Below, one piece after another: positions 1-64,000 of a stretch of 64,000 nt of DNA. The stretch's first letter is position 1; each line of letters opens with the position of its first letter. Source of the DNA: Leptotrichia wadei (GTDB lineage: Bacteria; Fusobacteriota; Fusobacteriia; Fusobacteriales; Leptotrichiaceae); the NCBI RefSeq assembly GCF_007990445.1, contig NZ_AP019841.1, forward strand, positions 1,550,001 through 1,614,000, given 5' to 3'. Below the pieces are notes generated by a model. It was not told the DNA's origin. It made no database searches and was given only the letters and a program-made list of their open reading frames with translations. The position numbers and the translations under genes are program-made.

Positions 1-2927
1 TTACAAATGCTACAAACACAACAGGCGGAATGATTGGAGTTTATACAACAGCCGGGACAGGAAATACCCTTACAAATAATGGAGATATTACTGGTTCATC
101 GGCAGCGCTTGAATTTGGTATTGTATCAGATGGAGCAGATATAATTAATAAAGGAAATATAACATTAGGAAATGCAGCATTACAGGAAAATGCAAATGTC
201 GGTATTTATGCGAAAACTAAAAATACGATAACTAATGATGGTAAAATTACTGTTGGTGATAATGCGATAGGAATTTATGGATATAATATTAACAACAATA
301 CAGGAAGTATTAAGGCTGGAGATAACGGAGTTGCAATCTATACTCAAGGAGACGGTACAGTAAACTTGAATGCAAATTCTAAAATTACTGTAGGAAAAGA
401 TCAAGCTGTAGGCGTTTATGCAGTTGGAGCTAACCAGCACATTAATGTAAATGCAGGATCTAGCATGACAATCGGAGATAATTCGTTTGGAATTGTAAAT
501 CTTGGAGCGGGAAATACTGTAACATCTAATACAGCAAATCCAGTAACTTTGGGAACAGATGCAGTTTATGTTTATCAGAATGATAATAAAGGAACTGTAA
601 TTAATCACACTCCATTGACATCTGCAGGAGATAGAAATTACGGCCTTTATGGAAATGGAAATATATATAACGATGGAGTAATTGACTTTTCAAATGGTAT
701 CGGAAATGTAGGAATGTATGCAACTACCGGCGGAACTGCGACAAACCTTGCTGGAGGAATAATAAAAGTTGGAGATTCAGATACTAACAGAAAAGAATAC
801 GGTGTAGGTATGGCAACAGGATATTATGATGACAACCCATTGTCACCAACATATAGACAAGTTTCTAATCAAGGAACTATTATAAATCAGGGAACTATTG
901 AAGTAAGCAAACCTGACACGATAGGTATGTATGCAGTAGGTTCAGGATCTAAGGCAATTAACTATGGAAACATCAACCTTATGGGAAGTAAAACTGTTGG
1001 AATGTACATTGACAGAGGTGCAGTCGGAGAAAACTGGGGAACTATCCAGACAACGGCAAGCGGACTTACATCAGCAAAAGGAGTCTATGTAGCTAATGGA
1101 GGTTATATCAAGAATTACGGAGTGATAAATATTGCGGCTTCAGATAGCCAAAGTGCAGGAATTTGGACAGATAATGCAGATCACGCCGAAGAAAATGCAA
1201 ATGGAGTAAATCCTGTAACTCTGACAAGCCAGACAGGAACTTCAACACCAAGAATGAAAGTGGCTACAGCAAGTGACATGAAGGAAATGGGAGGAGTCAT
1301 AGTAAAAGTTCCACCTAAGGCTGCAGTCCCTACAGTAGCGGATGCGCAAGGCAACATAATTCCAATATATAAACTGGATACAGATATGGCAGTGCCACAA
1401 CCTGCTGAAGTAATAATAAAATCACCATCAGGAGTTACTCCGATAAATCTTTCTGCAAGTGACTATTTCATGAACTTTCCATCATCTTCAGAAATTTCTA
1501 GCATAGGAATGTATGTGGATACTTCAGGAGTTAATTATACAAATCCTATTCAAGGACTGAATTACTTGACAGGACTGACTGACATTAATTTGCTTTTTGG
1601 GGCAGAAGCTACAAGATATACCACTGCAAAAGCAATTGAAGTTGGAGATAACATTTTAAAACCTTATAATGATGCTTTGAAAGGTGTTGTAACAGGAGGA
1701 ACAACATTAAATGTAATATCGTCAAGCTTGACATGGATGGCACAGCCTACCAAGAATCCTGTGACAGAACTTCTTGACAAGCTATACTTGATTAAGGTTC
1801 CTTATACAGTGTATGCAGAAAAGAATGACAGAAATACATATAACTTCTTGGACGGACTTGAACAACGGTATGGAGTAGAAGGACTGGGAACAAGAGAAAA
1901 ATTGCTGTTTGATAAGATAAGCAGCCTAAATGGCGGAGAAGGGCATATCTTGGCTCAGGCATTTGATGAGATGAAAGGACACCAATATGCAAATATTCAG
2001 CAAAGAACAAATGCTACAGGAAATTCTCTTGACAGCGAGTTCAAATACTTAAAGGACGAATGGAGAAATCCAACTAAGCAAAATAACAAAATAAAAGCAT
2101 TTGGTTTAAGGGATGAATATAATACTGACACACCTGGAATCATTGACTATAAGAGCAATGCCTACGGGGTAGCTTATGTTCATGAGGATGAAAAGATTAA
2201 GATGGGAAATTCTAGCGGGTGGTATGCAGGAACTGTAACAAACAGATTCAGATTCAAGGATCTAGGACATTCGACAGAAGACCAGACAATGATAAAAGCT
2301 GGAATATTTAAGACAATGTCACCTAAAAAGGATTATAACGGAGCACTGCAATGGACAGTTGCAGGAGATGTATTTGCAGGAATTAATAACATGAAGCGTA
2401 AATTCTGGATAGTTGATGATACATTTGAAGCTAAATCTACATATCATACTTATGGAGCGGCTCTTAAAAATGAACTTGGATATGATATTAGAATGAGTGA
2501 AAGAACACATTTAAGACCATACGGGGCCTTGAAAATGGAATATGGAAAATTTAGCAACATCAAGGAAAATGATGGAGAAGTTAGATTAGAAGTAAAAGGA
2601 AACGACTATTTCTCAGTAAAACCAGAAGCTGGATTAGAGTTTAAATACATTCAGCCGCTTGCAGTAAGAACAAATTTGACAGTAGGAGTTACAGCTGCTT
2701 ATGAAAATGAGCTTGGAAAACTGCAAAATAGAAATCAGGCGAGAGTAAGATACACAACAGCAGACTGGTATAATCTTGAAAAGGAAAAGGAAGATAAGCG
2801 TGGAAACGGTAAATTTGACTTGAATATCGGGGTTGACAATACTAGATTTGGCGTTACAGTAAATGCTGGATATGATACTAAGGGAAATAATATTCGAGGT
2901 GGAATTGGATTTAGAGCGATTTATTAA
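1..2927 (+). CDS. Autotransporter, C-terminal part (5' end outside window)
   Basis: The reading frame is open to the left edge of the window, so the true start lies upstream; the ATG at 30 is internal. The visible ~970 residues begin with many short degenerate repeats built on Gly-Val/Ile-Tyr-Ala and Asn-x-Gly-x-Ile, the pattern of a beta-helical passenger. A less repetitive linker follows, then from about residue 700 a region of alternating aromatic/hydrophobic strands ending in an aromatic residue (...FRAIY), typical of a type V (autotransporter) outer-membrane beta-barrel. Proteins of this family pass their passenger through the barrel to the cell surface, often as adhesins; the ligand here cannot be read from sequence. 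No catalytic motif was seen. The family call is firm, the function is inferred. Confidence 0.85.
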   Translation, partial: TNATNTTGGMIGVYTTAGTGNTLTNNGDITGSSAALEFGIVSDGADIINKGNITLGNAALQENANVGIYAKTKNTITNDGKITVGDNAIGIYGYNINNNTGSIKAGDNGVAIYTQGDGTVNLNANSKITVGKDQAVGVYAVGANQHINVNAGSSMTIGDNSFGIVNLGAGNTVTSNTANPVTLGTDAVYVYQNDNKGTVINHTPLTSAGDRNYGLYGNGNIYNDGVIDFSNGIGNVGMYATTGGTATNLAGGIIKVGDSDTNRKEYGVGMATGYYDDNPLSPTYRQVSNQGTIINQGTIEVSKPDTIGMYAVGSGSKAINYGNINLMGSKTVGMYIDRGAVGENWGTIQTTASGLTSAKGVYVANGGYIKNYGVINIAASDSQSAGIWTDNADHAEENANGVNPVTLTSQTGTSTPRMKVATASDMKEMGGVIVKVPPKAAVPTVADAQGNIIPIYKLDTDMAVPQPAEVIIKSPSGVTPINLSASDYFMNFPSSSEISSIGMYVDTSGVNYTNPIQGLNYLTGLTDINLLFGAEATRYTTAKAIEVGDNILKPYNDALKGVVTGGTTLNVISSSLTWMAQPTKNPVTELLDKLYLIKVPYTVYAEKNDRNTYNFLDGLEQRYGVEGLGTREKLLFDKISSLNGGEGHILAQAFDEMKGHQYANIQQRTNATGNSLDSEFKYLKDEWRNPTKQNNKIKAFGLRDEYNTDTPGIIDYKSNAYGVAYVHEDEKIKMGNSSGWYAGTVTNRFRFKDLGHSTEDQTMIKAGIFKTMSPKKDYNGALQWTVAGDVFAGINNMKRKFWIVDDTFEAKSTYHTYGAALKNELGYDIRMSERTHLRPYGALKMEYGKFSNIKENDGEVRLEVKGNDYFSVKPEAGLEFKYIQPLAVRTNLTVGVTAAYENELGKLQNRNQARVRYTTADWYNLEKEKEDKRGNGKFDLNIGVDNTRFGVTVNAGYDTKGNNIRGGIGFRAIY

Positions 2928-2939
2928 TTTTAAGTTTAG

Positions 2940-2959
2940 CAAGGGATATTAATCCCTTG
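2940..2959. terminator. Hairpin after the autotransporter
   Basis: An 8-bp perfect stem, CAAGGGAT pairing with ATCCCTTG around a 4-base loop, lies 12 bases after the autotransporter stop. The following T run is short, so termination strength is uncertain. The stem resembles the core hairpin of repeat family A described elsewhere in this window, but the flanks do not match. Confidence 0.45.
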
Positions 2960-3102
2960 TTTACTATATATGAGAAAACATTTTGGAACGAAAAAATAAT
3001 TAAATACTGAATAAAAAAAATTTTAAAAAAATCATTTAAAAATTCAAAAAAATAGGGTATAATTAATTATAGAAAAAAATATAAAATTTTTAGGAGGAGA
3101 AA

Positions 3103-4143
3103 ATGAAAAGAATTGTAACAATTTTTAGTGTAATTTTTGCACTAATGTTAATCGCAGCTTGTGGAAATAAGCCAGCTACTGGAGAGCAGGTAAAAGATGG
3201 AAAAACTTTTACTGATTCAACAAATTCTAAAAAATCTGTTGCAGTAGTTTACTCTACAGGTGGAAAAGGTGACAAATCGTTTAATGATGCGACTTTTAGA
3301 GGATTACAAAAGGCTCAGAAGGAGCTTGGGATTTCTTTTAAAGAATACGAGCCAAAAGATCCAGCGACAGAAGCAAAAAATGCTTTGACACAATTTGCAG
3401 AAACTGGAGAATTTGACTTGATTATCGCAGTTGGTTATACAATGAAGGATTCACTAGTTGCAGTAGCAAAAGCATTCCCTGATCAAAAATTTGCAATAAT
3501 TGACGAAACTGTAACTGGCCTTCCAAATGTTACTTCTATCTTGTTTAAAGAACATGAAGGATCATTCCTTGTAGGTGCATTAGCCGGAATGATGGACAAG
3601 ACAGGAACTATTGGATTTGTCGGAGCAAATGAATCTGAATTAATTAATAGATTTTATGCTGGATATGCACAAGGTGCAAGATATATAAAACCTAGCATCA
3701 AAGTTTTACCTGTTTATATCGGAGGAAGCAATTCTTTCAATGACCAGGCATCAGCTAAAGCAAAAACAGAAACATTAATTCAACAAGGTGCAGATGTAAT
3801 TTATCACGCAGCTGGAGCAAGCGGACTTGGAGTATTCCAAGCAGTTAAAGAAAAAAATGTTTATGGAATTGGTGTAGATTCTAACCAAGATTCCCTATAT
3901 CCTGGAACAATCTTAACTTCTATGATGAAATATGTTGACAATGCAGTATTTGATGTTATAAAAACTACTGTTGAAGGAAAATTCCAAGCAAAAGTCCAAA
4001 CTTTCGGAATCAAGGAAAATGGAGTAGGAACTACAGACTTTGAATTTACAAAGGATAAAATTGGTGAAGAAAACATCAAACGTCTTGAACAAATTAAACA
4101 AGATATTAAAGATGGAAAAATTGTAGTAAAACCTTCAATATAA
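3103..4143 (+). CDS. BMP-family nucleoside-binding lipoprotein (PnrA/Med-like)
   Basis: Substrate-binding protein of the basic membrane protein family, whose studied members bind purine or other nucleosides for an ABC importer. The signal peptide ends in a lipobox (IAAC, Cys20), so it should be a lipoprotein. The mature part carries family features: a KGDKSFND stretch near residue 60, the GTIGFVGA stretch near 168 and the YGIGVDSNQD stretch near 255. 346 residues is normal length. A strong AGGAGG site precedes the ATG by 5 bases. The next gene is pyrimidine-nucleoside phosphorylase, consistent with nucleoside uptake and salvage. The matching ABC ATPase and permeases are not next to it. A TATAAT at 3058-3063 may be the -10 box. 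Confidence 0.88.
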   Translation: MKRIVTIFSVIFALMLIAACGNKPATGEQVKDGKTFTDSTNSKKSVAVVYSTGGKGDKSFNDATFRGLQKAQKELGISFKEYEPKDPATEAKNALTQFAETGEFDLIIAVGYTMKDSLVAVAKAFPDQKFAIIDETVTGLPNVTSILFKEHEGSFLVGALAGMMDKTGTIGFVGANESELINRFYAGYAQGARYIKPSIKVLPVYIGGSNSFNDQASAKAKTETLIQQGADVIYHAAGASGLGVFQAVKEKNVYGIGVDSNQDSLYPGTILTSMMKYVDNAVFDVIKTTVEGKFQAKVQTFGIKENGVGTTDFEFTKDKIGEENIKRLEQIKQDIKDGKIVVKPSI

Positions 4144-4216
4144 TTTCAAAGCAATAAATATAATTATTTGACATCTATATTAAATAATATTTCTTTAAAT
4201 TCAAAAAATTACCAAC

Positions 4217-4272
4217 GGCTGTTTTAGAATTGATATAAAAATTAAATATCATTCTTTTACAGCCTTTTCTTT
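4217..4272 (+). terminator. Rho-independent terminator after the BMP lipoprotein gene
   Basis: GGCTGT (4217-4222) pairs with ACAGCC (4259-4264), and inside it AGAATTGATAT pairs with ATATCATTCT apart from one bulge. TTTTCTTT follows directly. It lies 74 bases after the stop of the nucleoside-binding gene and 36 before the pdp start, so the two genes may be separate units or coupled by read-through. Confidence 0.65.
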
Positions 4273-4307
4273 ATTAGAAAATTTAAAATTAAATAGGAGA
4301 TGATTTT

Positions 4308-5612
4308 ATGAGAGCAGTCGACATAATTCAAAAAAAGCGTGATAATAACGAACTTTCAGAAACGGAAATTGAATTTTTATTAAATGGGTATTTATCGGGA
4401 AATATACCCGATTATCAGATGGCGGCATTTCTTATGGCTGTTTATTTCAACGATATGACAAAAAACGAATTGTTAAAATTTACAATGTTAATGCGAGATT
4501 CTGGAGATACTATAAAATTTGAGGGAATAAATAGGTTTCTTGTGGACAAGCACAGTACTGGCGGGGTTGGCGATAAAGTTACAGTTATTCTTTCTCCTAT
4601 TTTATCGGCACTTGGAATGGCAAATGTAAAGCTATCTGGAAAGGGTCTTGGACATACTGGCGGAACAATTGACAAATTTGAATCAATTCAAGGCTTTAAA
4701 TTTTCAACAACAAAAGAAGAAATCACAAAAATTGCCAACAAAACTGGAATTGGTCTTATGGGCTACAGCAATAAAATTGTCCCTCTTGACAAAAAATTAT
4801 ACTCTTTACGTGATGTTACGGCAACTGTTCCAAGTATTCCGCTAATTGCAAGCAGCATTATGAGCAAAAAACTGGCAATTCATTCGGATGTTATAATTCT
4901 TGATGTAAAAGTTGGAGATGGAGCTTTTATGAAAAATTTGGATCAAGCTAAAAAATTAGCAGAACGAATGATGGAAATTGGCAAAGGAGCAGGCAGAAAA
5001 GTTAAGGTTGTGCTTAGCAATATGGATGAGCCGCTGGGATATGCAGTTGGAAATGCGAATGAAATTATTGAGGCAATAGAATTTTTAAAGGGAAACTATG
5101 CTGATGATGTGAAAAAAGTTGTCTATACAATCGCAGGTCTTGCATTAAAGGAAAAAGGTGAAATATCAGAACTTTGTGAGGCTTATGAAAAAATAGACAA
5201 AGTTATAAAAAATGGAAGCGCATTACGGATATTAGGTGAATTTATTGGAGAAAGCGGCGGAAATAAGGAACTTGTAAATAATTACGATTTGCTTCCAAAA
5301 GCCAAATATAAAATGGAAATTTTTTCTGAAAATGCAGGATATATAAAAAGAATAAAAACAGAAAAAATTGGAAAGGCTGCAATGATTATTGGTGCTGGCC
5401 GTGCTAAAAAAGGAGATGAGATTGATCATTCGGCAGGAATAAATATTTTTAAGAAAGCAGGAGAAAAAATTGCGAAAAATGAAAAAATTGCTGAAATTTA
5501 CTATAATGACAATAAAAATATAACCGAATCTCAAAATATGGTCTTGGAGGCTTTTGAACTGACTAAAGAAAAAGTTGAAAAACCAGAAGCTATTTTAGAA
5601 ATAATTGAATAA
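4308..5612 (+). CDS. pdp: Pyrimidine-nucleoside phosphorylase
   Basis: Cleaves uridine, thymidine or deoxyuridine with phosphate to give the base and (deoxy)ribose 1-phosphate. The 434-residue length is the family norm. The phosphate-binding signature KHSTGGVGDK is at residues 81-90, SGKGLGHTGGT at about 109-119, and the PYNP C-terminal domain follows. The ATG has a TAGGAG site 8 bases upstream. It sits behind a nucleoside-binding lipoprotein gene, which fits a salvage role. It could equally be called thymidine phosphorylase (deoA); substrate range cannot be decided by eye. It ends convergently with secA. Confidence 0.93.
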   Translation: MRAVDIIQKKRDNNELSETEIEFLLNGYLSGNIPDYQMAAFLMAVYFNDMTKNELLKFTMLMRDSGDTIKFEGINRFLVDKHSTGGVGDKVTVILSPILSALGMANVKLSGKGLGHTGGTIDKFESIQGFKFSTTKEEITKIANKTGIGLMGYSNKIVPLDKKLYSLRDVTATVPSIPLIASSIMSKKLAIHSDVIILDVKVGDGAFMKNLDQAKKLAERMMEIGKGAGRKVKVVLSNMDEPLGYAVGNANEIIEAIEFLKGNYADDVKKVVYTIAGLALKEKGEISELCEAYEKIDKVIKNGSALRILGEFIGESGGNKELVNNYDLLPKAKYKMEIFSENAGYIKRIKTEKIGKAAMIIGAGRAKKGDEIDHSAGINIFKKAGEKIAKNEKIAEIYYNDNKNITESQNMVLEAFELTKEKVEKPEAILEIIE

Positions 5613-5614
5613 AA

Positions 5615-5744
5615 AAACTACACTCTATACTATTTTCCATTTAAATAGCAGATAAATCATAAATTTTTTTGCAAGGGGTTAAACCCCCTTGTTTAGCGTA
5701 TATAATCTCTGTCTTTTAAATAGGTTTAGTATTAAGTGTAGTTT
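5615..5744. repeat. Palindromic intergenic element, family C copy 1
   Basis: Fills most of the convergent gap between pdp and secA. Outer arms AAACTACACT (5615-5624) and AGTGTAGTTT (5735-5744) are perfect inverted repeats. Inside them TACTATTTTCCATTTAAATAG and TTTTAAATAGGTTTAGTA are imperfect inverted repeats. At the centre CAAGGGG (5672-5678) pairs with CCCCTTG (5685-5691). No coding frame. It could act as a bidirectional terminator or be a small non-autonomous mobile element. Confidence 0.6.
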
Positions 5745-5767
5745 CTATTAATCAAATACTTTTATTT

Positions 5768-8428
5768 TTACACGTTTCTTCTTTCACGTTCTCTTCTTTC
5801 CCTTCGTGAAAGCGGACGTCTTGGTTCGTTTATCGCATCATTTGGAACATCGTCACCAATCATTTCATTTTCATTATGTTCGTATTTTACATTTGAAACT
5901 TCTTCATGTGTCAAATTATTTGTATCTTCTTCGCTACGAACTCTTAGTTTAAGGATAAATGAACTTGTTTCACGTTTTATTGCATCTATCATTTCATTAT
6001 AAACATCGAAAGCTACAATTTTATAATCGTGAATTGGATTTCTTTGTCCATAAGAACGCAATCTTATTCCTTCACGCAGTTCTGTCAAATCCTTCAAATG
6101 TTGTCGCCATTTAGAATCCAGCACTTCTAACATAATATATCTTTCGATTCTTCTAAATACTTCACTTCCAACAGCTTCTTCCTTTTCATCATAAACTTTT
6201 ATCAAGTCATCATAAACTTTGTCAGAAATTTCTTCAGCGCTTGCATCTTGTAAGTCTTCTGAAATTTCATATTCAAATGTTTCTTGAAGTTTGTCTGCCA
6301 ATAAATTGAAGTCCTTTTCTCCATTGCCTTCACCAACATAAGCTGAATTTACAATATCGTCCACTGTATCTGAAATCATTCCAGTAATCAATTCCTTAAG
6401 ATTTTCATTTTTCAAAATGGCATCCCTTTGTTCATAGACAACTTCCCTTTGAGTATTGTTTACATCATCATATTCAATAAGGCTTTTTCTTGATGAAAAG
6501 TTTCTGCTTTCAATACGTTTTTGCGCATTTTCTACAGATTTACTGATTTGTTTATGACGAATTTCCTCATCTTCATCAATTTTTAACATTTTCATCATTG
6601 CTTTTAACTTATCTCCACCAAACAATCTCATCAAGTCATCATCTAGCGACAAATAAAATTCAGATGTTCCTGGATCTCCTTGACGTCCAGCACGTCCTCT
6701 TAACTGATTGTCAATACGTCTGCTTTCGTGTCTTTCAGTTCCTAAAATAAACAGCCCTCCAGCTTCGATAACCCGTTTTTTGTCCTCTTCGCATTCCTTC
6801 GCATAAGTTTTATAAACATCTTCATATTCTGGTGTTCCCTTAACTGCAACTTTTGTAGCAAAAGACTCTGCATCTCCACCAAGTTTTATATCTGTTCCAC
6901 GTCCTGCCATATTTGTCGCAATCGTTACTGTTTTAAAACGTCCAGCCTGTGCTATGATTTCCGCTTCTCTTTCGTGATGTTTTGCATTTAATATTTCATG
7001 CGGAATTTTTGCCTTTTTAAGAAGTGCTGATACTTCTTCAGAATGTTGTATTGAAGCTGTACCGACAAGAACTGGCTGTCCCTTTTCATAAAGCTCTTCT
7101 ATTTTTCTTGCAATTGCTTTATATTTAGCATTTTTATTCATATAGATTACATCTGGCAGGTCAACTCTGGCTACAGGTCTATTTGTAGGCACTACAATAA
7201 CTTTTAACTTATAAATTTGTTTAAATTCATCTTCTTCTGTTTTTGCAGTCCCTGTCATTCCAGAAAGTTTTTCATACATTCTAAAATAGTTTTGCAGTGT
7301 AATTGTCGCAAGTGTCTGATTTTCTCCTGCAACTTCCAATTTTTCCTTAGCTTCTATAGCCTGATGCAGCCCATCTGAATAACGTCTTCCTTCCATAAGA
7401 CGCCCAGTAAATTCATCAACTATAATAACTTCATTATCATCATTAATAATATAATCTCTATCTAGTTTAAATAATTCCTTTGCCTTCAATGCCTGTGTCA
7501 AAAAATGTGTCAGTTCAACATATTCTGGCGAATACAAATTTTCAATTTTCAATATTCTTTCAACATTTTTAATCCCTTTATCAGTAATCGTAACCGTATG
7601 CGACTTTTCATCAACTTCATAGTCTTCCCAGTCTTCATCAGGGATAACTGTATTTTTCTTATCTTTAATTTCTTCAGTCTTGTAACTTCTTTTAAGTTTT
7701 TTAGCAACTTCTGCAAAAGTGTTATACCACTCTGTAGTTTCTTCAGCAGCTCCCGAAATAATAAGCGGTGTTCTCGCTTCATCAATCAAAATCGAATCTA
7801 TTTCATCGACAATAACATAATTATGCCCACGTTGAACCTTCTCATCGAGTTCTCCAACCATATTATCTCTCAAATAGTCAAATCCAAATTCATTGTTAGT
7901 TCCATAAGTAATATCACAGTTATATGCATTTTTTCTTTGTTCTGGCGTAATATTTCCAACAACAACTCCTGAAGTTAGCCCTAAAAACTCAAAAAGTCCA
8001 GCCATAATATCTCTATCCCGCTTTGCAAGATAATCATTAACCGTTACAACATGAACTCCTTTTCCTGGCAATGCGTTTAAATAAATTGCAAGTGTTGACA
8101 TAAGGGTTTTTCCTTCCCCTGTCTTCATTTCCGCAATGCTTCCCTTATGCAAAATCATTCCACCAATAAGCTGAACATCATAATGACGCATTCCTAATAG
8201 TCTTTTAGCAGTTTCTCTCACTGTCGCAAATGCTTCCACCAATATGTCATCAAGTGACTCCTTTGCCAGTCTTTCTTTAAATTCCACAGTTTTATGCTGC
8301 AGCTGCTCATCTGTCAGTTTTTCAAAAATCGGTTCAATTTCATTAATTTTATTTACCAATTTCTGCATTTTTTTTATTTCTCTATCATCTGATGTACCAA
8401 ATATTTTTTCTCCTAATTTTTTTAACAT
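5768..8428 (-). CDS. secA: Preprotein translocase ATPase SecA
   Basis: Motor ATPase that drives unfolded preproteins through SecYEG. All DEAD-motor landmarks are present: Walker A GEGKT at residues 104-108, DEID at 208-211 followed by DEARTPL, the preprotein-crosslinking domain between about 220 and 370, and the second RecA fold with TNMAGRGTDIKLGG and LRGRAGRQGDPG. 886 residues is usual. The C-terminus ends in an Arg-rich tail (SRRERRERERRNV) and lacks the Cys-rich SEC-C zinc motif used by many SecA proteins to contact SecB. An AAAGGA site precedes the ATG. It begins about 80 bases downstream of the small gene at 8506. Confidence 0.97.
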   Translation of the reverse strand: MLKKLGEKIFGTSDDREIKKMQKLVNKINEIEPIFEKLTDEQLQHKTVEFKERLAKESLDDILVEAFATVRETAKRLLGMRHYDVQLIGGMILHKGSIAEMKTGEGKTLMSTLAIYLNALPGKGVHVVTVNDYLAKRDRDIMAGLFEFLGLTSGVVVGNITPEQRKNAYNCDITYGTNNEFGFDYLRDNMVGELDEKVQRGHNYVIVDEIDSILIDEARTPLIISGAAEETTEWYNTFAEVAKKLKRSYKTEEIKDKKNTVIPDEDWEDYEVDEKSHTVTITDKGIKNVERILKIENLYSPEYVELTHFLTQALKAKELFKLDRDYIINDDNEVIIVDEFTGRLMEGRRYSDGLHQAIEAKEKLEVAGENQTLATITLQNYFRMYEKLSGMTGTAKTEEDEFKQIYKLKVIVVPTNRPVARVDLPDVIYMNKNAKYKAIARKIEELYEKGQPVLVGTASIQHSEEVSALLKKAKIPHEILNAKHHEREAEIIAQAGRFKTVTIATNMAGRGTDIKLGGDAESFATKVAVKGTPEYEDVYKTYAKECEEDKKRVIEAGGLFILGTERHESRRIDNQLRGRAGRQGDPGTSEFYLSLDDDLMRLFGGDKLKAMMKMLKIDEDEEIRHKQISKSVENAQKRIESRNFSSRKSLIEYDDVNNTQREVVYEQRDAILKNENLKELITGMISDTVDDIVNSAYVGEGNGEKDFNLLADKLQETFEYEISEDLQDASAEEISDKVYDDLIKVYDEKEEAVGSEVFRRIERYIMLEVLDSKWRQHLKDLTELREGIRLRSYGQRNPIHDYKIVAFDVYNEMIDAIKRETSSFILKLRVRSEEDTNNLTHEEVSNVKYEHNENEMIGDDVPNDAINEPRRPLSRRERRERERRNV

Positions 8429-8505
8429 ATTTTATAATTTTTCCTTTCTCATATTAAATTTTTCAAATTATATATTAAATCCATTTATTACAAAATATTC
8501 AGTTT

Positions 8506-8919
8506 TTATTCACGTATTCTCAAATTATTCTCATTCTTTTTACTAAAAAAAGCATAACTATCTTGGGAACCTCCAGAAATTTTACCATCATCCTGATAAT
8601 TTTTATTTACAAAATAAATAATATCCTGATTCCCTTTAAACAAAAAAAACAAGTTATTATTATTTTTTTCCTTTTCCTTCCTTTTCCCAATCTTTTCCAG
8701 TTCTTGTGTAAAGCGCCTATTATCCCTGCTCTTAAACTGATTAATCTTCACAATCAGATCCCTAATATCTTCATGGCTCAAATTGTTCTCATTTACAAAA
8801 ACACTCAATTTATGGCTAAAACTAGGCGTTCCTATCAAACTTGAATAAGTCATCATAAAAATAATACAAGTCATCACAAGCATTATACTTTTTCTTCTAT
8901 CTATAATCATCTTTTTCAT
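8506..8919 (-). CDS. Small membrane-anchored or exported protein, unknown
   Basis: 137 residues, not recognised. The N-terminus is basic (KKMIIDRRK) followed by a hydrophobic segment at about residues 12-30, so it is a signal anchor or uncleaved signal peptide. The rest is polar, with a Lys/Asn-rich middle (KEKEKNNNN). A GAGGA site lies about 13 bases before the ATG, slightly far; Met4 would be worse. It precedes secA by 77 bases on the same strand and could share its transcript. No family could be assigned. Confidence 0.55.
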   Translation of the reverse strand: MKKMIIDRRKSIMLVMTCIIFMMTYSSLIGTPSFSHKLSVFVNENNLSHEDIRDLIVKINQFKSRDNRRFTQELEKIGKRKEKEKNNNNLFFLFKGNQDIIYFVNKNYQDDGKISGGSQDSYAFFSKKNENNLRIRE

Positions 8920-9055
8920 TATTATTTTTTATTCCTCTAAATTAAGTTATATATTTTAGTCAAAATTTACTTATTATATCATTTATTATGCCTTTTGTCT
9001 ATTGTACTTATATTTAATATTTTTTATATTTAATTTTAATTATCTAACTTAAAAA

Positions 9056-10243
9056 TTACGACAATCTATTTCTAAAATCCTCATACGTAAATCTTCTAAT
9101 AACTTCAACTCCGCCTTTTTCAGTATAAACCGCAATCGCAGGCAAATTTATCCCATTAAAAGTATTTGTCTTTACCATACTGTAATGTGCCATATCAGTA
9201 AAAATCAGCTTATCTCCCACTTTTACCGGCTCATCAAAGGAATAGTCACCAATTATATCTCCAGCAAGGCAAGTAGGCCCTCCCAATCTATAAGTATATT
9301 TTTTTTCTCCTGGTATTCCTGAACCAAAAATAAATGGACGATACGGCATTTCAATTACATCTGGCATATGGCAGGAAGCTGAAGTATCCATCAACAAAAT
9401 ATCCATCTCATTTTTTGTAATATCCAAAACTTCTGAAACCAAGAATCCCGTATTTAGTGCAACTGCTTCACCAGGCTCCAAATAAACTTCAACATCATAT
9501 TTTTCTTTAATATAATTTATCCATTTTATAAGTTTCTCAACATCATAATCCGCCCTTGTAATATGATGTCCGCCCCCAAAATTCAGCCATTTCATATCAT
9601 ACAAATATTTTCCAAATTTTTTTTCAAAAATCTTTAGAACATTTTCCAAGGCATCTGAATTTTGCTCACAAAGCGCATGAAAATGAAATCCATCCAACCC
9701 TTCAATCTCATCTTCCCTAAAATTTTCAAGCGTCACTCCAAATCTGGAAAATCTTCCCGCAGGATTATAAATTTCTGTTTCAACTTCAGAAAATTCTGGA
9801 TTCAATCTAAGCCCGCAACTAATTTTCTTGCCATTTTTTTCTTCAAATTCCCTTACTTTATCTTTAAATTTTCTCCATTGATTAAAGGAATTAAACACAA
9901 TATGATTTGTAATTTTCATAATTTCATCAAATTCATCTTCCCTGTAAGATGGATTAAAAATATGGGTTTCCAGTTTTCTTTCCGTATTTTTCAATTCCAT
10001 TTCCTCATACCCAAGTCTTGCTTCAAACAGCGAACTTGCCGTAGTTCCATTCAAATATTTTCCAATTAGCGGATAAAAATAAAACATTGAAAATCCCTTT
10101 TGTGCAAGCAATATTTTACATCCTGTCCTATCAATTACACTTTTCAATATTTCAAGATTTCTTTTAAGCAATCTCTCATCTACTATAAACGCTGGCGTTG
10201 GCAAATTTGTTATATCCATATCAATATATTTATTTTTTGGCAT
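9056..10243 (-). CDS. nspC: Carboxynorspermidine/carboxyspermidine decarboxylase
   Basis: PLP-dependent fold-III decarboxylase making norspermidine or spermidine from the carboxy precursors. The PLP lysine is in LAQKGF (Lys49). Other family motifs are HFHALCEQ, the phosphate-binding NFGGGHH, EPGEAVALNTGF and the active-site DTSASCHMPDV, then GGPTCLAGD near the C-terminus. I chose the ATG at 10243 because AAGGAG is 9 bases from it but only 1 base from the ATG three codons upstream. The partner carboxynorspermidine dehydrogenase is not in the window, so the rest of the polyamine route must be elsewhere. Confidence 0.93.
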   Translation of the reverse strand: MPKNKYIDMDITNLPTPAFIVDERLLKRNLEILKSVIDRTGCKILLAQKGFSMFYFYPLIGKYLNGTTASSLFEARLGYEEMELKNTERKLETHIFNPSYREDEFDEIMKITNHIVFNSFNQWRKFKDKVREFEEKNGKKISCGLRLNPEFSEVETEIYNPAGRFSRFGVTLENFREDEIEGLDGFHFHALCEQNSDALENVLKIFEKKFGKYLYDMKWLNFGGGHHITRADYDVEKLIKWINYIKEKYDVEVYLEPGEAVALNTGFLVSEVLDITKNEMDILLMDTSASCHMPDVIEMPYRPFIFGSGIPGEKKYTYRLGGPTCLAGDIIGDYSFDEPVKVGDKLIFTDMAHYSMVKTNTFNGINLPAIAVYTEKGGVEVIRRFTYEDFRNRLS

Positions 10244-10559
10244 TTTTATCATCTCCTTTTATATTTTTAAATTATTTTTAAAATTTTATTACAACATCTT
10301 TTATCTTTCAATTTTTATTTTTTTTAATAACAAATCTTTATCTCTTACTAGAAAATAAATAAATTATGTTTTAATAAAATTTATTAATACAGCAAGAAAA
10401 TAAAACTGTCAACTTACTTTAAAAAAATTCAAATATATTATATCATATTTTCTTCAAAAATTAAAAAAAAGATTATTCCAATTATTTTTAGAATAATCAA
10501 TTTTTATTTTTAATGAATTTATTTAATAATTATTTAAAATTCAAACCGCAGTTAAGTAT
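10244..10559. other. Intergenic region upstream of nspC and downstream of the efflux operon
   Basis: About 316 bases of very AT-rich DNA with no credible coding frame. It must carry the nspC promoter and, near its left-of-centre end at 10471-10498, the terminator of the efflux operon listed separately. Nothing else stands out. Confidence 0.5.
10462..10505 (-). terminator. Terminator of the efflux operon
   Basis: GATTATTC (10471-10478) and GAATAATC (10491-10498) form a perfect 8-bp stem. On the minus strand it is followed by eight Ts, and on the plus strand by TTTTT after two bases, so it could work in both directions. It lies about 60 bases past the stop of the permease gene. Confidence 0.75.
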
Positions 10560-11774
10560 TTAATCAGTTCTCAAAGCCTCCATCGGTTCCAATGCAGCAG
10601 CCTTTTTAGCTGGATAAACTCCAAATACAAGTCCAATAATTGTAGAAACAAATATACATATAAGTACTACACCTGGGCTTAATATTGGAGATGTCTTAAT
10701 AAATATACCGATTAGAAGTGCCAAAGAATATCCAATTGCAACTCCAATTATACCTCCAAAAAATGTTAAAATTACCGCTTCAATCAAGAACTGCACAAGA
10801 ATGTCCTTTGTTCTAGCCCCCAACGCTTTCCTTAGACCAACTTCCCTTATTCTTTCTGTAACACTGACAAGCATAATATTCATCACTCCAATTCCACCAA
10901 CAAATAATGAAATTCCAGCAACTCCGCTGATAAATAAAGTTACCATATTCAAAATATTATTAAATTGATCTAGTCCAGAACTTTCTGATCTCACGTTATA
11001 TTTGTCAAAAGAACTTCCTCTTCTTGACATTAAATCTTTAACTTCGGCCATTGCAATATTTAACGAATTTGCAGAAGTTGCCTTTACTTGCAGCTCTTCA
11101 AACTTATTCTGCTCCCCTCCATTAATAAATACTAAAAACTGATTTGGTATAAGCCCGCTCGACGGGGCACCTCCTCCACCTCCAAAATTTAAACTAGAAT
11201 AAGGATCTTTATACACTCCGACAATAACTAACTCATATCTGTTCTTTTTAAAATTTAGAGTTACTTTTTTTCCTATTGGATTTTCATCTGGATATAACTG
11301 TTCTGCTGTGGAACTGTCGATTATTATAAATCTTCCGTCTTTTTTATATTCACTGGGTAAAAATTTTCTTCCCTTCACTATAGTAAAATTTGATATTTTA
11401 AAGTAATCTTCTGTGACTCCTGTACCCATAAACATTTTTGTATTTCCATCAATTTCAATTCTGGCAAAGGCACTAGAAGTTGGACTAACTGCTTCAACTT
11501 CTTCTATTTTTTTTATGTTTTCAATATCCTTTTCTGTCATCAGATCCTCAGTTTTATAAGTTTGTCCAGGAGAAGTGTCAATCGAAATATTAAAATTTCC
11601 CACTCCTAGCTTATTTAAATCCCCTGTTATATTTTGCTTCATTCCAGCTCCCAATGACGACATCATAATAACTGCTCCTATCCCAATTATTATACCTAAC
11701 ATCGTCAAAAATGATCTCACTTTATAACTAAGCAAATTGGATAAAGATAACTTTAGTGATTCTAAAAAATCCAT
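10560..11774 (-). CDS. MacB-type ABC transporter permease (FtsX/MacB_PCD family)
   Basis: Membrane subunit of a tripartite efflux or lipoprotein-handling pump. 404 residues: one membrane helix at about 20-42, a large extracytoplasmic MacB_PCD domain to about residue 275 with a Gly-rich insert (GGGGGAPSS), then three helices near the C-terminus. The FtsX-type segment GVMNIMLVSVTERIREVGLRKALGA contacts the ATPase. The ATG directly abuts the ATPase stop (GTAAATG), with GGAG just upstream, so translation is probably coupled. Unlike E. coli MacB, ATPase and permease are separate genes. Confidence 0.9.
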   Translation of the reverse strand: MDFLESLKLSLSNLLSYKVRSFLTMLGIIIGIGAVIMMSSLGAGMKQNITGDLNKLGVGNFNISIDTSPGQTYKTEDLMTEKDIENIKKIEEVEAVSPTSSAFARIEIDGNTKMFMGTGVTEDYFKISNFTIVKGRKFLPSEYKKDGRFIIIDSSTAEQLYPDENPIGKKVTLNFKKNRYELVIVGVYKDPYSSLNFGGGGGAPSSGLIPNQFLVFINGGEQNKFEELQVKATSANSLNIAMAEVKDLMSRRGSSFDKYNVRSESSGLDQFNNILNMVTLFISGVAGISLFVGGIGVMNIMLVSVTERIREVGLRKALGARTKDILVQFLIEAVILTFFGGIIGVAIGYSLALLIGIFIKTSPILSPGVVLICIFVSTIIGLVFGVYPAKKAAALEPMEALRTD

Positions 11775-12467
11775 TTACACTCCTCTCCGATTTACAACAA
11801 TCTCATCTTTTTCAATTACGCCGTCTTTTAATCTAATAATTCTTTTACAATGTTCGGCGACATCTTCCTCGTGAGTTACCATAACAATCGTTGTTCCTTT
11901 ATCGTTTAATTTTTTAAAGATTTCCAAAATTTCTTCAGTTGATTTGGAATCTAAATTTCCAGTTGGTTCATCCGCTAAAAGTATGTTTGGATTATTAATA
12001 ATGGCTCTCGCAATTGCAACTCTTTGCCTTTGTCCTCCAGACATTTCATTTGGCTTATGATGAATCCTATCTCCAAGCCCTACACTTTCAAGTGCTTCTA
12101 TTGCTCTTTTTATTCTTTCTGACTTTTTCACTCCTGCATAAAGTGCTGGAAGTGCGACATTTTCAACAGCATTCATTTTAGGAAGCAAATTAAAAGTCTG
12201 AAACACGAATCCAATTTTTTCATTTCTCACTTTTGCTAGTGCATCGCCTTTTATTCTAGAAACATCTTGACCATCCAAAATATATGTTCCTGAAGTCAGA
12301 CTGTCAAGACAGCCCAAAATGTTCATAAGTGTGGATTTTCCACTTCCACTTGGTCCCATAAATGCGACAAACTCTCCTTTTTTGACCGATAGATTAAGTC
12401 CTTTTAATACGGTCAATTCTAAATTTCCATTTTTATAAGTCTTTACAATATCTTTTACGTCTATCAT
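11775..12467 (-). CDS. MacB/LolD-type ABC transporter ATPase
   Basis: 230-residue ATPase that pairs with the adjacent permease. Walker A is GPSGSGKST at about residues 38-46, the signature MSGGQRQRVAIARA at about 140, Walker B ILLADEPTGNLD next, and the H-loop MVTHEEDVAEHC. The family includes LolD, MacB N-termini and YknY. It lies 45 bases after the adaptor gene and touches the permease gene, so it belongs to one operon. Efflux is more likely than lipoprotein release because an adaptor and a TolC protein are present. Confidence 0.92.
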   Translation of the reverse strand: MIDVKDIVKTYKNGNLELTVLKGLNLSVKKGEFVAFMGPSGSGKSTLMNILGCLDSLTSGTYILDGQDVSRIKGDALAKVRNEKIGFVFQTFNLLPKMNAVENVALPALYAGVKKSERIKRAIEALESVGLGDRIHHKPNEMSGGQRQRVAIARAIINNPNILLADEPTGNLDSKSTEEILEIFKKLNDKGTTIVMVTHEEDVAEHCKRIIRLKDGVIEKDEIVVNRRGV

Positions 12468-12512
12468 AAATTTACAATTCCTTTATCAAATTTTAAATTT
12501 TTTTACATAATT

Positions 12513-13841
12513 TTACATAGGCCCAGGACCTCCTGGTGCTGCCTCACCTGCTGGCACACTCTCTACATCTTGTGATTTTATTATTTTTTTATTGTCTTTT
12601 TTAGGTTTTTTCGGATCGGCAATTTTTATTTTCTGACCATCTTTTAAGGTTTCATCGACAACAGAAATTATGCTTTCTCCCATATTTAAACCTGAAATTA
12701 TTTCATAGTTGCTTTCATCACTGACTCCTACTTTTACTTCTCTTTTTGTAATTTTTTTATCTTTTCCAACCGTAAATACAAAATATTTTTCATTTTCGTT
12801 TATTACTGCACTATATGGAATTTTTACAACATTTTTTCTTTCTTCATAAAAAATTGTGGCGTTTATCGTAGTTCCAGGTCTTAAATTTTTTGTATCATTC
12901 ATTTTTATAGTGACGGTTGTGTTACTTTCATCCAAATTTTCACTTTTTTTCGCCACTCCAGCAATTTGCGATACATATCCTTCCACTTTTTCCCCCTTAG
13001 GTAGTGCATCTGATGTAATTTCCACTCTTTGTCCTACTTCTATGTCTTTTACTTGTGTATCTGAAAGGCTTACCTCTACTTTCATATTTTTAGAATCCGA
13101 CACCTTGAACAAAGTCGATTCCGTATTTACTTTATAGTTTTCATCAGCTGTCATTTCTGTGATAACCCCGTCTACTGGACTTGTTATCTCATTTTTTATA
13201 AGCGTCATATCTTCCTGCAATGTCGCCAATTCCAATCTTGCAGTCTTTAGTGCAGTTCTTGCATCTTCTATATTAGTTCTTTCTTCACTATCAACGGTAT
13301 CAGATTCTAGTCTAGAAGTTCTTAATGCTTTTCTTGCGTCATCCACATTAACCCTCGTTTCCCCTCCAACTTTATAAAGCTCTTCAGCATTATGCAAATC
13401 TCGTGACTTTTGCTGAATTTCTAAATTTTTAGTTTCTTTTTTTCTTCTAAGTGAACTTTGAGCACTAGCCAAATTTCGCTCATATTTTTGAATTTCCAAA
13501 TTTTTCATCTGTATTTTTCTTAAAGTTTCATTTTTATCTGCTGGATAAAATGTAACAACTACATCTCCCTTTTTTACATTATCACCAGTTTTAAAAAATA
13601 CATCTTTTACCCTTTGGCTAGAACTCGTATAAACCGACACTACATTATCCGACACAACTTGTCCTGTCTTTGAAACTGAAAGTGAAATATCTCCCATCCC
13701 AACTCTTGTCACTTCATATTCTGCCCCTTCATCTTTTTTTCCACAACTAATTAAACAAAATAATAAAATACTAAAAATTGAAAATATTTTTGCAATATTT
13801 TTTTTATCCTTTTTATCTTTTAAAATATAATTTTTCTCCAT
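12513..13841 (-). CDS. MacA/HlyD-type membrane-fusion lipoprotein
   Basis: Periplasmic adaptor linking the inner-membrane pump to TolC. Residues 1-35 form a signal peptide ending in a lipobox (LISC), so it is probably lipid-anchored. A biotinyl-lipoyl-like half (TGDNVKKGDVVVTFYP) at about 80-95 is followed by a long alpha-hairpin (about 105-210), the second lipoyl half (ITSPVDGVITEM) and beta-barrel domains. The hairpin holds two near-identical 15-residue blocks (DDARKALRTSRLE and EDARTALKTARLE), suggesting local duplication that lengthens it. The C-terminus is Pro/Gly-rich. The exported substrate cannot be inferred. Confidence 0.9.
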   Translation of the reverse strand: MEKNYILKDKKDKKNIAKIFSIFSILLFCLISCGKKDEGAEYEVTRVGMGDISLSVSKTGQVVSDNVVSVYTSSSQRVKDVFFKTGDNVKKGDVVVTFYPADKNETLRKIQMKNLEIQKYERNLASAQSSLRRKKETKNLEIQQKSRDLHNAEELYKVGGETRVNVDDARKALRTSRLESDTVDSEERTNIEDARTALKTARLELATLQEDMTLIKNEITSPVDGVITEMTADENYKVNTESTLFKVSDSKNMKVEVSLSDTQVKDIEVGQRVEITSDALPKGEKVEGYVSQIAGVAKKSENLDESNTTVTIKMNDTKNLRPGTTINATIFYEERKNVVKIPYSAVINENEKYFVFTVGKDKKITKREVKVGVSDESNYEIISGLNMGESIISVVDETLKDGQKIKIADPKKPKKDNKKIIKSQDVESVPAGEAAPGGPGPM

Positions 13842-13994
13842 AAAATCACCTTTTTTTCTTTATTTTTTCTATTTTTACACTACTCCCTATTTAAAAGTAA
13901 ATTTGTTATGAATTCTTTTTCATAAAGTATCTAGAATCCCCGTTACAAAATAACTGAAATATAATTTCTAGCTTTCTTATAAAATTTAAGAACA

Positions 13995-15257
13995 TTACTT
14001 ATAATATTTTATTTTTTTAGTAAATGCCGCCAATTCATTTTTAGCCGTTTCATAATCAATTATAGCCTTTTTATAATTATTTCGTTTTTCTACATAATTT
14101 GAATAAGTATCAACTCCCAATTCATATCTTTTCGCATAAATTTCATACTCTTTTTTCTTAATATTCATCGTATTTTCTGCAGTTAATTCATTTGTCTGAT
14201 AAGTTGTATAAGTTATCATCTGCTGCCCAACATTTGATACTAATTCATTTTTCTTCTGTTCATATTGTAATTCTAGTTTTTCTTTTTCATTTTTCAAATC
14301 TTCAATCGTATCGTTATATCTTTTAAAAGTTTTAGAAACAGAAAGTCCCGCAACAATCGAATGATCCTTTAATGAATAACCCAAATCTCCTGTTAATTTT
14401 GGATATTTATAATCAATATTCTCTTTTTTAATTTGCTCTTCATTAAGTTTCGTATTTAATTCTATTGCTTCTGCTTCCGATAATCTAAGCTCATAAAAGT
14501 CTTCTTTTTTCAATTCCTCCCTCTTCAAATCATCCAATTTTTCTTTTTCAGGCAATTTAATATTGTAAATCATAAACTGCTCTCCCAAAATCTTCAATTC
14601 TCTCCCAAGATTATCATACTTCAACTGCGAATTTTCATACTCTGTTTTTGCCAATTCATAATCATATTGAGATGCCGTTCCAACCTCATATTTCTTAGTT
14701 TGAATCGCATAATCTTTTTTTGTATCATCCACCGTAAGTGCTTCCTGCTCAATCTCCTTCTGTTTATTTTTATAATTTTTATACAAATCAATCAAATCAC
14801 GAATCTCTCCATTTTTAGTAGTTTCATTTGTAATTTTTTGAATATCACGAGAAATTTGATTTGTTTTTTTATTATAACTATTATCACTATATCCAAAATA
14901 ATCATTCAAAGTTTTAGAAATTCCAATTTTATTTTCTGTAAGTTCCTTAGTCCTAAAATTATAACTATTTTTATAATAAAAATTCCCATACTTCACATTA
15001 TTATCCATCGTCAATCCATTAGCCTGACCATGCAAAGAATAATTCTCATCTGAATTTACACTGATTTCATTCCAATCACCATTTTTTAAGGCTTTTTCTT
15101 TAATATCATACTTTTTCATATTTTTCTCATTTATTTTTGTAGTATACGAATTTTTTTCATACTCTGTAATTAAATCATCTACACTGACTGCAAAACTCCT
15201 CAGTCCTAAAATAAATGAAACAAATAAGACTTGAAACTTTCTATTTATTTTTACCAT
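13995..15257 (-). CDS. TolC-like outer-membrane efflux protein
   Basis: 420 residues with a signal peptide (cleavage probably after SFA, about residue 23). The mature protein is rich in long Lys/Glu/Asn coiled-coil helices in two similar halves, as in the outer membrane efflux protein family whose trimers form the exit duct. It is first in the operon: TolC-like, adaptor, ATPase, permease, giving a full tripartite pump. AAGGAAGGAGAG lies just before the ATG. Sequence identity to E. coli TolC is clearly low; the assignment rests on architecture, the NELTAENTMNIKKKEYEIY-type helices and the neighbours. Confidence 0.82.
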   Translation of the reverse strand: MVKINRKFQVLFVSFILGLRSFAVSVDDLITEYEKNSYTTKINEKNMKKYDIKEKALKNGDWNEISVNSDENYSLHGQANGLTMDNNVKYGNFYYKNSYNFRTKELTENKIGISKTLNDYFGYSDNSYNKKTNQISRDIQKITNETTKNGEIRDLIDLYKNYKNKQKEIEQEALTVDDTKKDYAIQTKKYEVGTASQYDYELAKTEYENSQLKYDNLGRELKILGEQFMIYNIKLPEKEKLDDLKREELKKEDFYELRLSEAEAIELNTKLNEEQIKKENIDYKYPKLTGDLGYSLKDHSIVAGLSVSKTFKRYNDTIEDLKNEKEKLELQYEQKKNELVSNVGQQMITYTTYQTNELTAENTMNIKKKEYEIYAKRYELGVDTYSNYVEKRNNYKKAIIDYETAKNELAAFTKKIKYYK

Positions 15258-15309
15258 TTACTCTCCTTCCTTTTCAGTTACTTATCTTTTCTCAAATTTA
15301 AGTTAAAAG

Positions 15310-15338
15310 ATTATAACATTTTTGTCTTATTTTATCAT
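15310..15338 (-). promoter_or_regulatory. Probable promoter of the efflux operon
   Basis: On the minus strand an extended -10, TG-T-TATAAT, occupies 15310-15318, about 55 bases before the tolC-like ATG. The sequence 17 bases upstream (ATGATA) is a poor -35, which an extended -10 can tolerate. Confidence 0.4.
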
Positions 15339-15375
15339 TTATTTTTGACAAAATTATGTCTTTTTTTTACTAAAA

Positions 15376-15406
15376 AATAATCACCATTTTTACAATAGTG
15401 ATCATT
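15376..15406 (-). terminator. Terminator after the LD-carboxypeptidase gene
   Basis: On the minus strand AATGATCAC pairs with GTGATTATT around a short loop and is followed by TTTTTTAG. It lies about 10 bases past the stop of the gene at 15417 and separates it from the efflux operon. Confidence 0.65.
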
Positions 15407-15416
15407 TAGCCAAAAA

Positions 15417-16379
15417 CTATTTTTCAAAATAAATCTTATTCTCATCTTCCCAAATTTCTACGCTGCATTTAGCCCCAAGCGGAACCGTAACTAGATCAGG
15501 TTTCTCATGTCCGCTTTCAAGCCCATAAATTACAGGTTTTTCATAATCCTTAAAAAAATCTTTAAAAAGATCCATCAGCTCATAATTTTCCCCATAAGTA
15601 TTCTCACATCCTGCAAAATTTCCAAATAAAACTCCATTACAATCATCAAATTTCCCAGCATATTTCAAATGAGTCATCATTCTATCAATCCTGCTTATTT
15701 CCTCCTCAATTTCCTCAATAAAAAGTATTTTCCCCTTTGCATCAATTTCATAATCAGTTCCTAAAGTTGTAACAATTATTGATAAATTCCCTCCAACTAT
15801 TTCACCGCTTATTTTTTTATTTTCAAAATCTTTCTTATTCAAAAGTAAAATTTTCTTTTCCAATCCACTTTCTTCATCTATCGGATTTTCAAATTTCCAT
15901 TTTTCTCCTTTTTTCTTATCCAATGCTTCCAAAAAAGATTTTTTCGTAAAATTACTGAAATCATCAAACATATTCGATTTTACCATTGGTCCATGAAAAG
16001 TTCCCAAATTACACTTCTGATTAAAAACAATATTCAAATTAGTAACATCGCTATATCCTACAAAAACCTTCGGATTATTTTTTATCAATTCATAATCCAG
16101 CTTATCCAAAAGCTGTGAAGCACTAAACCCGCCTTTCACGCAAAAAATCCCCTTAATCTCATCATCAGAAAAAGCTCTATGCAAATCCTTTACTCTAATT
16201 TCAGGTGTTCCCGCCATATATCCACCAATATCTTCAAAAAGGCTCTCCCCCAGCACAGGCTCAAATCCCAACTTTTTTACAACTTCCTTACATTTCTCAA
16301 TATCTTCCCCTAGAATAGGCGAAGAAGTACAGACTAAAAATACTTTATCTCCTTGTTTTAATGGTCCTGGAAAATTCAT
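15417..16379 (-). CDS. LD-carboxypeptidase / MccF-like serine peptidase (family S66)
   Basis: Family S66 enzymes trim murein tetrapeptides between L- and D-residues or cleave microcin C-like conjugates. The nucleophile is in FVGYSDVT (Ser110) after the typical KGGFSA stretch at about 82-87. The catalytic Glu and His are expected in LFIEEIEEE and ESGHEKPD. I chose ATG 16379 because AGGAG lies 7 bases before it; the GTG two codons upstream is too close to that site. About 320 residues is the norm. It precedes nothing related, so cell-wall recycling (LdcA) versus immunity (MccF) remains open. Confidence 0.85.
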   Translation of the reverse strand: MNFPGPLKQGDKVFLVCTSSPILGEDIEKCKEVVKKLGFEPVLGESLFEDIGGYMAGTPEIRVKDLHRAFSDDEIKGIFCVKGGFSASQLLDKLDYELIKNNPKVFVGYSDVTNLNIVFNQKCNLGTFHGPMVKSNMFDDFSNFTKKSFLEALDKKKGEKWKFENPIDEESGLEKKILLLNKKDFENKKISGEIVGGNLSIIVTTLGTDYEIDAKGKILFIEEIEEEISRIDRMMTHLKYAGKFDDCNGVLFGNFAGCENTYGENYELMDLFKDFFKDYEKPVIYGLESGHEKPDLVTVPLGAKCSVEIWEDENKIYFEK

Positions 16380-16417
16380 CTTCACACTCCTTTTTTTACT
16401 TTTACAATTTCCTAAAA

Positions 16418-16903
16418 TTATATTTCAATTTTAAAGACAACTTTTGTAATAATTTTCTTTTTATTTTCACATTCTTCTTCATTTTCAGAATCCAGAATAT
16501 CAAGTTCAGGTTTATGCACATCATTTGGAAAAAATACAAGTACATCTCCATTTTCAATAACAATATCAAACAATTTATTTCCTTCTAAAATAACCAAATC
16601 TCTTTCAGGATCAAAACTTTTTTCCTTCATATTATGAATATCGTTAAATGCAACCCTTTCACTTCCATCAATCATAATTTGCACATCCAAATATCTCTTA
16701 TGGCTTTCCCAAAATTTATCATTTTCCTTCTTCGTAAAATATTTCCCTACATTCATCTTAATTCCGTTATAACCAACATCATAGCTTCCATTTTCCAATG
16801 ACAAGATCTTCTCCCTATTTTTTTCAGCATAATCAATACAAAATTGAATATCCTTTGTCAGGCTGCTGTTTTGCAATTTGTCATTTATATTTGTAAAAAT
16901 CAT
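16418..16903 (-). CDS. YhcH/YjgK/YiaL-family cupin protein
   Basis: 161 residues of the DUF386 cupin family (YhcH, YjgK, YiaL, EbgC). Members bind a metal ion, and some are linked to sugar or sialic acid metabolism. Metal-site motifs are visible: ESHKRYLDVQ near residue 68-77 and FFPNDVHKPE near 127-136. A clean GGAG site precedes the ATG. It lies 38 bases upstream of the LD-carboxypeptidase gene on the same strand, so they may be co-transcribed. No sialic acid genes are nearby, so the substrate is unknown. Confidence 0.85.
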   Translation of the reverse strand: MIFTNINDKLQNSSLTKDIQFCIDYAEKNREKILSLENGSYDVGYNGIKMNVGKYFTKKENDKFWESHKRYLDVQIMIDGSERVAFNDIHNMKEKSFDPERDLVILEGNKLFDIVIENGDVLVFFPNDVHKPELDILDSENEEECENKKKIITKVVFKIEI

Positions 16904-16938
16904 TTTATTTTCTCCTTTTCTTCATTTTTTTTAGTCAT

Positions 16939-17050
16939 TAGATATTTTCAATAACCTAAGATTTTTTATCTTTACAAGGGTTCAAGACCCCTTGCTTTAA
17001 GATATTTATTTTATTAAATTCTAAATTTTTATGATTATCGAACAAGTATT
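16939..17050. repeat. Interspersed repeat family A, copy A1
   Basis: About 110 bases between two minus-strand genes. The ends TTCAATAACCTAAG and (reverse complement of the right end) GTTCGATAATCAT are imperfect inverted repeats. The core is a hairpin, ACAAGGGTT...GACCCCTTG, followed by GCTT[TC]A[AG]GATATTTATTTT, which recurs in the other copies. No coding frame. Confidence 0.7.
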
Positions 17051-17116
17051 TGTAAAAATTTAAAAATTCCAATAAATATAGAACTATTTTCCTGTAAAAC
17101 ATAAAATTACAATAAA

Positions 17117-18430
17117 TTATTTAGAAAGATTTTTAATTCTATCCAAATTTGAAGTTGAAATCCTGTATATTTTCAATCCACAGCTTTTTAGCTTGTAATA
17201 TGCTGAATGAGAGTTGTAAGATGTATCAAAAATTACGATATCTGAATTTTTTAATTTATCTGAGTTTCTAAAAACAGCTGTAGCATGAATAAATTCTATC
17301 TTAAATCCTTTTTCCTTCGCATATTTTTCAGCTTTTTCAATAACTTTTTGACTCCATCTCCCACCAACTACTTTTACATTCTGATTCGTCAAGTCTATCG
17401 TCTTTTCTTCTGACAACTCTTTTATATTCACATTTTCAACTACTTCAATATTCTCATCCTGTTCCATATTTTCAATTTCTTTTTCAAGACTTTTTATCCG
17501 AATATTCAATTTTTCAATTTCTTTTTTCTGTTTTTCAATAGTCTTTTCAGCCTCTTTATTCCTGTTTTTTCTCAAATCTTCCTTCAACTTTTTATTTTCT
17601 TCTTCAAGTTTATCACAAAGAGAATTTAAAAATTTATTTTCTTGCTCAATTCCCTCAATATCAGTAATTATTTCTTCCAAATCTCTTTCCTTTTCACTAA
17701 ACTTATACGAATTTATATTAAAAAACTCAAATCCTCTCTTAAAATTTTTTCTCATCAAAAAATATTCCTTCATTTTTTCATCAAAAAAACTGATAAATTC
17801 TGCTGAAACATTAAATTTTCTGCCTTCTTCATCAAATTCCAAACCATATTTTTGTGATAATTTTTCCAAATTTCTCTTCTTAACATTTTTATATTTTGCA
17901 CTTATACTCTCTTGAAATTCCTTCTCAAAATCCTCATTTTCCAGTTCTTCCACAGCTTCTTTCAAAAATGTCTCTTTCCCCAATATTTCCTGCTTATTCT
18001 CTTCCAATTTCTCAATATATTTAAAATATTCTTCCTTAAAAAAATCCAAAAATTCAACCAGTTTATTCGTACTTAAAACATACATTATCATTTGCTCTGG
18101 ATTCAATCCTCTTCCGTTTACCCTTAAAATTTTATCCCTCTGAAATTCCCTCAAATAGTCTTCTTTCGCAAAATTCAAACATTTCTTTTCAACATAAGAA
18201 TTATTTGTTTCTATAACTTTTCTCAAAAAATCTTTGTTTGACTCATCAATTTTCTCAATAATATCAATTTCTCTCTCAAAAAAAATCAAATTCTCATTAA
18301 ACGGTTTACCAAATTTCTTTTCCAACAGCTCATTATTAAAATTATCGACTAACAAATCAAAAAAAATATTCTCATTTATAGATTTCAATTTTTCTATCAG
18401 CAACGAAATTTTTTCATTATTTCTTGTCAT
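17117..18430 (-). CDS. Coiled-coil protein with C-terminal DUF2325 domain
   Basis: 437 residues. The C-terminal ~85 residues match the DUF2325 pattern: VVGGRWSQKVIEKAEKY, a following H (FIHAT), DIVIFDTSYNSHSAYY and a final Ser-rich strand, a Rossmann-like arrangement with conserved Gly-Gly and His. The middle (about 250-330) is a strong coiled coil of Glu/Lys heptads. The N-terminal ~240 residues are helical and unrecognised. No signal peptide, so cytosolic. DUF2325 function is not established. It stands alone between repeat elements A1 and B1/A2. Confidence 0.7.
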   Translation of the reverse strand: MTRNNEKISLLIEKLKSINENIFFDLLVDNFNNELLEKKFGKPFNENLIFFEREIDIIEKIDESNKDFLRKVIETNNSYVEKKCLNFAKEDYLREFQRDKILRVNGRGLNPEQMIMYVLSTNKLVEFLDFFKEEYFKYIEKLEENKQEILGKETFLKEAVEELENEDFEKEFQESISAKYKNVKKRNLEKLSQKYGLEFDEEGRKFNVSAEFISFFDEKMKEYFLMRKNFKRGFEFFNINSYKFSEKERDLEEIITDIEGIEQENKFLNSLCDKLEEENKKLKEDLRKNRNKEAEKTIEKQKKEIEKLNIRIKSLEKEIENMEQDENIEVVENVNIKELSEEKTIDLTNQNVKVVGGRWSQKVIEKAEKYAKEKGFKIEFIHATAVFRNSDKLKNSDIVIFDTSYNSHSAYYKLKSCGLKIYRISTSNLDRIKNLSK

Positions 18431-18587
18431 TTTTATCCCTTTCTCCAGTCATTTTTAATTATAGCAAAACTGATTTAAAATTGAACTCAAAAGCTGTAGC
18501 TATGTTTACTAAAACCCTAATTATATGATTCTTAATAGCTAATTTGAACAGATTCAAACATATTTGCAAAAGTCGATAAAATTCAAA

Positions 18588-18792
18588 AGATATGTTTCAA
18601 TAGAGAGTGTACATAATTTTGTGTAAACTAATAGATGAATTCAGTAAATTCAATACTTTGCTGTTCTATTTACACAAAAAATTTTACATACTCGTTCAAT
18701 TTTTTTTATCTTTAAGGAGTCTAGATTCCTTACTTCAGAATATTTATCTTATTAAATTTTAAGTTTATGTAATTATTGAACACATCTAATTT
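18588..18792. repeat. Interspersed repeat family A, copy A2, interrupted by element B1
   Basis: The left end (GATATGTTTCAATA, 18589-18602) and the right part (from 18694: ATCTTTAAGGAGTC, GATTCCTTACTTCAG, ending ATTATTGAACACATCT) match family A, but 91 bases of element B lie between them. The central hairpin is AAGGAGTCTAGATTCCTT. Confidence 0.55.
18603..18693. mobile_element. MITE-like element B1 with IS256-type inverted ends
   Basis: 91 bases. The left end GAGAGTGTACATAATTTTG and the reverse complement of the right end, GAGTATGTAAAATTTTTTG, both continue GTGTAAA, giving inverted repeats of about 26 bp in the style of IS256-family transposons. The interior has no transposase. Flanks share TTCAAT (TTTCAATA / GTTCAATT), a plausible 8-bp target duplication with two changes. 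A second copy is at 33908. Confidence 0.7.
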
Positions 18793-18810
18793 AATCCAGT
18801 ATTTTTAAAA

Positions 18811-19788
18811 TTACAGCTGTTTTATCATTTTTATTTTTTCTAAAATCTCTTTTTCCAAAATAATTTTATCAATTTTGCCTTTCAAATTTTCATCATAAAA
18901 ATCCTCAACCGTAACAATTTTACTATTTTTATTCAAATTTTTCTCCCAAAATCTTTTAAAATATGGTCGCAAAAACTTATTTATTTCAAGCACAGCTTTT
19001 ATTTTTCCCTTATTTTTCCAAATATTTTCCAAATGTTCTAAAACAAGCAATTTTGTTCCATCAAAAGTTTGAATCGTATTTATTTTTCCAAATTTTAAAA
19101 ACTCCCTTGTTTGTGAAATAAGCCAAGGATTTCCAATTATTCCACGTGAAAGTATTATGCCATCAAGATTGCATGAAGATATTTTTTGCTTTATTTCAAT
19201 AGGCTCAAATAAGTCCCCATTTCCAAAAAATTCTGTATTTCTTGGCATCTTGCTTAATCTTTCAACAATTTCCCAATTTGCAGTTCCAGAATACATCTGT
19301 TCTTGAGTCCGCCCATGAACACAGATAAAATCAAGATCATATTTATTTGCCAGTTCCAGAAAAATCTCAGGATTTTGAAAATCCTTATATCCAACACGAA
19401 TTTTTAAAGAAATATCAGCCTCGATGCCCTTAGTTTCCAAAAGCACCTTATCAACCACTTCAAAATTCTCTAAAAGTGCCGATCCTGCCCCATTTTTTAT
19501 AATCTTAGGCTGCGGACACCCCATATTTATATTAATTTTTCTAAATCCAAAATCCTTCAATTTCAAAATTCCAGAAACCAGCTCATTTTTATCCCCACCA
19601 AAAATTTGAGTCCCTGTTTTTTCCTTATCATCACATTTCAAAAGCTCATTTACAGTAATTTCATCTTCACGATTCAATAAATTAGCATTTACCATTTCAG
19701 TAAACAAAAAATCAGGCTCAAACTTTTCAAGTATTTTCCTAAAAGAATAATCAGTAACGCCCGCCATCGGAGCAACATATATTTTCAT
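18811..19788 (-). CDS. dus: tRNA-dihydrouridine synthase
   Basis: FMN-dependent enzyme that reduces uridines in the tRNA D-loop. The N-terminus has the family opening APMAGVTDYSFR (6-17), and the catalytic cysteine is in NMGCPQPK (Cys91), with NGAGSALL just after it. CVHGRTQEQMYSG and GNGDLFEP follow, as does an FMN-phosphate GIILSRGIIGNPW segment. 325 residues is normal. A GGGAGAA site precedes the ATG. It could be DusB or DusC type; I did not try to separate them. The gene stands alone. Confidence 0.93.
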   Translation of the reverse strand: MKIYVAPMAGVTDYSFRKILEKFEPDFLFTEMVNANLLNREDEITVNELLKCDDKEKTGTQIFGGDKNELVSGILKLKDFGFRKININMGCPQPKIIKNGAGSALLENFEVVDKVLLETKGIEADISLKIRVGYKDFQNPEIFLELANKYDLDFICVHGRTQEQMYSGTANWEIVERLSKMPRNTEFFGNGDLFEPIEIKQKISSCNLDGIILSRGIIGNPWLISQTREFLKFGKINTIQTFDGTKLLVLEHLENIWKNKGKIKAVLEINKFLRPYFKRFWEKNLNKNSKIVTVEDFYDENLKGKIDKIILEKEILEKIKMIKQL

Positions 19789-19907
19789 AAATTCTCCCAG
19801 ATCCTATTCTTCTCTAACTTTATTCTTCTTTAGCCATCTGTAAAAGCATGTAAAATCCAATTAATTTTTCATTTTCCAATTTTGCCAAAAATTCCTAATT
19901 TTTTTAA

Positions 19908-20013
19908 TAGATATTTTCAATAACCTAAATCTTTTAACTATACAAGGAGTTAAAATCCCTTATTTCAGGATATTTATTTTATTAAATTCTAAGTCTAAGC
20001 AGTTTTAGTATAA
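19908..20013. repeat. Interspersed repeat family A, copy A3
   Basis: Starts AGATATTTTCAATAACCTAA like A1. The hairpin is ACAAGGAGTTAAAATCCCTT, then ATTTCAGGATATTTATTTT and ATTAAATTCTAAG as in A1, A4 and A5. The right end (TTTTAGTATAAACTC) diverges and looks more like the right end of family C, so this copy may be chimeric. Confidence 0.6.
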
Positions 20014-20145
20014 ACTCTTATTTCTATTAATTTTTGCTTTTACAATTATTTATCCGCTTTTATTATATATTCAATTTCCTCAAAAATCAAATTAATTTTT
20101 TAAATTTTATCTTTAAAGCATTTTTGGATTTTATAATATTGATTA

Positions 20146-20179
20146 TTGACTTTCAAAAAAGTTATAGTATACTTATAAC
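20146..20179 (+). promoter_or_regulatory. Promoter with overlapping palindrome
   Basis: TTGACT (20146-20151) and TATACT (20168-20173) are 16 bases apart, a good sigma-70 match, 67 bases before the ATG at 20241. GTTATAGTATACTTATAAC (20161-20179) is an imperfect palindrome covering the -10 and could be an operator. Confidence 0.5.
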
Positions 20180-20240
20180 GAAATAAAAAAAATTCAATAT
20201 AATTCAAAGTTTTCTAAATTTATTATAAAAGGAGAAAATT

Positions 20241-20907
20241 ATGAGAATAAAAAAACTAATTATTAAACTAGGTGTTATTTTACTATTATTTGGAAGTGTC
20301 GCCTGTAAAAATAAAAATACTGAATTGGAAAAGAAAATTGCAAATTTAGAAAAGCAAAATGCTGAATTGGCTAAAAGGCAGCAAGAGCAGCAAAACTTGG
20401 CAAGTATCAAGACAAATGAAATAAAAAAAGAAAAAAAGGCAGCAAGAGCAGCAAAACTTGGCAAGTATCAAGACAAATGAAATAAAAAAAGAAAAAAAGG
20501 CAGAAATACCTTCAAAACCTAAAAAAATTTCAAATTATGAAGGAAAATTAGAAAACAGAATTTCAAACTACGAAGCCAAAAGAGATAAAATAAGCGATGA
20601 AAACGGATGGAGTGTTGAAGAAACTCAAGCAAATGAAGCTCTTAACGAAAAATTAGATGATGAGCTTACTAAAGTTTACAATTTAATTATGGAAAGATTG
20701 CCAGAAGGAAAAAAGGTAAACTTTAGAAACGAACAAAGACAATGGCTAAAAACAAGAAAAAGAAAAGTAGAAAATTCAAACAATGATGAAGATGGAAATT
20801 CTATGATGGGTGGAAGAGCAGCTGGAAATGTGGAAATAATGACTTATCAAGAATTTACAAAAGACAGATTATTTGAATTTGCAAGAATATATGATAATAT
20901 GGATTAA
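20241..20907 (+). pseudogene. LprI/DUF1311-type lipoprotein gene split by a 61-bp tandem duplication
   Basis: The 5' part (20241-20480) encodes a signal peptide with lipobox SVAC and a Lys/Glu/Gln coiled coil, then stops. The 3' part (to 20907), in another frame, carries the LprI-like pattern (DDELTKVYNLIMERL, then NEQRQWLKTRKR). A 61-bp unit is present twice in tandem at 20377-20437 and 20438-20498, followed by the first bases of a third. 61 is not a multiple of 3, so the second copy causes the frameshift. Deleting one unit restores a single 201-residue lipoprotein. The 3' frame has no plausible start or ribosome site. LprI-type proteins can inhibit host lysozyme, but Cys residues of characterised members are not seen here. 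It may be a decayed gene, a reversible switch or an assembly error. Confidence 0.75.
20377..20498 (+). repeat. Two tandem 61-bp copies inside the lipoprotein gene
   Basis: Both copies start GGCAGCAAGAGCAGCAAAAC and end in GAAAAAAA. They appear identical. A short GGCAG after position 20498 repeats the start of the unit. Confidence 0.9.
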
Positions 20908-20937
20908 TAATCTTTTTCAGAAGGGAAAAGCAACAAA

Positions 20938-21201
20938 ATGAAAAATAAAATTTTTATGTTAGGAATATTAGTATTAATATCAATAAATACAAATGCTGGA
21001 TGGGCAAAATATAATAATAAAATTGCAGATGAAATAAAAGGAATCAGTTCTCAAAATATTTATGACAGTAACAATAATTATGCTAATATTTACTATAGCA
21101 GTTATGATGATGAAAATGATGACTATTATTACTATGATGAAGATGACAACGATGATGATGGAGATTATTATTACTATTATGAATATGATGAGGAAGACTA
21201 G
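20938..21201 (+). CDS. Tiny exported Tyr/Asp-rich acidic protein, unknown
   Basis: 87 residues. A signal peptide is clear (MKNKIFMLGILVLIS..., cleavage probably after NTNA). After a short linker the last ~38 residues are almost only Asp, Glu and Tyr, with Asn and Gly, including runs of four and five Tyr. Such tails could bind cations or surfaces, but no family was recognised. An AGAAGGGA site precedes the ATG. It starts 30 bases after the broken lipoprotein gene, so both are probably one transcript, ending in the hairpin at 21237. The absence of stop codons in a low-complexity run is not by itself proof, but signal peptide, ribosome site and position support a real gene. Confidence 0.65.
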   Translation: MKNKIFMLGILVLISINTNAGWAKYNNKIADEIKGISSQNIYDSNNNYANIYYSSYDDENDDYYYYDEDDNDDDGDYYYYYEYDEED

Positions 21202-21236
21202 AACGATTTAGTTTTATTTTGAATAGAAAAATTTAT

Positions 21237-21265
21237 AAAGCGGCATGGAAATGTTCGCTTTTTTT
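21237..21265 (+). terminator. Terminator after the acidic protein gene
   Basis: AAAGCG (21237-21242) pairs with CGCTTT (21256-21261) and runs into TTTTTTT. It lies 35 bases past the stop at 21201. Confidence 0.65.
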
Positions 21266-21400
21266 GTCACTTTAAATTTTAATCATTTATAAAATATATT
21301 AATAATATATATATATATATTGTATATGACTTTGTAAAAAAATTATGATATAATAAAAGATAAAGAAATATAATAGATTACTAAGAAAGGGTGATAAATA

Positions 21401-22891
21401 TTGGAATTAGAAAAATTTATAAAAGACAATAGTGACAAATTGGTACAAATACATTGGAATGATATACTTAATGACTATGCTAAAAATATTGTTTTATCAC
21501 AAATTGTCCTTAATAATTTGAGTAAGGAAGAATTTTTTAAAGAAGAATCTAATTTTTTTGAATCAATTAATCGGAGAATAAATGATTATATTGAAAATAT
21601 AAAAAATCCAAATTATCAAATAGCAATTGTCGGAGCAATAAAAGCAGGAAAATCAACTTTAATAAATGCTCTTATTGGGCACGAACTTGCTAGCACAAAC
21701 GTAACTCCAGAAACCGCAACATTAACAAAATTTAAATATTCTGAAAAAAATTGCTTAAAAATAAAATTTTATACTAAAAATGACTGGGACAAAATTTGGT
21801 ACGATGCTACTGAAAAAAAAGCTACGACATTTATCGAAGGATATAAGCAGTTAAATGCTGATGAAGTTAAAAACCTATTACTTAATAAAAAAGATGTATA
21901 TCAAGAATTTGATAGTATCGAAGAAATGAAAAAAGAAATCTCACGTTGGACTTCTTCAAGATCTAAAGAACATTATTTTGTTAAAGAACTTGAAATTGGT
22001 ATAGACGATTTAAAGTTGCCAACTCAAATATGTCTGGTAGATACCCCTGGATTAAATGATGTCATAGATTACCGTTCAAAAATAACAAGAGATTATATCA
22101 GTAATGCGAATGCCGTAATTGTATGTGTAAACGCAAAAACATTACGAAATGAAGAATTTTTAACAATTACAAAAGTATTTTCAAAAGCAAGATACAAAAA
22201 AGATAAAGTTTATATTTTAGGAACTCAGATTGATATAATGAACTCTGCTGAAGATTGGCAAGAACAAAGAGCATTGTGGCTCGATATTCTAAAAAAGGAA
22301 GAATGCTACGGAAATGCATCAACAGCAATTAATCATTTGTTGGGTATAAGTTCTTTTGCTTATTCAGAAGCATCAAGATTAAATAGTATTTTTAATCGTG
22401 AAACTGTTTTAAAATTGACACATGAAAAATTAATAAATTTTGATGAAGCAGGAAAAATTATTGATTTGATATCAGAAAATAAATATACAGAAGAAATGCT
22501 GGCAGAATTGAAAAAAAGAATTATCAACTTTTCACAAATTGAAAAAGTTAATAAAATTATACAAAAGGAATTACTTCAAGATTTTAATAACTCAATGATT
22601 ACAGATTTTGTTGAACAATATAAAATTTTAGTAGAAGAAATAAATAATTTTAGAAATAATTACAAAAATATTTTAACTGAGAAAAAAGACGATTTAGAAA
22701 GAACTTCTGAAGAACTGAATAAAAAAGTGGAAGAAGAAAGACGTAAAATTGAAGAACTTGAAAAAATAAATGCCAGCCTTGAACAAAAAATAAAAGAAAC
22801 AACAGACAGCTTCAATTTAGATTTTGGAAAACTTGAAAATAATTTTAAAGAATTAGAAAAAGGTATCAAAAAAATTAAAATAGATAAATAA
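21401..22891 (+). CDS. Dynamin-like GTPase
   Basis: 496 residues. G1/P-loop GAIKAGKST is at 78-86, the G2 Thr lies in TNVTPETAT (about 99-107), G3 DTPGLND at 214-220 and a G4-like TQID at 275-278, an arrangement of the dynamin superfamily. The C-terminal ~90 residues are a Glu/Lys coiled coil. There is no obvious membrane helix; membrane remodelling could rest on the partner encoded next. Start: TTG at 21401, preceded by AAAGGGTGAT and an in-frame stop, with no ATG nearby upstream. It opens a tight three-gene unit with 22904 and 23654. Bacterial dynamin-like proteins act in membrane repair, vesicle release or phage defence; which applies here is not shown. Confidence 0.85.
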   Translation: MELEKFIKDNSDKLVQIHWNDILNDYAKNIVLSQIVLNNLSKEEFFKEESNFFESINRRINDYIENIKNPNYQIAIVGAIKAGKSTLINALIGHELASTNVTPETATLTKFKYSEKNCLKIKFYTKNDWDKIWYDATEKKATTFIEGYKQLNADEVKNLLLNKKDVYQEFDSIEEMKKEISRWTSSRSKEHYFVKELEIGIDDLKLPTQICLVDTPGLNDVIDYRSKITRDYISNANAVIVCVNAKTLRNEEFLTITKVFSKARYKKDKVYILGTQIDIMNSAEDWQEQRALWLDILKKEECYGNASTAINHLLGISSFAYSEASRLNSIFNRETVLKLTHEKLINFDEAGKIIDLISENKYTEEMLAELKKRIINFSQIEKVNKIIQKELLQDFNNSMITDFVEQYKILVEEINNFRNNYKNILTEKKDDLERTSEELNKKVEEERRKIEELEKINASLEQKIKETTDSFNLDFGKLENNFKELEKGIKKIKIDK

Positions 22892-22903
22892 GGAGGAGAA
22901 ATT

Positions 22904-23653
22904 ATGGGATTTTGGTCTGCAATTGGAGGAGTTCTTAAAGCAATTGGAAGTGTGATATTTACTCCAGCAAGGGTAATTACCTGGGTAGCCGAAAAAATTT
23001 TCAGTTTAGGTGATACCCCTAGTTACAATTCAAGCACAGCAACTGTTGATGAAACTAAAAAAGTTAATGAACTTTTAGAAAAATGTATAAAGGGATATAG
23101 TAGAGAAGCCGAAGAATACGATAAATTAGCTCAAAACATTATAAAAGATAATTTTCGTACAATAGAAGGAAAACTTTCTGAAATTAACAATGCATCTGAT
23201 ACACCGATAATTGATAATTTTGTCTTCGAGAGCTTTAAAAATAATGCTAAAAATATAAATAAAGGCCTAGATAAGATATACTCAAAACAAATATCCAATA
23301 CTTTTTCATTAAACAATAATAAATTGCTAGATATTCTTAAACTTGATAAAGGAAATAAAAAAAATGATAAATTGAGAGATTTAGCAGTAAATACTGTTAC
23401 AAAGGCAAATAATACATTATTATGTGAATTATCTGACTTTACAAAAGAACAGCAAAATTTTATTTCTGAAAAACTTTCAGAATATATGACAAATAGAAAA
23501 AATACTTTGATTACTTCTAAAAATGAAACAGAAAAAATATTAGCAAGTTTGAAAAAAGATGATAATGAAAGAATGCAATTAAAAAATTATTATAAAAATT
23601 TATTGGATGAAATAAATTTACTAGGAAAAATTTTAAATTTAGGTGGTAAATAA
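22904..23653 (+). CDS. Unknown partner of the dynamin-like GTPase, amphipathic N-terminus
   Basis: 249 residues, not recognised. Residues 1-35 are Gly/Ile/Val/Trp-rich (GFWSAIGGVLKAIGSV, then ITWVAEKIF), suggesting a membrane-inserting amphipathic or hydrophobic helix rather than a cleaved signal. The rest is charged and helical, with likely coiled coil at both 60-110 and 175-240. The start has an AGGAGGAG site and is 12 bases after the GTPase stop, so it is almost certainly co-expressed. A membrane tether or bundle-forming partner of the GTPase is inferred from position and composition only. Confidence 0.7.
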   Translation: MGFWSAIGGVLKAIGSVIFTPARVITWVAEKIFSLGDTPSYNSSTATVDETKKVNELLEKCIKGYSREAEEYDKLAQNIIKDNFRTIEGKLSEINNASDTPIIDNFVFESFKNNAKNINKGLDKIYSKQISNTFSLNNNKLLDILKLDKGNKKNDKLRDLAVNTVTKANNTLLCELSDFTKEQQNFISEKLSEYMTNRKNTLITSKNETEKILASLKKDDNERMQLKNYYKNLLDEINLLGKILNLGGK

Positions 23654-23932
23654 ATGAAAAACAGAAAAGAATTAATTGGAAATTTTTTATTTTTTCCAAA
23701 AAATGAAGGTAAAAAAATAACCCAAAAATTAAATGATATTTTGAAAAATCAAAAAGAAATAAAAGATGATATAACTGAAATAAAACAAATATTAAAAGAA
23801 TATTCTAAGTTAGAAAAATCATATAATTCAGATATAAAAAAAATTTATAAAATTATAAATCAACTACTTTTAAAAGATTTATTAAAAAAACACAAAGACT
23901 TACTAGATGATATAAAAAATGACAACTATTAA
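23654..23932 (+). CDS. Small coiled-coil protein, third gene of the GTPase unit
   Basis: 92 residues, Lys/Ile/Leu/Asp-rich and predicted helical throughout (heptads in about 25-90). The ATG directly follows the TAA of the preceding gene, pointing to translational coupling; a weak GGTGG lies upstream. No family recognised and no signal peptide. It may be an assembly or regulatory subunit for the two preceding proteins. Confidence rests on coupling and the operon context. Confidence 0.6.
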   Translation: MKNRKELIGNFLFFPKNEGKKITQKLNDILKNQKEIKDDITEIKQILKEYSKLEKSYNSDIKKIYKIINQLLLKDLLKKHKDLLDDIKNDNY

Positions 23933-24161
23933 TTTTACCCGAACAGCCTAATTTTTTATTTTTTCCCTTTAACGAATCTAAAATTTATAATATAAAGCCA
24001 CTTTTTTTATTGTTCTCTTTAATTATTTAGAAAGTTTTTGGAATCTCTTTAAATTTTATCTTTATAGTCTAGATTAGTTGATATATTGAAATAAATACTT
24101 TAAATTTTTAAAACACAACATTTTCAAAGCCAAAAAAAATTAAAATAATATAAAAATATTG

Positions 24162-24167
24162 TATAAT
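24162..24167 (+). promoter_or_regulatory. Probable -10 box of the OmpA-type lipoprotein gene
   Basis: TATAAT 43 bases before the ATG at 24211. No good -35 was found at the usual spacing in the AT-rich upstream DNA. Confidence 0.35.
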
Positions 24168-24210
24168 CCAACTAAAAGTTAAAAAGAGTAAATTTTAAGG
24201 AGGAGTCAAA

Positions 24211-24858
24211 ATGAAAAAAGTATTGGCAATTACTATGTTATCAGCATTGGCATTGGTTTCTTGTACAACTGCTGCTGATGGAACTAAGAAAATTAGTAAA
24301 ACTGGAATTGGTGCTGGAATTGGTGCGGCTGCAGGAGCGGCTATTGGGCAAGTTATTGGGAAAGATACAAAAGGTACATTGATTGGTACAGCTGGAGGAG
24401 CTGCAGTTGGTGCGGCCATTGGAAACATTTTTGATAGACAGGAAAAAGAGTTAAAAGATAAATTACAAGGAACTGGTGTAGATGTAAAAAGAACTGGTGA
24501 AGGTGAAATTAAATTAACAGCACCTGAAAACATTACTTTTGATACAAACAGCTATGTGGTTAAACCACAATTTAGAAAGACATTGGATTCGGTAGCAACT
24601 GTATTAAATACTTATCCTGATTCAACAATTGTAGTTTCAGGACATACAGATACGACAGGAACTGATGCAATCAACAATCCACTTTCTGTAAATCGTGCAA
24701 GTTCAGTAGCATCTTACCTTGAATCACAAGGAATTTCAACTTCAAGAATAACTTCACGTGGTTACGGAAGCAAACAGCCAATTGCAAGCAATGCAACAGA
24801 AGCAGGAAGAGCTCAAAACAGAAGAGTTGAAATTGCTATAATTGCAAATCAAAAATAA
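24211..24858 (+). CDS. OmpA-family peptidoglycan-binding lipoprotein with glycine zipper
   Basis: 215 residues. The signal peptide ends in lipobox LVSC (Cys18). A glycine-zipper segment (GIGAGIGAAAGAAIGQVIG and a second one) at about 35-75 probably packs against the membrane. The C-terminal OmpA-like domain has NITFDTNSYVVKP, SGHTDTTGTDAINNPLSVNRA and GYGSKQPIASN, then GRAQNRRVEI, which bind meso-diaminopimelate-type peptidoglycan. It is the YiaD type, tethering outer membrane to the wall. AAGGAGGAG precedes the ATG and a strong terminator follows, so it is monocistronic. Confidence 0.92.
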   Translation: MKKVLAITMLSALALVSCTTAADGTKKISKTGIGAGIGAAAGAAIGQVIGKDTKGTLIGTAGGAAVGAAIGNIFDRQEKELKDKLQGTGVDVKRTGEGEIKLTAPENITFDTNSYVVKPQFRKTLDSVATVLNTYPDSTIVVSGHTDTTGTDAINNPLSVNRASSVASYLESQGISTSRITSRGYGSKQPIASNATEAGRAQNRRVEIAIIANQK

Positions 24859-24871
24859 TTGAAAATTTTTT

Positions 24872-24914
24872 AGGAGTTTTTTCAAATTGAGTTTTGAATT
24901 AGCTCCTTTTTTTC
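24872..24914 (+). terminator. Terminator after the OmpA-type gene
   Basis: AGGAG (24872-24876) pairs with CTCCT (24903-24907), with an inner TTCAAA/TTTGAA stem, followed by a run of Ts. It begins 13 bases past the stop. Confidence 0.75.
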
Positions 24915-24967
24915 TGCTTCTAATTATATTTTTACTTAATTTATTTTCTTTAAATAATGAATTTATG

Positions 24968-25058
24968 CTATTTTCCATTTAAATAGAAAACTAGTTGCAT
25001 AATTCCTTATTAGCAAATAATGAAATATGGCTTCTATTTTTAAACAGGGTTTAGTATA
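24968..25058. repeat. Diverged copy of palindromic family C
   Basis: CTATTTTCCATTTAAATAG at 24968-24986 is identical to a block in C1 (5630-5648), and the right side TTTTTAAACAGGGTTTAGTA matches C1's TTTTAAATAGGTTTAGTA. The middle is unrelated and lacks the CAAGGGG hairpin. Confidence 0.5.
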
Positions 25059-25085
25059 AAATAAATTTCTATTTAGGAGGTTTTT

Positions 25086-25904
25086 ATGAGAAAAAACATA
25101 TTATCAAAATTTATAATATTAACGGGGCTTTTATTTAGTTTTGCTTTAAATGCTGGAAATAAGGAAAATTTTAATAATTTTGAAAAGTTTTCAGCCAGAA
25201 TGTCAAATAATCCAGATTATATCAGTTATGCGATAATTTCAGGAAACGGAAATAAATATCCTGTTCAGCTGAATGTTGGAAATTATCTGGCTTTTATGCC
25301 TTCAAGATATGCGGCAATCAATGTTTATGAATTTTTATCCGATACTTTGAAAAAAGATTTTAAAATTATAAAAATAAATAAAAAGGGAAAAACAACGAAT
25401 GAATCAAAAATTATAAAATATTCGCCAAATGATTTTTTTTCTAATTATACAGAAAATACAGATTCTGAAAAATCTGAAATGAAATCAATGGGAATGGTAT
25501 TTGCAGGCGTAAAAAATGTCGGTGCAGGCGAATATAAAATAACTGCTTACGGAAACAAAGGAATTTCTGGCGGGATTGACAGTAAAGGATTAAATTGGCT
25601 GAATTTAGCATTTATTCCGACAAATTCAGCATTTTATATAAAAATAAATAATGATAGAAATCTTGTATGGAGTCCAAATCGTGATTATAACAGTATTCAG
25701 TATACTTTTTCAATAGAAAATGAAAAAATTGAAGTTGCAGATAAAAAAGGAAAACATTATATGTCAATTTATCAAAAAGATAATTCCTTGTTTGTTGAAA
25801 TGGCAAAATATAATGTTGAATTCAAAATAAATCAGGCTCAAAATCAGCTGGAATATTGGATAAATCATAAATTAAAGTATGTAGAAAAGTATCAAGTTAT
25901 TTAA
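25086..25904 (+). CDS. Exported protein of unknown function
   Basis: 272 residues with a clear signal peptide (cleavage near ALNA-GN, about residue 23). The mature part appears beta-rich, with GAGEYKITAYGNKGISGG, an FIPTNSAFYIKIN stretch and aromatic strands towards the C-terminus. No family recognised and no catalytic motif seen. AGGAGG precedes the ATG. It stands alone between the OmpA-type gene and the phosphate symporter gene. A periplasmic or surface location is likely. Confidence 0.6.
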   Translation: MRKNILSKFIILTGLLFSFALNAGNKENFNNFEKFSARMSNNPDYISYAIISGNGNKYPVQLNVGNYLAFMPSRYAAINVYEFLSDTLKKDFKIIKINKKGKTTNESKIIKYSPNDFFSNYTENTDSEKSEMKSMGMVFAGVKNVGAGEYKITAYGNKGISGGIDSKGLNWLNLAFIPTNSAFYIKINNDRNLVWSPNRDYNSIQYTFSIENEKIEVADKKGKHYMSIYQKDNSLFVEMAKYNVEFKINQAQNQLEYWINHKLKYVEKYQVI

Positions 25905-26067
25905 TAGAATTTACCAAATAAATTTTATAAATTTTGAATTACATACTATTTTTTATTTGAAATTCTAGTAAAAAAAAGTAGAAAATTGAAAAAAAATATG
26001 GTATAAATACAACGTGATAGAATTTTTAAAACTAAAATAAAATAAAAATAAAGAGAGGATTGATTTG

Positions 26068-27708
26068 ATGAATGCGATTAATTATCAGCAGATGATATTT
26101 GGATTCTTAGGTGGATTAGGAATGTTTCTGTTCTGTATGAAATATATGGGAGATGGGCTGCAAATGGCAGCTGGAGATAGGCTTAGATATATTTTGGACA
26201 AATATACAACTTCACCGTTTTTAGGAGTTTTAGTCGGAATACTTGTGACAGCATTAATTCAGTCGAGTTCAGGTACATCAGTTATTACGATTGGACTGGT
26301 CGGAGCGGGACTTTTAAATTTACGGCAAGCTATTGGAATTATTATGGGTGCCAATATTGGTACGACAATTACAACGTTTATTATTGGATTCAACATTACC
26401 GAATATGCATTGCCAATATTATTTTTAGGAGCGGCATGCCTGTTTTTTGTAAAAAACAATTTTATAAATAATTTAGGAAGAATTTTATTTGGTTTTGGAG
26501 GAATATTCTTTGCATTGACTTTGATGTCTAAAGCAATGGAACCGCTTAAACATTTGCCAGCATTTACAGAATTGACAGTAAGGCTTAGTCATAGCCCAGT
26601 TTTGGGAGTATTCATCGGAACAATGATTACAATGCTTGTTCAAGCTTCAAGTGCTACAATCAGTATTTTACAAAATGTCTATCAAGAACATCTTATAACA
26701 TTAAAAGCTGCATTGCCTGTACTTTACGGAGATAATATAGGAACAACAATAACAGCTATACTTGCAGCAATTGGTGCCAATACTTCAGCAAAAAGGCTTG
26801 CATTGTCGCACACAATGTTTAATGTCATGGGAACAATATTCTTTATGATTATGTTATCGCCATTTTCAATTTTTGTAGAAAAAATGTCACAAATTCTTCA
26901 TTTGAATCCAAAAGTTACAATTGCATTCGCACACGGTTCGTTTAATATCATAACAACAATTTTACTATTTCCATTTATTGGTCTTCTAGAATATATTGTC
27001 GTAAGATTGATTAAAGAAAAAGATGAAGATGTTGTAGAACATCAGCCACGATTTTTGGATGCAGCGCTAATTCATACACCAGCGATTGCATTGGGACAAG
27101 TAAAACAGGAAATGTTATCAATGATTTCAATTGCAGTAAAAAATCTTAGCAGATCAATTGATTTTTTCCATGAACATAATGAAAAAGTTGCTGAAAAGGT
27201 GGAAAAAACAGAAGAGGCAATAAATAATATTGATCAGGAAATTACAAAATATTTGACAACATTATCACAGGAACATATAACTGAAAAAGATGGGGAAGAA
27301 ATCAGCATGTATCTAGATATGTGCCGTGATGTGGAACGTATTGGAGATCATGCGATTGGAATTGTAAGAGATGTCAGATATGAAATTAAGAAAAAATTGG
27401 TATTTACTGAAACAGCTCATAAAGAAGTGCAAAAATTATTTTTAATTTCAAAAGAAATAATAGAAACAGCTGAAGAAGCACTTAAAAATGATGACACAGA
27501 AAAAGCCTTTGCAGTAGTTGATTTACATAATAAACTTTATGCAAAAGAAAAAGAAGTAAGAAAAGCCCATATAAAACGTGTGAGCAAGCAGGAATGCGAT
27601 GTAAAATCTGGACTTTACTATATAGATGTTGTGTCACATTTTACGAGAATCGGAGATCATGCTAGAAATTTAGTTGAAAAAATGATTGAAAATAAAACTG
27701 TTAAATAA
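26068..27708 (+). CDS. Na/Pi-cotransporter family protein with C-terminal PhoU-like domain
   Basis: 546 residues. The N-terminal ~320 residues are the two repeats of the NptA/PNaS family, each with the substrate loop motif: QSSSGTSVI near 68 and QASSATISI near 197. Membrane helices surround them. The C-terminal ~190 residues form PhoU-like helical bundles (DMCRDVERIGDHAIGI and HFTRIGDHARNLVE, the ERIGDHA-type motifs). It imports phosphate with sodium; the PhoU part probably senses or regulates. I chose ATG 26068 over the TTG just before it because GAGAGG lies about 10 bases upstream. Confidence 0.92.
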   Translation: MNAINYQQMIFGFLGGLGMFLFCMKYMGDGLQMAAGDRLRYILDKYTTSPFLGVLVGILVTALIQSSSGTSVITIGLVGAGLLNLRQAIGIIMGANIGTTITTFIIGFNITEYALPILFLGAACLFFVKNNFINNLGRILFGFGGIFFALTLMSKAMEPLKHLPAFTELTVRLSHSPVLGVFIGTMITMLVQASSATISILQNVYQEHLITLKAALPVLYGDNIGTTITAILAAIGANTSAKRLALSHTMFNVMGTIFFMIMLSPFSIFVEKMSQILHLNPKVTIAFAHGSFNIITTILLFPFIGLLEYIVVRLIKEKDEDVVEHQPRFLDAALIHTPAIALGQVKQEMLSMISIAVKNLSRSIDFFHEHNEKVAEKVEKTEEAINNIDQEITKYLTTLSQEHITEKDGEEISMYLDMCRDVERIGDHAIGIVRDVRYEIKKKLVFTETAHKEVQKLFLISKEIIETAEEALKNDDTEKAFAVVDLHNKLYAKEKEVRKAHIKRVSKQECDVKSGLYYIDVVSHFTRIGDHARNLVEKMIENKTVK

Positions 27709-27734
27709 TAAATTTTAAAAGATAAAAAAACATG

Positions 27735-27764
27735 AAAATAGGCTAAGACTGCCTATTTTTTTTG
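27735..27764 (+). terminator. Terminator after the phosphate symporter gene
   Basis: AAAATAGGC (27735-27743) and GCCTATTTT (27751-27759) form a perfect 9-bp stem with a 7-base loop, followed by TTTT. It is a strong intrinsic terminator 27 bases past the stop. Confidence 0.85.
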
Positions 27765-29313
<1,549 letters not shown>

Positions 29314-29335
29314 TTTTTGAAAGTTGGAGGAAATT

Positions 29336-29848
29336 ATGAGCAAAAATTTGATATTGTTTCTTTTGATAAGTTTTTGTAGTTTTTCTGGTGGTATAAATGA
29401 AAAAAGTATTGAAGAAAGTTTAAATGATCTTTGTGATAGAATATCTCATTGTCGTTCTGATGAAGAAGCAAAAAAATCTAGTATCCTAAGAATATTGAGT
29501 AATTCTTTGTATGAATTTGATTATAAAGATAAAAATGGGAATTATAAATTTTATATTCCTGAAGATACAGAAATTGTAAAAGGAAAAAATAAAAATGTAT
29601 TTTTAATAATATATAAAAATCATTTGGCATATAGTACAGAAAACATTATAGTGGCAGAATTAACAAAAGGAAAAACATCGAAGTTTACGTTTAATACTGA
29701 AAAATTTGAAGATCATATGAACTATCGTTTAGGAAATGAAATAAATTCAAAAGATAAGGTTTTAGAATTTAGAAAAAGACTTTTGGATAGAAATAAGAAT
29801 TTTATAAAAGAAAATCAAGATATTGAATTTGAGAAAAAATTTGAATAG
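29336..29848 (+). CDS. Exported small protein, unknown
   Basis: 170 residues from ATG 29336, chosen because GGAGG lies 5 bases upstream; the TTG at 29324 would overlap that site. A hydrophobic signal-like N-terminus (NLILFLLISFCSFSGG) holds a Cys followed by Ser, so it may be exported, but the lipobox is poor. The rest is charged (Lys/Glu/Asn). No family recognised. It begins 22 bases after purA, so it is likely in the same transcript. Confidence 0.6.
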   Translation: MSKNLILFLLISFCSFSGGINEKSIEESLNDLCDRISHCRSDEEAKKSSILRILSNSLYEFDYKDKNGNYKFYIPEDTEIVKGKNKNVFLIIYKNHLAYSTENIIVAELTKGKTSKFTFNTEKFEDHMNYRLGNEINSKDKVLEFRKRLLDRNKNFIKENQDIEFEKKFE

Positions 29849-29866
29849 TGAAATGGAGAAGATAAA

Positions 29867-30304
29867 ATGAAAATAAGAAAAATAATGTTGCTGACAATGA
29901 TTGGATTATTTTCTGTATTTGGATTTTCTTGTAGTAAAACAGGAAATGAAAAACAAAGTTTAACAATGTCAAAAGAAGTAAAAAATGGAAAAAAAGCAGA
30001 ATATAAAAAGATAACTTCAGATGAAGCAAAAAAGATGATAGAAACTCAAAAAGTTATAGTTGTAGATGTTAGAACTTTGGAAGAATATACAGAAGGGCAT
30101 ATTCCAAATGCAATTTCTGTTCCGCTGGAAACTATTGAAAATAAAGCAGAAGCAAAATTAAAAAATAAAGACGATTTAATTTTAGTTTATTGCAGAAGCG
30201 GAAGACGAAGCAGGGAAGCAGCATTAAAATTGATTGAAAAAGGTTATACAAACGTGATTGATTTTGGTGGAATAAAAGATTGGAATGGGGAAGTTGTGAA
30301 ATAA
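29867..30304 (+). CDS. Rhodanese-domain lipoprotein
   Basis: 145 residues. The signal peptide has a lipobox (GFSC, Cys22). From about residue 47 a single rhodanese domain follows, with VVDVRTLEEYTEGHIPNAISVP and the active-site loop CRSGRRS (Cys109), ending GGIKDWNGEV. Rhodanese domains carry sulfur as persulfide or act as phosphatase-like or redox modules; an envelope-anchored version could handle thiosulfate or cyanide, but the substrate is not known. It lies 18 bases after the preceding gene in the purA transcript. Confidence 0.9.
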   Translation: MKIRKIMLLTMIGLFSVFGFSCSKTGNEKQSLTMSKEVKNGKKAEYKKITSDEAKKMIETQKVIVVDVRTLEEYTEGHIPNAISVPLETIENKAEAKLKNKDDLILVYCRSGRRSREAALKLIEKGYTNVIDFGGIKDWNGEVVK

Positions 30305-30368
30305 CAAATGTAGTATTTAAAGATGTAAAAGAAAAAATACTGTATTTTGAATAAGAAGGGAATGAGCA

Positions 30369-30833
30369 ATGAAAAAAATATTAGTAATGTTAATGTTAGT
30401 TATTGGGGTTGTTTCGTTTTCAGCTTTGGCACAAAATGGTAAAAAATCTAAAATTAATAATTTTTCAAATAAAAAAGTGTCTTTTAGTACAATTACAATA
30501 AAATTAAAGGGTACCAAACTGTTGGACACTGACAAAGATAAAATAGAATTGGAATATGAAAATTTTAAGGCAATTGGAAAAAATAAAAAAGTGTATACGG
30601 AAAAAAACTTTCAGATAAATGGTAAAAATCCTAAAATTATTACAAATAAAGTAATTTCAAAAAAAATGATAGAAAATTTTATTGAAAGTGACGATGAAAT
30701 AGTCATAACAAGATTTTATGAAAATAATGAAGGAATGGAGTATAAACCGTTTGATTTTAGTTTTAGCATAAAGAAAGATGAAGTGAAAAAGATTTATTTT
30801 AAGGATGGAGCAATTTATATTTGGGATAATTAG
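30369..30833 (+). CDS. Exported small protein, unknown
   Basis: 154 residues with a clean signal peptide (cleavage after ALA-QN, about residue 21). The mature part is Lys-rich with alternating hydrophobic residues suggesting a small beta fold (FSFSIKKDEVKKIYF). An AAGGGA site precedes the ATG. It is the third of three small exported proteins between purA and purB. No family recognised. Confidence 0.6.
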   Translation: MKKILVMLMLVIGVVSFSALAQNGKKSKINNFSNKKVSFSTITIKLKGTKLLDTDKDKIELEYENFKAIGKNKKVYTEKNFQINGKNPKIITNKVISKKMIENFIESDDEIVITRFYENNEGMEYKPFDFSFSIKKDEVKKIYFKDGAIYIWDN

Positions 30834-30859
30834 TTAGGAAGTTTTGTGAAAAGTGATTT

Positions 30860-30961
30860 ATGCAGAAAAAGACAAGTATGAATAAAGTTATAATTATATT
30901 ATTTTTGGTTTTAGAAATATTATCATATTCTTTTGAAGTTAAAATAATGGACTTGTTGTGA
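30860..30961 (+). pseudogene. Possible remnant of a small exported protein gene
   Basis: A 33-codon frame, MQKKTSMNKVIIILFLVLEI..., looks like a bare signal peptide that stops at 30961. About 50 bases later a second frame (EFNWDLGSEYKF..., ending in TAG about 31072) resembles the tail of a secreted protein. Together they may be a decayed gene of the same kind as its neighbours. Weak evidence. Confidence 0.25.
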
Positions 30962-31084
30962 AAATTGTTATTCTTAAAATCTAAAAATAAAAATTATGAT
31001 TGAAAAAAATTAGGGACTGAATTTAATTGGGATTTAGGTTCAGAGTATAAATTTATAAAAAATAATAATTAGGAGGAATTAGAA

Positions 31085-32527
31085 ATGGCAGATATGAGCA
31101 TATATTCAAATCCGTTGGCGGAGAGATATTCGAGTAAGGAAATGTTGCATATTTTTTCACCAGAGTTTAAATTTAGAACTTGGAGAAAATTGTGGATAAA
31201 TTTGGCAGAGGCTGAAAAAGAGCTTGGGCTTGATTTTATTACTGATGAGCAAATTGAGGAACTAAAAAAATATAAAGATGATGTGGATTTTGAAGTTGCG
31301 GCTGAATTCGAGAAAAAATTGAGACATGATGTTATGGCTCATGTGCATACTTATGGGGAACAAGCTAAAAATGCAAGAAAAATTATTCATTTAGGAGCGA
31401 CAAGTGCGTATGTTGGAGATAATACTGATTTGATTCAAATTAAGGAAGGGCTTTTAGTTATTAGAAAAAGACTGCTTGTCTTAATTGAAAAAATGAGAGA
31501 TTTTGCGTTGCAATACAAAGATTTGCCAACTTTAGGATTTACTCATTTCCAAGCGGCACAACTTACTACTGTTGGAAAAAGAGCGACTTTATGGCTTCAT
31601 TCGTTGCTTCTTGATTTTGAAGAATTGGAATTTAGATTAGAAAACTTGAGATTTAGAGGAGTTAAAGGGACTACTGGGACTCAGGCTAGTTTTAAAGAAT
31701 TGTTTGAAGGAGATTTTGAAAAAGTAAAACAGTTGGATGAATTGGTTACTGAAAAAGCTGGATTTGGTAAAAAACAAGGTGTTTCAGGGCAAACTTACGA
31801 TAGAAAAGTGGACGCACAAATCTTGAATTTATTGTCAAATATTGCTCAATCTTCTCACAAATTTACAAACGATTTTAGATTGCTGCAACATTTGAAAGAA
31901 TTGGAAGAACCATTTGAAAAAAATCAAATTGGGTCAAGTGCGATGGCATACAAGAGAAATCCAATGAGAAGTGAAAGAATTTCATCACTTGCAAAATATG
32001 TAATTTCAAGCTCACAAACAGGTGCATTAGTTTTTGCAACACAATGGTTTGAAAGAACATTGGACGATTCTGCAAGCAAGAGATTGTCTATTCCACAAGC
32101 ATTCTTGGCAGTTGATGCAATCTTAATTATTTGGCTTAACATTATGGATGGAGTTGTTGTTTATCCAAAAGTAATTGAAGCTAATATTCAAAAGGAATTA
32201 CCATTTATGGCGACTGAAAATATCATTATGGAATCAGTTAAAAAAGGAATGGACAGACAAGAAGTTCACGAAATTATTAGAGAACTTTCGATGGAAGAAA
32301 CAAAGGAAATTAAATTGAATGGAAATCCTAACAGATTAATTGATAGAATTATAAAAGACGGTAGATTGGGACTTAAAGCAGAAGATATGGAAGGAATCTT
32401 GGTTTCTGCTAATTATACTGGATTTGCTGGACAACAAACTGAAGATTTCGTTAAGAATGAGATTGATCCGATTTTGGATAAGTATAAGGATGAGATTGTT
32501 GAGGATAGGGAAGAATTGAGAGTTTAA
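31085..32527 (+). CDS. purB: Adenylosuccinate lyase
   Basis: Cleaves adenylosuccinate to AMP and fumarate, and SAICAR to AICAR. The fumarase/aspartase superfamily signature GSSAMAYKRNPMRSER lies at about 280-295, and the HLGATSAYVGDN and LGFTHFQAAQLTTVG segments carry conserved catalytic-site residues. 480 residues fits the longer PurB subgroup. AGGAGG precedes the ATG. Together with purA upstream it makes the complete IMP-to-AMP branch. Vsr follows after only 8 bases. Confidence 0.97.
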   Translation: MADMSIYSNPLAERYSSKEMLHIFSPEFKFRTWRKLWINLAEAEKELGLDFITDEQIEELKKYKDDVDFEVAAEFEKKLRHDVMAHVHTYGEQAKNARKIIHLGATSAYVGDNTDLIQIKEGLLVIRKRLLVLIEKMRDFALQYKDLPTLGFTHFQAAQLTTVGKRATLWLHSLLLDFEELEFRLENLRFRGVKGTTGTQASFKELFEGDFEKVKQLDELVTEKAGFGKKQGVSGQTYDRKVDAQILNLLSNIAQSSHKFTNDFRLLQHLKELEEPFEKNQIGSSAMAYKRNPMRSERISSLAKYVISSSQTGALVFATQWFERTLDDSASKRLSIPQAFLAVDAILIIWLNIMDGVVVYPKVIEANIQKELPFMATENIIMESVKKGMDRQEVHEIIRELSMEETKEIKLNGNPNRLIDRIIKDGRLGLKAEDMEGILVSANYTGFAGQQTEDFVKNEIDPILDKYKDEIVEDREELRV

Positions 32528-32535
32528 TTTGAAAA

Positions 32536-33045
32536 ATGAAAAAAGCAAAAAAAATTTCCCTCACAAGAAGCCAGAACATGGCAAGAATAAAATCCAAAAA
32601 TACAAAACCTGAAATCTATATCCGTAAATTACTTTATAAAATGGGATATAGGTACAGAGTGAACTATTCACAGCTTCCAGGAACACCTGATATTTTTATT
32701 CTGAAATATAATACAGCAATATTTGTAAATGGGTGTTTCTGGCATAGGCATAAAAATTGTAAAATTGCAACTTTTCCTAAGACAAACACGGAGTATTGGG
32801 AAAAGAAGTTCAAAAGAAATGTGGAGAGGGATATTGAGGTTTATGAGAAACTTTTTGAGATGGATATTAGTGTGATTACGATTTGGGAATGTGAAATTAA
32901 TAAAATGCAACGAAATGAAGAATATAAGGAAAAATATTTGAAAATTTTGAAGGATAGAATCGAAAGAGTCTTTAATTATGAAGAAAAAGACATTTCAGTT
33001 CAGATGGAAGTTGCAGAGAAAAATAAGAAATATCCAAAAATTTAA
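32536..33045 (+). CDS. vsr: Very short patch repair (Vsr) endonuclease
   Basis: Nicks DNA 5' of T in T:G mismatches produced by deamination of 5-methylcytosine. Motifs match the family: TRSQNMARIKSKNTKPE, then LPGTPDI with the catalytic Asp, and NGCFWHRHKNC with the Trp/His and a zinc-site Cys/His. WECEI and the ERDIEVYEKL helix follow. 169 residues, slightly longer than E. coli Vsr owing to a C-terminal tail. It starts 8 bases after purB with little ribosome site, so it may be translationally coupled. No cytosine methyltransferase gene is nearby, which is unusual for vsr. Confidence 0.93.
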   Translation: MKKAKKISLTRSQNMARIKSKNTKPEIYIRKLLYKMGYRYRVNYSQLPGTPDIFILKYNTAIFVNGCFWHRHKNCKIATFPKTNTEYWEKKFKRNVERDIEVYEKLFEMDISVITIWECEINKMQRNEEYKEKYLKILKDRIERVFNYEEKDISVQMEVAEKNKKYPKI

Positions 33046-33056
33046 GGAGCGAAGTA

Positions 33057-33869
33057 ATGAAAAGTAAAATATTATTAATTTTTTCAATTTTTATACTTTC
33101 TTTTAATGTTTTTTCAAATTCAAATCCAAATTCTAATGAGAAATTTAAATTGGCAAAATCATATTTGGAACAGAAAGAATATGTCAAAGCTGAAAAGATA
33201 TATTTGGAATTGGCTAAAAAGAAAGATGTTCATGCGATATATAATTTAGGTTATCTTTATATGGAGCAAGGAAAAATAATAGAAGGCGAAAAGTATTATA
33301 AAATAGCTGCTGATATGGGATATGATGATGCGATGTTTAATTTGGCAATGTTTTATGATAGACAAAAGAATTATGATAAAGAAAAATTTTATTTAGAAAA
33401 ATTGGCTGCAAAAAATCAAAATGATGCAATATTTCAATTGGCAATTATTTACAGGCAAGAAGGAAATTATCAGAAGGCTGATGAACTTTATAATCGATTA
33501 TTGAAAGAAAAATATCAAGAAAGCGAAGTTTTCTATAATTTAGGAATTTCTTGCTACTATCAAAAAAAATACGATGAAGCAGAAAAGTATTTTTTGAAGG
33601 CAATAGAACTTGGAAATAACGATGATCCTGAATATAATTTAGGAATTTTATATAAAGTTCAAGAGAAATTTGCACAAGCTAAAAAATATTTGATACCGCT
33701 TGCTCAAAAAGGTAAAGTAGATGCGATGATAAATGTAGGAGCAATTTATCGAGATGAAAAAGATTATAGCAATGCTAAAAAGTATTATAAAATGGCAATG
33801 GATAGAGGTTCACGAGAAGCGGAAGTAGAATATAATACTATATTGATATTAGAAGAACATGGTCTATAA
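33057..33869 (+). CDS. Exported Sel1/TPR-repeat protein
   Basis: 270 residues. A signal peptide (KSKILLIFSIFILSFNVFS) is followed by about seven helical repeats of roughly 32-36 residues, such as YNLGYLYMEQGKIIEGEKYYKIAADMG and similar. These are TPR/Sel1-like solenoids used for protein-protein contacts; periplasmic placement is likely. AAGGAG precedes the ATG, 11 bases after vsr, so it closes the purA-vsr run of genes. No catalytic function expected. Confidence 0.82.
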   Translation: MKSKILLIFSIFILSFNVFSNSNPNSNEKFKLAKSYLEQKEYVKAEKIYLELAKKKDVHAIYNLGYLYMEQGKIIEGEKYYKIAADMGYDDAMFNLAMFYDRQKNYDKEKFYLEKLAAKNQNDAIFQLAIIYRQEGNYQKADELYNRLLKEKYQESEVFYNLGISCYYQKKYDEAEKYFLKAIELGNNDDPEYNLGILYKVQEKFAQAKKYLIPLAQKGKVDAMINVGAIYRDEKDYSNAKKYYKMAMDRGSREAEVEYNTILILEEHGL

Positions 33870-33870
33870 A

Positions 33871-34080
33871 ATATGTGTTTGATAAACTAAGTTTTTTATC
33901 TATAAAAGAGAGTGTACATAATTTTGGGTAAACTAATAGATGAATTCAGTAAATTCAATACTTTGCCGTTCTATTTACACAAAAATTTTTACACACCCTT
34001 TACACTCCAGACTCCTTGCTTCAGGATGTTTATTTTAATAAATTCTGAGTTTGTGTAGTTATCAAATAAATCTATAATAT
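33871..34080. repeat. Interspersed repeat family A, copy A4, interrupted by element B2
   Basis: The left end ATATGTGTTTGATAAACTAAG matches A5. The right part starts at about 33999 with CTCCAGACTCCTTGCTTCAGG and runs through TTTATTTTAATAAATTCTGAG to ATAAATCTATAAT. The 91-base element B2 sits between them. With 34081-34173 this fills the 304-base gap between convergent genes. Confidence 0.65.
33908..33998. mobile_element. MITE-like element B2 with IS256-type inverted ends
   Basis: 91 bases, about 93% identical by eye to B1 and the same length. Ends are GAGAGTGTACATAATTTTGG and (reverse complement of the right end) GGGTGTGTAAAAATTTTTG. The interior, including CTAATAGATGAATTCAGTAA, is the same as in B1. 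No transposase and no clear target duplication in the flanks. Confidence 0.7.
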
Positions 34081-34100
34081 TAATTTAATTCTCATTTTCA

Positions 34101-34125
34101 TAACAAGGGGATTTTTGCCCCTTGT
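34101..34125. terminator. Strong hairpin between convergent genes
   Basis: Around 34104-34125 AACAAGGGG pairs with CCCCTTGTT around ATTTTTG, an 8-9 bp GC-rich stem. It lies about 50 bases past the DUF4125 stop on the minus strand. The following Ts are sparse. It may terminate transcription from both sides. Confidence 0.55.
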
Positions 34126-34173
34126 TAAATAAGATAAATTTACTAATCAAAAAAAATTTAAACTAGCTATTTT

Positions 34174-34797
34174 TTACAAACTTTCTTCCGCTTCTTCAAT
34201 TGTTTTATATCCTTTCTCTAACACAATATTTTCCAAATTATTTTCTGCTAAATTTATATTATTTGAAACGCAGTTTTGGATATATTCGTAATATAATTTT
34301 AAAGTTTTTATTGAATATGAAGACAATTCTCCCTTTAAATAAGTTTCAATTGAAGTGTAGTTTGGAGTATCGTATTTTGAGTTTAAAGGACGACCTTTTG
34401 AAGTAAGTTTTGGATATTTTTCTATTATTTCCTCTTCCCAATGTAAATAAATTTTTACTATTTTTTTGATTAATTCTTTTTTTTCTTGGGGAATTTCAGG
34501 TAAATAGTTTTTGATTACTTCATATTCTTTTGGTGCACTATATTTCATCATTCTGGCATATTTATCCTGAACGATGTTTTCGCCACGGTGTTTTGCTAAA
34601 ATCAAGTCTTCCAGATAACTTTCCAAGATTTCATCAGGCAATGTTTCCCATTGGCTTCTTCTCATAATTTCAAATTCCTGCGGGTTATCTTGACATTCTG
34701 CCCTTCCTTCCGTATGATGCACATTTTGAAAAAATTCCCATTCTCTTTTTAAAATTTGTCTAATAAAACTTTCTTTTTTACTAACTTCTATTTTCAT
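34174..34797 (-). CDS. DUF4125-family protein
   Basis: 207 residues, all-helical, no signal peptide. It matches the DUF4125 pattern: an N-terminal FIRQILKREWEFFQNVHHTEGRA, then CQDNPQEFEIMRRSQWETLP and a C-terminal KGRPLNSKYDTPNYTSIETYLKGEL. Function unknown. I chose ATG 34797 because TAGGAG is 8 bases upstream; the ATG nine codons earlier lacks a site. It is the third gene of a trio with the DUF4037 and TPR genes, separated from them by repeat A5. Confidence 0.78.
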   Translation of the reverse strand: MKIEVSKKESFIRQILKREWEFFQNVHHTEGRAECQDNPQEFEIMRRSQWETLPDEILESYLEDLILAKHRGENIVQDKYARMMKYSAPKEYEVIKNYLPEIPQEKKELIKKIVKIYLHWEEEIIEKYPKLTSKGRPLNSKYDTPNYTSIETYLKGELSSYSIKTLKLYYEYIQNCVSNNINLAENNLENIVLEKGYKTIEEAEESL

Positions 34798-34846
34798 TTT
34801 TGATTCTCCTATTTTTAAATCCATAATTATTTTATAAAATATAATA

Positions 34847-34960
34847 GATATATGTTCGATAAACTAAGTTTTTTTGTCTTTACAAGGGGTCAAGACCCCT
34901 TGCTTCAGGATATTTTATTTATTAAATCCTAAATTTGTATAGTTATTGAATAGATCTAAT
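34847..34960. repeat. Interspersed repeat family A, copy A5 (most complete)
   Basis: About 114 bases, undisturbed. Ends AGATATATGTTCGATAAACTA and, reversed, AGATCTATTCAATAACTA are imperfect inverted repeats. The centre ACAAGGGGTCAAGACCCCTTG is a hairpin with an 8-bp perfect stem. It lies between two genes of the DUF4037/DUF4125 unit. Confidence 0.75.
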
Positions 34961-34970
34961 ATTTTTTACA

Positions 34971-35924
34971 TTAATCCATTGCAGGATTCCAGTTTCTTAA
35001 CTTTTCATCTTCTATTTTATTTTGCACAAAAGGCCCGTAATCTTGTAAAAAATCACTTGTTAATTGTCGTGGAACAATATTTTGATATTTCAATTCTAAA
35101 ATTACATTAGCACTTATTTCTTCAATAATTTGAAATTTCCGATTTACTGCGCCAACTGGCAATTTTACCAATTCCTCAATTAGAAAATACGTTTTTTCTC
35201 CTAAAATTTTCAAATTTTTCAATGCTTTTGGCATCCATTTATAGAACAGCTTATACTTTTTATTTAATAAAAAAATTATATGAATTGCCTCGTTTATAAA
35301 CTCAGTTTCTGCTAGTCTTGCCGCCACAATCTCATTTCTTCTCATACACCGCAAATAGTTATACTGCCCAGATTGTGCCATTTTCATACATCTTGTGGCT
35401 ATTTTATTAAGCCGTATATCTTCTGGAAAATATTTTTCCAAATCACTTCTAATTTTTGTAAATTTCCCCAAATTATCCATAAAAATTTCTCCATTAACTG
35501 CCGTTGCAAGCAATTCTTCTGGAATTAATCTCCAATCATACAAATTTTCGGGTACCTTCACATCCCCCAAAAACTTAAAAAACCAGTCATCCATATTCAG
35601 GACTCCACGTCGTCCATCTCCAAATTCACTAACATTTAATGCTCTAAATCCTAAAAATTCCTTTGGCAATTCATTAAGTCTTTTTTGCAAATTCAGCCCA
35701 TATTTCCCATAATCCTCCGAAGTTAGCCAAATACAGCAAGACGGTCCAAAATCATGATCCTGCGAAATCTCATCATCAAATCCAAAACATTCTGACCCTT
35801 CTCCCGCAAGTCCAGCCGCCATTTTTTCAAAAACTTCTGGAAACTCACTTTTTATAACTGGAAGATAAATTTCTTCAAAATATTTCCTTGAAAGTTCCAG
35901 TCCTTTTATTTTATTTGAATCCAT
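34971..35924 (-). CDS. DUF4037-family nucleotidyltransferase-like protein
   Basis: 317 residues. The N-terminal part has a nucleotidyltransferase-like signature, AAGLAGEGSECFGFDDEISQDHDFGP (about 37-62), with Gly-Ser and paired Asp residues in the usual spacing for a metal-binding palm. The remainder is helical and typical of DUF4037. The substrate is not known. AAGGAG precedes the ATG. It lies 21 bases after the TPR gene, so they are co-transcribed. Confidence 0.82.
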   Translation of the reverse strand: MDSNKIKGLELSRKYFEEIYLPVIKSEFPEVFEKMAAGLAGEGSECFGFDDEISQDHDFGPSCCIWLTSEDYGKYGLNLQKRLNELPKEFLGFRALNVSEFGDGRRGVLNMDDWFFKFLGDVKVPENLYDWRLIPEELLATAVNGEIFMDNLGKFTKIRSDLEKYFPEDIRLNKIATRCMKMAQSGQYNYLRCMRRNEIVAARLAETEFINEAIHIIFLLNKKYKLFYKWMPKALKNLKILGEKTYFLIEELVKLPVGAVNRKFQIIEEISANVILELKYQNIVPRQLTSDFLQDYGPFVQNKIEDEKLRNWNPAMD

Positions 35925-35945
35925 TTTTTCTCCTTCTAAAAAAAT

Positions 35946-36776
35946 CTAAACCATTTTTTCTTTTACAATTTGAATATTTTCCAAAATATTTTTATAATTA
36001 TTACTTTCCTTTCCAAATGTTTTTTCACAGATTTCTGCACTTTCCTCGAATAATTTCAATGCCTTTTCGTATTCATTCTCTTCAAAATAAAAAGTTGCCA
36101 TATTATTCAAAACTGCCGCATATAAATTGTGAGATTTCCCAACTTCCTTTTCAATTAATTTTAATGATTTTTGTAAATATTCTTCAGCTTTTTCGATATT
36201 TTTTACTTTTAAATAAGGCTGTACTAGATTACTTAGCGTAATTGCATACTGAATGGGATTTTCTCCAACTTTTTCCAGTACTTTCAGACTTTTTTCCTGC
36301 AGCTCAATCGCTTCTTCAAATCGCCCAAGTTCTTGATAAAATAAAGCCAAATTGTTACATACACTTGCATAAACATAATCATTTTGAAGATTATTAGCTT
36401 CATAAATTTTCATCGTATTAAGATAAATATCTTCTGTTTTATCATATTTTTTCATAAATCTGTAAACTTCCGCCAAGTTTAGGCTGCAAGTCGCATATGG
36501 AATACTGTCTTTCCCATACTTTTTCTCAATAAATCCTCGTGCTTTCAGCAAAGCATCTTTCGCTGTGTCAAACTCCCCGACATACTTAAGTGTTCCCCCA
36601 ACTTCATTCAAAATTTTAATATTATCGTCACTTTCTTCCCCAAAAACATCTTCCGTAAGTTCTGCTAATTCCTTTAAAACTTTAACTTCCTCCACAACAT
36701 TTCCCTGCTGCATAAGTTCTTTTCTCAAATTTGTCAATTCATTTATTCTAATTTTCTTTTCAAATTCGTTTAACAT
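35946..36776 (-). CDS. Tetratricopeptide-repeat protein (kinesin-light-chain-like)
   Basis: 276 residues made of about six 42-residue TPRs of the kinesin light chain type, for instance YASVCNNLALFYQELGRFEEA and YAAVLNNMATFYFEENEYEKA. No signal peptide, so cytosolic. It is first in the trio followed by DUF4037 and DUF4125 proteins, and is probably the scaffold that binds them or their target. AAAGGAAG precedes the ATG. Confidence 0.85.
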   Translation of the reverse strand: MLNEFEKKIRINELTNLRKELMQQGNVVEEVKVLKELAELTEDVFGEESDDNIKILNEVGGTLKYVGEFDTAKDALLKARGFIEKKYGKDSIPYATCSLNLAEVYRFMKKYDKTEDIYLNTMKIYEANNLQNDYVYASVCNNLALFYQELGRFEEAIELQEKSLKVLEKVGENPIQYAITLSNLVQPYLKVKNIEKAEEYLQKSLKLIEKEVGKSHNLYAAVLNNMATFYFEENEYEKALKLFEESAEICEKTFGKESNNYKNILENIQIVKEKMV

Positions 36777-36928
36777 TTTAGATTTCTTCCTTTCATTAAT
36801 TCTTTTTTATTTGAATATATTTCATTTTTAAATTTATTATTTAATAAAATTTTACCATACAAAATTATATTCTGCAACAATATAAAAAATAATTTTTTGA
36901 ATCTATTGTATAAAAATTAAATATGTGC
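36777..36928. other. Divergent intergenic region between the TPR gene and the thiamine operon
   Basis: AT-rich DNA that must hold the promoter of the minus-strand TPR trio. No further features could be read; the thiamine promoter and TPP riboswitch to its right are listed separately. Confidence 0.4.
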
Positions 36929-36934
36929 TATTAT
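36906..36934 (+). promoter_or_regulatory. Promoter of the thiamine operon
   Basis: TTGTAT (36906-36911) and TATTAT (36929-36934) lie 17 bases apart, about 30 bases upstream of the TPP riboswitch, exactly where the leader should begin. Confidence 0.6.
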
Positions 36935-36964
36935 ATTAAGTGTGAATAAAATTAAATAATAAAA

Positions 36965-37058
36965 CTAGTTACAAGGGAGTCAACAAATTGACTGAGAAAA
37001 GGATGTGAGCCTTGACCTTTTGACCTGATTTGGATAATGCCAACGTAGGAAGTAAGAA
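36965..37058 (+). ncRNA. TPP riboswitch (THI element)
   Basis: Conserved TPP aptamer blocks are in order: ACAAGGGAGTC (the GGGG-like 5' arm), ACTGAGA in the pyrimidine-sensing J3/2 loop, then CTTGACCTTTTGACCTGA, TTTGGATAATGCCAACGTAGG and GAAG. These are the CUGAGA and ACCUGAU...GGAUAAUGCCAGCGUAGGGAAG hallmarks. It lies 65 bases before thiD, between the promoter and the first gene, so TPP should switch off the whole operon. No strong intrinsic terminator is visible after it, suggesting it may act on translation of thiD or on a less obvious stem. Confidence 0.93.
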
Positions 37059-37122
37059 AGTTTATTTTAGATTACAAAGTATGTACAAATTAGGTATATA
37101 CTTTTTTTATTTGGAGGAAAAT

Positions 37123-37956
37123 ATGAAAAATGTATTGTCAATAGCAGGTTCAGATTGCAGTGCAGGTGCAGGAATACAAGCTGACTTGAAAACTTTTGCC
37201 GCAAATGAAGTTTATGGAATGACGGTTATTACAAGTTTAACTGCACAGAACCCGCAGAAAGTAAAGATGATAGAAAATGTCTCAATAGAGATGTTAAAAA
37301 ATCAGATAGAAGCAATATTAGATACTATAAAAGTTTCTGCCATAAAAATTGGAATGATAAATACTAAAGAAAACGGGGAAATAATATATGAATCTTTATT
37401 GAAATATAAAGCAGAAAATATAGTTCTTGATCCTGTGATGATTGCGACAAGCGGAAATTCTTTAATAAAAGATGAAACAAAAGACTTTTTAGTAAATAAA
37501 TTATTTAAACTGGCGGATATAATTACACCTAATTTAGATGAAACAAAAGAAATAGTAAAAATAATTTTAAAAAATGAAAATATTGAGGACATAAATAGCA
37601 TAGAAAAAATGAAAACTTATGGAAAGATAATTGCAGATTTTACTAAAAAATGGATTCTTGTTAAAGGGGGACATCTTTCAAATAGTGCAGTGGATATTCT
37701 TATAAATAAAGAAAAAGTATATGTTTTAAAAGGAGAAAAAATTTCTAGCAACAATACTCATGGGACTGGTTGCAGTTTATCTTCAGCTATTGCTTCTAAT
37801 TTAGCCAAGGGCTATTCTATGCTGGACTCAGTTAAGAAAGCTAAGAATTTTGTCTTATGTTCAATAAGAAATTCAGTAGATTTTGGAGAAATAGGTGGGA
37901 CGGTAAATCAAATGGGAGAAATATACAAAAATATTGATATAGAAAAACTTTATTAA
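37123..37956 (+). CDS. thiD: Hydroxymethylpyrimidine (phosphate) kinase
   Basis: Phosphorylates HMP and HMP-P in the pyrimidine branch of thiamine synthesis. N-terminal SIAGSDCSAGAGIQADLKTF (5-24) and KMIGMI-like sequence KIGMINT, then ILDPVMIATSG and the C-terminal THGTGCSLSSAI with the catalytic Cys are the ribokinase-type landmarks. 277 residues from ATG 37123, which has TTGGAGG 6 bases upstream; an earlier in-frame start at 37030 would lie inside the riboswitch and is rejected. First gene of the operon. Confidence 0.95.
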   Translation: MKNVLSIAGSDCSAGAGIQADLKTFAANEVYGMTVITSLTAQNPQKVKMIENVSIEMLKNQIEAILDTIKVSAIKIGMINTKENGEIIYESLLKYKAENIVLDPVMIATSGNSLIKDETKDFLVNKLFKLADIITPNLDETKEIVKIILKNENIEDINSIEKMKTYGKIIADFTKKWILVKGGHLSNSAVDILINKEKVYVLKGEKISSNNTHGTGCSLSSAIASNLAKGYSMLDSVKKAKNFVLCSIRNSVDFGEIGGTVNQMGEIYKNIDIEKLY

Positions 37957-37972
37957 TTATTAAGGGGAATAT

Positions 37973-38593
37973 ATGGATTTAAAAGACTGTAAAATTTATT
38001 TAGTTACTGATGAAAAAGCTTGTAATGGAAAAGATTTTTATAAATGTATAGAAGAAAGTATTAAAGGTGGAATAAAAATAGTTCAGTTAAGAGAAAAAAA
38101 CAGTTCTACAAAAGACTTTTATGAAAAGGCATTAAAAGTAAAAGAAATCTGCAAAAATTATGGAGCATTATTCATTATAAATGACAGATTGGACATAGCA
38201 CAGGCTGTTGAGGCAGATGGAGTTCATTTAGGACAAGCTGATATTCCAATAGAAAAGGCAAGAAAGATTTTAAAAAATAAATTTTTAATTGGAGCAACAG
38301 CAAGAAATGCAAAAGAAGCTAAAAAAGCAGAACTGTTAGGAGCAGATTATATAGGAAGTGGAGCTATTTTTGGAACAAATACAAAAGACAATGCAAAAAA
38401 ATTAGAAATGGAAGATTTAAAAAAGATAGTAAATAGTGTAAAAATTCCAGTTTTTGCAATAGGAGGAATAAATATTAGTAATGTATGTATGTTAAAAAAT
38501 ATTGGACTGCAGGGAATATGTGCAGTTTCAGGGATATTATCAGAAAAAGATTGTAAAAAAACAGTAAATATTATGCTAAAAAATTTTATTTAA
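37973..38593 (+). CDS. thiE: Thiamine-phosphate synthase
   Basis: Couples HMP-PP to the thiazole phosphate to make thiamine phosphate. It has QLREKN (about 40-45), the IINDRLDIA loop, [18 protein letters not shown], then [11 protein letters not shown] and [10 protein letters not shown], a full TIM-barrel set. 206 residues is normal. AAGGGG precedes the ATG, 16 bases after thiD. This is the true ThiE; the last gene of the operon is the related TenI. Confidence 0.95.
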
Positions 38594-38613
38594 TACAAGG
38601 AGATGATATTATT

Positions 38614-39915
38614 ATGTATAAAACACAGATGGAAGCTGCTAAAAAAGGTATTTTAACAAAGGAGATGAAAAGTATTGCAGAAAGTGAATCTATGGATGAA
38701 AAAATTTTAATGGAAAGAGTAGCAAAAGGTGAAATTGCTATTCCTGCAAATAAAAATCATAGCTCTCTTTTAGCAAAAGGAGTTGGGACAGGTTTATCTA
38801 CAAAAATAAATGTAAATTTAGGAATATCAAAGGATTGTCCCAACATAAATAGAGAATTGGAAAAAGCAAAAGTTGCCATAGATATGAAAGCAGATGCAAT
38901 AATGGATTTAAGTTCATTTGGTAAGACAGAAAAATTTAGAAAAAAATTAATCGCTATGTCTACTGCAATGATTGGAACAGTTCCTGTTTACGATGCAATT
39001 GGCTTTTATGATAAGGAATTAAAGGATATAAAGGCAGAAGAATTTTTAGATGTGGTAAGAAAACATGCAGAAGATGGAGTCGACTTTGTTACTATTCATG
39101 CAGGGTTAAATAGAGAAGCAGTAGAACTTTTCAAAAGGAATGAAAGAATAACTAATATCGTTTCAAGAGGAGGTTCGCTTATGTATGCCTGGATGGAACT
39201 TCACAATGCTGAAAATCCTTTTTATGAAAACTTTGATAAACTTTTAGATATTTGTGAAGAATATGATATGACAATAAGTTTAGGAGATGCACTAAGATCA
39301 GGCTGCTTAAATGATGCAACAGATGCCTGTCAGATAAAAGAACTAATAACATTGGGAGAATTGGCAAAAAGAGCTTGGAAAAGAAATGTTCAAATAATAA
39401 TCGAAGGACCAGGACATATGGCAATAGATGAAATAGAAGCAAATGTGAAGTTAGAAAAGAAGCTTTGCCACAATGCACCTTTTTATGTACTAGGACCATT
39501 AGTAACAGATATTGCACCAGGCTATGACCATATCACTTCAGCAATTGGTGGGGCAATAGCAGCTGCAGCTGGAGTTGATTTTCTATGTTATGTAACACCA
39601 GCAGAGCATTTAAGATTGCCAAACTTAGATGATATGAAAGAAGGAATAATAGCATCTCGTATTGCAGCTCATGCTGCCGATATTAGTAAAAAAGTTCCAA
39701 AGGCTATTGACTGGGATAATAGAATGGCAAAATATAGAGCAGATATAGATTGGGAAGGAATGTTTGCAGAAGCAATAGATGAAGAAAAAGCCAGAAGATA
39801 TAGAAAAGAGTCTACTCCTGAAAATGAAGATACTTGTACTATGTGCGGAAAAATGTGTTCTATGAGAACTATGAAAAAAATAATGTCAGGTGAAGATGTA
39901 AATATTTTAAAATAG
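38614..39915 (+). CDS. thiC: Phosphomethylpyrimidine synthase
   Basis: Radical SAM enzyme that rearranges aminoimidazole ribotide to HMP phosphate. 433 residues, the short form lacking the N-terminal extension of the proteobacterial enzyme. The C-terminal cluster motif reads [12 protein letters not shown], with three Cys that bind the 4Fe-4S cluster. [32 protein letters not shown] and [12 protein letters not shown] are strongly conserved. AAGGAG precedes the ATG, 20 bases after thiE. Confidence 0.98.
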
Positions 39916-39924
39916 GAGTGTAAA

Positions 39925-40119
39925 ATGGCAAAAATTAACGGAAAATATGAAGAAATTAACAATATTAACTTGCTAGATTATTTAACAAAAAATAAATATA
40001 GAACAGATAGAATTGTTGTTGATTTCAACGGAAATATAATAAAAAAGGAAGATTTTGAAAAAATTAATATAAAAAATACAGATAAGATAGAAATCGTATG
40101 TTTTGTTGGTGGAGGTTAA
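39925..40119 (+). CDS. thiS: Sulfur carrier protein ThiS
   Basis: 64-residue ubiquitin-like protein ending in GGG, whose C-terminal Gly is adenylated and thiocarboxylated to donate sulfur to the thiazole. It lies 9 bases after thiC and 3 bases before thiF, its activator. TAGGAG precedes the ATG. Confidence 0.95.
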   Translation: MAKINGKYEEINNINLLDYLTKNKYRTDRIVVDFNGNIIKKEDFEKINIKNTDKIEIVCFVGGG

Positions 40120-40122
40120 TAT

Positions 40123-40740
40123 ATGGATTTAAAAGAAGAAGATTTGCTTAAAAGAAATGTGAAAGGTACATTTGAAAAATTAAAAAAGACAAAAATCTGT
40201 ATTTTAGGCTTGGGAGGATTGGGTTCAAATGTGGCGATTTTACTTGCAAAAGCAGGGATAGGATATTTAAAATTAGTAGATTTTGATATTGTCGAAGCAA
40301 GTAATTTGAATAGACAGCAATATAGAATATCTCATATAGGAATGAAAAAAACTAAAGCTATAAAAAATATTATAAAGGAAATAAATCCTTTTGTAAAAGT
40401 TGATATTCTGGATACAAAAGTGGATAAAGAAAATATATCTTCTATAGTTAAAGATATAAAAATTATTGTAGAAGCCTTTGATAGAGCTGAAACAAAAGCT
40501 ATGGCAATAGAAAAATTACTGACAAATAAAAATAAAATAGTTATATCCGCATCTGGAATGGCTGGTTTAGGCTCATCAAATGAAATTATTACAAGAAGAG
40601 TTAGAGATAATTTTTATTTGACTGGGGATAATTATTCGGATTATGAAGAATATTCGGGCATTATGTCAACTAGAGTTATGATCTGTGCCGCACACCAAGC
40701 CAATATGGTTTTAAGATTAATACTAGGAGAAGAAAAATGA
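40123..40740 (+). CDS. thiF: ThiS adenylyltransferase
   Basis: E1-like enzyme that adenylates the ThiS C-terminus. Nucleotide-binding [21 protein letters not shown] (about 26-46) and [15 protein letters not shown] (about 52-66) are the classic motifs. 205 residues is the short subtype, without the paired Cys zinc site of E. coli ThiF. GGAGG precedes the ATG. Its stop overlaps the thiG start (ATGA), so expression is coupled. Confidence 0.94.
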
Positions 40741-41510
40741 AAGATAGTTTTAAACTTGGAAATAAAGAATTTAATTCAAGATTTATTCTTGGTTCAGGAA
40801 AATATTCAAATGAATTAATAAATAGTGCCATTAATTATGCACAAGCAGAAATGGTAACTGTTGCGATGAGAAGAGCTGTTAGTGGAGTTTGGGAAAATAT
40901 CTTAGATTATATCCCTAAAAACATAACCTTGCTTCCTAATACTTCTGGTGCAAGAAATGCAAAAGAAGCAGTAAAAATAGCAAGACTTGCAAGAGAATAC
41001 ACTCAAGGAGATTTTATTAAAATTGAAGTTATAAAAGATAGCAAATATCTTTTGCCAGATAACTATGAAACTATAAAGGCAACTGAAATATTGGCAAAAG
41101 AAGGCTTTATTGTAATGCCATATATGTACCCTGATTTGAATGTGGCAAGAGATTTAAGAGATGCAGGAGCAAGCTGTATAATGCCTCTTGCAGCACCAAT
41201 AGGCTCTAATAGAGGACTGATAACAAAGGAATTTATACAAATTTTAATAGATGAGATAGATTTACCAATAATAGTTGATGCAGGGATAGGGAAACCTTCT
41301 CAAGCTTGTGAAGCAATGGAAATGGGAGTAACCGCAATTATGGCAAATACTGCAATAGCAACTGCAAATGATATTCCAAGAATGGCAAAATCCTTTAAGT
41401 ATGCAATACAAGCTGGAAGAGATGCTTATCTTGCAAAAGTAGGAAGAGTTTTGGAAAATGGAGGCTGTGCCTCTTCACCGCTTACAGGATTTTTAAATGA
41501 GGTGGACTAA
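40737..41510 (+). CDS. thiG: Thiazole synthase
   Basis: Forms the thiazole phosphate from DXP, dehydroglycine and ThiS thiocarboxylate. 257 residues with [18 protein letters not shown] (about 40-47), [19 protein letters not shown] with the likely Schiff-base Lys, and [24 protein letters not shown]. It overlaps thiF by 4 bases and thiH by 1. The cysteine desulfurase and DXP synthase that feed it are not in the window. Confidence 0.96.
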
Positions 41511-42643
41511 TGAAACTAAAAAACATTAACTCAGATATTTTGAATGAAGTAATAAATAAAATAAATGATTATGACTACAATTCCTTTTCAGATGAAGATA
41601 TAAAAAAAGCCTTAAATAAAGATTATTTATCCACAAGAGATTTTCAAGCACTGCTATCTCCAAAAGCTATAAATTATCTTGAAGAAATGGCACAAAAAGC
41701 AAAAGAATGCAGAAAAAGATATTTTGGAAATTCTGTCTATATGTTTACACCTCTATATATCTCAAACTATTGCGATAATTATTGTATTTACTGTGGTTTT
41801 AACTCGCATAATAAGATAAAAAGGGCTAGATTAAATTTTGAACAGATAGAAGTTGAATTAAAGGAAATAGCAAAAACAGGTTTGGAAGAAATACTTATAC
41901 TTACAGGAGAAAGTGAAAAATATTCCAATATTGAATATATTGGAAAGGCTTGTAAATTAGCAAGAAAATATTTTAATAATGTAGGAATCGAAATATATCC
42001 TGTAAATGTGGAAGACTATAAGTACCTAAATTCTTGTGGAGCGGACTATGTAACAATCTTTCAAGAAACATACAACGAAGAAAAATACCAAAAATTACAT
42101 TTAGAAGGTCATAAAAAAGTTTTTTCATATAGATTTAATTCACAGGAAAGGGCTTTAATGGGGGGGATGAGAGGTGTTGCTTTTGGAGCATTGCTAGGAC
42201 TAGATGATTTTAGAAAAGATGCTTTTTCAACAGGTTATCATGCTTATCTCTTGCAAAAAAAATATCCTCATGCAGAAATCTCTATTTCCTGTCCAAGATT
42301 AAGACCTATTATCAATAATCTAAAAATAGAACAAAAATTTATCAGTGAAAAAGACCTGTTTCAAATTGTATGTGCATATAGACTATTTTTACCTTTTGCA
42401 AATATAACAATATCTACAAGGGAAAAGCCTAATTTTAGGGATAATATAATAAAAATAGCCGCAACAAAAATTTCGGCAGGAGTGGATACAGGAATAGGTG
42501 CTCATAGTGGTTGTTCAAATAAAAAAGGTGACGAGCAGTTTGAAATAGCAGATAGAAGAACAGTAGCTCAAATATTTGAAAAGATAAAAAGTGAAAATTT
42601 ACAACCTGTGATGAACGACTATATTTATTTAGAGGATAATTGA
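41510..42643 (+). CDS. thiH: 2-iminoacetate synthase (tyrosine lyase)
   Basis: Radical SAM enzyme that cleaves tyrosine to dehydroglycine for ThiG, the anaerobic alternative to ThiO. The CX3CX2C motif CDNYCIYCGF lies at about 87-96. RARLNFEQI, ILTGESEKYS and the C-terminal GIGAHSGCSNKKGDEQFEI match the family. 377 residues is standard. Its start overlaps the thiG stop by one base. It uses anaerobic chemistry consistent with a fusobacterial lifestyle. Confidence 0.95.
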   Translation: MKLKNINSDILNEVINKINDYDYNSFSDEDIKKALNKDYLSTRDFQALLSPKAINYLEEMAQKAKECRKRYFGNSVYMFTPLYISNYCDNYCIYCGFNSHNKIKRARLNFEQIEVELKEIAKTGLEEILILTGESEKYSNIEYIGKACKLARKYFNNVGIEIYPVNVEDYKYLNSCGADYVTIFQETYNEEKYQKLHLEGHKKVFSYRFNSQERALMGGMRGVAFGALLGLDDFRKDAFSTGYHAYLLQKKYPHAEISISCPRLRPIINNLKIEQKFISEKDLFQIVCAYRLFLPFANITISTREKPNFRDNIIKIAATKISAGVDTGIGAHSGCSNKKGDEQFEIADRRTVAQIFEKIKSENLQPVMNDYIYLEDN

Positions 42644-42648
42644 TTATT

Positions 42649-43263
42649 ATGGATAAAATAAAATTAAATATTATTAGTAACAGAAAATTATGTGCTAACA
42701 GTAATCTTAAAAAGCAAGTTGAAAAAATTTTTTCTGGTTATGAGAAAAAAATAATTCTAAAAAATTTTGAGATTACTGCACTTACTTTAAGAGAAAAAGA
42801 TTTAGATAAAAGTAAATATCTAAACTTAGTGAAAAAAATTTATCCTATTTGCCAAAAATATAAGATAAATTTAATTTTACATCAAAATTATGATTTAAAC
42901 TTGGATGAAAAATATAATATTGAAGGTATTCATTTAAGTTATAATGTTTTTAAGTCTTTAGAAGAAAATATTAAAACAGGACTTATAAAAAAATATAAAA
43001 AAATAGGAGTATCTATACATAGTCTTGAGGAAGCTAAAGAAGTAGAAATTTTGGGAGCAAACTATGTAGTTGCAGGACATATATTTAAAACAGATTGTAA
43101 AAAAGGCTTAGAACCAAGGGGACTAAAATTTGTTGAAAATCTATCATCTGTATTAAACATTCCTGTATTTGCAATAGGCGGAATAAATGAAAGAAATTCC
43201 CAGTCTGTTATTAATAGTGGAGCTTTTGGACTATGTATGATGTCAAGTCTAATGAAATATTAA
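42649..43263 (+). CDS. tenI: TenI-type thiazole tautomerase
   Basis: ThiE-related TIM barrel, but it lacks the ThiE INDR and GVHLGQ motifs. It carries the TenI block SIHSLEEAKEVE followed by GHIFKTDCKKGLEPRG, nearly the same as B. subtilis TenI, whose His in this block tautomerises the thiazole. It therefore probably completes the thiazole branch rather than duplicating ThiE. 204 residues from ATG 42649; a TTG at 42640 three codons earlier, just after AGAGGA, is the alternative start and would overlap thiH. Confidence 0.85.
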   Translation: MDKIKLNIISNRKLCANSNLKKQVEKIFSGYEKKIILKNFEITALTLREKDLDKSKYLNLVKKIYPICQKYKINLILHQNYDLNLDEKYNIEGIHLSYNVFKSLEENIKTGLIKKYKKIGVSIHSLEEAKEVEILGANYVVAGHIFKTDCKKGLEPRGLKFVENLSSVLNIPVFAIGGINERNSQSVINSGAFGLCMMSSLMKY

Positions 43264-43299
43264 ACTATCTATTATGTTTTATATTAGAATAAGACAATC

Positions 43300-44028
43300 C
43301 TATTTTTCACAGCTTTTAATAAATTTGTCAAAAATCTTTTGCATTTTTTGGTTCCCACGGACTGCCATCATTTCAGGATGCCATTGAACGGCATAAAAGA
43401 ATTTGTGATTTTTATTTTGGAAAGCCTCTATTATTCCATCATTTGCCTTCGCAATTGAAGTTAATCCATTTCCTAAATCTTTTATCATTTGATGATGATA
43501 GGAATTTACCCTTGCTTTTTCTCCAAAAATTTCAAATAAAATATTGTTCTTTTCAATGTTTATATCGTGTGTTGGCAAATCTGGAAGCCATTTTTGCATA
43601 TGGTTAATTGTTGTTCCTGTATATTTTACATCTTGATACAGACTTCCACCAAAATAAACATTTGCAATTTGAAGTCCACGGCAAATTCCAAAAACAGGTT
43701 TTCCGGTTTTCATAAATTCATCTAAAATTACAAGTTCAAATTCATCACGCTGCGGTGTAATGCTTCCAACCTCCTGCAGACAGTCTTCTCCATATAAAAC
43801 TGGATCAGGATCTCCCCCGCCCGAAAGTAAAAGTCCATCTAAAACTTGTATCTGTTCCTTTATAACTTCAAGATTTTCAGTTATTGGCAAAATAAACGGA
43901 ATTCCTCCAGCATTTATGACGGCTTTGCTATAATCTACTGAAACTATTGTTTTGTGGTCATTTAATCTGTTTGGATTTAATTCCAGCGAAGTAGTGATTC
44001 CTATTAATGGTTTTCTTTTGTTATTCAT
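43300..44028 (-). CDS. Class I glutamine-amidotransferase-type gamma-glutamyl hydrolase (PuuD-like)
   Basis: 242 residues of the peptidase C26 family, which includes gamma-glutamyl-GABA hydrolase. The nucleophile elbow is PVFGICRG (Cys about 116), and the catalytic His/Glu pair is in AVQWHPEMM near 218. LLSGGGDPDP is the oxyanion region. Substrate cannot be decided; PuuD (putrescine route) or peptidoglycan/folate-type gamma-glutamyl cleavage are possible. It lies 27 bases after the dipeptidase gene and ends convergently with tenI. Confidence 0.9.
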   Translation of the reverse strand: MNNKRKPLIGITTSLELNPNRLNDHKTIVSVDYSKAVINAGGIPFILPITENLEVIKEQIQVLDGLLLSGGGDPDPVLYGEDCLQEVGSITPQRDEFELVILDEFMKTGKPVFGICRGLQIANVYFGGSLYQDVKYTGTTINHMQKWLPDLPTHDINIEKNNILFEIFGEKARVNSYHHQMIKDLGNGLTSIAKANDGIIEAFQNKNHKFFYAVQWHPEMMAVRGNQKMQKIFDKFIKSCEK

Positions 44029-44055
44029 TTCCGCAATTCCCTTCTTTACTTTTTC

Positions 44056-45033
44056 TTATTTAAAATTTCTCACTCTTCCAAAAAAGTCAATAAAATTCTT
44101 ATAAGTTACCATCTCAATTTCATTTTGAGAATACCCTCTCTTTTTCAAGGCTTTTTCCACATTTCCCAGTTCTGTAACATCGTGCAATCCTGAAAGTCCA
44201 GAAACTTCTTCCCCTTCTGGCGTATAATATTCTGCAAAATCAAGCCCAAATCCAACTTTATCCAGCCCAATTTTTTCAGCCACATATTCCAGATGATTTA
44301 AAAGCATTTCCAAATTTTTATCACTTTCATTTTGACTGACAAAATTATGATAACTATTCATTCCAACTATTCCACCACGTTCACCAATACACAAAATCTG
44401 ATCATCATTCAAGTTTCTCATTGATGGACAAAGACTTCTCGCATTTGAATGGGAAGCAAAAAATGGTTTTTTAGAATGTTTTGCAATATCCCAGAAAGTC
44501 TTATCATTTGCATGTGAAACATCAAGCAGGATTCCAAGTTCATTAATTATTTTCACAGCATCAATTCCAAGTGGTGTAAGTCCTCTGTTTTTATCCCCGC
44601 TTTGCCCTGTCGCAAAAGCATTTGTTTCATTCCAAGTCATTCCGATATGTCGCACACCAAGCTGATACAGCAAATAAATATAGTCAAGCTTATCCCCGAT
44701 TCCAGGAAGCCCTTCAATTCCAAGCACAACTCCAAATTTTTTATCCTTTTCATTCAAACTTTTTTCCATCATTTTAAAATCAGATGGCTCTTTTATTATT
44801 TTTATCAAATCCCTTGCATAATGCAGTTCTTCAGTCATTGCCCTTAAATCTGAAAAAAAATATTCCTCAGCATTTTCTACTTTATTTACATTCAAATAAA
44901 TTACAAAAATTCCTCCAGAAAGTCCTCCCTTCAAGAATTTATCCTTATATTTATTTCTTATAACATCTTTATTTCCCTTTTTGTATTCCCAAAAATTATC
45001 TGTCCACACATCTGCGTGCATATCGAAAAACAT
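44056..45033 (-). CDS. Membrane-dipeptidase family (M19) zinc dipeptidase
   Basis: 325 residues of the renal-dipeptidase family, a metal-dependent TIM barrel. The first metal motif DMHADVW is at 4-10, the bridging Glu lies in GIEGLPG (about 124-130), then the metal histidines in LDVSHANDKTFWD and ASHSNARSLCPSMRNL, and GFGLDFAEYY near 265. Such enzymes cleave L-D or L-L dipeptides. No signal peptide, so cytosolic. A neighbouring gamma-glutamyl hydrolase suggests peptide or cell-wall fragment scavenging. Confidence 0.92.
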   Translation of the reverse strand: MFFDMHADVWTDNFWEYKKGNKDVIRNKYKDKFLKGGLSGGIFVIYLNVNKVENAEEYFFSDLRAMTEELHYARDLIKIIKEPSDFKMMEKSLNEKDKKFGVVLGIEGLPGIGDKLDYIYLLYQLGVRHIGMTWNETNAFATGQSGDKNRGLTPLGIDAVKIINELGILLDVSHANDKTFWDIAKHSKKPFFASHSNARSLCPSMRNLNDDQILCIGERGGIVGMNSYHNFVSQNESDKNLEMLLNHLEYVAEKIGLDKVGFGLDFAEYYTPEGEEVSGLSGLHDVTELGNVEKALKKRGYSQNEIEMVTYKNFIDFFGRVRNFK

Positions 45034-45063
45034 TAATTTTTCCTTCTTTCTTTATTTTTTATT

Positions 45064-45738
45064 TTAATTATTCCCCTTAAAATAATCAAGCACTTCAACC
45101 AGACTATTAAACTTCTTATAAACTAATTTTTCAATTTCTTCTGTCGGTTTCAATTTATCTGGCACCATGATTGGAAATGTTCCCGCTGCATGTGCCGCTC
45201 TTATTCCATTAAAGGAATCTTCAAATACTGCAGTTTTCTCTGGAGATACTCCCGCCTTTTTTGCTCCTATCAAAAATACTTCAGGATCGGGCTTACCATG
45301 AACTACATCTTCTGCCGTTACAAAATGAGAAAAATATTTTTTTAGATCTTTTCCATTAATTAAAGCTTCTGCCATAAACAAATCCGAAGAAGTCGCCAGA
45401 ATCATTTCTTTATTATTTTCCCTCAAAAATTCTAAAAGTTCCAACGCACCTGATTTTAAAGGCACTTCACTTTTTTTAGCTAATTCTAATATATGATCCT
45501 TTACTGTCCCCATCATTTCATCATAAGGAAAGTCCTGCCCCAATGACTCTTTAAATAATATTCTCGCCTTATCATCTGTAACACCTGTTGTCTTTTCCAC
45601 AATATCCTTTGTTATTGTATATCCCATTTTTTTAGCCACTTCACGCCCATATCCAACATAAATGGTTTCCGTGTCAAATAGCAATCCATCCATATCAAAC
45701 AAAAATAATTCAATTTCTTCAAAAAATTTCTTTCCCAT
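45064..45738 (-). CDS. HAD-superfamily phosphatase/phosphomutase
   Basis: 224 residues. Motif I FLFDMDGLLFDTE holds the nucleophile Asp, motif II is in ILATSS, motif III is the Lys of HGKPDPEVF, and motif IV is VFEDSFNGIRAA. The cap at about 20-85 is helical, as in beta-phosphoglucomutase and sugar-phosphatase subclasses. I chose ATG 45738 because AAGGAG lies 10 bases upstream; the longer frame to 45807 overlaps the HutP-family gene. Substrate not assignable. Confidence 0.9.
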   Translation of the reverse strand: MGKKFFEEIELFLFDMDGLLFDTETIYVGYGREVAKKMGYTITKDIVEKTTGVTDDKARILFKESLGQDFPYDEMMGTVKDHILELAKKSEVPLKSGALELLEFLRENNKEMILATSSDLFMAEALINGKDLKKYFSHFVTAEDVVHGKPDPEVFLIGAKKAGVSPEKTAVFEDSFNGIRAAHAAGTFPIMVPDKLKPTEEIEKLVYKKFNSLVEVLDYFKGNN

Positions 45739-45766
45739 TACAAGTTTCTCCTTATTTTTTTTAAAA

Positions 45767-46201
45767 TTATTTTTCACTGTCAAGTATCGAAACCGAACGA
45801 TGGGCAACAGAAGTTATCACTTCATTAAACTGCAATATTCCAACACTTAAAAATATTGCCACAGCCAGATGTTCCCCATCTCTTGCCAGCCCAATTTTAC
45901 CACCAACACTAAGTCCATTTATAATTGCCTCAATTTGACTCATTGCTTCCCGCATCGCACCAATTACTGCACCATCGTGAGCATGCACATCTTGAATAAG
46001 ATTATTTCTTTTTGCCGCCATTAATGCGCTTTCTATAAACTTAAAACGTGATTGAGGCATTGCTCCACCAACATTTACTGCCGCTGTCCTTATTCCTTTT
46101 TCCTTATATTCCTTCATTAGCTTTCGTTCTTCATCTCGTGAAGAAATCGACATTTTTAATGCTATTCTGCATATTTCCACACTTTTATTATTTTCTTCCA
46201 T
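45767..46201 (-). CDS. HutP-family RNA-binding regulator
   Basis: 144 residues. The C-terminal LAVAIFLSVGILQFNEVITSVAHRSVSIL and the middle HAHDGAVIGAMREAM match the HutP family. B. subtilis HutP binds histidine and magnesium and prevents termination in the hut leader. Here the gene follows aroQ by 25 bases and there are no hut genes, so its ligand and target are unknown; a leader in the aro cluster is a possible target. GAGGA precedes the ATG. Confidence 0.8.
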   Translation of the reverse strand: MEENNKSVEICRIALKMSISSRDEERKLMKEYKEKGIRTAAVNVGGAMPQSRFKFIESALMAAKRNNLIQDVHAHDGAVIGAMREAMSQIEAIINGLSVGGKIGLARDGEHLAVAIFLSVGILQFNEVITSVAHRSVSILDSEK

Positions 46202-46226
46202 TTTAAAATCCTCATTTTTCGTCTTT

Positions 46227-46667
46227 TTAACAATTTTCTCCCCTTAAAAGAAGTTTAATTGCTTCCACATATCCATCTTTGCCTTTTCCATAAATTTGAG
46301 CAATACAGGCTGCAGCTGTAACTGAAGTTTTTCTAAATTCTTCCCTTTCGTGAATATTGCTCAAATGAACTTCCACTGTTGGTATAGATATTGATTTTAT
46401 CGCATCTAAAATTGCATAGCTGTAATGAGTGTAGGCTCCTGGATTTATTACAATTCCATCAAAATTTCTAAAATATGCCGACTGCAGGAAATCTATAATT
46501 TTTCCTTCAGAATTTGACTGCAGAATATCTATTCTGACTTTTTTATCTGAAAATTTTCCTTTTATGTAACTGCAAATACTTTCATAGTCATCATTTCCAT
46601 AGATACTCTTTTCCCTAATTCCTAAGAAATTTAGATTAGGTCCATTTATAATCATTATTTTCTTCAT
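46227..46667 (-). CDS. aroQ: Type II 3-dehydroquinate dehydratase
   Basis: Converts 3-dehydroquinate to 3-dehydroshikimate. 146 residues, the normal type II size. INGPNLNFLGIRE (7-19), IYGNDDY, LQSNSEGKIIDFLQ, NPGAYTHYSYAI with the catalytic His region and VEVHLSNIHEREEFR are all conserved. AAGGAT precedes the ATG, 24 bases after aroK. Confidence 0.97.
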   Translation of the reverse strand: MKKIMIINGPNLNFLGIREKSIYGNDDYESICSYIKGKFSDKKVRIDILQSNSEGKIIDFLQSAYFRNFDGIVINPGAYTHYSYAILDAIKSISIPTVEVHLSNIHEREEFRKTSVTAAACIAQIYGKGKDGYVEAIKLLLRGENC

Positions 46668-46691
46668 TTTTACACATCCTTGTTTTTCAAT

Positions 46692-47186
46692 CTAAAGTTT
46701 TCCCTTTAAAGCTGTAATTATTCTCTCAGTAACCACATCCATGTCATCATCATTTTTTATTATAATATCAGCATATTTTCTATATAAATTTATTCTTTCA
46801 TCATATAATTTCCAAAGATTTTCAATATTTTGCAAAAGAGGTCTGTTTTCATGGTTTTCTCTTGAAATATCCTCAATCGTTCTGTCAAGAAATATAACAA
46901 TTCCATTTTTCTTCAAAATATCAATATTTTCCTTTCTCTTAACAGCTCCTCCGCCAGTTGAAATAATAATTCCCTGTCTTTCAGACAATTCTTTTAAATA
47001 TTTCGTTTCCAAATCTCTAAAATACTCTTCCCCTTCGTTTGCAAAAATATCTGAAATAATTCTATTTTCCTTTTCTTCCAAATATTTATCAGCATCAAAA
47101 AAGAGATAACTAGTTTTTTGTGACAGCCAATATCCAATCGTGCTTTTCCCGCAAGCGGGCATTCCAATTAATACTATATTTTTCAT
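46692..47186 (-). CDS. aroK: Shikimate kinase
   Basis: Phosphorylates shikimate with ATP. The P-loop GMPACGKST is at 8-16, DADKYLEE (about 31-38) and FRDLETKYL bind shikimate, ISTGGGAVKR is at about 75, and a lid RENHENRPLLQ at about 110-120. 164 residues is typical. AGGAAAG precedes the ATG. It opens a run aroK-aroQ-HutP-type gene. Confidence 0.96.
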   Translation of the reverse strand: MKNIVLIGMPACGKSTIGYWLSQKTSYLFFDADKYLEEKENRIISDIFANEGEEYFRDLETKYLKELSERQGIIISTGGGAVKRKENIDILKKNGIVIFLDRTIEDISRENHENRPLLQNIENLWKLYDERINLYRKYADIIIKNDDDMDVVTERIITALKGKL

Positions 47187-47301
47187 AAATCATCTACTTT
47201 CCTAATAAAATAAAGTTTTTTGTTTCCCTTACCCTGCTCAAATTTTATAATTTATACTGAATTTTATTTATCTATTTAGATAATACTTACAAAATAGTAA
47301 A

Positions 47302-47490
47302 CTATAATTTCTTAAACTGATTTTCACTTTCTGAATATTTATATCCAGCTTCTGAAAACCTATTTAATAAACTATCCTTATCAACACCATAATAATTTAC
47401 CAAATCATCCAAATCTGAAAATTCATCACGTAATTTCATATTTACAAGACTATAAAGCAGCATTATATCTTTAGTTTCAAAATTTATCAT
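47302..47490 (-). CDS. DUF4250-family small protein
   Basis: 62 residues, matching the DUF4250 pattern: DIMLLYSLVNMKLRDEFSDLDDLVNYYGVD, then a terminal GYKYSESENQF. Function unknown; no signal peptide. AAGGAGATG precedes the ATG. It is 20 bases after the preceding minus-strand gene (47510), so they may be one transcript. Confidence 0.85.
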   Translation of the reverse strand: MINFETKDIMLLYSLVNMKLRDEFSDLDDLVNYYGVDKDSLLNRFSEAGYKYSESENQFKKL

Positions 47491-47509
47491 TTCATCTCCT
47501 TCTCTATTT

Positions 47510-48355
47510 TTATAAAATTATTTTTACTTTTGATTCATCATTTTCATCAATATTTTCAATTACAACATTTTTACTTAAATCATCAAATAAAGTGTAATAT
47601 TCATTTCCACGTTTTTCTAGAAAATCTCCAACTCTAACATTTTCAGTTCCAAGATCACCTGTAACTTCATAAATTTCATTATAAATAGTTTCCAAAAATC
47701 CAATATCAAAAACAGTAAACAGTTCAGGCTCATTATCAATTCTAAAAAAAGTCTTTTCTGGAACAACAAAATACAAAGTTGATTCATATCCCATATTTAT
47801 TCCAAAAATAGAATATCTACGATGTTCCAGTTCATAATTTACAATCGAATATAGGATATCCACAAGAGATTCATCATATTCCAGCTCCTTCAGTCGTATG
47901 CTTTCCCAGTCAACATTTAAACTGTCAGGATTTATCCCCTTTTTCCCAAGCAGTTCCCTAAATCCATCTGTATAGCCTTTTGCCATAAATTTATAAAGAT
48001 AGCTATCAGAATATTTTACCAAATATTGATAATAAAAATCCGAAAATGTACTGATTTTGTTTTCTCCATCATTTAAGAACTCTTCTCCAAAATATTTTTT
48101 TACAGCTTCTTCCGCTTCAAACAAATATTCCCTTCTAGCCTCCACATATTTCAAAAAATTATCAGTATCCAGCACTTCCGCAGCAAAATCATCAAGTTCA
48201 TTATAAATTGACAGGTCAATATGATTTAACATGTCATTTTTGCTGACTTTTTTTCTAGTTTTTAAATTTTTATCTTCATTAATTTCAGTTTCACTAATTT
48301 TTTCATCTTTTATTTCTTCTTGTTTTTTTTCATCTAATTTTTCACTATTACTCAT
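47510..48355 (-). CDS. Cytosolic protein of unknown function
   Basis: 281 residues, not recognised. The first ~40 residues are highly charged and Lys/Glu-rich, probably disordered. The rest looks globular with many acidic and aromatic residues (FSDFYYQYLVKYSDSYLYK, then YTLFDDLSKNVV). No signal peptide. ATG 48355 is chosen because GGGAG lies 5 bases upstream; a GTG four codons earlier is the alternative. It is followed by the DUF4250 gene. Confidence 0.6.
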   Translation of the reverse strand: MSNSEKLDEKKQEEIKDEKISETEINEDKNLKTRKKVSKNDMLNHIDLSIYNELDDFAAEVLDTDNFLKYVEARREYLFEAEEAVKKYFGEEFLNDGENKISTFSDFYYQYLVKYSDSYLYKFMAKGYTDGFRELLGKKGINPDSLNVDWESIRLKELEYDESLVDILYSIVNYELEHRRYSIFGINMGYESTLYFVVPEKTFFRIDNEPELFTVFDIGFLETIYNEIYEVTGDLGTENVRVGDFLEKRGNEYYTLFDDLSKNVVIENIDENDESKVKIIL

Positions 48356-48458
48356 TTTGACTCCCACATAGTAAATTTACGTTAATAAAGGATAACGTAT
48401 AATCCTTTTTTATTATTTCAATTATTTAATTCTGACTTTATCAAGAAGTAAAATCCTA

Positions 48459-49280
48459 TTACTTCACCTGTTTATTTTCAATCGCCTGAATTATAAACTT
48501 AATATTTGAAATATTTTCAAATTTTACTAATTTTTTTAATTTTTCCTTATTTTCATAAGATAATGCTGAAGTATCTATATAGCTGTCAAACCATTTATCA
48601 TAATTTCCATATAGCTTTCTCAATTTTTTTAAACTTGATTTTGCTGAAGAGGCAGCTTTTTTCTTATCTTTCCCTTCATTTCCCCTAGCTTCTAAAACTC
48701 CTTCCAATTTATCGTATTCTTCATTCACAAGGTCTTTCATTCGTATTGCCGACATTTTTTTATATTCCTCTTTTGAAATTTTATCTCCGCTGCTGTACAA
48801 ATAATCATAAATGTCATCAATATTTCCATCTACAGTTTTTCCATCCTTTTCAGCTTCCAAATATGTATTCATATTCAAATTAAATGTTTCCAGCAGTAAA
48901 TAAGTATTTGTATAAGAATACGACTGAAAATCCCCTATATCTTCTAAAAAACTTCCAAATGCACTTTTTAAAAATTTTGGATATTCTACAACATAATCGC
49001 TATAATATGCATACATTGATCTAAAATTAGATTTTCTATTTCCCGAAAGCCTAGCAAATTCCCTGTCAAAATATGAACGATTTTCATTATATAAAGTCTT
49101 CATTACTTCAGAATATGCAGAATTTCCAACAGCTTCTCCACTTTTCAAGGCAGCTGACGTAAAATACTTATCAAAAATTGTCTTCTGCCTTACATTCCCC
49201 TCATCAATTATCTCCTTATTTGTCTTTGCAAAACCAATAGTAGCAACAACAATTATTCCTATCATTATTTTTTTTAACAT
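48459..49280 (-). CDS. Exported helical protein of unknown function
   Basis: 273 residues from ATG 49280 (GAGAGGAAG lies upstream; the longer frame has no site). The signal peptide is MLKKIMIGIIVVATIGFA with cleavage before KTNKE. The mature part is helical and Tyr/Lys/Glu-rich, with a Lys-rich stretch GKDKKKAASSAKSS at about 215. No family recognised. It lies 70 bases after aroE on the same strand. Confidence 0.62.
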   Translation of the reverse strand: MLKKIMIGIIVVATIGFAKTNKEIIDEGNVRQKTIFDKYFTSAALKSGEAVGNSAYSEVMKTLYNENRSYFDREFARLSGNRKSNFRSMYAYYSDYVVEYPKFLKSAFGSFLEDIGDFQSYSYTNTYLLLETFNLNMNTYLEAEKDGKTVDGNIDDIYDYLYSSGDKISKEEYKKMSAIRMKDLVNEEYDKLEGVLEARGNEGKDKKKAASSAKSSLKKLRKLYGNYDKWFDSYIDTSALSYENKEKLKKLVKFENISNIKFIIQAIENKQVK

Positions 49281-49349
49281 AAAATCTTCCTCTCTTCTTA
49301 ACTCTTTTTTATTTTTTATAATCAAATTTTCTTTAAAGTACAAATATTT

Positions 49350-50165
49350 TTATTTATATAATTTTTCTGATAATCTTTTATGAATTTCCTCAATAATTTC
49401 TGCTCCATACACTTCATTATGCCATATTTCTTCAGATTTAATTGCTTGTGAAATAAGCATCATAAGTCCATTTGCCACCTTTGTCCCTTTTAATTTATAC
49501 TTTTTCATAAGCACAGTTTCTTCAGGATTGTAAACAATATCCACGACTGCATTCACATCAATTAAATTCTTATCCTCAAGCGGGCAATTATCAACTGCAG
49601 GATACATTCCAACTGGTGTGCAGTTTACGATTAATTCAATATTTCTAAGTCCTGCAATTGATGAATAATGAATCAGTCTATCCTGATTTCTCATTTTAAA
49701 AGGATCATGTTCTATAATTGTCGCAAGAAAAACACTTTCAGCCCCGCTGTCAACCAATCCATTATAAATGGCTTTAGAAGCTCCGCCAGTTCCCAAAACA
49801 AGCACTTTTTTACCAGCAACATCAATTCCATTTAATTCCAACGTTTTAAGAAAACCAAAATAATCTGAATTATCTCCAACAAGTTTTCCATCTCTAAAAG
49901 TTACTGTATTTACCGCTCCAATTTTTTTAGCAGTTTCCGACACTTCATCAAGATACTTAATAACTTCCAGTTTATAAGGAATTGTAACATTAATCCCATT
50001 AAACTTTCCATTTCTTATATTTTTCATCAGTTCCTCAATTTCTCCAATTTCCCTCTCAATCATCTCATAACTCGCTTTTTTCCCAGTCAATTCAAAAAAT
50101 ATCTCATGAATTTCCTTTGAATAACTATGTCCTAATTTTTCTCCCAATAATCCAAATTTTTCCAT
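49350..50165 (-). CDS. aroE: Shikimate dehydrogenase
   Basis: Reduces 3-dehydroshikimate with NADPH. 271 residues. GEKLGHSYSKEIHE (about 8-21) and NVTIPYK (with the catalytic Lys, about 58-64), GDNSDYFGF and the nucleotide-binding LVLGTGGASKAIYNGL are standard, as is the NCTPVGMYP segment. GGAAGG precedes the ATG. It supplies the substrate for AroK encoded further along the same strand. Confidence 0.96.
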   Translation of the reverse strand: MEKFGLLGEKLGHSYSKEIHEIFFELTGKKASYEMIEREIGEIEELMKNIRNGKFNGINVTIPYKLEVIKYLDEVSETAKKIGAVNTVTFRDGKLVGDNSDYFGFLKTLELNGIDVAGKKVLVLGTGGASKAIYNGLVDSGAESVFLATIIEHDPFKMRNQDRLIHYSSIAGLRNIELIVNCTPVGMYPAVDNCPLEDKNLIDVNAVVDIVYNPEETVLMKKYKLKGTKVANGLMMLISQAIKSEEIWHNEVYGAEIIEEIHKRLSEKLYK

Positions 50166-50302
50166 TTTCTTATTTTCCTTCCTGCATTCTTAATATTAAT
50201 TTTTGTAGTATCATTATTCATAAACCTGTTTGATAATTTAATTTTTTATTTTTATCTTTTTCTCAAGACATTCTGCCAGATAAGCTGTCAAACAAATTTA
50301 TT

Positions 50303-51022
50303 TCAAAATTTTAATCCATCCAGCTCTTCTTCTGTCAATTCCCTATATTCTCCCAGCTTCAAATTTTTATCCAGCGAAAGATTTCCCATTTTTACTCGCT
50401 TCAAATAAAGAACTTCATTATTAACCGCCTTAAACATTCTCTTCACCTGATGAAACTTCCCTTCAGAAATTGTTATATAAACTTGATTATCGCCATTTTC
50501 ATGCAAATTTTCAGAAATTACTTCAACTTTTGCCTTTTTCGTTACAAAATTTTCCTCCAGCTTTATCCCGTTTTCCAAGGTTTTTACATCATTTTCACTA
50601 AGTGGCTTGGCAATTTTTACATAATATTTCTTATCCACATGCTTTTTAGGAGAAAGTAAATTATGCGACAAAATTCCATCATTTGTAAGCAAAAGTAAGC
50701 CTTCAGTGTCAATATCCAGCCTTCCGGCAGGAAAAATATCATAAGTCCTGTATTCATCATTTAATAGATCAATAACAGTTTTATGGCAGTTATCCTCTGT
50801 TGCAGAAATAACTCCAGCAGGCTTGTTCATCATAATATAGACAAACGGCTTGTAACCGACAACTTTATTTTCATATTTTATAACATCTTTATTTTCATCA
50901 ATATGAATTTTTCCATCCTTTACAAAAACACCATTGACACTAATTTTTTTCTTTTTTATGATTTCCTTAACTTCTTTTCTCGTCCCAATCCCCGAATTTG
51001 CTAAAAATTTATCTAATCTCAT
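50303..51022 (-). CDS. RsuA/RluB-type rRNA pseudouridine synthase
   Basis: Modifies a uridine in ribosomal RNA. An N-terminal S4 RNA-binding domain (RLDKFLANSGIGTRKEVKEII) covers about 1-60. The catalytic domain has the Asp in PAGRLDIDTEGLLLLTNDG, and VYIMMNKPAGVIS and KFHQVKRMFKAV are family hallmarks. 239 residues is normal. The ribosome site is weak (GAAAGAG). It sits between aroE and pheA but has no functional link to them. RsuA versus RluB type cannot be fixed by eye. Confidence 0.92.
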   Translation of the reverse strand: MRLDKFLANSGIGTRKEVKEIIKKKKISVNGVFVKDGKIHIDENKDVIKYENKVVGYKPFVYIMMNKPAGVISATEDNCHKTVIDLLNDEYRTYDIFPAGRLDIDTEGLLLLTNDGILSHNLLSPKKHVDKKYYVKIAKPLSENDVKTLENGIKLEENFVTKKAKVEVISENLHENGDNQVYITISEGKFHQVKRMFKAVNNEVLYLKRVKMGNLSLDKNLKLGEYRELTEEELDGLKF

Positions 51023-51065
51023 CTAAACTCTTTCTTTCTTTTTATTTTTTATTTATAAAATCCCG

Positions 51066-52250
51066 TTAATTTGAATATATTTCCAAATTATACAGTTTAT
51101 AATTGCCTAAAATCTGTAGATAATTTGATTTTTCCCGCATTTCCTCAAGCGCCATTCTTACCTTTTCGCTAGACATATTTCCTTCAAAATCAATGTAAAA
51201 ATAATATTCCCAAGGCTTATTTGCTCTTGGACGTGATTTTAAATTTACCATATTCAGCCCATATTTGTAAAAAATCTGCAATAATCCAATTAATGCTCCT
51301 GATTCATTATTCGCACTTGTCACAATGCTTATTTTATCACTTCCGTCAATTACAGCTTCTTCATTTGAAATAATAAAAAATCTCGTATAATTCTCCTCTT
51401 CGTTATTAATATTTTTCTTCAGTAATTCAAGTCCGTAAACTTCTTTAGTTTTCATATTAGCAATGCAGGCATTTTCCTTTTTACCTTCTGCTGCAATATA
51501 CTTCCCGCTAATTGCAGTATTTGTCATACGGTTAAGATGCCATTCATGCTTTGATAAAAACTGTGAGCATTGCATAAAAGCCTGGTCATGCGAATAAATA
51601 TTCCTTATATCTTCAATTCTGCTTCTCTTCACACCTAAAAGATTATGTGAAATTTTATGTCTAACTTCCCCAATTATATGAATATTTTTCGTATTAATCA
51701 AATCAATGCTGTCCCTGACTTCTCCTACAATAGAATTTTCTATCGGCAATATCCCAATATCTATTTTTTTTGTATGAACAGCTTCCACCAGTTCTTTATG
51801 TGAATTAAAATGAAAAATATTTTTATTTTCCTCAATGCTGTCTACATCTAAATTTTTATTATTTTTCAAAATATTCATAAGCACTTCATAGGCATACGAC
51901 CCTGGAACTCCAGTATATCCTAACTTTTTATCCTTCAAGTCCAAATCATTTACATATTTAGTTGAAATTCCTATTTTAAATTTTTGATATTCCTTGCTTG
52001 AATCCATAATATCCTTCAAAATTAGTTCAATATAATGATTGAGTTCCTTATTTTTCACTCTTTTCAAATTTTTTTGAACAACTTCCTTTTCCCGTTCCTC
52101 ATCAAAGATTCTTTTCCCAGTCTGCTTCTTAAACTGCGCCACTTCCTGCACAATTTCCAGTCTTTTCTCCAGCAATTCCACCAGCTGGCTGTCTAATTTA
52201 TCAATCTTTTCCCGAATTTTCCCCAAATCTAAATTTTTATTTGTATTCAT
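51066..52250 (-). CDS. pheA: Bifunctional chorismate mutase / prephenate dehydratase (P-protein)
   Basis: Makes phenylpyruvate from chorismate. Residues 1-90 are an AroQ-type chorismate mutase (DKLDSQLVELLEKRLEIVQEVAQFKKQTG). The prephenate dehydratase domain starts at about LGYTGVPGSYAYEVLM with GILPIENSIVGEVRDSIDL and IYSHDQAFMQC. A C-terminal ACT domain (SGALIGLLQIFYKYGLNMVNLKSRP) gives phenylalanine feedback control. 394 residues is typical. AAAAGGAAAG precedes the ATG. It heads the aromatic cluster. Confidence 0.95.
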   Translation of the reverse strand: MNTNKNLDLGKIREKIDKLDSQLVELLEKRLEIVQEVAQFKKQTGKRIFDEEREKEVVQKNLKRVKNKELNHYIELILKDIMDSSKEYQKFKIGISTKYVNDLDLKDKKLGYTGVPGSYAYEVLMNILKNNKNLDVDSIEENKNIFHFNSHKELVEAVHTKKIDIGILPIENSIVGEVRDSIDLINTKNIHIIGEVRHKISHNLLGVKRSRIEDIRNIYSHDQAFMQCSQFLSKHEWHLNRMTNTAISGKYIAAEGKKENACIANMKTKEVYGLELLKKNINNEEENYTRFFIISNEEAVIDGSDKISIVTSANNESGALIGLLQIFYKYGLNMVNLKSRPRANKPWEYYFYIDFEGNMSSEKVRMALEEMREKSNYLQILGNYKLYNLEIYSN

Positions 52251-52532
52251 CTGTCTTTCCTTTTTATTTTTTATTTAAAAACAAGTCATTTTATTATACC
52301 ATAACTTTTTTAATTTTTCTTTAGATTACTTTAGAAATAAAATTATCATAAATATTTCTTTGATAAGTAAATTATACTAAAATCAGTAAAAAAAAGCAAG
52401 AATAGTTTAAAATTAATACAAAAAAGGGAACTATTATTAATTATTAATTAAAAATAACTCCCTTTTTTATTTTATTTTAAAATTGTAATTAAATTTTTTT
52501 TGTATCCTGCTATTATATTGCTTAAATCAAAA
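52251..52532. other. Intergenic region between glgP end and pheA start
   Basis: AT-rich 282 bases with the glgP terminator at 52421-52467. It must contain the pheA promoter, but no T-box, tandem tRNA-like leader or strong -35/-10 pair was recognised. Confidence 0.45.
52421..52467 (-). terminator. Terminator after glgP
   Basis: AAAAAGGGA pairs with TCCCTTTTT (arms at 52421-52429 and 52459-52467), extended by a partly paired AT stem. On the minus strand Ts follow the right arm. It lies 66 bases past the glgP stop. Confidence 0.6.
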
Positions 52533-55013
52533 TTATTTTTCAATATAATCTTCAACAATATAATCTTCAACTTCAACAGGTTCAATATTCCAGATTTCTT
52601 TTGCATATTCGGCAATAGTTCTGTCTGAACTGAATTTTCCAGCATTTGCAATATTTTTAAGCGCTTTTCTAGTCCATTCTCTTTTATCTTTAAATTGTTT
52701 TTGAAGTCTGTCTTGCGCTTCCCTGTATGATGCGAAATCTTTTAATAGGAAATACACGTCTGGACGTGAACCATCTACTCCATATAATAATGAATTTTGT
52801 AATTCTTTAAAGATTCCTGTATGATTATCATCATAAGTTCCGTCACCTAATTGATCGATAACTTTTTTAAGTCCTTCCACATTATTATATTCATCAAATG
52901 GATTGTATCCTCCACGTTCTTGATAACTTTCAACTTCTTGTGCAGAAAGTCCAAAGATAAATGCATTTTCAAGTCCAACTTCTTCAACGATTTCCACATT
53001 TGCTCCATCCATTGTTCCAAGAGTTAATGCACCGTTTAGCATAAATTTCATATTACCAGTTCCAGATGCCTCTTTACTTGCTGTAGAGATTTGTTCTGAT
53101 ACATCTGCTGATGGGAATATTTTTTCTGCAAGTGAAACTCTGTAGTTTTCAAGGAATACAACTTTAATTTTTCCATTAATTTCAGAATCGTTATTTACTT
53201 TTTCAGCAACAGCATTGATTAATTTGATAATTCCTTTAGCACGTCTATATCCAGCAGCTGATTTTGCTCCAAAGATAAATGTTCTTGGCTCAACGTCTAA
53301 ATATGGATTTTCTTTTAATTTATTGTAAAGATCCATAATATGAAGCACATTTAATAATTGTCTCTTATATTCATGCAGCCTTTTAACTTGAATATCAAAG
53401 ATAGAATGAGGATCTACTTCAATTCCTGTAGTATCTTTTATGTATTTAGCCAATTTTTCCTTATTATGTAACTTAATTTCAGAAACCCTGTTTAAGATAT
53501 TATCGTCATCTAAATATTGTTCCAGTTTTTTAAGTTCATACAAGTCTGTAATCCATTTATCTCCAATTAATTCTGTAATTAATGCGGCTAATTCTGGATT
53601 TGATTTTAATAGCCATCTTCTTTGAGTGATTCCATTTGTTTTATTTAGGAATTTTTCAGGATATAATTCATTCCATTCTTTTAATTCAGTATTTTTAAGA
53701 ATTTCTGTATGTAATTTTGCAACTCCGTTTACTTTGTGCGAACCTACAATTGCAAGCCATGCCATTCTAACTTGCCCGTTTCCAATAATCGACATTTTAT
53801 TGATTCTTTCCCAGTCTCCAGGATATTTTTCCTGTAATTCTGCAACAAATCTTCTATTAATTTCTTCGATAATTTGGTAAATTCTTGGCAATAATGGCTG
53901 GAATAGTGAAATATCCCATTTTTCCAATGCTTCTGACAAGATTGTATGGTTTGTGTAAGCAAATACATTTTTACAAATGTTCCAAGCTTCATCCCATCCT
54001 AATTTTTCCTTATCCAGGAAAATTCTCATCAATTCAGGAATTGCAACTACTGGGTGAGTGTCATTTAACTGAATTGCCACTTTTTCTGCAAATTTAGAAA
54101 AGTCATTTCCAAATACAGATTTATACCTTCTGATAATATCTTGCAATGAAGCTGACGTAAAGAAAAATTGCTGTTTCAATCTTAACAGTTTTCCATCTTT
54201 TTCAGTATCGTTTGGATATAATACTCTTGAAATATCTTCTGCTTGAACTGCTTTTGCAGAAGCTTGTAAATAAGTTTGATCATTAAATAATTTTAGGTCA
54301 AATCCTTCAGGTGATCTGGCTTCCCACAATCTCAATGTATTTACTGTGTCATTTCCATAACCGATAACTGGCACATCATAAGCCACAGCGTGAACTGTTT
54401 CAGTATTTACACGTTTAAAGTATTCTTTTCCAAATTCGTCACGATGAACTTCGATTTGTCCTCCAAATTTTACTTCAAATACTCTGTCCATTCTTTTAAT
54501 TGACCAAGGGTCACCATATTTTGTCCAGTCATCTGGATATTCCACTTGGAATCCATTTTCAATTTTTTGCTCAAACATTCCATATTTGTATCTAAGTCCA
54601 TATCCATGCCCTGGTAATGCCAACGTTGCAAGCGAGTCTAAAAAGCACGCCGCAAGTCTTCCAAGTCCTCCATTTCCAAGTCCTGCATCCATTTCACGAT
54701 CTTCAATTTTATTAATATCTACGCCCAATTCATTTAATGTTTCTCTAATAACGTCATTGATTTGCAAGTTGATTAGGTTGTTTCCCATAAATCTTCCCAT
54801 TAGAAATTCTGCTGAGAAATAATACATTTGTTTTACTTGTTTTTTAGCATAAGTTTTTTTAGTATTGTACCATTTTTCCATTGCGTAATCCAACGCTACT
54901 TTTGAAACCGCATTATATAACTCAAATTCATGAGCTTCTTCAAGAGTTTTTCCGTATTGCCTTCTCAGTTCCCTAAGAATACTGTCCTTCAATTCAGCTT
55001 TATTAATTTCCAT
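52533..55013 (-). CDS. glgP: Glycogen/starch/alpha-glucan phosphorylase
   Basis: Removes glucose 1-phosphate units from glycogen or maltodextrin, PLP-dependent. 826 residues is the family length. Recognised blocks include DAGLGNGGLGRLAACFLDSLATL (about 105-127), QLNDTHPVVAIPELMR, QVKRLHEYKRQLLN, FGAKSAAGYRRAK and the PLP-site EASGTGNMKFMLNGALTLGTMDGANVE. AGGAGG lies just before the ATG. It is alone, with no other glycogen genes in the window. Confidence 0.97.
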   Translation of the reverse strand: MEINKAELKDSILRELRRQYGKTLEEAHEFELYNAVSKVALDYAMEKWYNTKKTYAKKQVKQMYYFSAEFLMGRFMGNNLINLQINDVIRETLNELGVDINKIEDREMDAGLGNGGLGRLAACFLDSLATLALPGHGYGLRYKYGMFEQKIENGFQVEYPDDWTKYGDPWSIKRMDRVFEVKFGGQIEVHRDEFGKEYFKRVNTETVHAVAYDVPVIGYGNDTVNTLRLWEARSPEGFDLKLFNDQTYLQASAKAVQAEDISRVLYPNDTEKDGKLLRLKQQFFFTSASLQDIIRRYKSVFGNDFSKFAEKVAIQLNDTHPVVAIPELMRIFLDKEKLGWDEAWNICKNVFAYTNHTILSEALEKWDISLFQPLLPRIYQIIEEINRRFVAELQEKYPGDWERINKMSIIGNGQVRMAWLAIVGSHKVNGVAKLHTEILKNTELKEWNELYPEKFLNKTNGITQRRWLLKSNPELAALITELIGDKWITDLYELKKLEQYLDDDNILNRVSEIKLHNKEKLAKYIKDTTGIEVDPHSIFDIQVKRLHEYKRQLLNVLHIMDLYNKLKENPYLDVEPRTFIFGAKSAAGYRRAKGIIKLINAVAEKVNNDSEINGKIKVVFLENYRVSLAEKIFPSADVSEQISTASKEASGTGNMKFMLNGALTLGTMDGANVEIVEEVGLENAFIFGLSAQEVESYQERGGYNPFDEYNNVEGLKKVIDQLGDGTYDDNHTGIFKELQNSLLYGVDGSRPDVYFLLKDFASYREAQDRLQKQFKDKREWTRKALKNIANAGKFSSDRTIAEYAKEIWNIEPVEVEDYIVEDYIEK

Positions 55014-55136
55014 GTCTCCTCCTAAATATTTTTTTATTTACCATTTTCACTTTACCACTTTTTTAGCATTATTTCAATAGTTTTTGACAAATTTAATTAC
55101 ATTTATCTATTTTTTTAATTTTGTATATCAAAATAC

Positions 55137-56918
55137 TTATCTCATCGGATTAATTGCCGTAAGTTCCCACTTATAAATTCCTTCATCCTTTAATGCTGCA
55201 TCATAGCCAATATATACATTTTTTAGCCGTTTATTTACTGGAGTAAGTTTATATCTGTACATTAGCGGAACTTCCACCGCCTGTCCAATATAATATTTTT
55301 GCCAGTTTTTAAATGCTTCTGCTTTATAATTTGGAACTGTCAATGATTTTTCACCTAATATTTCTGCCATTAGTCTATCGTTTTCTTCTGATACGAAACG
55401 TGAATAATTAAGTTGAGACTTTCTTCCTGCTGAACTAGTTGGATCTAGGGTTGTCCCAACTCCCCATGCTCCAAAAAAGACATCTATGTCTTTAGAATCT
55501 CCTTCTACTTTTTCATAAAAATTTTGAAAAGCTAATAATCTTCCTGATGTAAGAACAGCTTTTATACCTATTTTTTTCCAGCTTTGAATATAATTTTGAG
55601 CAAGCGGTTCTGCCACGTCGCCTCCTGCCATAAATGCCATTTTTATTTCAAAAGGCTTTCCATTTTTATCTTCACGGTATCCATCTCCATTTATATCCTT
55701 ATATCCCGCTTCATCCAGTAATTGCTTTGCCTTTTCAGGATTATACGGATAACCCTTTAAATCCTTTGGAAAATATTTTTTGAAAACAGGTGGAATTGAT
55801 GATGTTGCCTCCTGCCTTAATCCAAAATAAAATGCCTGCGCTATTTCTTCAACATTTATACCATAAGCAAGAGCTTGACGTAATCTCACATCTGCCATCT
55901 TGGCATTTGGATCTGTTATATTTTCTCCTTTTGCCTTGTCATAATGACCTAATTTAAATGACAGATACGAATAATACAAATCTTGCTGTCCCAAAGTTTC
56001 TATATTTTTCAAATCCTTATAATTATTATACAAAGAATCAGGCATACTCATTACATAGTCATATTTTCCAGCTTTTAATGCTGCTACTATGGACTGTGAA
56101 TTTACCACTTGCAATATTGTCTTGTTAATTTTAGGCTTTCCTCTGTAATAATATGGGTTTGCAGTAAATTCCAGACTTTCTCCACGCGAAACTTTTGTAA
56201 GGTTATATGGCCCTAATGTTACTGGTTTTACCCTAATTTTATCCGATGAAATCAAGTTCTTTATTGGAACATCTTTTAAATAATGCTTCGGTAATGCATT
56301 TCCAATTAAACCATTTCCAACTGCATAGATACTTTGTCCCAATTGCGAGAATGAAATTTCCACTGTTTTATCGTCTATTTTTTTTATTCCTGAAATACTT
56401 TTGGCGCTTCCACTATGATATTCCTTCATTCCAACGATTTTTTGACTTTCCTCTGTATATCTCACACCTGGATAATCTTTATTTCCCACAACTTCATAGG
56501 CATAAATCACATCATCGGCAGTCAAAGGCTGTCCATCTGACCATTTTATTCCATCTTTTATTTTTATTATAGCTTTTTTATTTTTTGCATCGACTTTAAG
56601 AGTGGCAGCTCCAGTATCTGTTATTTCAAAATTTTCATCAACTTCAAATATGCTTGAGCTTAAAAATGTTGAAATGATATTGCCATCATAACTATCTGTA
56701 TAAAGCACTTCATTAAAAACTCCAACAAGCGGGTCATCCTTTACTATTGCCACTTGTAAAGTTCCACCTTCTATTGCAGGCTCATTATTTGACGTTTTTA
56801 TTGGAAATAATGATAAATTCAGTTTTGCGCCAGGCATTTCACTTCTCTTTTTACCTGGACTGCACGACATTGCGAATATTAACACTAAAAACGTTATTAT
56901 CAACTTCCATTTTTTCAT
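55137..56918 (-). CDS. oppA: Oligopeptide ABC transporter substrate-binding lipoprotein
   Basis: 593 residues, family 5 solute-binding protein. The lipobox is FAMSC (Cys19). The mature protein has IKIKDGIKWSDGQPLTADDVIYAYE (about 118-142), LGPYNLTKVSRG and LRQALAYGINVEEIAQAF, with FFGAWGVGTTLDPT. It should bind peptides or related cargo in the periplasm. It is last in the oppDFBCA operon, 26 bases after oppC, with AAGGAG before the ATG. Cargo cannot be read from sequence. Confidence 0.93.
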   Translation of the reverse strand: MKKWKLIITFLVLIFAMSCSPGKKRSEMPGAKLNLSLFPIKTSNNEPAIEGGTLQVAIVKDDPLVGVFNEVLYTDSYDGNIISTFLSSSIFEVDENFEITDTGAATLKVDAKNKKAIIKIKDGIKWSDGQPLTADDVIYAYEVVGNKDYPGVRYTEESQKIVGMKEYHSGSAKSISGIKKIDDKTVEISFSQLGQSIYAVGNGLIGNALPKHYLKDVPIKNLISSDKIRVKPVTLGPYNLTKVSRGESLEFTANPYYYRGKPKINKTILQVVNSQSIVAALKAGKYDYVMSMPDSLYNNYKDLKNIETLGQQDLYYSYLSFKLGHYDKAKGENITDPNAKMADVRLRQALAYGINVEEIAQAFYFGLRQEATSSIPPVFKKYFPKDLKGYPYNPEKAKQLLDEAGYKDINGDGYREDKNGKPFEIKMAFMAGGDVAEPLAQNYIQSWKKIGIKAVLTSGRLLAFQNFYEKVEGDSKDIDVFFGAWGVGTTLDPTSSAGRKSQLNYSRFVSEENDRLMAEILGEKSLTVPNYKAEAFKNWQKYYIGQAVEVPLMYRYKLTPVNKRLKNVYIGYDAALKDEGIYKWELTAINPMR

Positions 56919-56944
56919 ATTTAATTCTCCTTTTTCTAAAATTT

Positions 56945-57880
56945 TTATCCTCTTCTTTGTTTTGCATCAGCTGCCCTATTTAAAGCCTGACCAACATAAT
57001 TTATGCAAAGCATCATAATCAAAATTAATATTGAAGCTGGAAGCCATATCCACAATTTTGTCGACAGCACTTCGGGATCTGCTGCATAACCAACTAACGT
57101 TCCAAGACTCGGTGTAGAAAGCGGCAACCCAAATCCCAGAAAGCTAAGCCCTGTTTCAATCCCAATATTTCCAGCAAATCCCAGTGTCAATTCTACAATT
57201 ATAATTGAACTTAAATTAGGCAGTATTTCTCTGAAAATTATTGTCAAATCCTTTGTTCCCATAGTTTTTGAAGCTAAAACATAGTCTTTTTTACTTTCAG
57301 AAAGTGCCTTGCTTCTAATAAGACGTGCTGATCCAACCCAGTAAAATGCACTCATTATAAGAACAAAAGTTGTAATTGTATATTTTGGAACAATTGTAAC
57401 AAATACAATGATTATCATAAGTGTCGGTAAAATTGTGATAAAGTCAATAATTCTCATTATTACATTATCCACCCATTTTCCATAATATCCTGCTATTAAA
57501 CCTAGAAATATCCCAATTCCTGAAGTTAGAATAGTTATTGCAAAACCAATAATAATCGAATTTCTTGCTCCTAATATAAGCTGTCCTAATATCGAACGTC
57601 CTCCAGAGTCAGAACCTAGCCAAAATCCCTCTTTCATTGGAATGGCATACTTATCAAGCAGACTTATTTTCATAATTTCATCCTGATTTGCAAAAAGCGA
57701 TCCAATAAAAATTATTCCAAAAAGGATCACAAGAATAATAAGCGAAGCAAGTGCCAGTTTATCCTTTAATATTTCCCTTGTAATAACACTAATTCCAGTT
57801 GGCTTGTTATCACTTTTCTTAATATTTTCAAAATCTTCTGTTTTTCTATTATTTCCCTTTAAAATTTCATTATTAGACAT
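56945..57880 (-). CDS. oppC: Oligopeptide ABC transporter permease OppC
   Basis: 311 residues with six membrane helices, an N-terminal cytoplasmic stretch and the coupling-helix EAA-like loop (ALSESKKDYVLASKTMGTKDLTIIFREILPN). GLSFLGFGLPLSTPSLGTLV and GSDSGGRSILGQL are typical of OppC/DppC. It lies 11 bases after oppB. GTGGTGAAGG precedes the ATG. Confidence 0.94.
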   Translation of the reverse strand: MSNNEILKGNNRKTEDFENIKKSDNKPTGISVITREILKDKLALASLIILVILFGIIFIGSLFANQDEIMKISLLDKYAIPMKEGFWLGSDSGGRSILGQLILGARNSIIIGFAITILTSGIGIFLGLIAGYYGKWVDNVIMRIIDFITILPTLMIIIVFVTIVPKYTITTFVLIMSAFYWVGSARLIRSKALSESKKDYVLASKTMGTKDLTIIFREILPNLSSIIIVELTLGFAGNIGIETGLSFLGFGLPLSTPSLGTLVGYAADPEVLSTKLWIWLPASILILIMMLCINYVGQALNRAADAKQRRG

Positions 57881-57891
57881 TCCTTCACCAC

Positions 57892-58854
57892 CTACTCTAT
57901 TCTAATTCTAGGATCAACAATGCTAAGAATAATATCTGAAAGCAAACTTCCAAGCAATGTTAAAAATCCAAAAAGCAATATTAATGCAGTAACAACGCTG
58001 TAATCCCGTGTTATAATTGAATTTACAAACAGTCCTCCCATTCCAGGATAACTGAATATTTTTTCAATAAAAATCGAACCTCCCAGAAGTCCTGTTATCG
58101 AATAACCAAAAAACGCTGCAATTGGTAAAATCGAATTTCTGAAAATATGTCTAGAATAAACCTTATTTTCAGGAACTCCCTTACTTTTCGCCGTTTTTAC
58201 ATAATCCAGATTCTTAGCATCAATCACTTCATTTCTCAAATACTGCACAATCCAAGTTGTTCCCAGCAATGCATATGTAATTGCAGGCAATATTATATGA
58301 TAAATCCTGTCAAGAATCTGACCAAAAGTTCCAGTATGAAGCCCAGCCGTCACCGAACCAGTTGTCGGAAACCACCCAAGTGTATATCCAAAAAACCAGA
58401 TCATTATAAGCGAAAGCACAAAAGTCGGTATCGCATAGCTCACATAGTTATAAAATGTAACACATTTATCAAGCATTGAGTTTTGATAACGTCCAGCAAG
58501 CATTCCAAGCGGTATTGCAATGCAATATGTCAGAATAAGGCTAAGCAGCGACAAAATAAAAGTATTTACTGCACGTTCTCCAATAAGCGTCTTTACAGGA
58601 ACGTTATAAGTATAGCTCATTCCCAAGTTACCGGAAAAAGCATTTTTTAGCCATCTCACATACTGGATATGCCAAGGATCGAGCAACCCTGCCTTTCTTC
58701 GCAATTCTTCAAGTGCCGCAGGATCAGTTTGCGGTGTAATTAGCCCAGTAAACGGATCTCCTGGCATAAGTTTTGCCAAAATGAAGATTAATACACTAAG
58801 TATGAATAATTGCGGTATCATAACAAGTATTCTTCTTAAAACTGTTTTCCACAT
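57892..58854 (-). CDS. oppB: Oligopeptide ABC transporter permease OppB
   Basis: 320 residues of the DppB/OppB family, N-terminal helix then FILAKLMPGDPFTGL, and the coupling loop NEVIDAKNLDYVKTAKSKGVPENKVYSRHIFRN. The C-terminal ends TLLGSLLSDIILSIVDPRIRIE, the standard ending. AAAGGAGG precedes the ATG inside the end of oppF; the two genes are 3 bases apart. Confidence 0.95.
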   Translation of the reverse strand: MWKTVLRRILVMIPQLFILSVLIFILAKLMPGDPFTGLITPQTDPAALEELRRKAGLLDPWHIQYVRWLKNAFSGNLGMSYTYNVPVKTLIGERAVNTFILSLLSLILTYCIAIPLGMLAGRYQNSMLDKCVTFYNYVSYAIPTFVLSLIMIWFFGYTLGWFPTTGSVTAGLHTGTFGQILDRIYHIILPAITYALLGTTWIVQYLRNEVIDAKNLDYVKTAKSKGVPENKVYSRHIFRNSILPIAAFFGYSITGLLGGSIFIEKIFSYPGMGGLFVNSIITRDYSVVTALILLFGFLTLLGSLLSDIILSIVDPRIRIE

Positions 58855-58857
58855 TGA

Positions 58858-59829
58858 TTATTTGCCTCCTTTTTCACTATTTTCATTATTTCTCAAATTT
58901 TTATCTTTAAAAGCAACAAAATGTGTATCTGTCAATTTTTTCAGATCAAAGACACGTCCATTTTCATCATAATATTTTTTTTCATTTGCTAAATATTCCC
59001 TTTCAATTTCTAGCCGTCTTCTTTTATTTTCTGTCCGTTTTTCTGGATGTATTTCTGGAATCGCCGCAATTAGCCGCTTTGTATAAAAGTGTTCAGGATT
59101 TTTGTAAATATCATTTTTCTCTCCAGTTTCCACAAATCTTCCGTGATACATTATAAACATATAGTCACACATATGCTTTACAACTCCTAAATCATGGGAA
59201 ATAAAAAGATAGCTAAGTCCAAACTGCTCCTGAATATCCTTCATATAATTCAATACTTGCGCCTGGACTGACAAATCAAGTGCTGACACAGGCTCATCTG
59301 CAATAATCAGCTTAGGCTTTGTCGCAACAGCCCGTGCAATCCCTAGCCTTTGTCTTTGCCCACCAGAAAATTCATGTGGATATTTAAAAATATCTTCTCT
59401 GTTCATTCCTACAATTTCCAGCAGTTCCGATACTTTCCTTTTTTCTTCATCTGGCGTCAAATTTTCAAAATTTCTCAAAGGTTCTGAAATTAAATCAATT
59501 ACTCTTTTCTTAGGATTTAAGCTGGATAACGAATCTTGAAATATCATTTGCACATTTCTATTATATTCACTTCTTCTATTTCTAAATTTTCTGTCAATTT
59601 CCCTTCCCTCATAAATAATCTTTCCACTTTTTATTTTTTCCAGTCCAATTATCGCCTTTCCAATTGTAGACTTTCCAGATCCCGATTCTCCCACAAGTCC
59701 ATAAGTCTTTCCTTTTTCAATAGTAAAACTGACTCCATCTACAGCATAAACATAATCAATTATCTTATTAAAAAATCCTCCACGAATAGGATAATGAACT
59801 TTTAAGTCTTTTACTTCAATAAAACTCAT
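58858..59829 (-). CDS. oppF: Oligopeptide ABC transporter ATPase OppF
   Basis: 323 residues. Walker A GESGSGKST at about 47-55, signature FSGGQRQRLGIARA, Walker B LIIADEPVSALD and H-loop FISHDLGVVKHM are intact. The YNRNVQMIFQDSLSSLNPKKR motif is the OppF/DppF form. The C-terminal end is shorter on Cys than OppD. It follows oppD by 50 bases. AGAGAGG precedes the ATG. Confidence 0.95.
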   Translation of the reverse strand: MSFIEVKDLKVHYPIRGGFFNKIIDYVYAVDGVSFTIEKGKTYGLVGESGSGKSTIGKAIIGLEKIKSGKIIYEGREIDRKFRNRRSEYNRNVQMIFQDSLSSLNPKKRVIDLISEPLRNFENLTPDEEKRKVSELLEIVGMNREDIFKYPHEFSGGQRQRLGIARAVATKPKLIIADEPVSALDLSVQAQVLNYMKDIQEQFGLSYLFISHDLGVVKHMCDYMFIMYHGRFVETGEKNDIYKNPEHFYTKRLIAAIPEIHPEKRTENKRRRLEIEREYLANEKKYYDENGRVFDLKKLTDTHFVAFKDKNLRNNENSEKGGK

Positions 59830-59879
59830 ATTTCTATTTTTTCCTCTCTAAATTTTTAAAATTTTTTTACTTTTAAAAT

Positions 59880-60872
59880 TTACTTCTCAAAATGAAAGTT
59901 TTTCCAGCAGGTGCATCTTACAAAATGCCCTTCTTCAACTTCATGCAGCTTTGGATTTTTTTCATGTTCATTTTCCTTTATCCAAGGGATTCTTTTAGAA
60001 AATCGGCAGCCTGTTCTCTCCATTTTAGTTATTGATGGAACAATTCCCTTAATTACATGCAACTTTTCATTTTCACTGTCAAGCTGTGGAATCGAACTTA
60101 AAAGTGATCTTGTATAAGGATGCTTTGGATTGTCAAACAATTCTTTCACATTGGCAATTTCTACAATTTCTCCAGCATACATAACCGCCACTCTGTCTGC
60201 CATTTCTGCAACTACACCCAGATCATGAGTAATTAATATAATCCCAGCATTTATCTCACTTTGCAAAGTTTTTAGCAAATCCAGTATCTGTGCCTGAATT
60301 GTAACATCTAGTGCCGTTGTTGGCTCATCAGCTATAATAACTTCAGGCTTACATGAAAGCGCTATTGCAATTATAACCCTTTGCCGCATTCCTCCCGATA
60401 ATTCATGTGGAAATTGTCTTGCTATACGTTCAGCATTTTTTATTCCAACGTGATTTAACAGCTCAAGTACACGTTCTTCCCTTTCCTTCTTAGATAGTTT
60501 AGTATGATAAATCATCCCTTCTTCAATCTGATCTCCAATCCTCATAAGCGGATTAAGAGCCGACAATGGATCCTGAAATATCATCCCAATTTTATTCCCA
60601 CGAATCTTGTTATATTCCTCCTCCCCAATTTTCAAAAGATTTCTACCTTCAAAATTTATTTCTCCCTCCAGCTTAGTGTTATTCGGATTATGAAGTCCAA
60701 TAATGGAAGTAGCAAGCGTACTTTTCCCACATCCCGATTCTCCCACTATTGCCAGTATTTCATTTCTTCCAAGTTTCAATGAAACATTGTCAACGGCTGG
60801 AAAATATTCATCTTTTATCCGAAAACTCGTAATAAGATTGTTAATTTCTATTAACGTTTCAGCTTTCTCCAT
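59880..60872 (-). CDS. oppD: Oligopeptide ABC transporter ATPase OppD
   Basis: 330 residues. Walker [10 protein letters not shown], signature [14 protein letters not shown], Walker [13 protein letters not shown] and H-loop [15 protein letters not shown] are intact. The C-terminus has the oligopeptide/dipeptide domain with a late Cys-rich segment ([12 protein letters not shown] ... [10 protein letters not shown]), as in OppD/DppD proteins that can bind an iron-sulfur cluster. I chose ATG 60872 because AAGGAG lies 6 bases before it, while the ATG two codons earlier touches that site. First gene of the operon. Confidence 0.94.
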
Positions 60873-60917
60873 ATTCATCTCCTTCAAAAACTTTTTTTAA
60901 ATTTATTTCATATCCAT

Positions 60918-60926
60918 ATTGTAGCA
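60918..60926 (-). promoter_or_regulatory. Extended -10 of the opp operon
   Basis: On the minus strand TG-C-TACAAT, an extended -10, ends about 46 bases before the oppD ATG. The -35 region is not distinct. Confidence 0.4.
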
Positions 60927-60964
60927 CAAAATCAAATTTTTTACTCATTTTTTTTAATTTATAA

Positions 60965-60993
60965 TTGACATTTTTAAATTTTGAATGTATAAT
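60965..60993 (+). promoter_or_regulatory. Near-consensus promoter of the tRNA-Leu pair
   Basis: TTGACA (60965-60970) and TATAAT (60988-60993) are both perfect, with the ideal 17-base spacer. The first tRNA begins 43 bases later. Confidence 0.8.
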
Positions 60994-61035
60994 GCTTTTA
61001 GAGTTTAATAATTTAAATTAAAAAATTTTTAATAT

Positions 61036-61121
61036 GCGAGTGTGGTGGAACTGGTAGACACGCTATCTTGAGGGGGTAGTGACTCCTGGTCGTACGGGTT
61101 CAAATCCCGTCATTCGCACCA
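61036..61121 (+). tRNA. tRNA-Leu(GAG)
   Basis: 86 bases, with acceptor GCGAGTG pairing CATTCGC and an encoded CCA. The D-arm GGAACTGGTAGAC, the anticodon arm CTATC-TTGAGGG-GGTAG (anticodon GAG), a long variable arm and the T-arm CGGGTTCAAATCCCG are all in place for a type II leucine tRNA. Confidence 0.95.
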
Positions 61122-61155
61122 TTATAATAATATTTATAAAAATTTAATATTCTAT

Positions 61156-61240
61156 GCGAGTGTGATGGAATTGGTAGACATGCTATTTTCAGAGGGTAGT
61201 GGCAGTAGCCGTACGGGTTCGACTCCCGTCACTCGCACCA
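61156..61240 (+). tRNA. tRNA-Leu(CAG)
   Basis: 85 bases with acceptor GCGAGTG/CACTCGC and an encoded CCA. The anticodon arm is CTATT-TTCAGAG-GGTAG with anticodon CAG and two G:U pairs. T-arm CGGGTTCGACTCCCG. It is very similar to the tRNA just upstream, so the pair probably arose by duplication. Confidence 0.92.
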
Positions 61241-61256
61241 TTTTTTTATAAAAAAA

Positions 61257-61291
61257 CATCTGAATGATTTTCATCAAAACAGATGCTTTCT
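61257..61291 (+). terminator. Hairpin after the tRNA pair
   Basis: CATCTG (61257-61262) pairs with CAGATG (61280-61285), followed by CTTTCTTA. A run of seven Ts already follows the second tRNA at 61241-61247. Either could end the tRNA transcript. Confidence 0.45.
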
Positions 61292-61303
61292 TATTTTAAA
61301 AAT

Positions 61304-61564
61304 TTATTTCTTTTTATTTTCTTCTTCATCAATCTTAGCTTCCATCAGCATAATCAGATAATCAAGTTCCAATTCCCCACGTTCTGCTATCATATTAAGA
61401 TTTGCTATTCTAGACATCATCATATATTGAACAGGATCCAGAAGTTTTTTGTATTCTGGAGAAATCATCGGCATATATTCCTTAATATAAGGATATTTCT
61501 TAATAACATCTCCTATTACAGTTTTTCCACTCAAATTATACTTGCTCTTAAATTCCTCTTTCAT
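61304..61564 (-). CDS. DUF1858-type small protein
   Basis: 86 residues. SGKTVIGDVIKKYPYIKEYMPMISPEYKKLLDP fits the DUF1858 pattern (an early Thr-Val-Ile-Gly-Asp, a Tyr-Pro pair), followed by a helical MMMSRIANLNMIAERGELELDYLIMLM segment. DUF1858 function is unknown, sometimes linked to redox or hybrid-cluster proteins. No signal peptide. AAGGAG precedes the ATG. It lies 122 bases after the YxjG-type gene, past a terminator. Confidence 0.65.
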   Translation of the reverse strand: MKEEFKSKYNLSGKTVIGDVIKKYPYIKEYMPMISPEYKKLLDPVQYMMMSRIANLNMIAERGELELDYLIMLMEAKIDEEENKKK

Positions 61565-61641
61565 TTTTTTGACTCCTTATTTTCTTTTTTATCAAACAAA
61601 ATATTTTGATTAACAAAATTATTTTATCATATTTTCACTAA

Positions 61642-61669
61642 AAAAAGTGTGACAAATAGCACACTTTTC
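61642..61669 (-). terminator. Terminator after the YxjG-type gene
   Basis: On the minus strand AGTGTG (its reverse complement pair at 61660-61665 and 61646-61651) forms a stem with a 8-base loop and is followed by seven Ts. It lies just past the stop at 61687. Confidence 0.75.
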
Positions 61670-61686
61670 TAAATAATTTTCTTTTA

Positions 61687-62832
61687 TTATTTTTTTCCCC
61701 ATACTTCATCAGCAACTTCCTTAATAAATCTAAGCTTTGCCCATTGCTGTTCTTCTGTAAGATGATTTCCCTCCTCTGTTGAAGCAAATCCACACTGTGG
61801 ACTTAAATAAAGTCTATCTAGCGGAACATATTTTGATGCTTCTTTTATACGAGCAATCACAGTTTCCTTTTCCTCTAAAGTCGGATTTTTAGAAGTTATA
61901 AGCCCCAATACAACTTTTTTATCCCCAGAAACTTTTGCAAGTGATTCAAAAGTTCCAGCTCTTTCTGTATCAAATTCCAAATAATAAGCGTTCACATCTT
62001 CTTTTCCAAAAAGTTCATCAGCAATTTTATCATATCCACCTTGCCCAAACCAGGTCGAAGCATAATTTCCACGGCAAACATGTGTATTAATTACCAAATC
62101 TTCTGGATTATTTTGGAAAACTCTATTATTTATATTCAAAAATCTTTCTGCAAATTCACGCCTAATAACTTCCTTATCCCTGTCACTTTTTTCAATAAAT
62201 GAAGCAATAAAGTTGTCATCAACAAGACATCCCCAAGTACAGTCATCAATCTGCAAAGTTCTAAGCCCTTCATTATACAAATCATTTATTACTGTTTTGT
62301 AAGCATTTACAATATCATCTTCCAAACCTTCAAAATTAGGATAAACTTTAAGAAGTGCCTCAACATGCTTATCTTCCCTTACTAATTCCGCATAAAACTG
62401 TGCTGGAGCTGGTATCGTAAATCTAGCTTCCACACCTTTTTTATCTTTTACCAAATCTCGCAAAAATATAAAATGCTTTACAAATGGATGATTTTCCCCG
62501 CTAATTTTTCCAGTAACAATCGCAGTATCATCACGAGTTACAACTCCATTAAATTCATATCCCTTATCAGCGTGAATATGTCCAATTCCATTAAATCCCC
62601 AGAAGAAATCCAAATGCCAGTAACTTCGTCTAAACTCTCCATCAGTAACACTTGTATATCCAAGTTCAATTTGCTTATCCACAATTTTTTTAATTTCTTC
62701 ATTCTCAATTTTTGTCAATTCTTCCTTGTCAATTTTCCCCTTTTCAAAATCATTTCTAGCCTTTTTCAATCTTTCAGGTCTTAAAAAGCTTCCTACCGTA
62801 TCATGTCTATGAGGTGCATTTATTGTACACAT
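61687..62832 (-). CDS. Methionine synthase-like protein (YxjG/YxjH family)
   Basis: 381 residues, a single MetE C-terminal-like TIM barrel, as in YxjG/YxjH and archaeal MetE. The N-terminus has HDTVGSFLRPERLKKAR. The zinc-site motifs are HVCRGN, a Glu in YYLEFD and the Cys of SPQCGFAS near the C-terminus. It probably transfers a methyl group to homocysteine from methyl-tetrahydrofolate or a related donor. AAGGAG precedes the ATG. It lies 80 bases after the metE end on the same strand, so methionine synthesis and recycling are paired here. Confidence 0.88.
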   Translation of the reverse strand: MCTINAPHRHDTVGSFLRPERLKKARNDFEKGKIDKEELTKIENEEIKKIVDKQIELGYTSVTDGEFRRSYWHLDFFWGFNGIGHIHADKGYEFNGVVTRDDTAIVTGKISGENHPFVKHFIFLRDLVKDKKGVEARFTIPAPAQFYAELVREDKHVEALLKVYPNFEGLEDDIVNAYKTVINDLYNEGLRTLQIDDCTWGCLVDDNFIASFIEKSDRDKEVIRREFAERFLNINNRVFQNNPEDLVINTHVCRGNYASTWFGQGGYDKIADELFGKEDVNAYYLEFDTERAGTFESLAKVSGDKKVVLGLITSKNPTLEEKETVIARIKEASKYVPLDRLYLSPQCGFASTEEGNHLTEEQQWAKLRFIKEVADEVWGKK

Positions 62833-62868
62833 ATTTATCAGCTCCTTTATTTATTATTTATTTATAAA

Positions 62869-62895
62869 TTTTTTATATTTTTTATATTTTTTATA
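62869..62895. repeat. Three perfect 9-bp tandem repeats
   Basis: The unit TTTTTTATA occurs three times without mismatch between metE and the YxjG-type gene, followed by a further T run. On the minus strand this is the leader of the YxjG-type gene. Low-complexity tract. Confidence 0.8.
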
Positions 62896-62912
62896 TTTTT
62901 TTAATAATATTT

Positions 62913-64000
62913 CTATAATCTACTTTTCACAATTTTTGTAGCTTCAACAAGATTTTCCAAACTTTTTACAGTTTCTGTAATTCCTCTTGTCTTTAATCCA
63001 CAATCTGGATTTACCCATAATTTTTCCTTCCCAATTTTTTTAACCATTATTTCTAAAGCTGCTACAATTTCTTCAACTGAAGGTACTCTAGGAGAGTGAA
63101 TATCATAAACTCCAGGACCTACCTCTGTTTCAAAGTTATTTTCTTTTAGGAAATCAAGAATTGTCAATTTTGATCTTGAAGCTTCAAATGTTATAATATC
63201 GGCATCCATATTGTCAATGTCTTTTATTATATCTTCAAATTGACTATAGCACATATGTGTGTGAATCTGCGTATCAACTTTTACTCCGCTATGGCAAAGT
63301 CTAAATGCCTTCAATCCCCAATCAAGGTATTCTTTATGCCAATCTTCTTTTCTTAACGGTAATTTTTCCCTAAGTGCGGCTTCATCTATCTGAATTATTT
63401 TTATTCCTGCTTTTTCTAAATCCAATACTTCTTCTCGTATGGCAAGTCCAATTTGAAATGCCATTTCGCTTAATGAAATATCTTCTCTTGGAAATGACCA
63501 GTTTAATATTGTTACAGGCCCTGTAAGCATTCCTTTAACAGGCTTTTTAGTTAATTTCTGAGCATATTCAGAATATAGAACTGAAATTGGTTTTGTTCTT
63601 TTCACATCTCCAAAAATTATTGGCGGTTTTACACATCTTGTTCCGTAAGACTGAACCCACGCTTTTTCTGTAAATATATATCCTGCCAGATTTTCTCCAA
63701 AAAATTCAACCATGTCATTTCTTTCATACTCTCCATGCACAAGCACATCAAGTCCAATTTTTTCCTGCAATTCAATACATTCTTTTATGAAGTTAAATAC
63801 ATTTTTATCATATTCTTCTTTGCTAATTTCACCTTTTCTAAATTTGCTTCTATTTAGCTTCACTTCCTTTGTTTGGGGAAAAGAACCTATTGTAGTTGTT
63901 GCAAGTAAAGGAATATTCAACTCTTCCCTTTGAATTTTCTGTCTTTCCTTTCTTGCTCCCTCTCTTACAAAATCACTATCTTTCAATTTTTTAACCGTAT
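62913..64000 (-). CDS. metE: Cobalamin-independent methionine synthase, C-terminal part (5' end outside window)
   Basis: The frame is open to the right edge of the window, so the start lies beyond; the TTG at 63986 is internal. The visible ~362 residues match the MetE C-terminal catalytic barrel: [67 protein letters not shown], the zinc-binding HTHMCYSQF and [10 protein letters not shown]. The family normally has Pro where this protein has the first Ala of DEAALRE. It methylates homocysteine with methyl-tetrahydrofolate triglutamate. The YxjG-type paralogue follows on the same strand. Confidence 0.95.

Follow-up and report, generated by a model that had tools for sequence, protein, structure and literature searches.

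A compact dynamin-like GTPase and a newly defined partner protein in an accessory gene module of Leptotrichia wadei and scattered gut and mouth bacteria

Several bacterial dynamin-like GTPases that act with an operon-encoded partner or on membranes have been described. DLP1 and DLP2 of Campylobacter jejuni form an operon-encoded two-protein membrane system in which both proteins are full-length dynamins with a trunk and tip (PMC6104087), and LeoABC of ETEC is a three-gene unit with an accessory distribution in which all three proteins are dynamins (PMC4159319). The RdcA/RdcB pair of Escherichia coli (YjdA, or CrfC, and YjcZ) combines one dynamin-like GTPase with a non-GTPase operon partner; it is soluble and regulates a cyclase, so that a dynamin-like GTPase and its partner need not act on membranes (PMC6510439). 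Bacillus subtilis DynA (PMC8844932) and mycobacterial IniA (PMC6715688) are active on membranes, each being a single large protein with its own membrane-binding parts. Here we consider a three-gene locus in a 64,000-nucleotide stretch of Leptotrichia wadei DNA (the window; contig NZ_AP019841.1), which encodes a GTPase, a partner protein termed P2 and a small third protein termed P3. The C. jejuni proteins (5owv, 5oxf) match the GTPase best in both sequence and fold, and the locus resembles theirs in its operon organization and in its membrane action, which is predicted here, but P2 is devoid of a GTPase domain, and trunk and paddle are missing from the GTPase. The three-gene unit and its accessory distribution recall LeoABC, but no Leo model matches P2 or P3, and the GTPase falls well below the cut-off of the LeoA/HP0731 family NF041922 (30.1 versus 325 bits). 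The locus shares with RdcA/RdcB the combination of a single GTPase with a non-GTPase partner, but RdcA is larger (84 kDa) and the partners are unrelated by Pfam, with no match above cut-off. Unlike DynA and IniA, the GTPase and P2 divide the predicted activities between two chains. No description of this GTPase-P2 pairing was found in the open-licence literature.

The three open reading frames all lie on the + strand in one transcriptional direction, as had been proposed from the sequence: the GTPase (496 residues, 21401..22891), identified from a Dynamin_N match, an AF2 model, and Foldseek; P2 (249 residues, 22904..23653), which has a hydrophobic amphipathic N terminus (residues 1-36) followed by a long-helix bundle; and P3 (92 residues, 23654..23932), a coiled-coil protein that is specific to Fusobacteriota. 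The 12-base gap between the first two genes is present and contains GGAGGAG, and P3 starts immediately 3' of the P2 stop codon, which agrees with the direct coupling originally described. A ribosome-binding site of the AAAGGG type, GAAAGGGTG, can be read from the sequence 5' of the TTG start of the GTPase (21385..21393, + strand). A promoter-like site with TG ahead of its -10 (ATGACT-17-TATAAT; 21326..21354, + strand) lies 47 bases 5' of the GTPase start, but this is a consensus match alone, and 25 such sites were found against 22.8 expected, so that it is weak when taken by itself. No intrinsic terminators were found within the module, and the trio segment has the lowest GC content in the window (0.24 versus about 0.30).

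The assignment of the first protein to the dynamin superfamily is borne out by its Dynamin_N match (3.5e-20; 73 bits against a cut-off of 27), its motifs, and its predicted fold, and the possibility of a non-dynamin fold, raised in advance as a test, is contradicted by the model. The G1 (GAIKAGKST), G2 (Thr105 in TPETATLT), and G3 (DTPGL) motifs are invariant or nearly so among 32 relatives, as is an unusual G4, Thr275-x-x-Asp278, which has the form TxxD rather than (N/T)KxD. The best sequence profile match in the PDB is 5owv (6e-35). The AF2 model (pLDDT 83) has N-terminal neck helices, a G domain at about residues 70-320, and C-terminal helices; in Foldseek searches it matches the bacterial dynamin-like pair 5oxf (E 2.7e-14), the minimal G-domain construct of SynDLP (9em9; 2.4e-13, TM 0.51) and also mitofusin, BDLP, LeoA, and MxA. 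Superposition fails at the helical arms, which keeps the TM-scores of the full model modest (about 0.5 or less). In the model and in hydropathy plots, no stalk, trunk, paddle, or hydrophobic tip segment is present in the 496-residue chain, and the original prediction that it has no membrane helix was correct, since the hydropathy maximum (1.47) falls at the P-loop strand. By predicted fold, the protein is therefore a dynamin-superfamily G domain without dynamin's own membrane part, and for this reason it is filed here as dynamin-like and the GTPase-P2 pair as a variant. Dimerization-driven GTP hydrolysis and membrane remodeling are traits of the superfamily that this GTPase may share. It is the sole Dynamin_N protein of its genome.

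P2 matches no Pfam, NCBIfam, or PADLOC family, and its model gives no significant match to PDB folds. The AF2 model (pLDDT 81) is helical throughout, with N-terminal helices at 2-18 and 21-36 and long helices at 48-97 and 151-216; its confidence is low at the N-terminal helices (pLDDT 58-65 for residues 1-30). Residues 1-18 rank within the top 1.2% of 17,663 segments from the window by hydrophobic moment and within the top 3.3% by hydrophobicity. The proposal that P2 links the GTPase to the membrane stands in part, in that the hydrophobic amphipathic N terminus and the predicted helical body suit such a role. Sequence matches of P2 and P3 in the PDB were coiled-coil noise, and an identification of P2 as a recognizable dynamin stalk or trunk was rejected, as BDLP, MxA, and Drp1 were matched only at E above 1. 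Relatives of P2 share a conserved body, with N termini that are rich in Gly/Trp, Gly/Ala-hydrophobic, or composed of a Cys repeat.

A profile-guided scan of 84,980 species recovered 35 relatives of the GTPase, a lower bound because the scan requires exact matches to two short peptides; with P2 alone, the first scan of the genome collection gave no match, the peptide patterns being too specific. The relatives are from Ruminococcus-type and Selenomonadales Bacillota, Spirochaetaceae, Treponema, Brachyspira, and Thermoguttaceae, with many gut or rumen genomes among them, and the module as a whole is scattered in gut and mouth bacteria. By P2 profile, P2 is encoded nearby in 40 of 41 GTPase loci, which include a few near-duplicates (L029/L030 and L044/L045), usually one to three genes downstream. 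In the single exception, L057, an open reading frame of 1,030 residues follows the GTPase after 201 bases. In the Mitsuokella family, searches led by P2 found it in 9 of 107 genomes; together with second loci in Brachyspira and Ruminococcus, they added five new loci (three of the eight regions fetched were already known), and all five have an adjoining GTPase, one of them fragmentary. As the adjacency is found in both directions, each member predicts the other. The prospect that homologues would mostly occur without their partners is thus contradicted for P2, and the predicted gene neighborhoods show that GTPase and P2 are co-inherited across at least three phyla. No P2 was found on plasmids or phages (with a Ruminococcus P2 as query), the only GTPase on plasmids, apart from remote dynamins, is the copy on an E. 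eligens megaplasmid, no copies were found in viral contigs, and the phage collection gave a single distant match (25% identical over 38%). Three consecutive dynamin-family genes are present on IncF-type plasmids of E. albertii and E. coli (L021 4108-9214 and L022 4108-9214); they are only remotely related to the window GTPase, and a CFI-box-CTERM gene follows them in one record.

P3 is present in all five fusobacterial trios, but its profile detects no relative above noise outside them, and it is therefore not the general component originally supposed (5 of 41 loci by profile, Fusobacteriota only). It matches no Pfam, NCBIfam, or PADLOC family, its PADLOC matches being coiled-coil noise. Other small coiled-coil proteins take a similar position elsewhere, but kinship of P3 with those beside P2 in Ruminococcus is unsupported (hhalign probability 1.7%). 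In the second Ruminococcus locus, where the GTPase is a fragment, P2 is immediately followed by a tandem array of three diverged small coiled-coil proteins that are copies of one another (L090 5-1458).

Among 33 genomes of the family examined, GTPase and P2 are found in exactly the same 4, all within one genus (4 of its 13 genomes), and P3 follows in each. The trio is found in 5 of 98 genomes of the phylum, the fifth (G069) being from another family of the same order. The four other genomes have the same trio in the same order, and identities for the three of the same genus range from 92/88/83% down to 48/37/35%; judged from these comparisons, the arrangement is not a product of chance. Two sites are occupied, that of the window in G000 and G008, and one beside a HAD hydrolase gene in G015 and G016. 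Downstream of the trio site, the genome G016 matches the window at about 94% identity, yet it lacks window positions 21334..24092 (2.76 kb, unstranded), with 16 bases in their place; by blastn, window 21185-21333 corresponds to 5620-5766 of L076, and 24093-26000 to 5783-7689. The same genome carries a diverged trio elsewhere (35-48% protein identity), and the flanks of the second site occur without the trio in the other genomes of the genus. These two unrelated sites, their empty counterparts, and the 4 of 13 genomes agree with the original view of the trio as conserved, patchy, and non-housekeeping, and contradict universal presence in the genus. No transposase or integrase was recognized beside the window trio.

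What the window trio site contains varies across the genus, and autotransporter-like (about 1,080 residues), oxidoreductase-like, and small exported genes occupy it in other genomes; the interval from a tRNA-dihydrouridine synthase gene to an OmpA-like gene is an insertion hotspot, and a very similar autotransporter-like gene of about 1,080 residues is found at the window trio site in L015 (9188-12415), L077, and L080. The small, fast-changing exported genes and repeats noted earlier around the trio are present. A perfect 61-base tandem duplication (window 20373-20494) lies inside a small lipoprotein-like gene and, as 61 is not a multiple of 3, apparently splits it into overlapping frames (20241-20480 and 20458-20907); from its sequence it appears to resemble a frameshift or phase-variation event. 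The small exported protein encoded at 20938-21201 ends in a repetitive, Asp/Tyr-rich tail; it recurs in L076, L078, L079, and L081, its tail varying in length among species (87 to 126 residues), and the protein encoded at 32536-33045 reads like a Vsr-type very-short-patch-repair endonuclease.

The operons of the relatives are larger, a point missed by the original prediction, and include a radical SAM enzyme, an LpxD-like protein, and a HerA-type ATPase. Those of Ruminococcus and Selenomonadales encode a hexapeptide-repeat protein and, in most cases, also a radical SAM/SPASM protein and coiled-coil proteins. The radical SAM/SPASM protein is closest to CefB-type maturases, but it is far from the CefB cut-off (NF038107; 142-143 versus 600 bits); the CX3CX2C motif is present in 20 of 20 of these proteins. 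Where the enzyme is present, the N terminus of P2 is a CCxG[D/N] repeat with Cys at every fifth position, and these N termini contain 80 instances of Cys-x4-Cys, where shuffles predict 27, and 60 of Cys-x3-[Asp/Asn], where they predict 25; no NCBIfam model matches the repeat. The radical SAM gene and the Cys-rich P2 occur together in 20 of 20 loci and neither occurs in the 15 others, a count that omits loci cut by contig ends and that corresponds to two independent changes on the GTPase tree, both concordant, so that its statistical weight is modest. An apparent exception, L046, was an artifact of open reading frame calling, as its P2 starts at 8091 as MGCCVGDCCVMNCGFCC. PapB introduces thioether links in Cys-X3-Asp/Glu motifs (PMC9413430), and the relatives resemble the PapA/PapB ranthipeptides (PMC9413430) and CefB (NF038107) in having a maturase beside a sequence with Cys at every fifth position and rich in CX3[D/N]. 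They differ in that the repeat is the N terminus of a 240-270-residue helical GTPase partner rather than a short precursor peptide, and the window's own trio lacks the pairing altogether. From the exact co-occurrence, the enzyme probably modifies the N terminus of P2 in the Clostridia-like relatives. In the Ruminococcus group without the enzyme, P2 starts with a Gly/Ala-rich hydrophobic or amphipathic-looking segment, and this alternation suggests that the putatively modified repeat and the hydrophobic segment may serve the same job.

The LpxD-like hexapeptide protein lies inside the GTPase operon in L056 (9371-10315), L031 (9380-10393), L041 (9265-10857), and L092 (6868-8571). One copy tested reaches an LpxD-type NCBIfam cut-off, and the histidine motif is kept in most. 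The protein is also encoded in Ruminococcus-type genomes, which should be without lipid A, and in some Selenomonadaceae a P2-like N terminus with the Cys repeat is fused in front of it. A HerA/VirB4-like ATPase of about 980 residues, a relative of NF033849, is found in L056 (3745-6696), with equivalents in 14 other loci; in Selenomonadales-type operons it lies upstream of the GTPase together with one or two small genes.

The complementary predicted parts and the co-inheritance of the two proteins suggest that P2 is the membrane part missing from the GTPase. We consider it somewhat probable (about 0.6, for the two propositions jointly) that GTPase and membrane-binding P2 constitute a split dynamin and that the trio moves horizontally, as an accessory module formed around this near-obligate pair. 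P2 would lie on the cytoplasmic face of the membrane through its N terminus and bind the GTPase, so that together they might act as a split dynamin, with GTP-driven dimerization or conformational change leading to a membrane being tethered, deformed, or sealed; P3, as a small coiled-coil protein, would act in assembly. In the Clostridia-like relatives the anchor would be replaced by the CCxG[D/N] repeat, probably modified by the radical SAM enzyme of the same operon. That the trunk anchor is interchangeable, being an encoded hydrophobic segment in the window and a thioether-cross-linked Cys repeat in relatives, is a more speculative extension that we regard as rather doubtful. The alternative that the three genes are mere neighbors without a common function could draw on the lineage specificity of P3, but it is highly improbable given that the genes recur in the same order at two sites and in five genomes, either overlapping slightly or separated by a few bases, and for GTPase and P2 it is already contradicted by their adjacency in distant phyla.

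The patchy distribution fits a conditional job, and fits repair of envelope damage and phage defense alike. In defense, the pair would sense or seal membrane damage caused by infection, or kill the infected cell by membrane remodeling, a role that is possible but less than probable. It gains from the patchy, mobile character of the module with its clean indel, from adjacent regulators (XRE-type at 8 relatives, WYL at the E. eligens copy), from the Gp157-like gene, ArdC, Rad52, and Fic/Doc genes that adjoin the G069 copy, and from the ability of B. subtilis DynA to limit phage lysis (PMC8844932). PADLOC adds weak Leo matches, the GTPase partially matching LeoA/LeoBC and mad8 and P2 matching nothing, but the locus does not reach any curated defense model, and no copies are present in the phage records or viral contigs searched. 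The frequent adjacency to defense genes that had been named beforehand as support does not hold generally, as the 98 flanking proteins are mostly ordinary and, by raw count, single members only matched restriction-modification or Csx1-type models. A module for envelope stress or membrane maintenance like DynA or IniA, carried as an optional extra, is likewise possible without being the probable answer: dynamin-like proteins with such roles are known (PMC6715688, PMC8844932), and a DnaJ-domain/DUF1232 protein that follows the G069 copy and DUF1232 proteins that precede the Spirochaetaceae copies hint at membrane or chaperone links, but most genomes of the genus lack the module, and in some there is no Dynamin_N protein of any kind. 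It is improbable that the locus works in signaling, with GTPase and partner as a soluble pair that would switch a membrane enzyme and remodel no membrane. The precedent is RdcA, a dynamin-like GTPase that depends on one partner from its operon, RdcB, and targets a diguanylate cyclase (PMC6510439), and the CrfC/RdcA model is weakly matched (1.1e-7); however, the curated CrfC cut-off is missed by far (30.5 versus 1146 bits), P2 matches neither YjcZ nor any Pfam family, and its N terminus is hydrophobic whereas RdcB is described as soluble.

P2 is thus a newly defined family with no annotated function that is linked, in several phyla, with a compact dynamin-type GTPase, and with the split-dynamin reading of GTPase and P2 the pair offers a tractable two-protein test of whether the motor and membrane parts of dynamin can work as separate chains. 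The co-occurrence of the radical SAM enzyme with the Cys repeat points to a possible connection of RiPP-type modification with membrane GTPases that can be tested directly and, if the interchangeable anchor is real, it would mean that RiPP-type chemistry is used on a membrane-remodeling machine.
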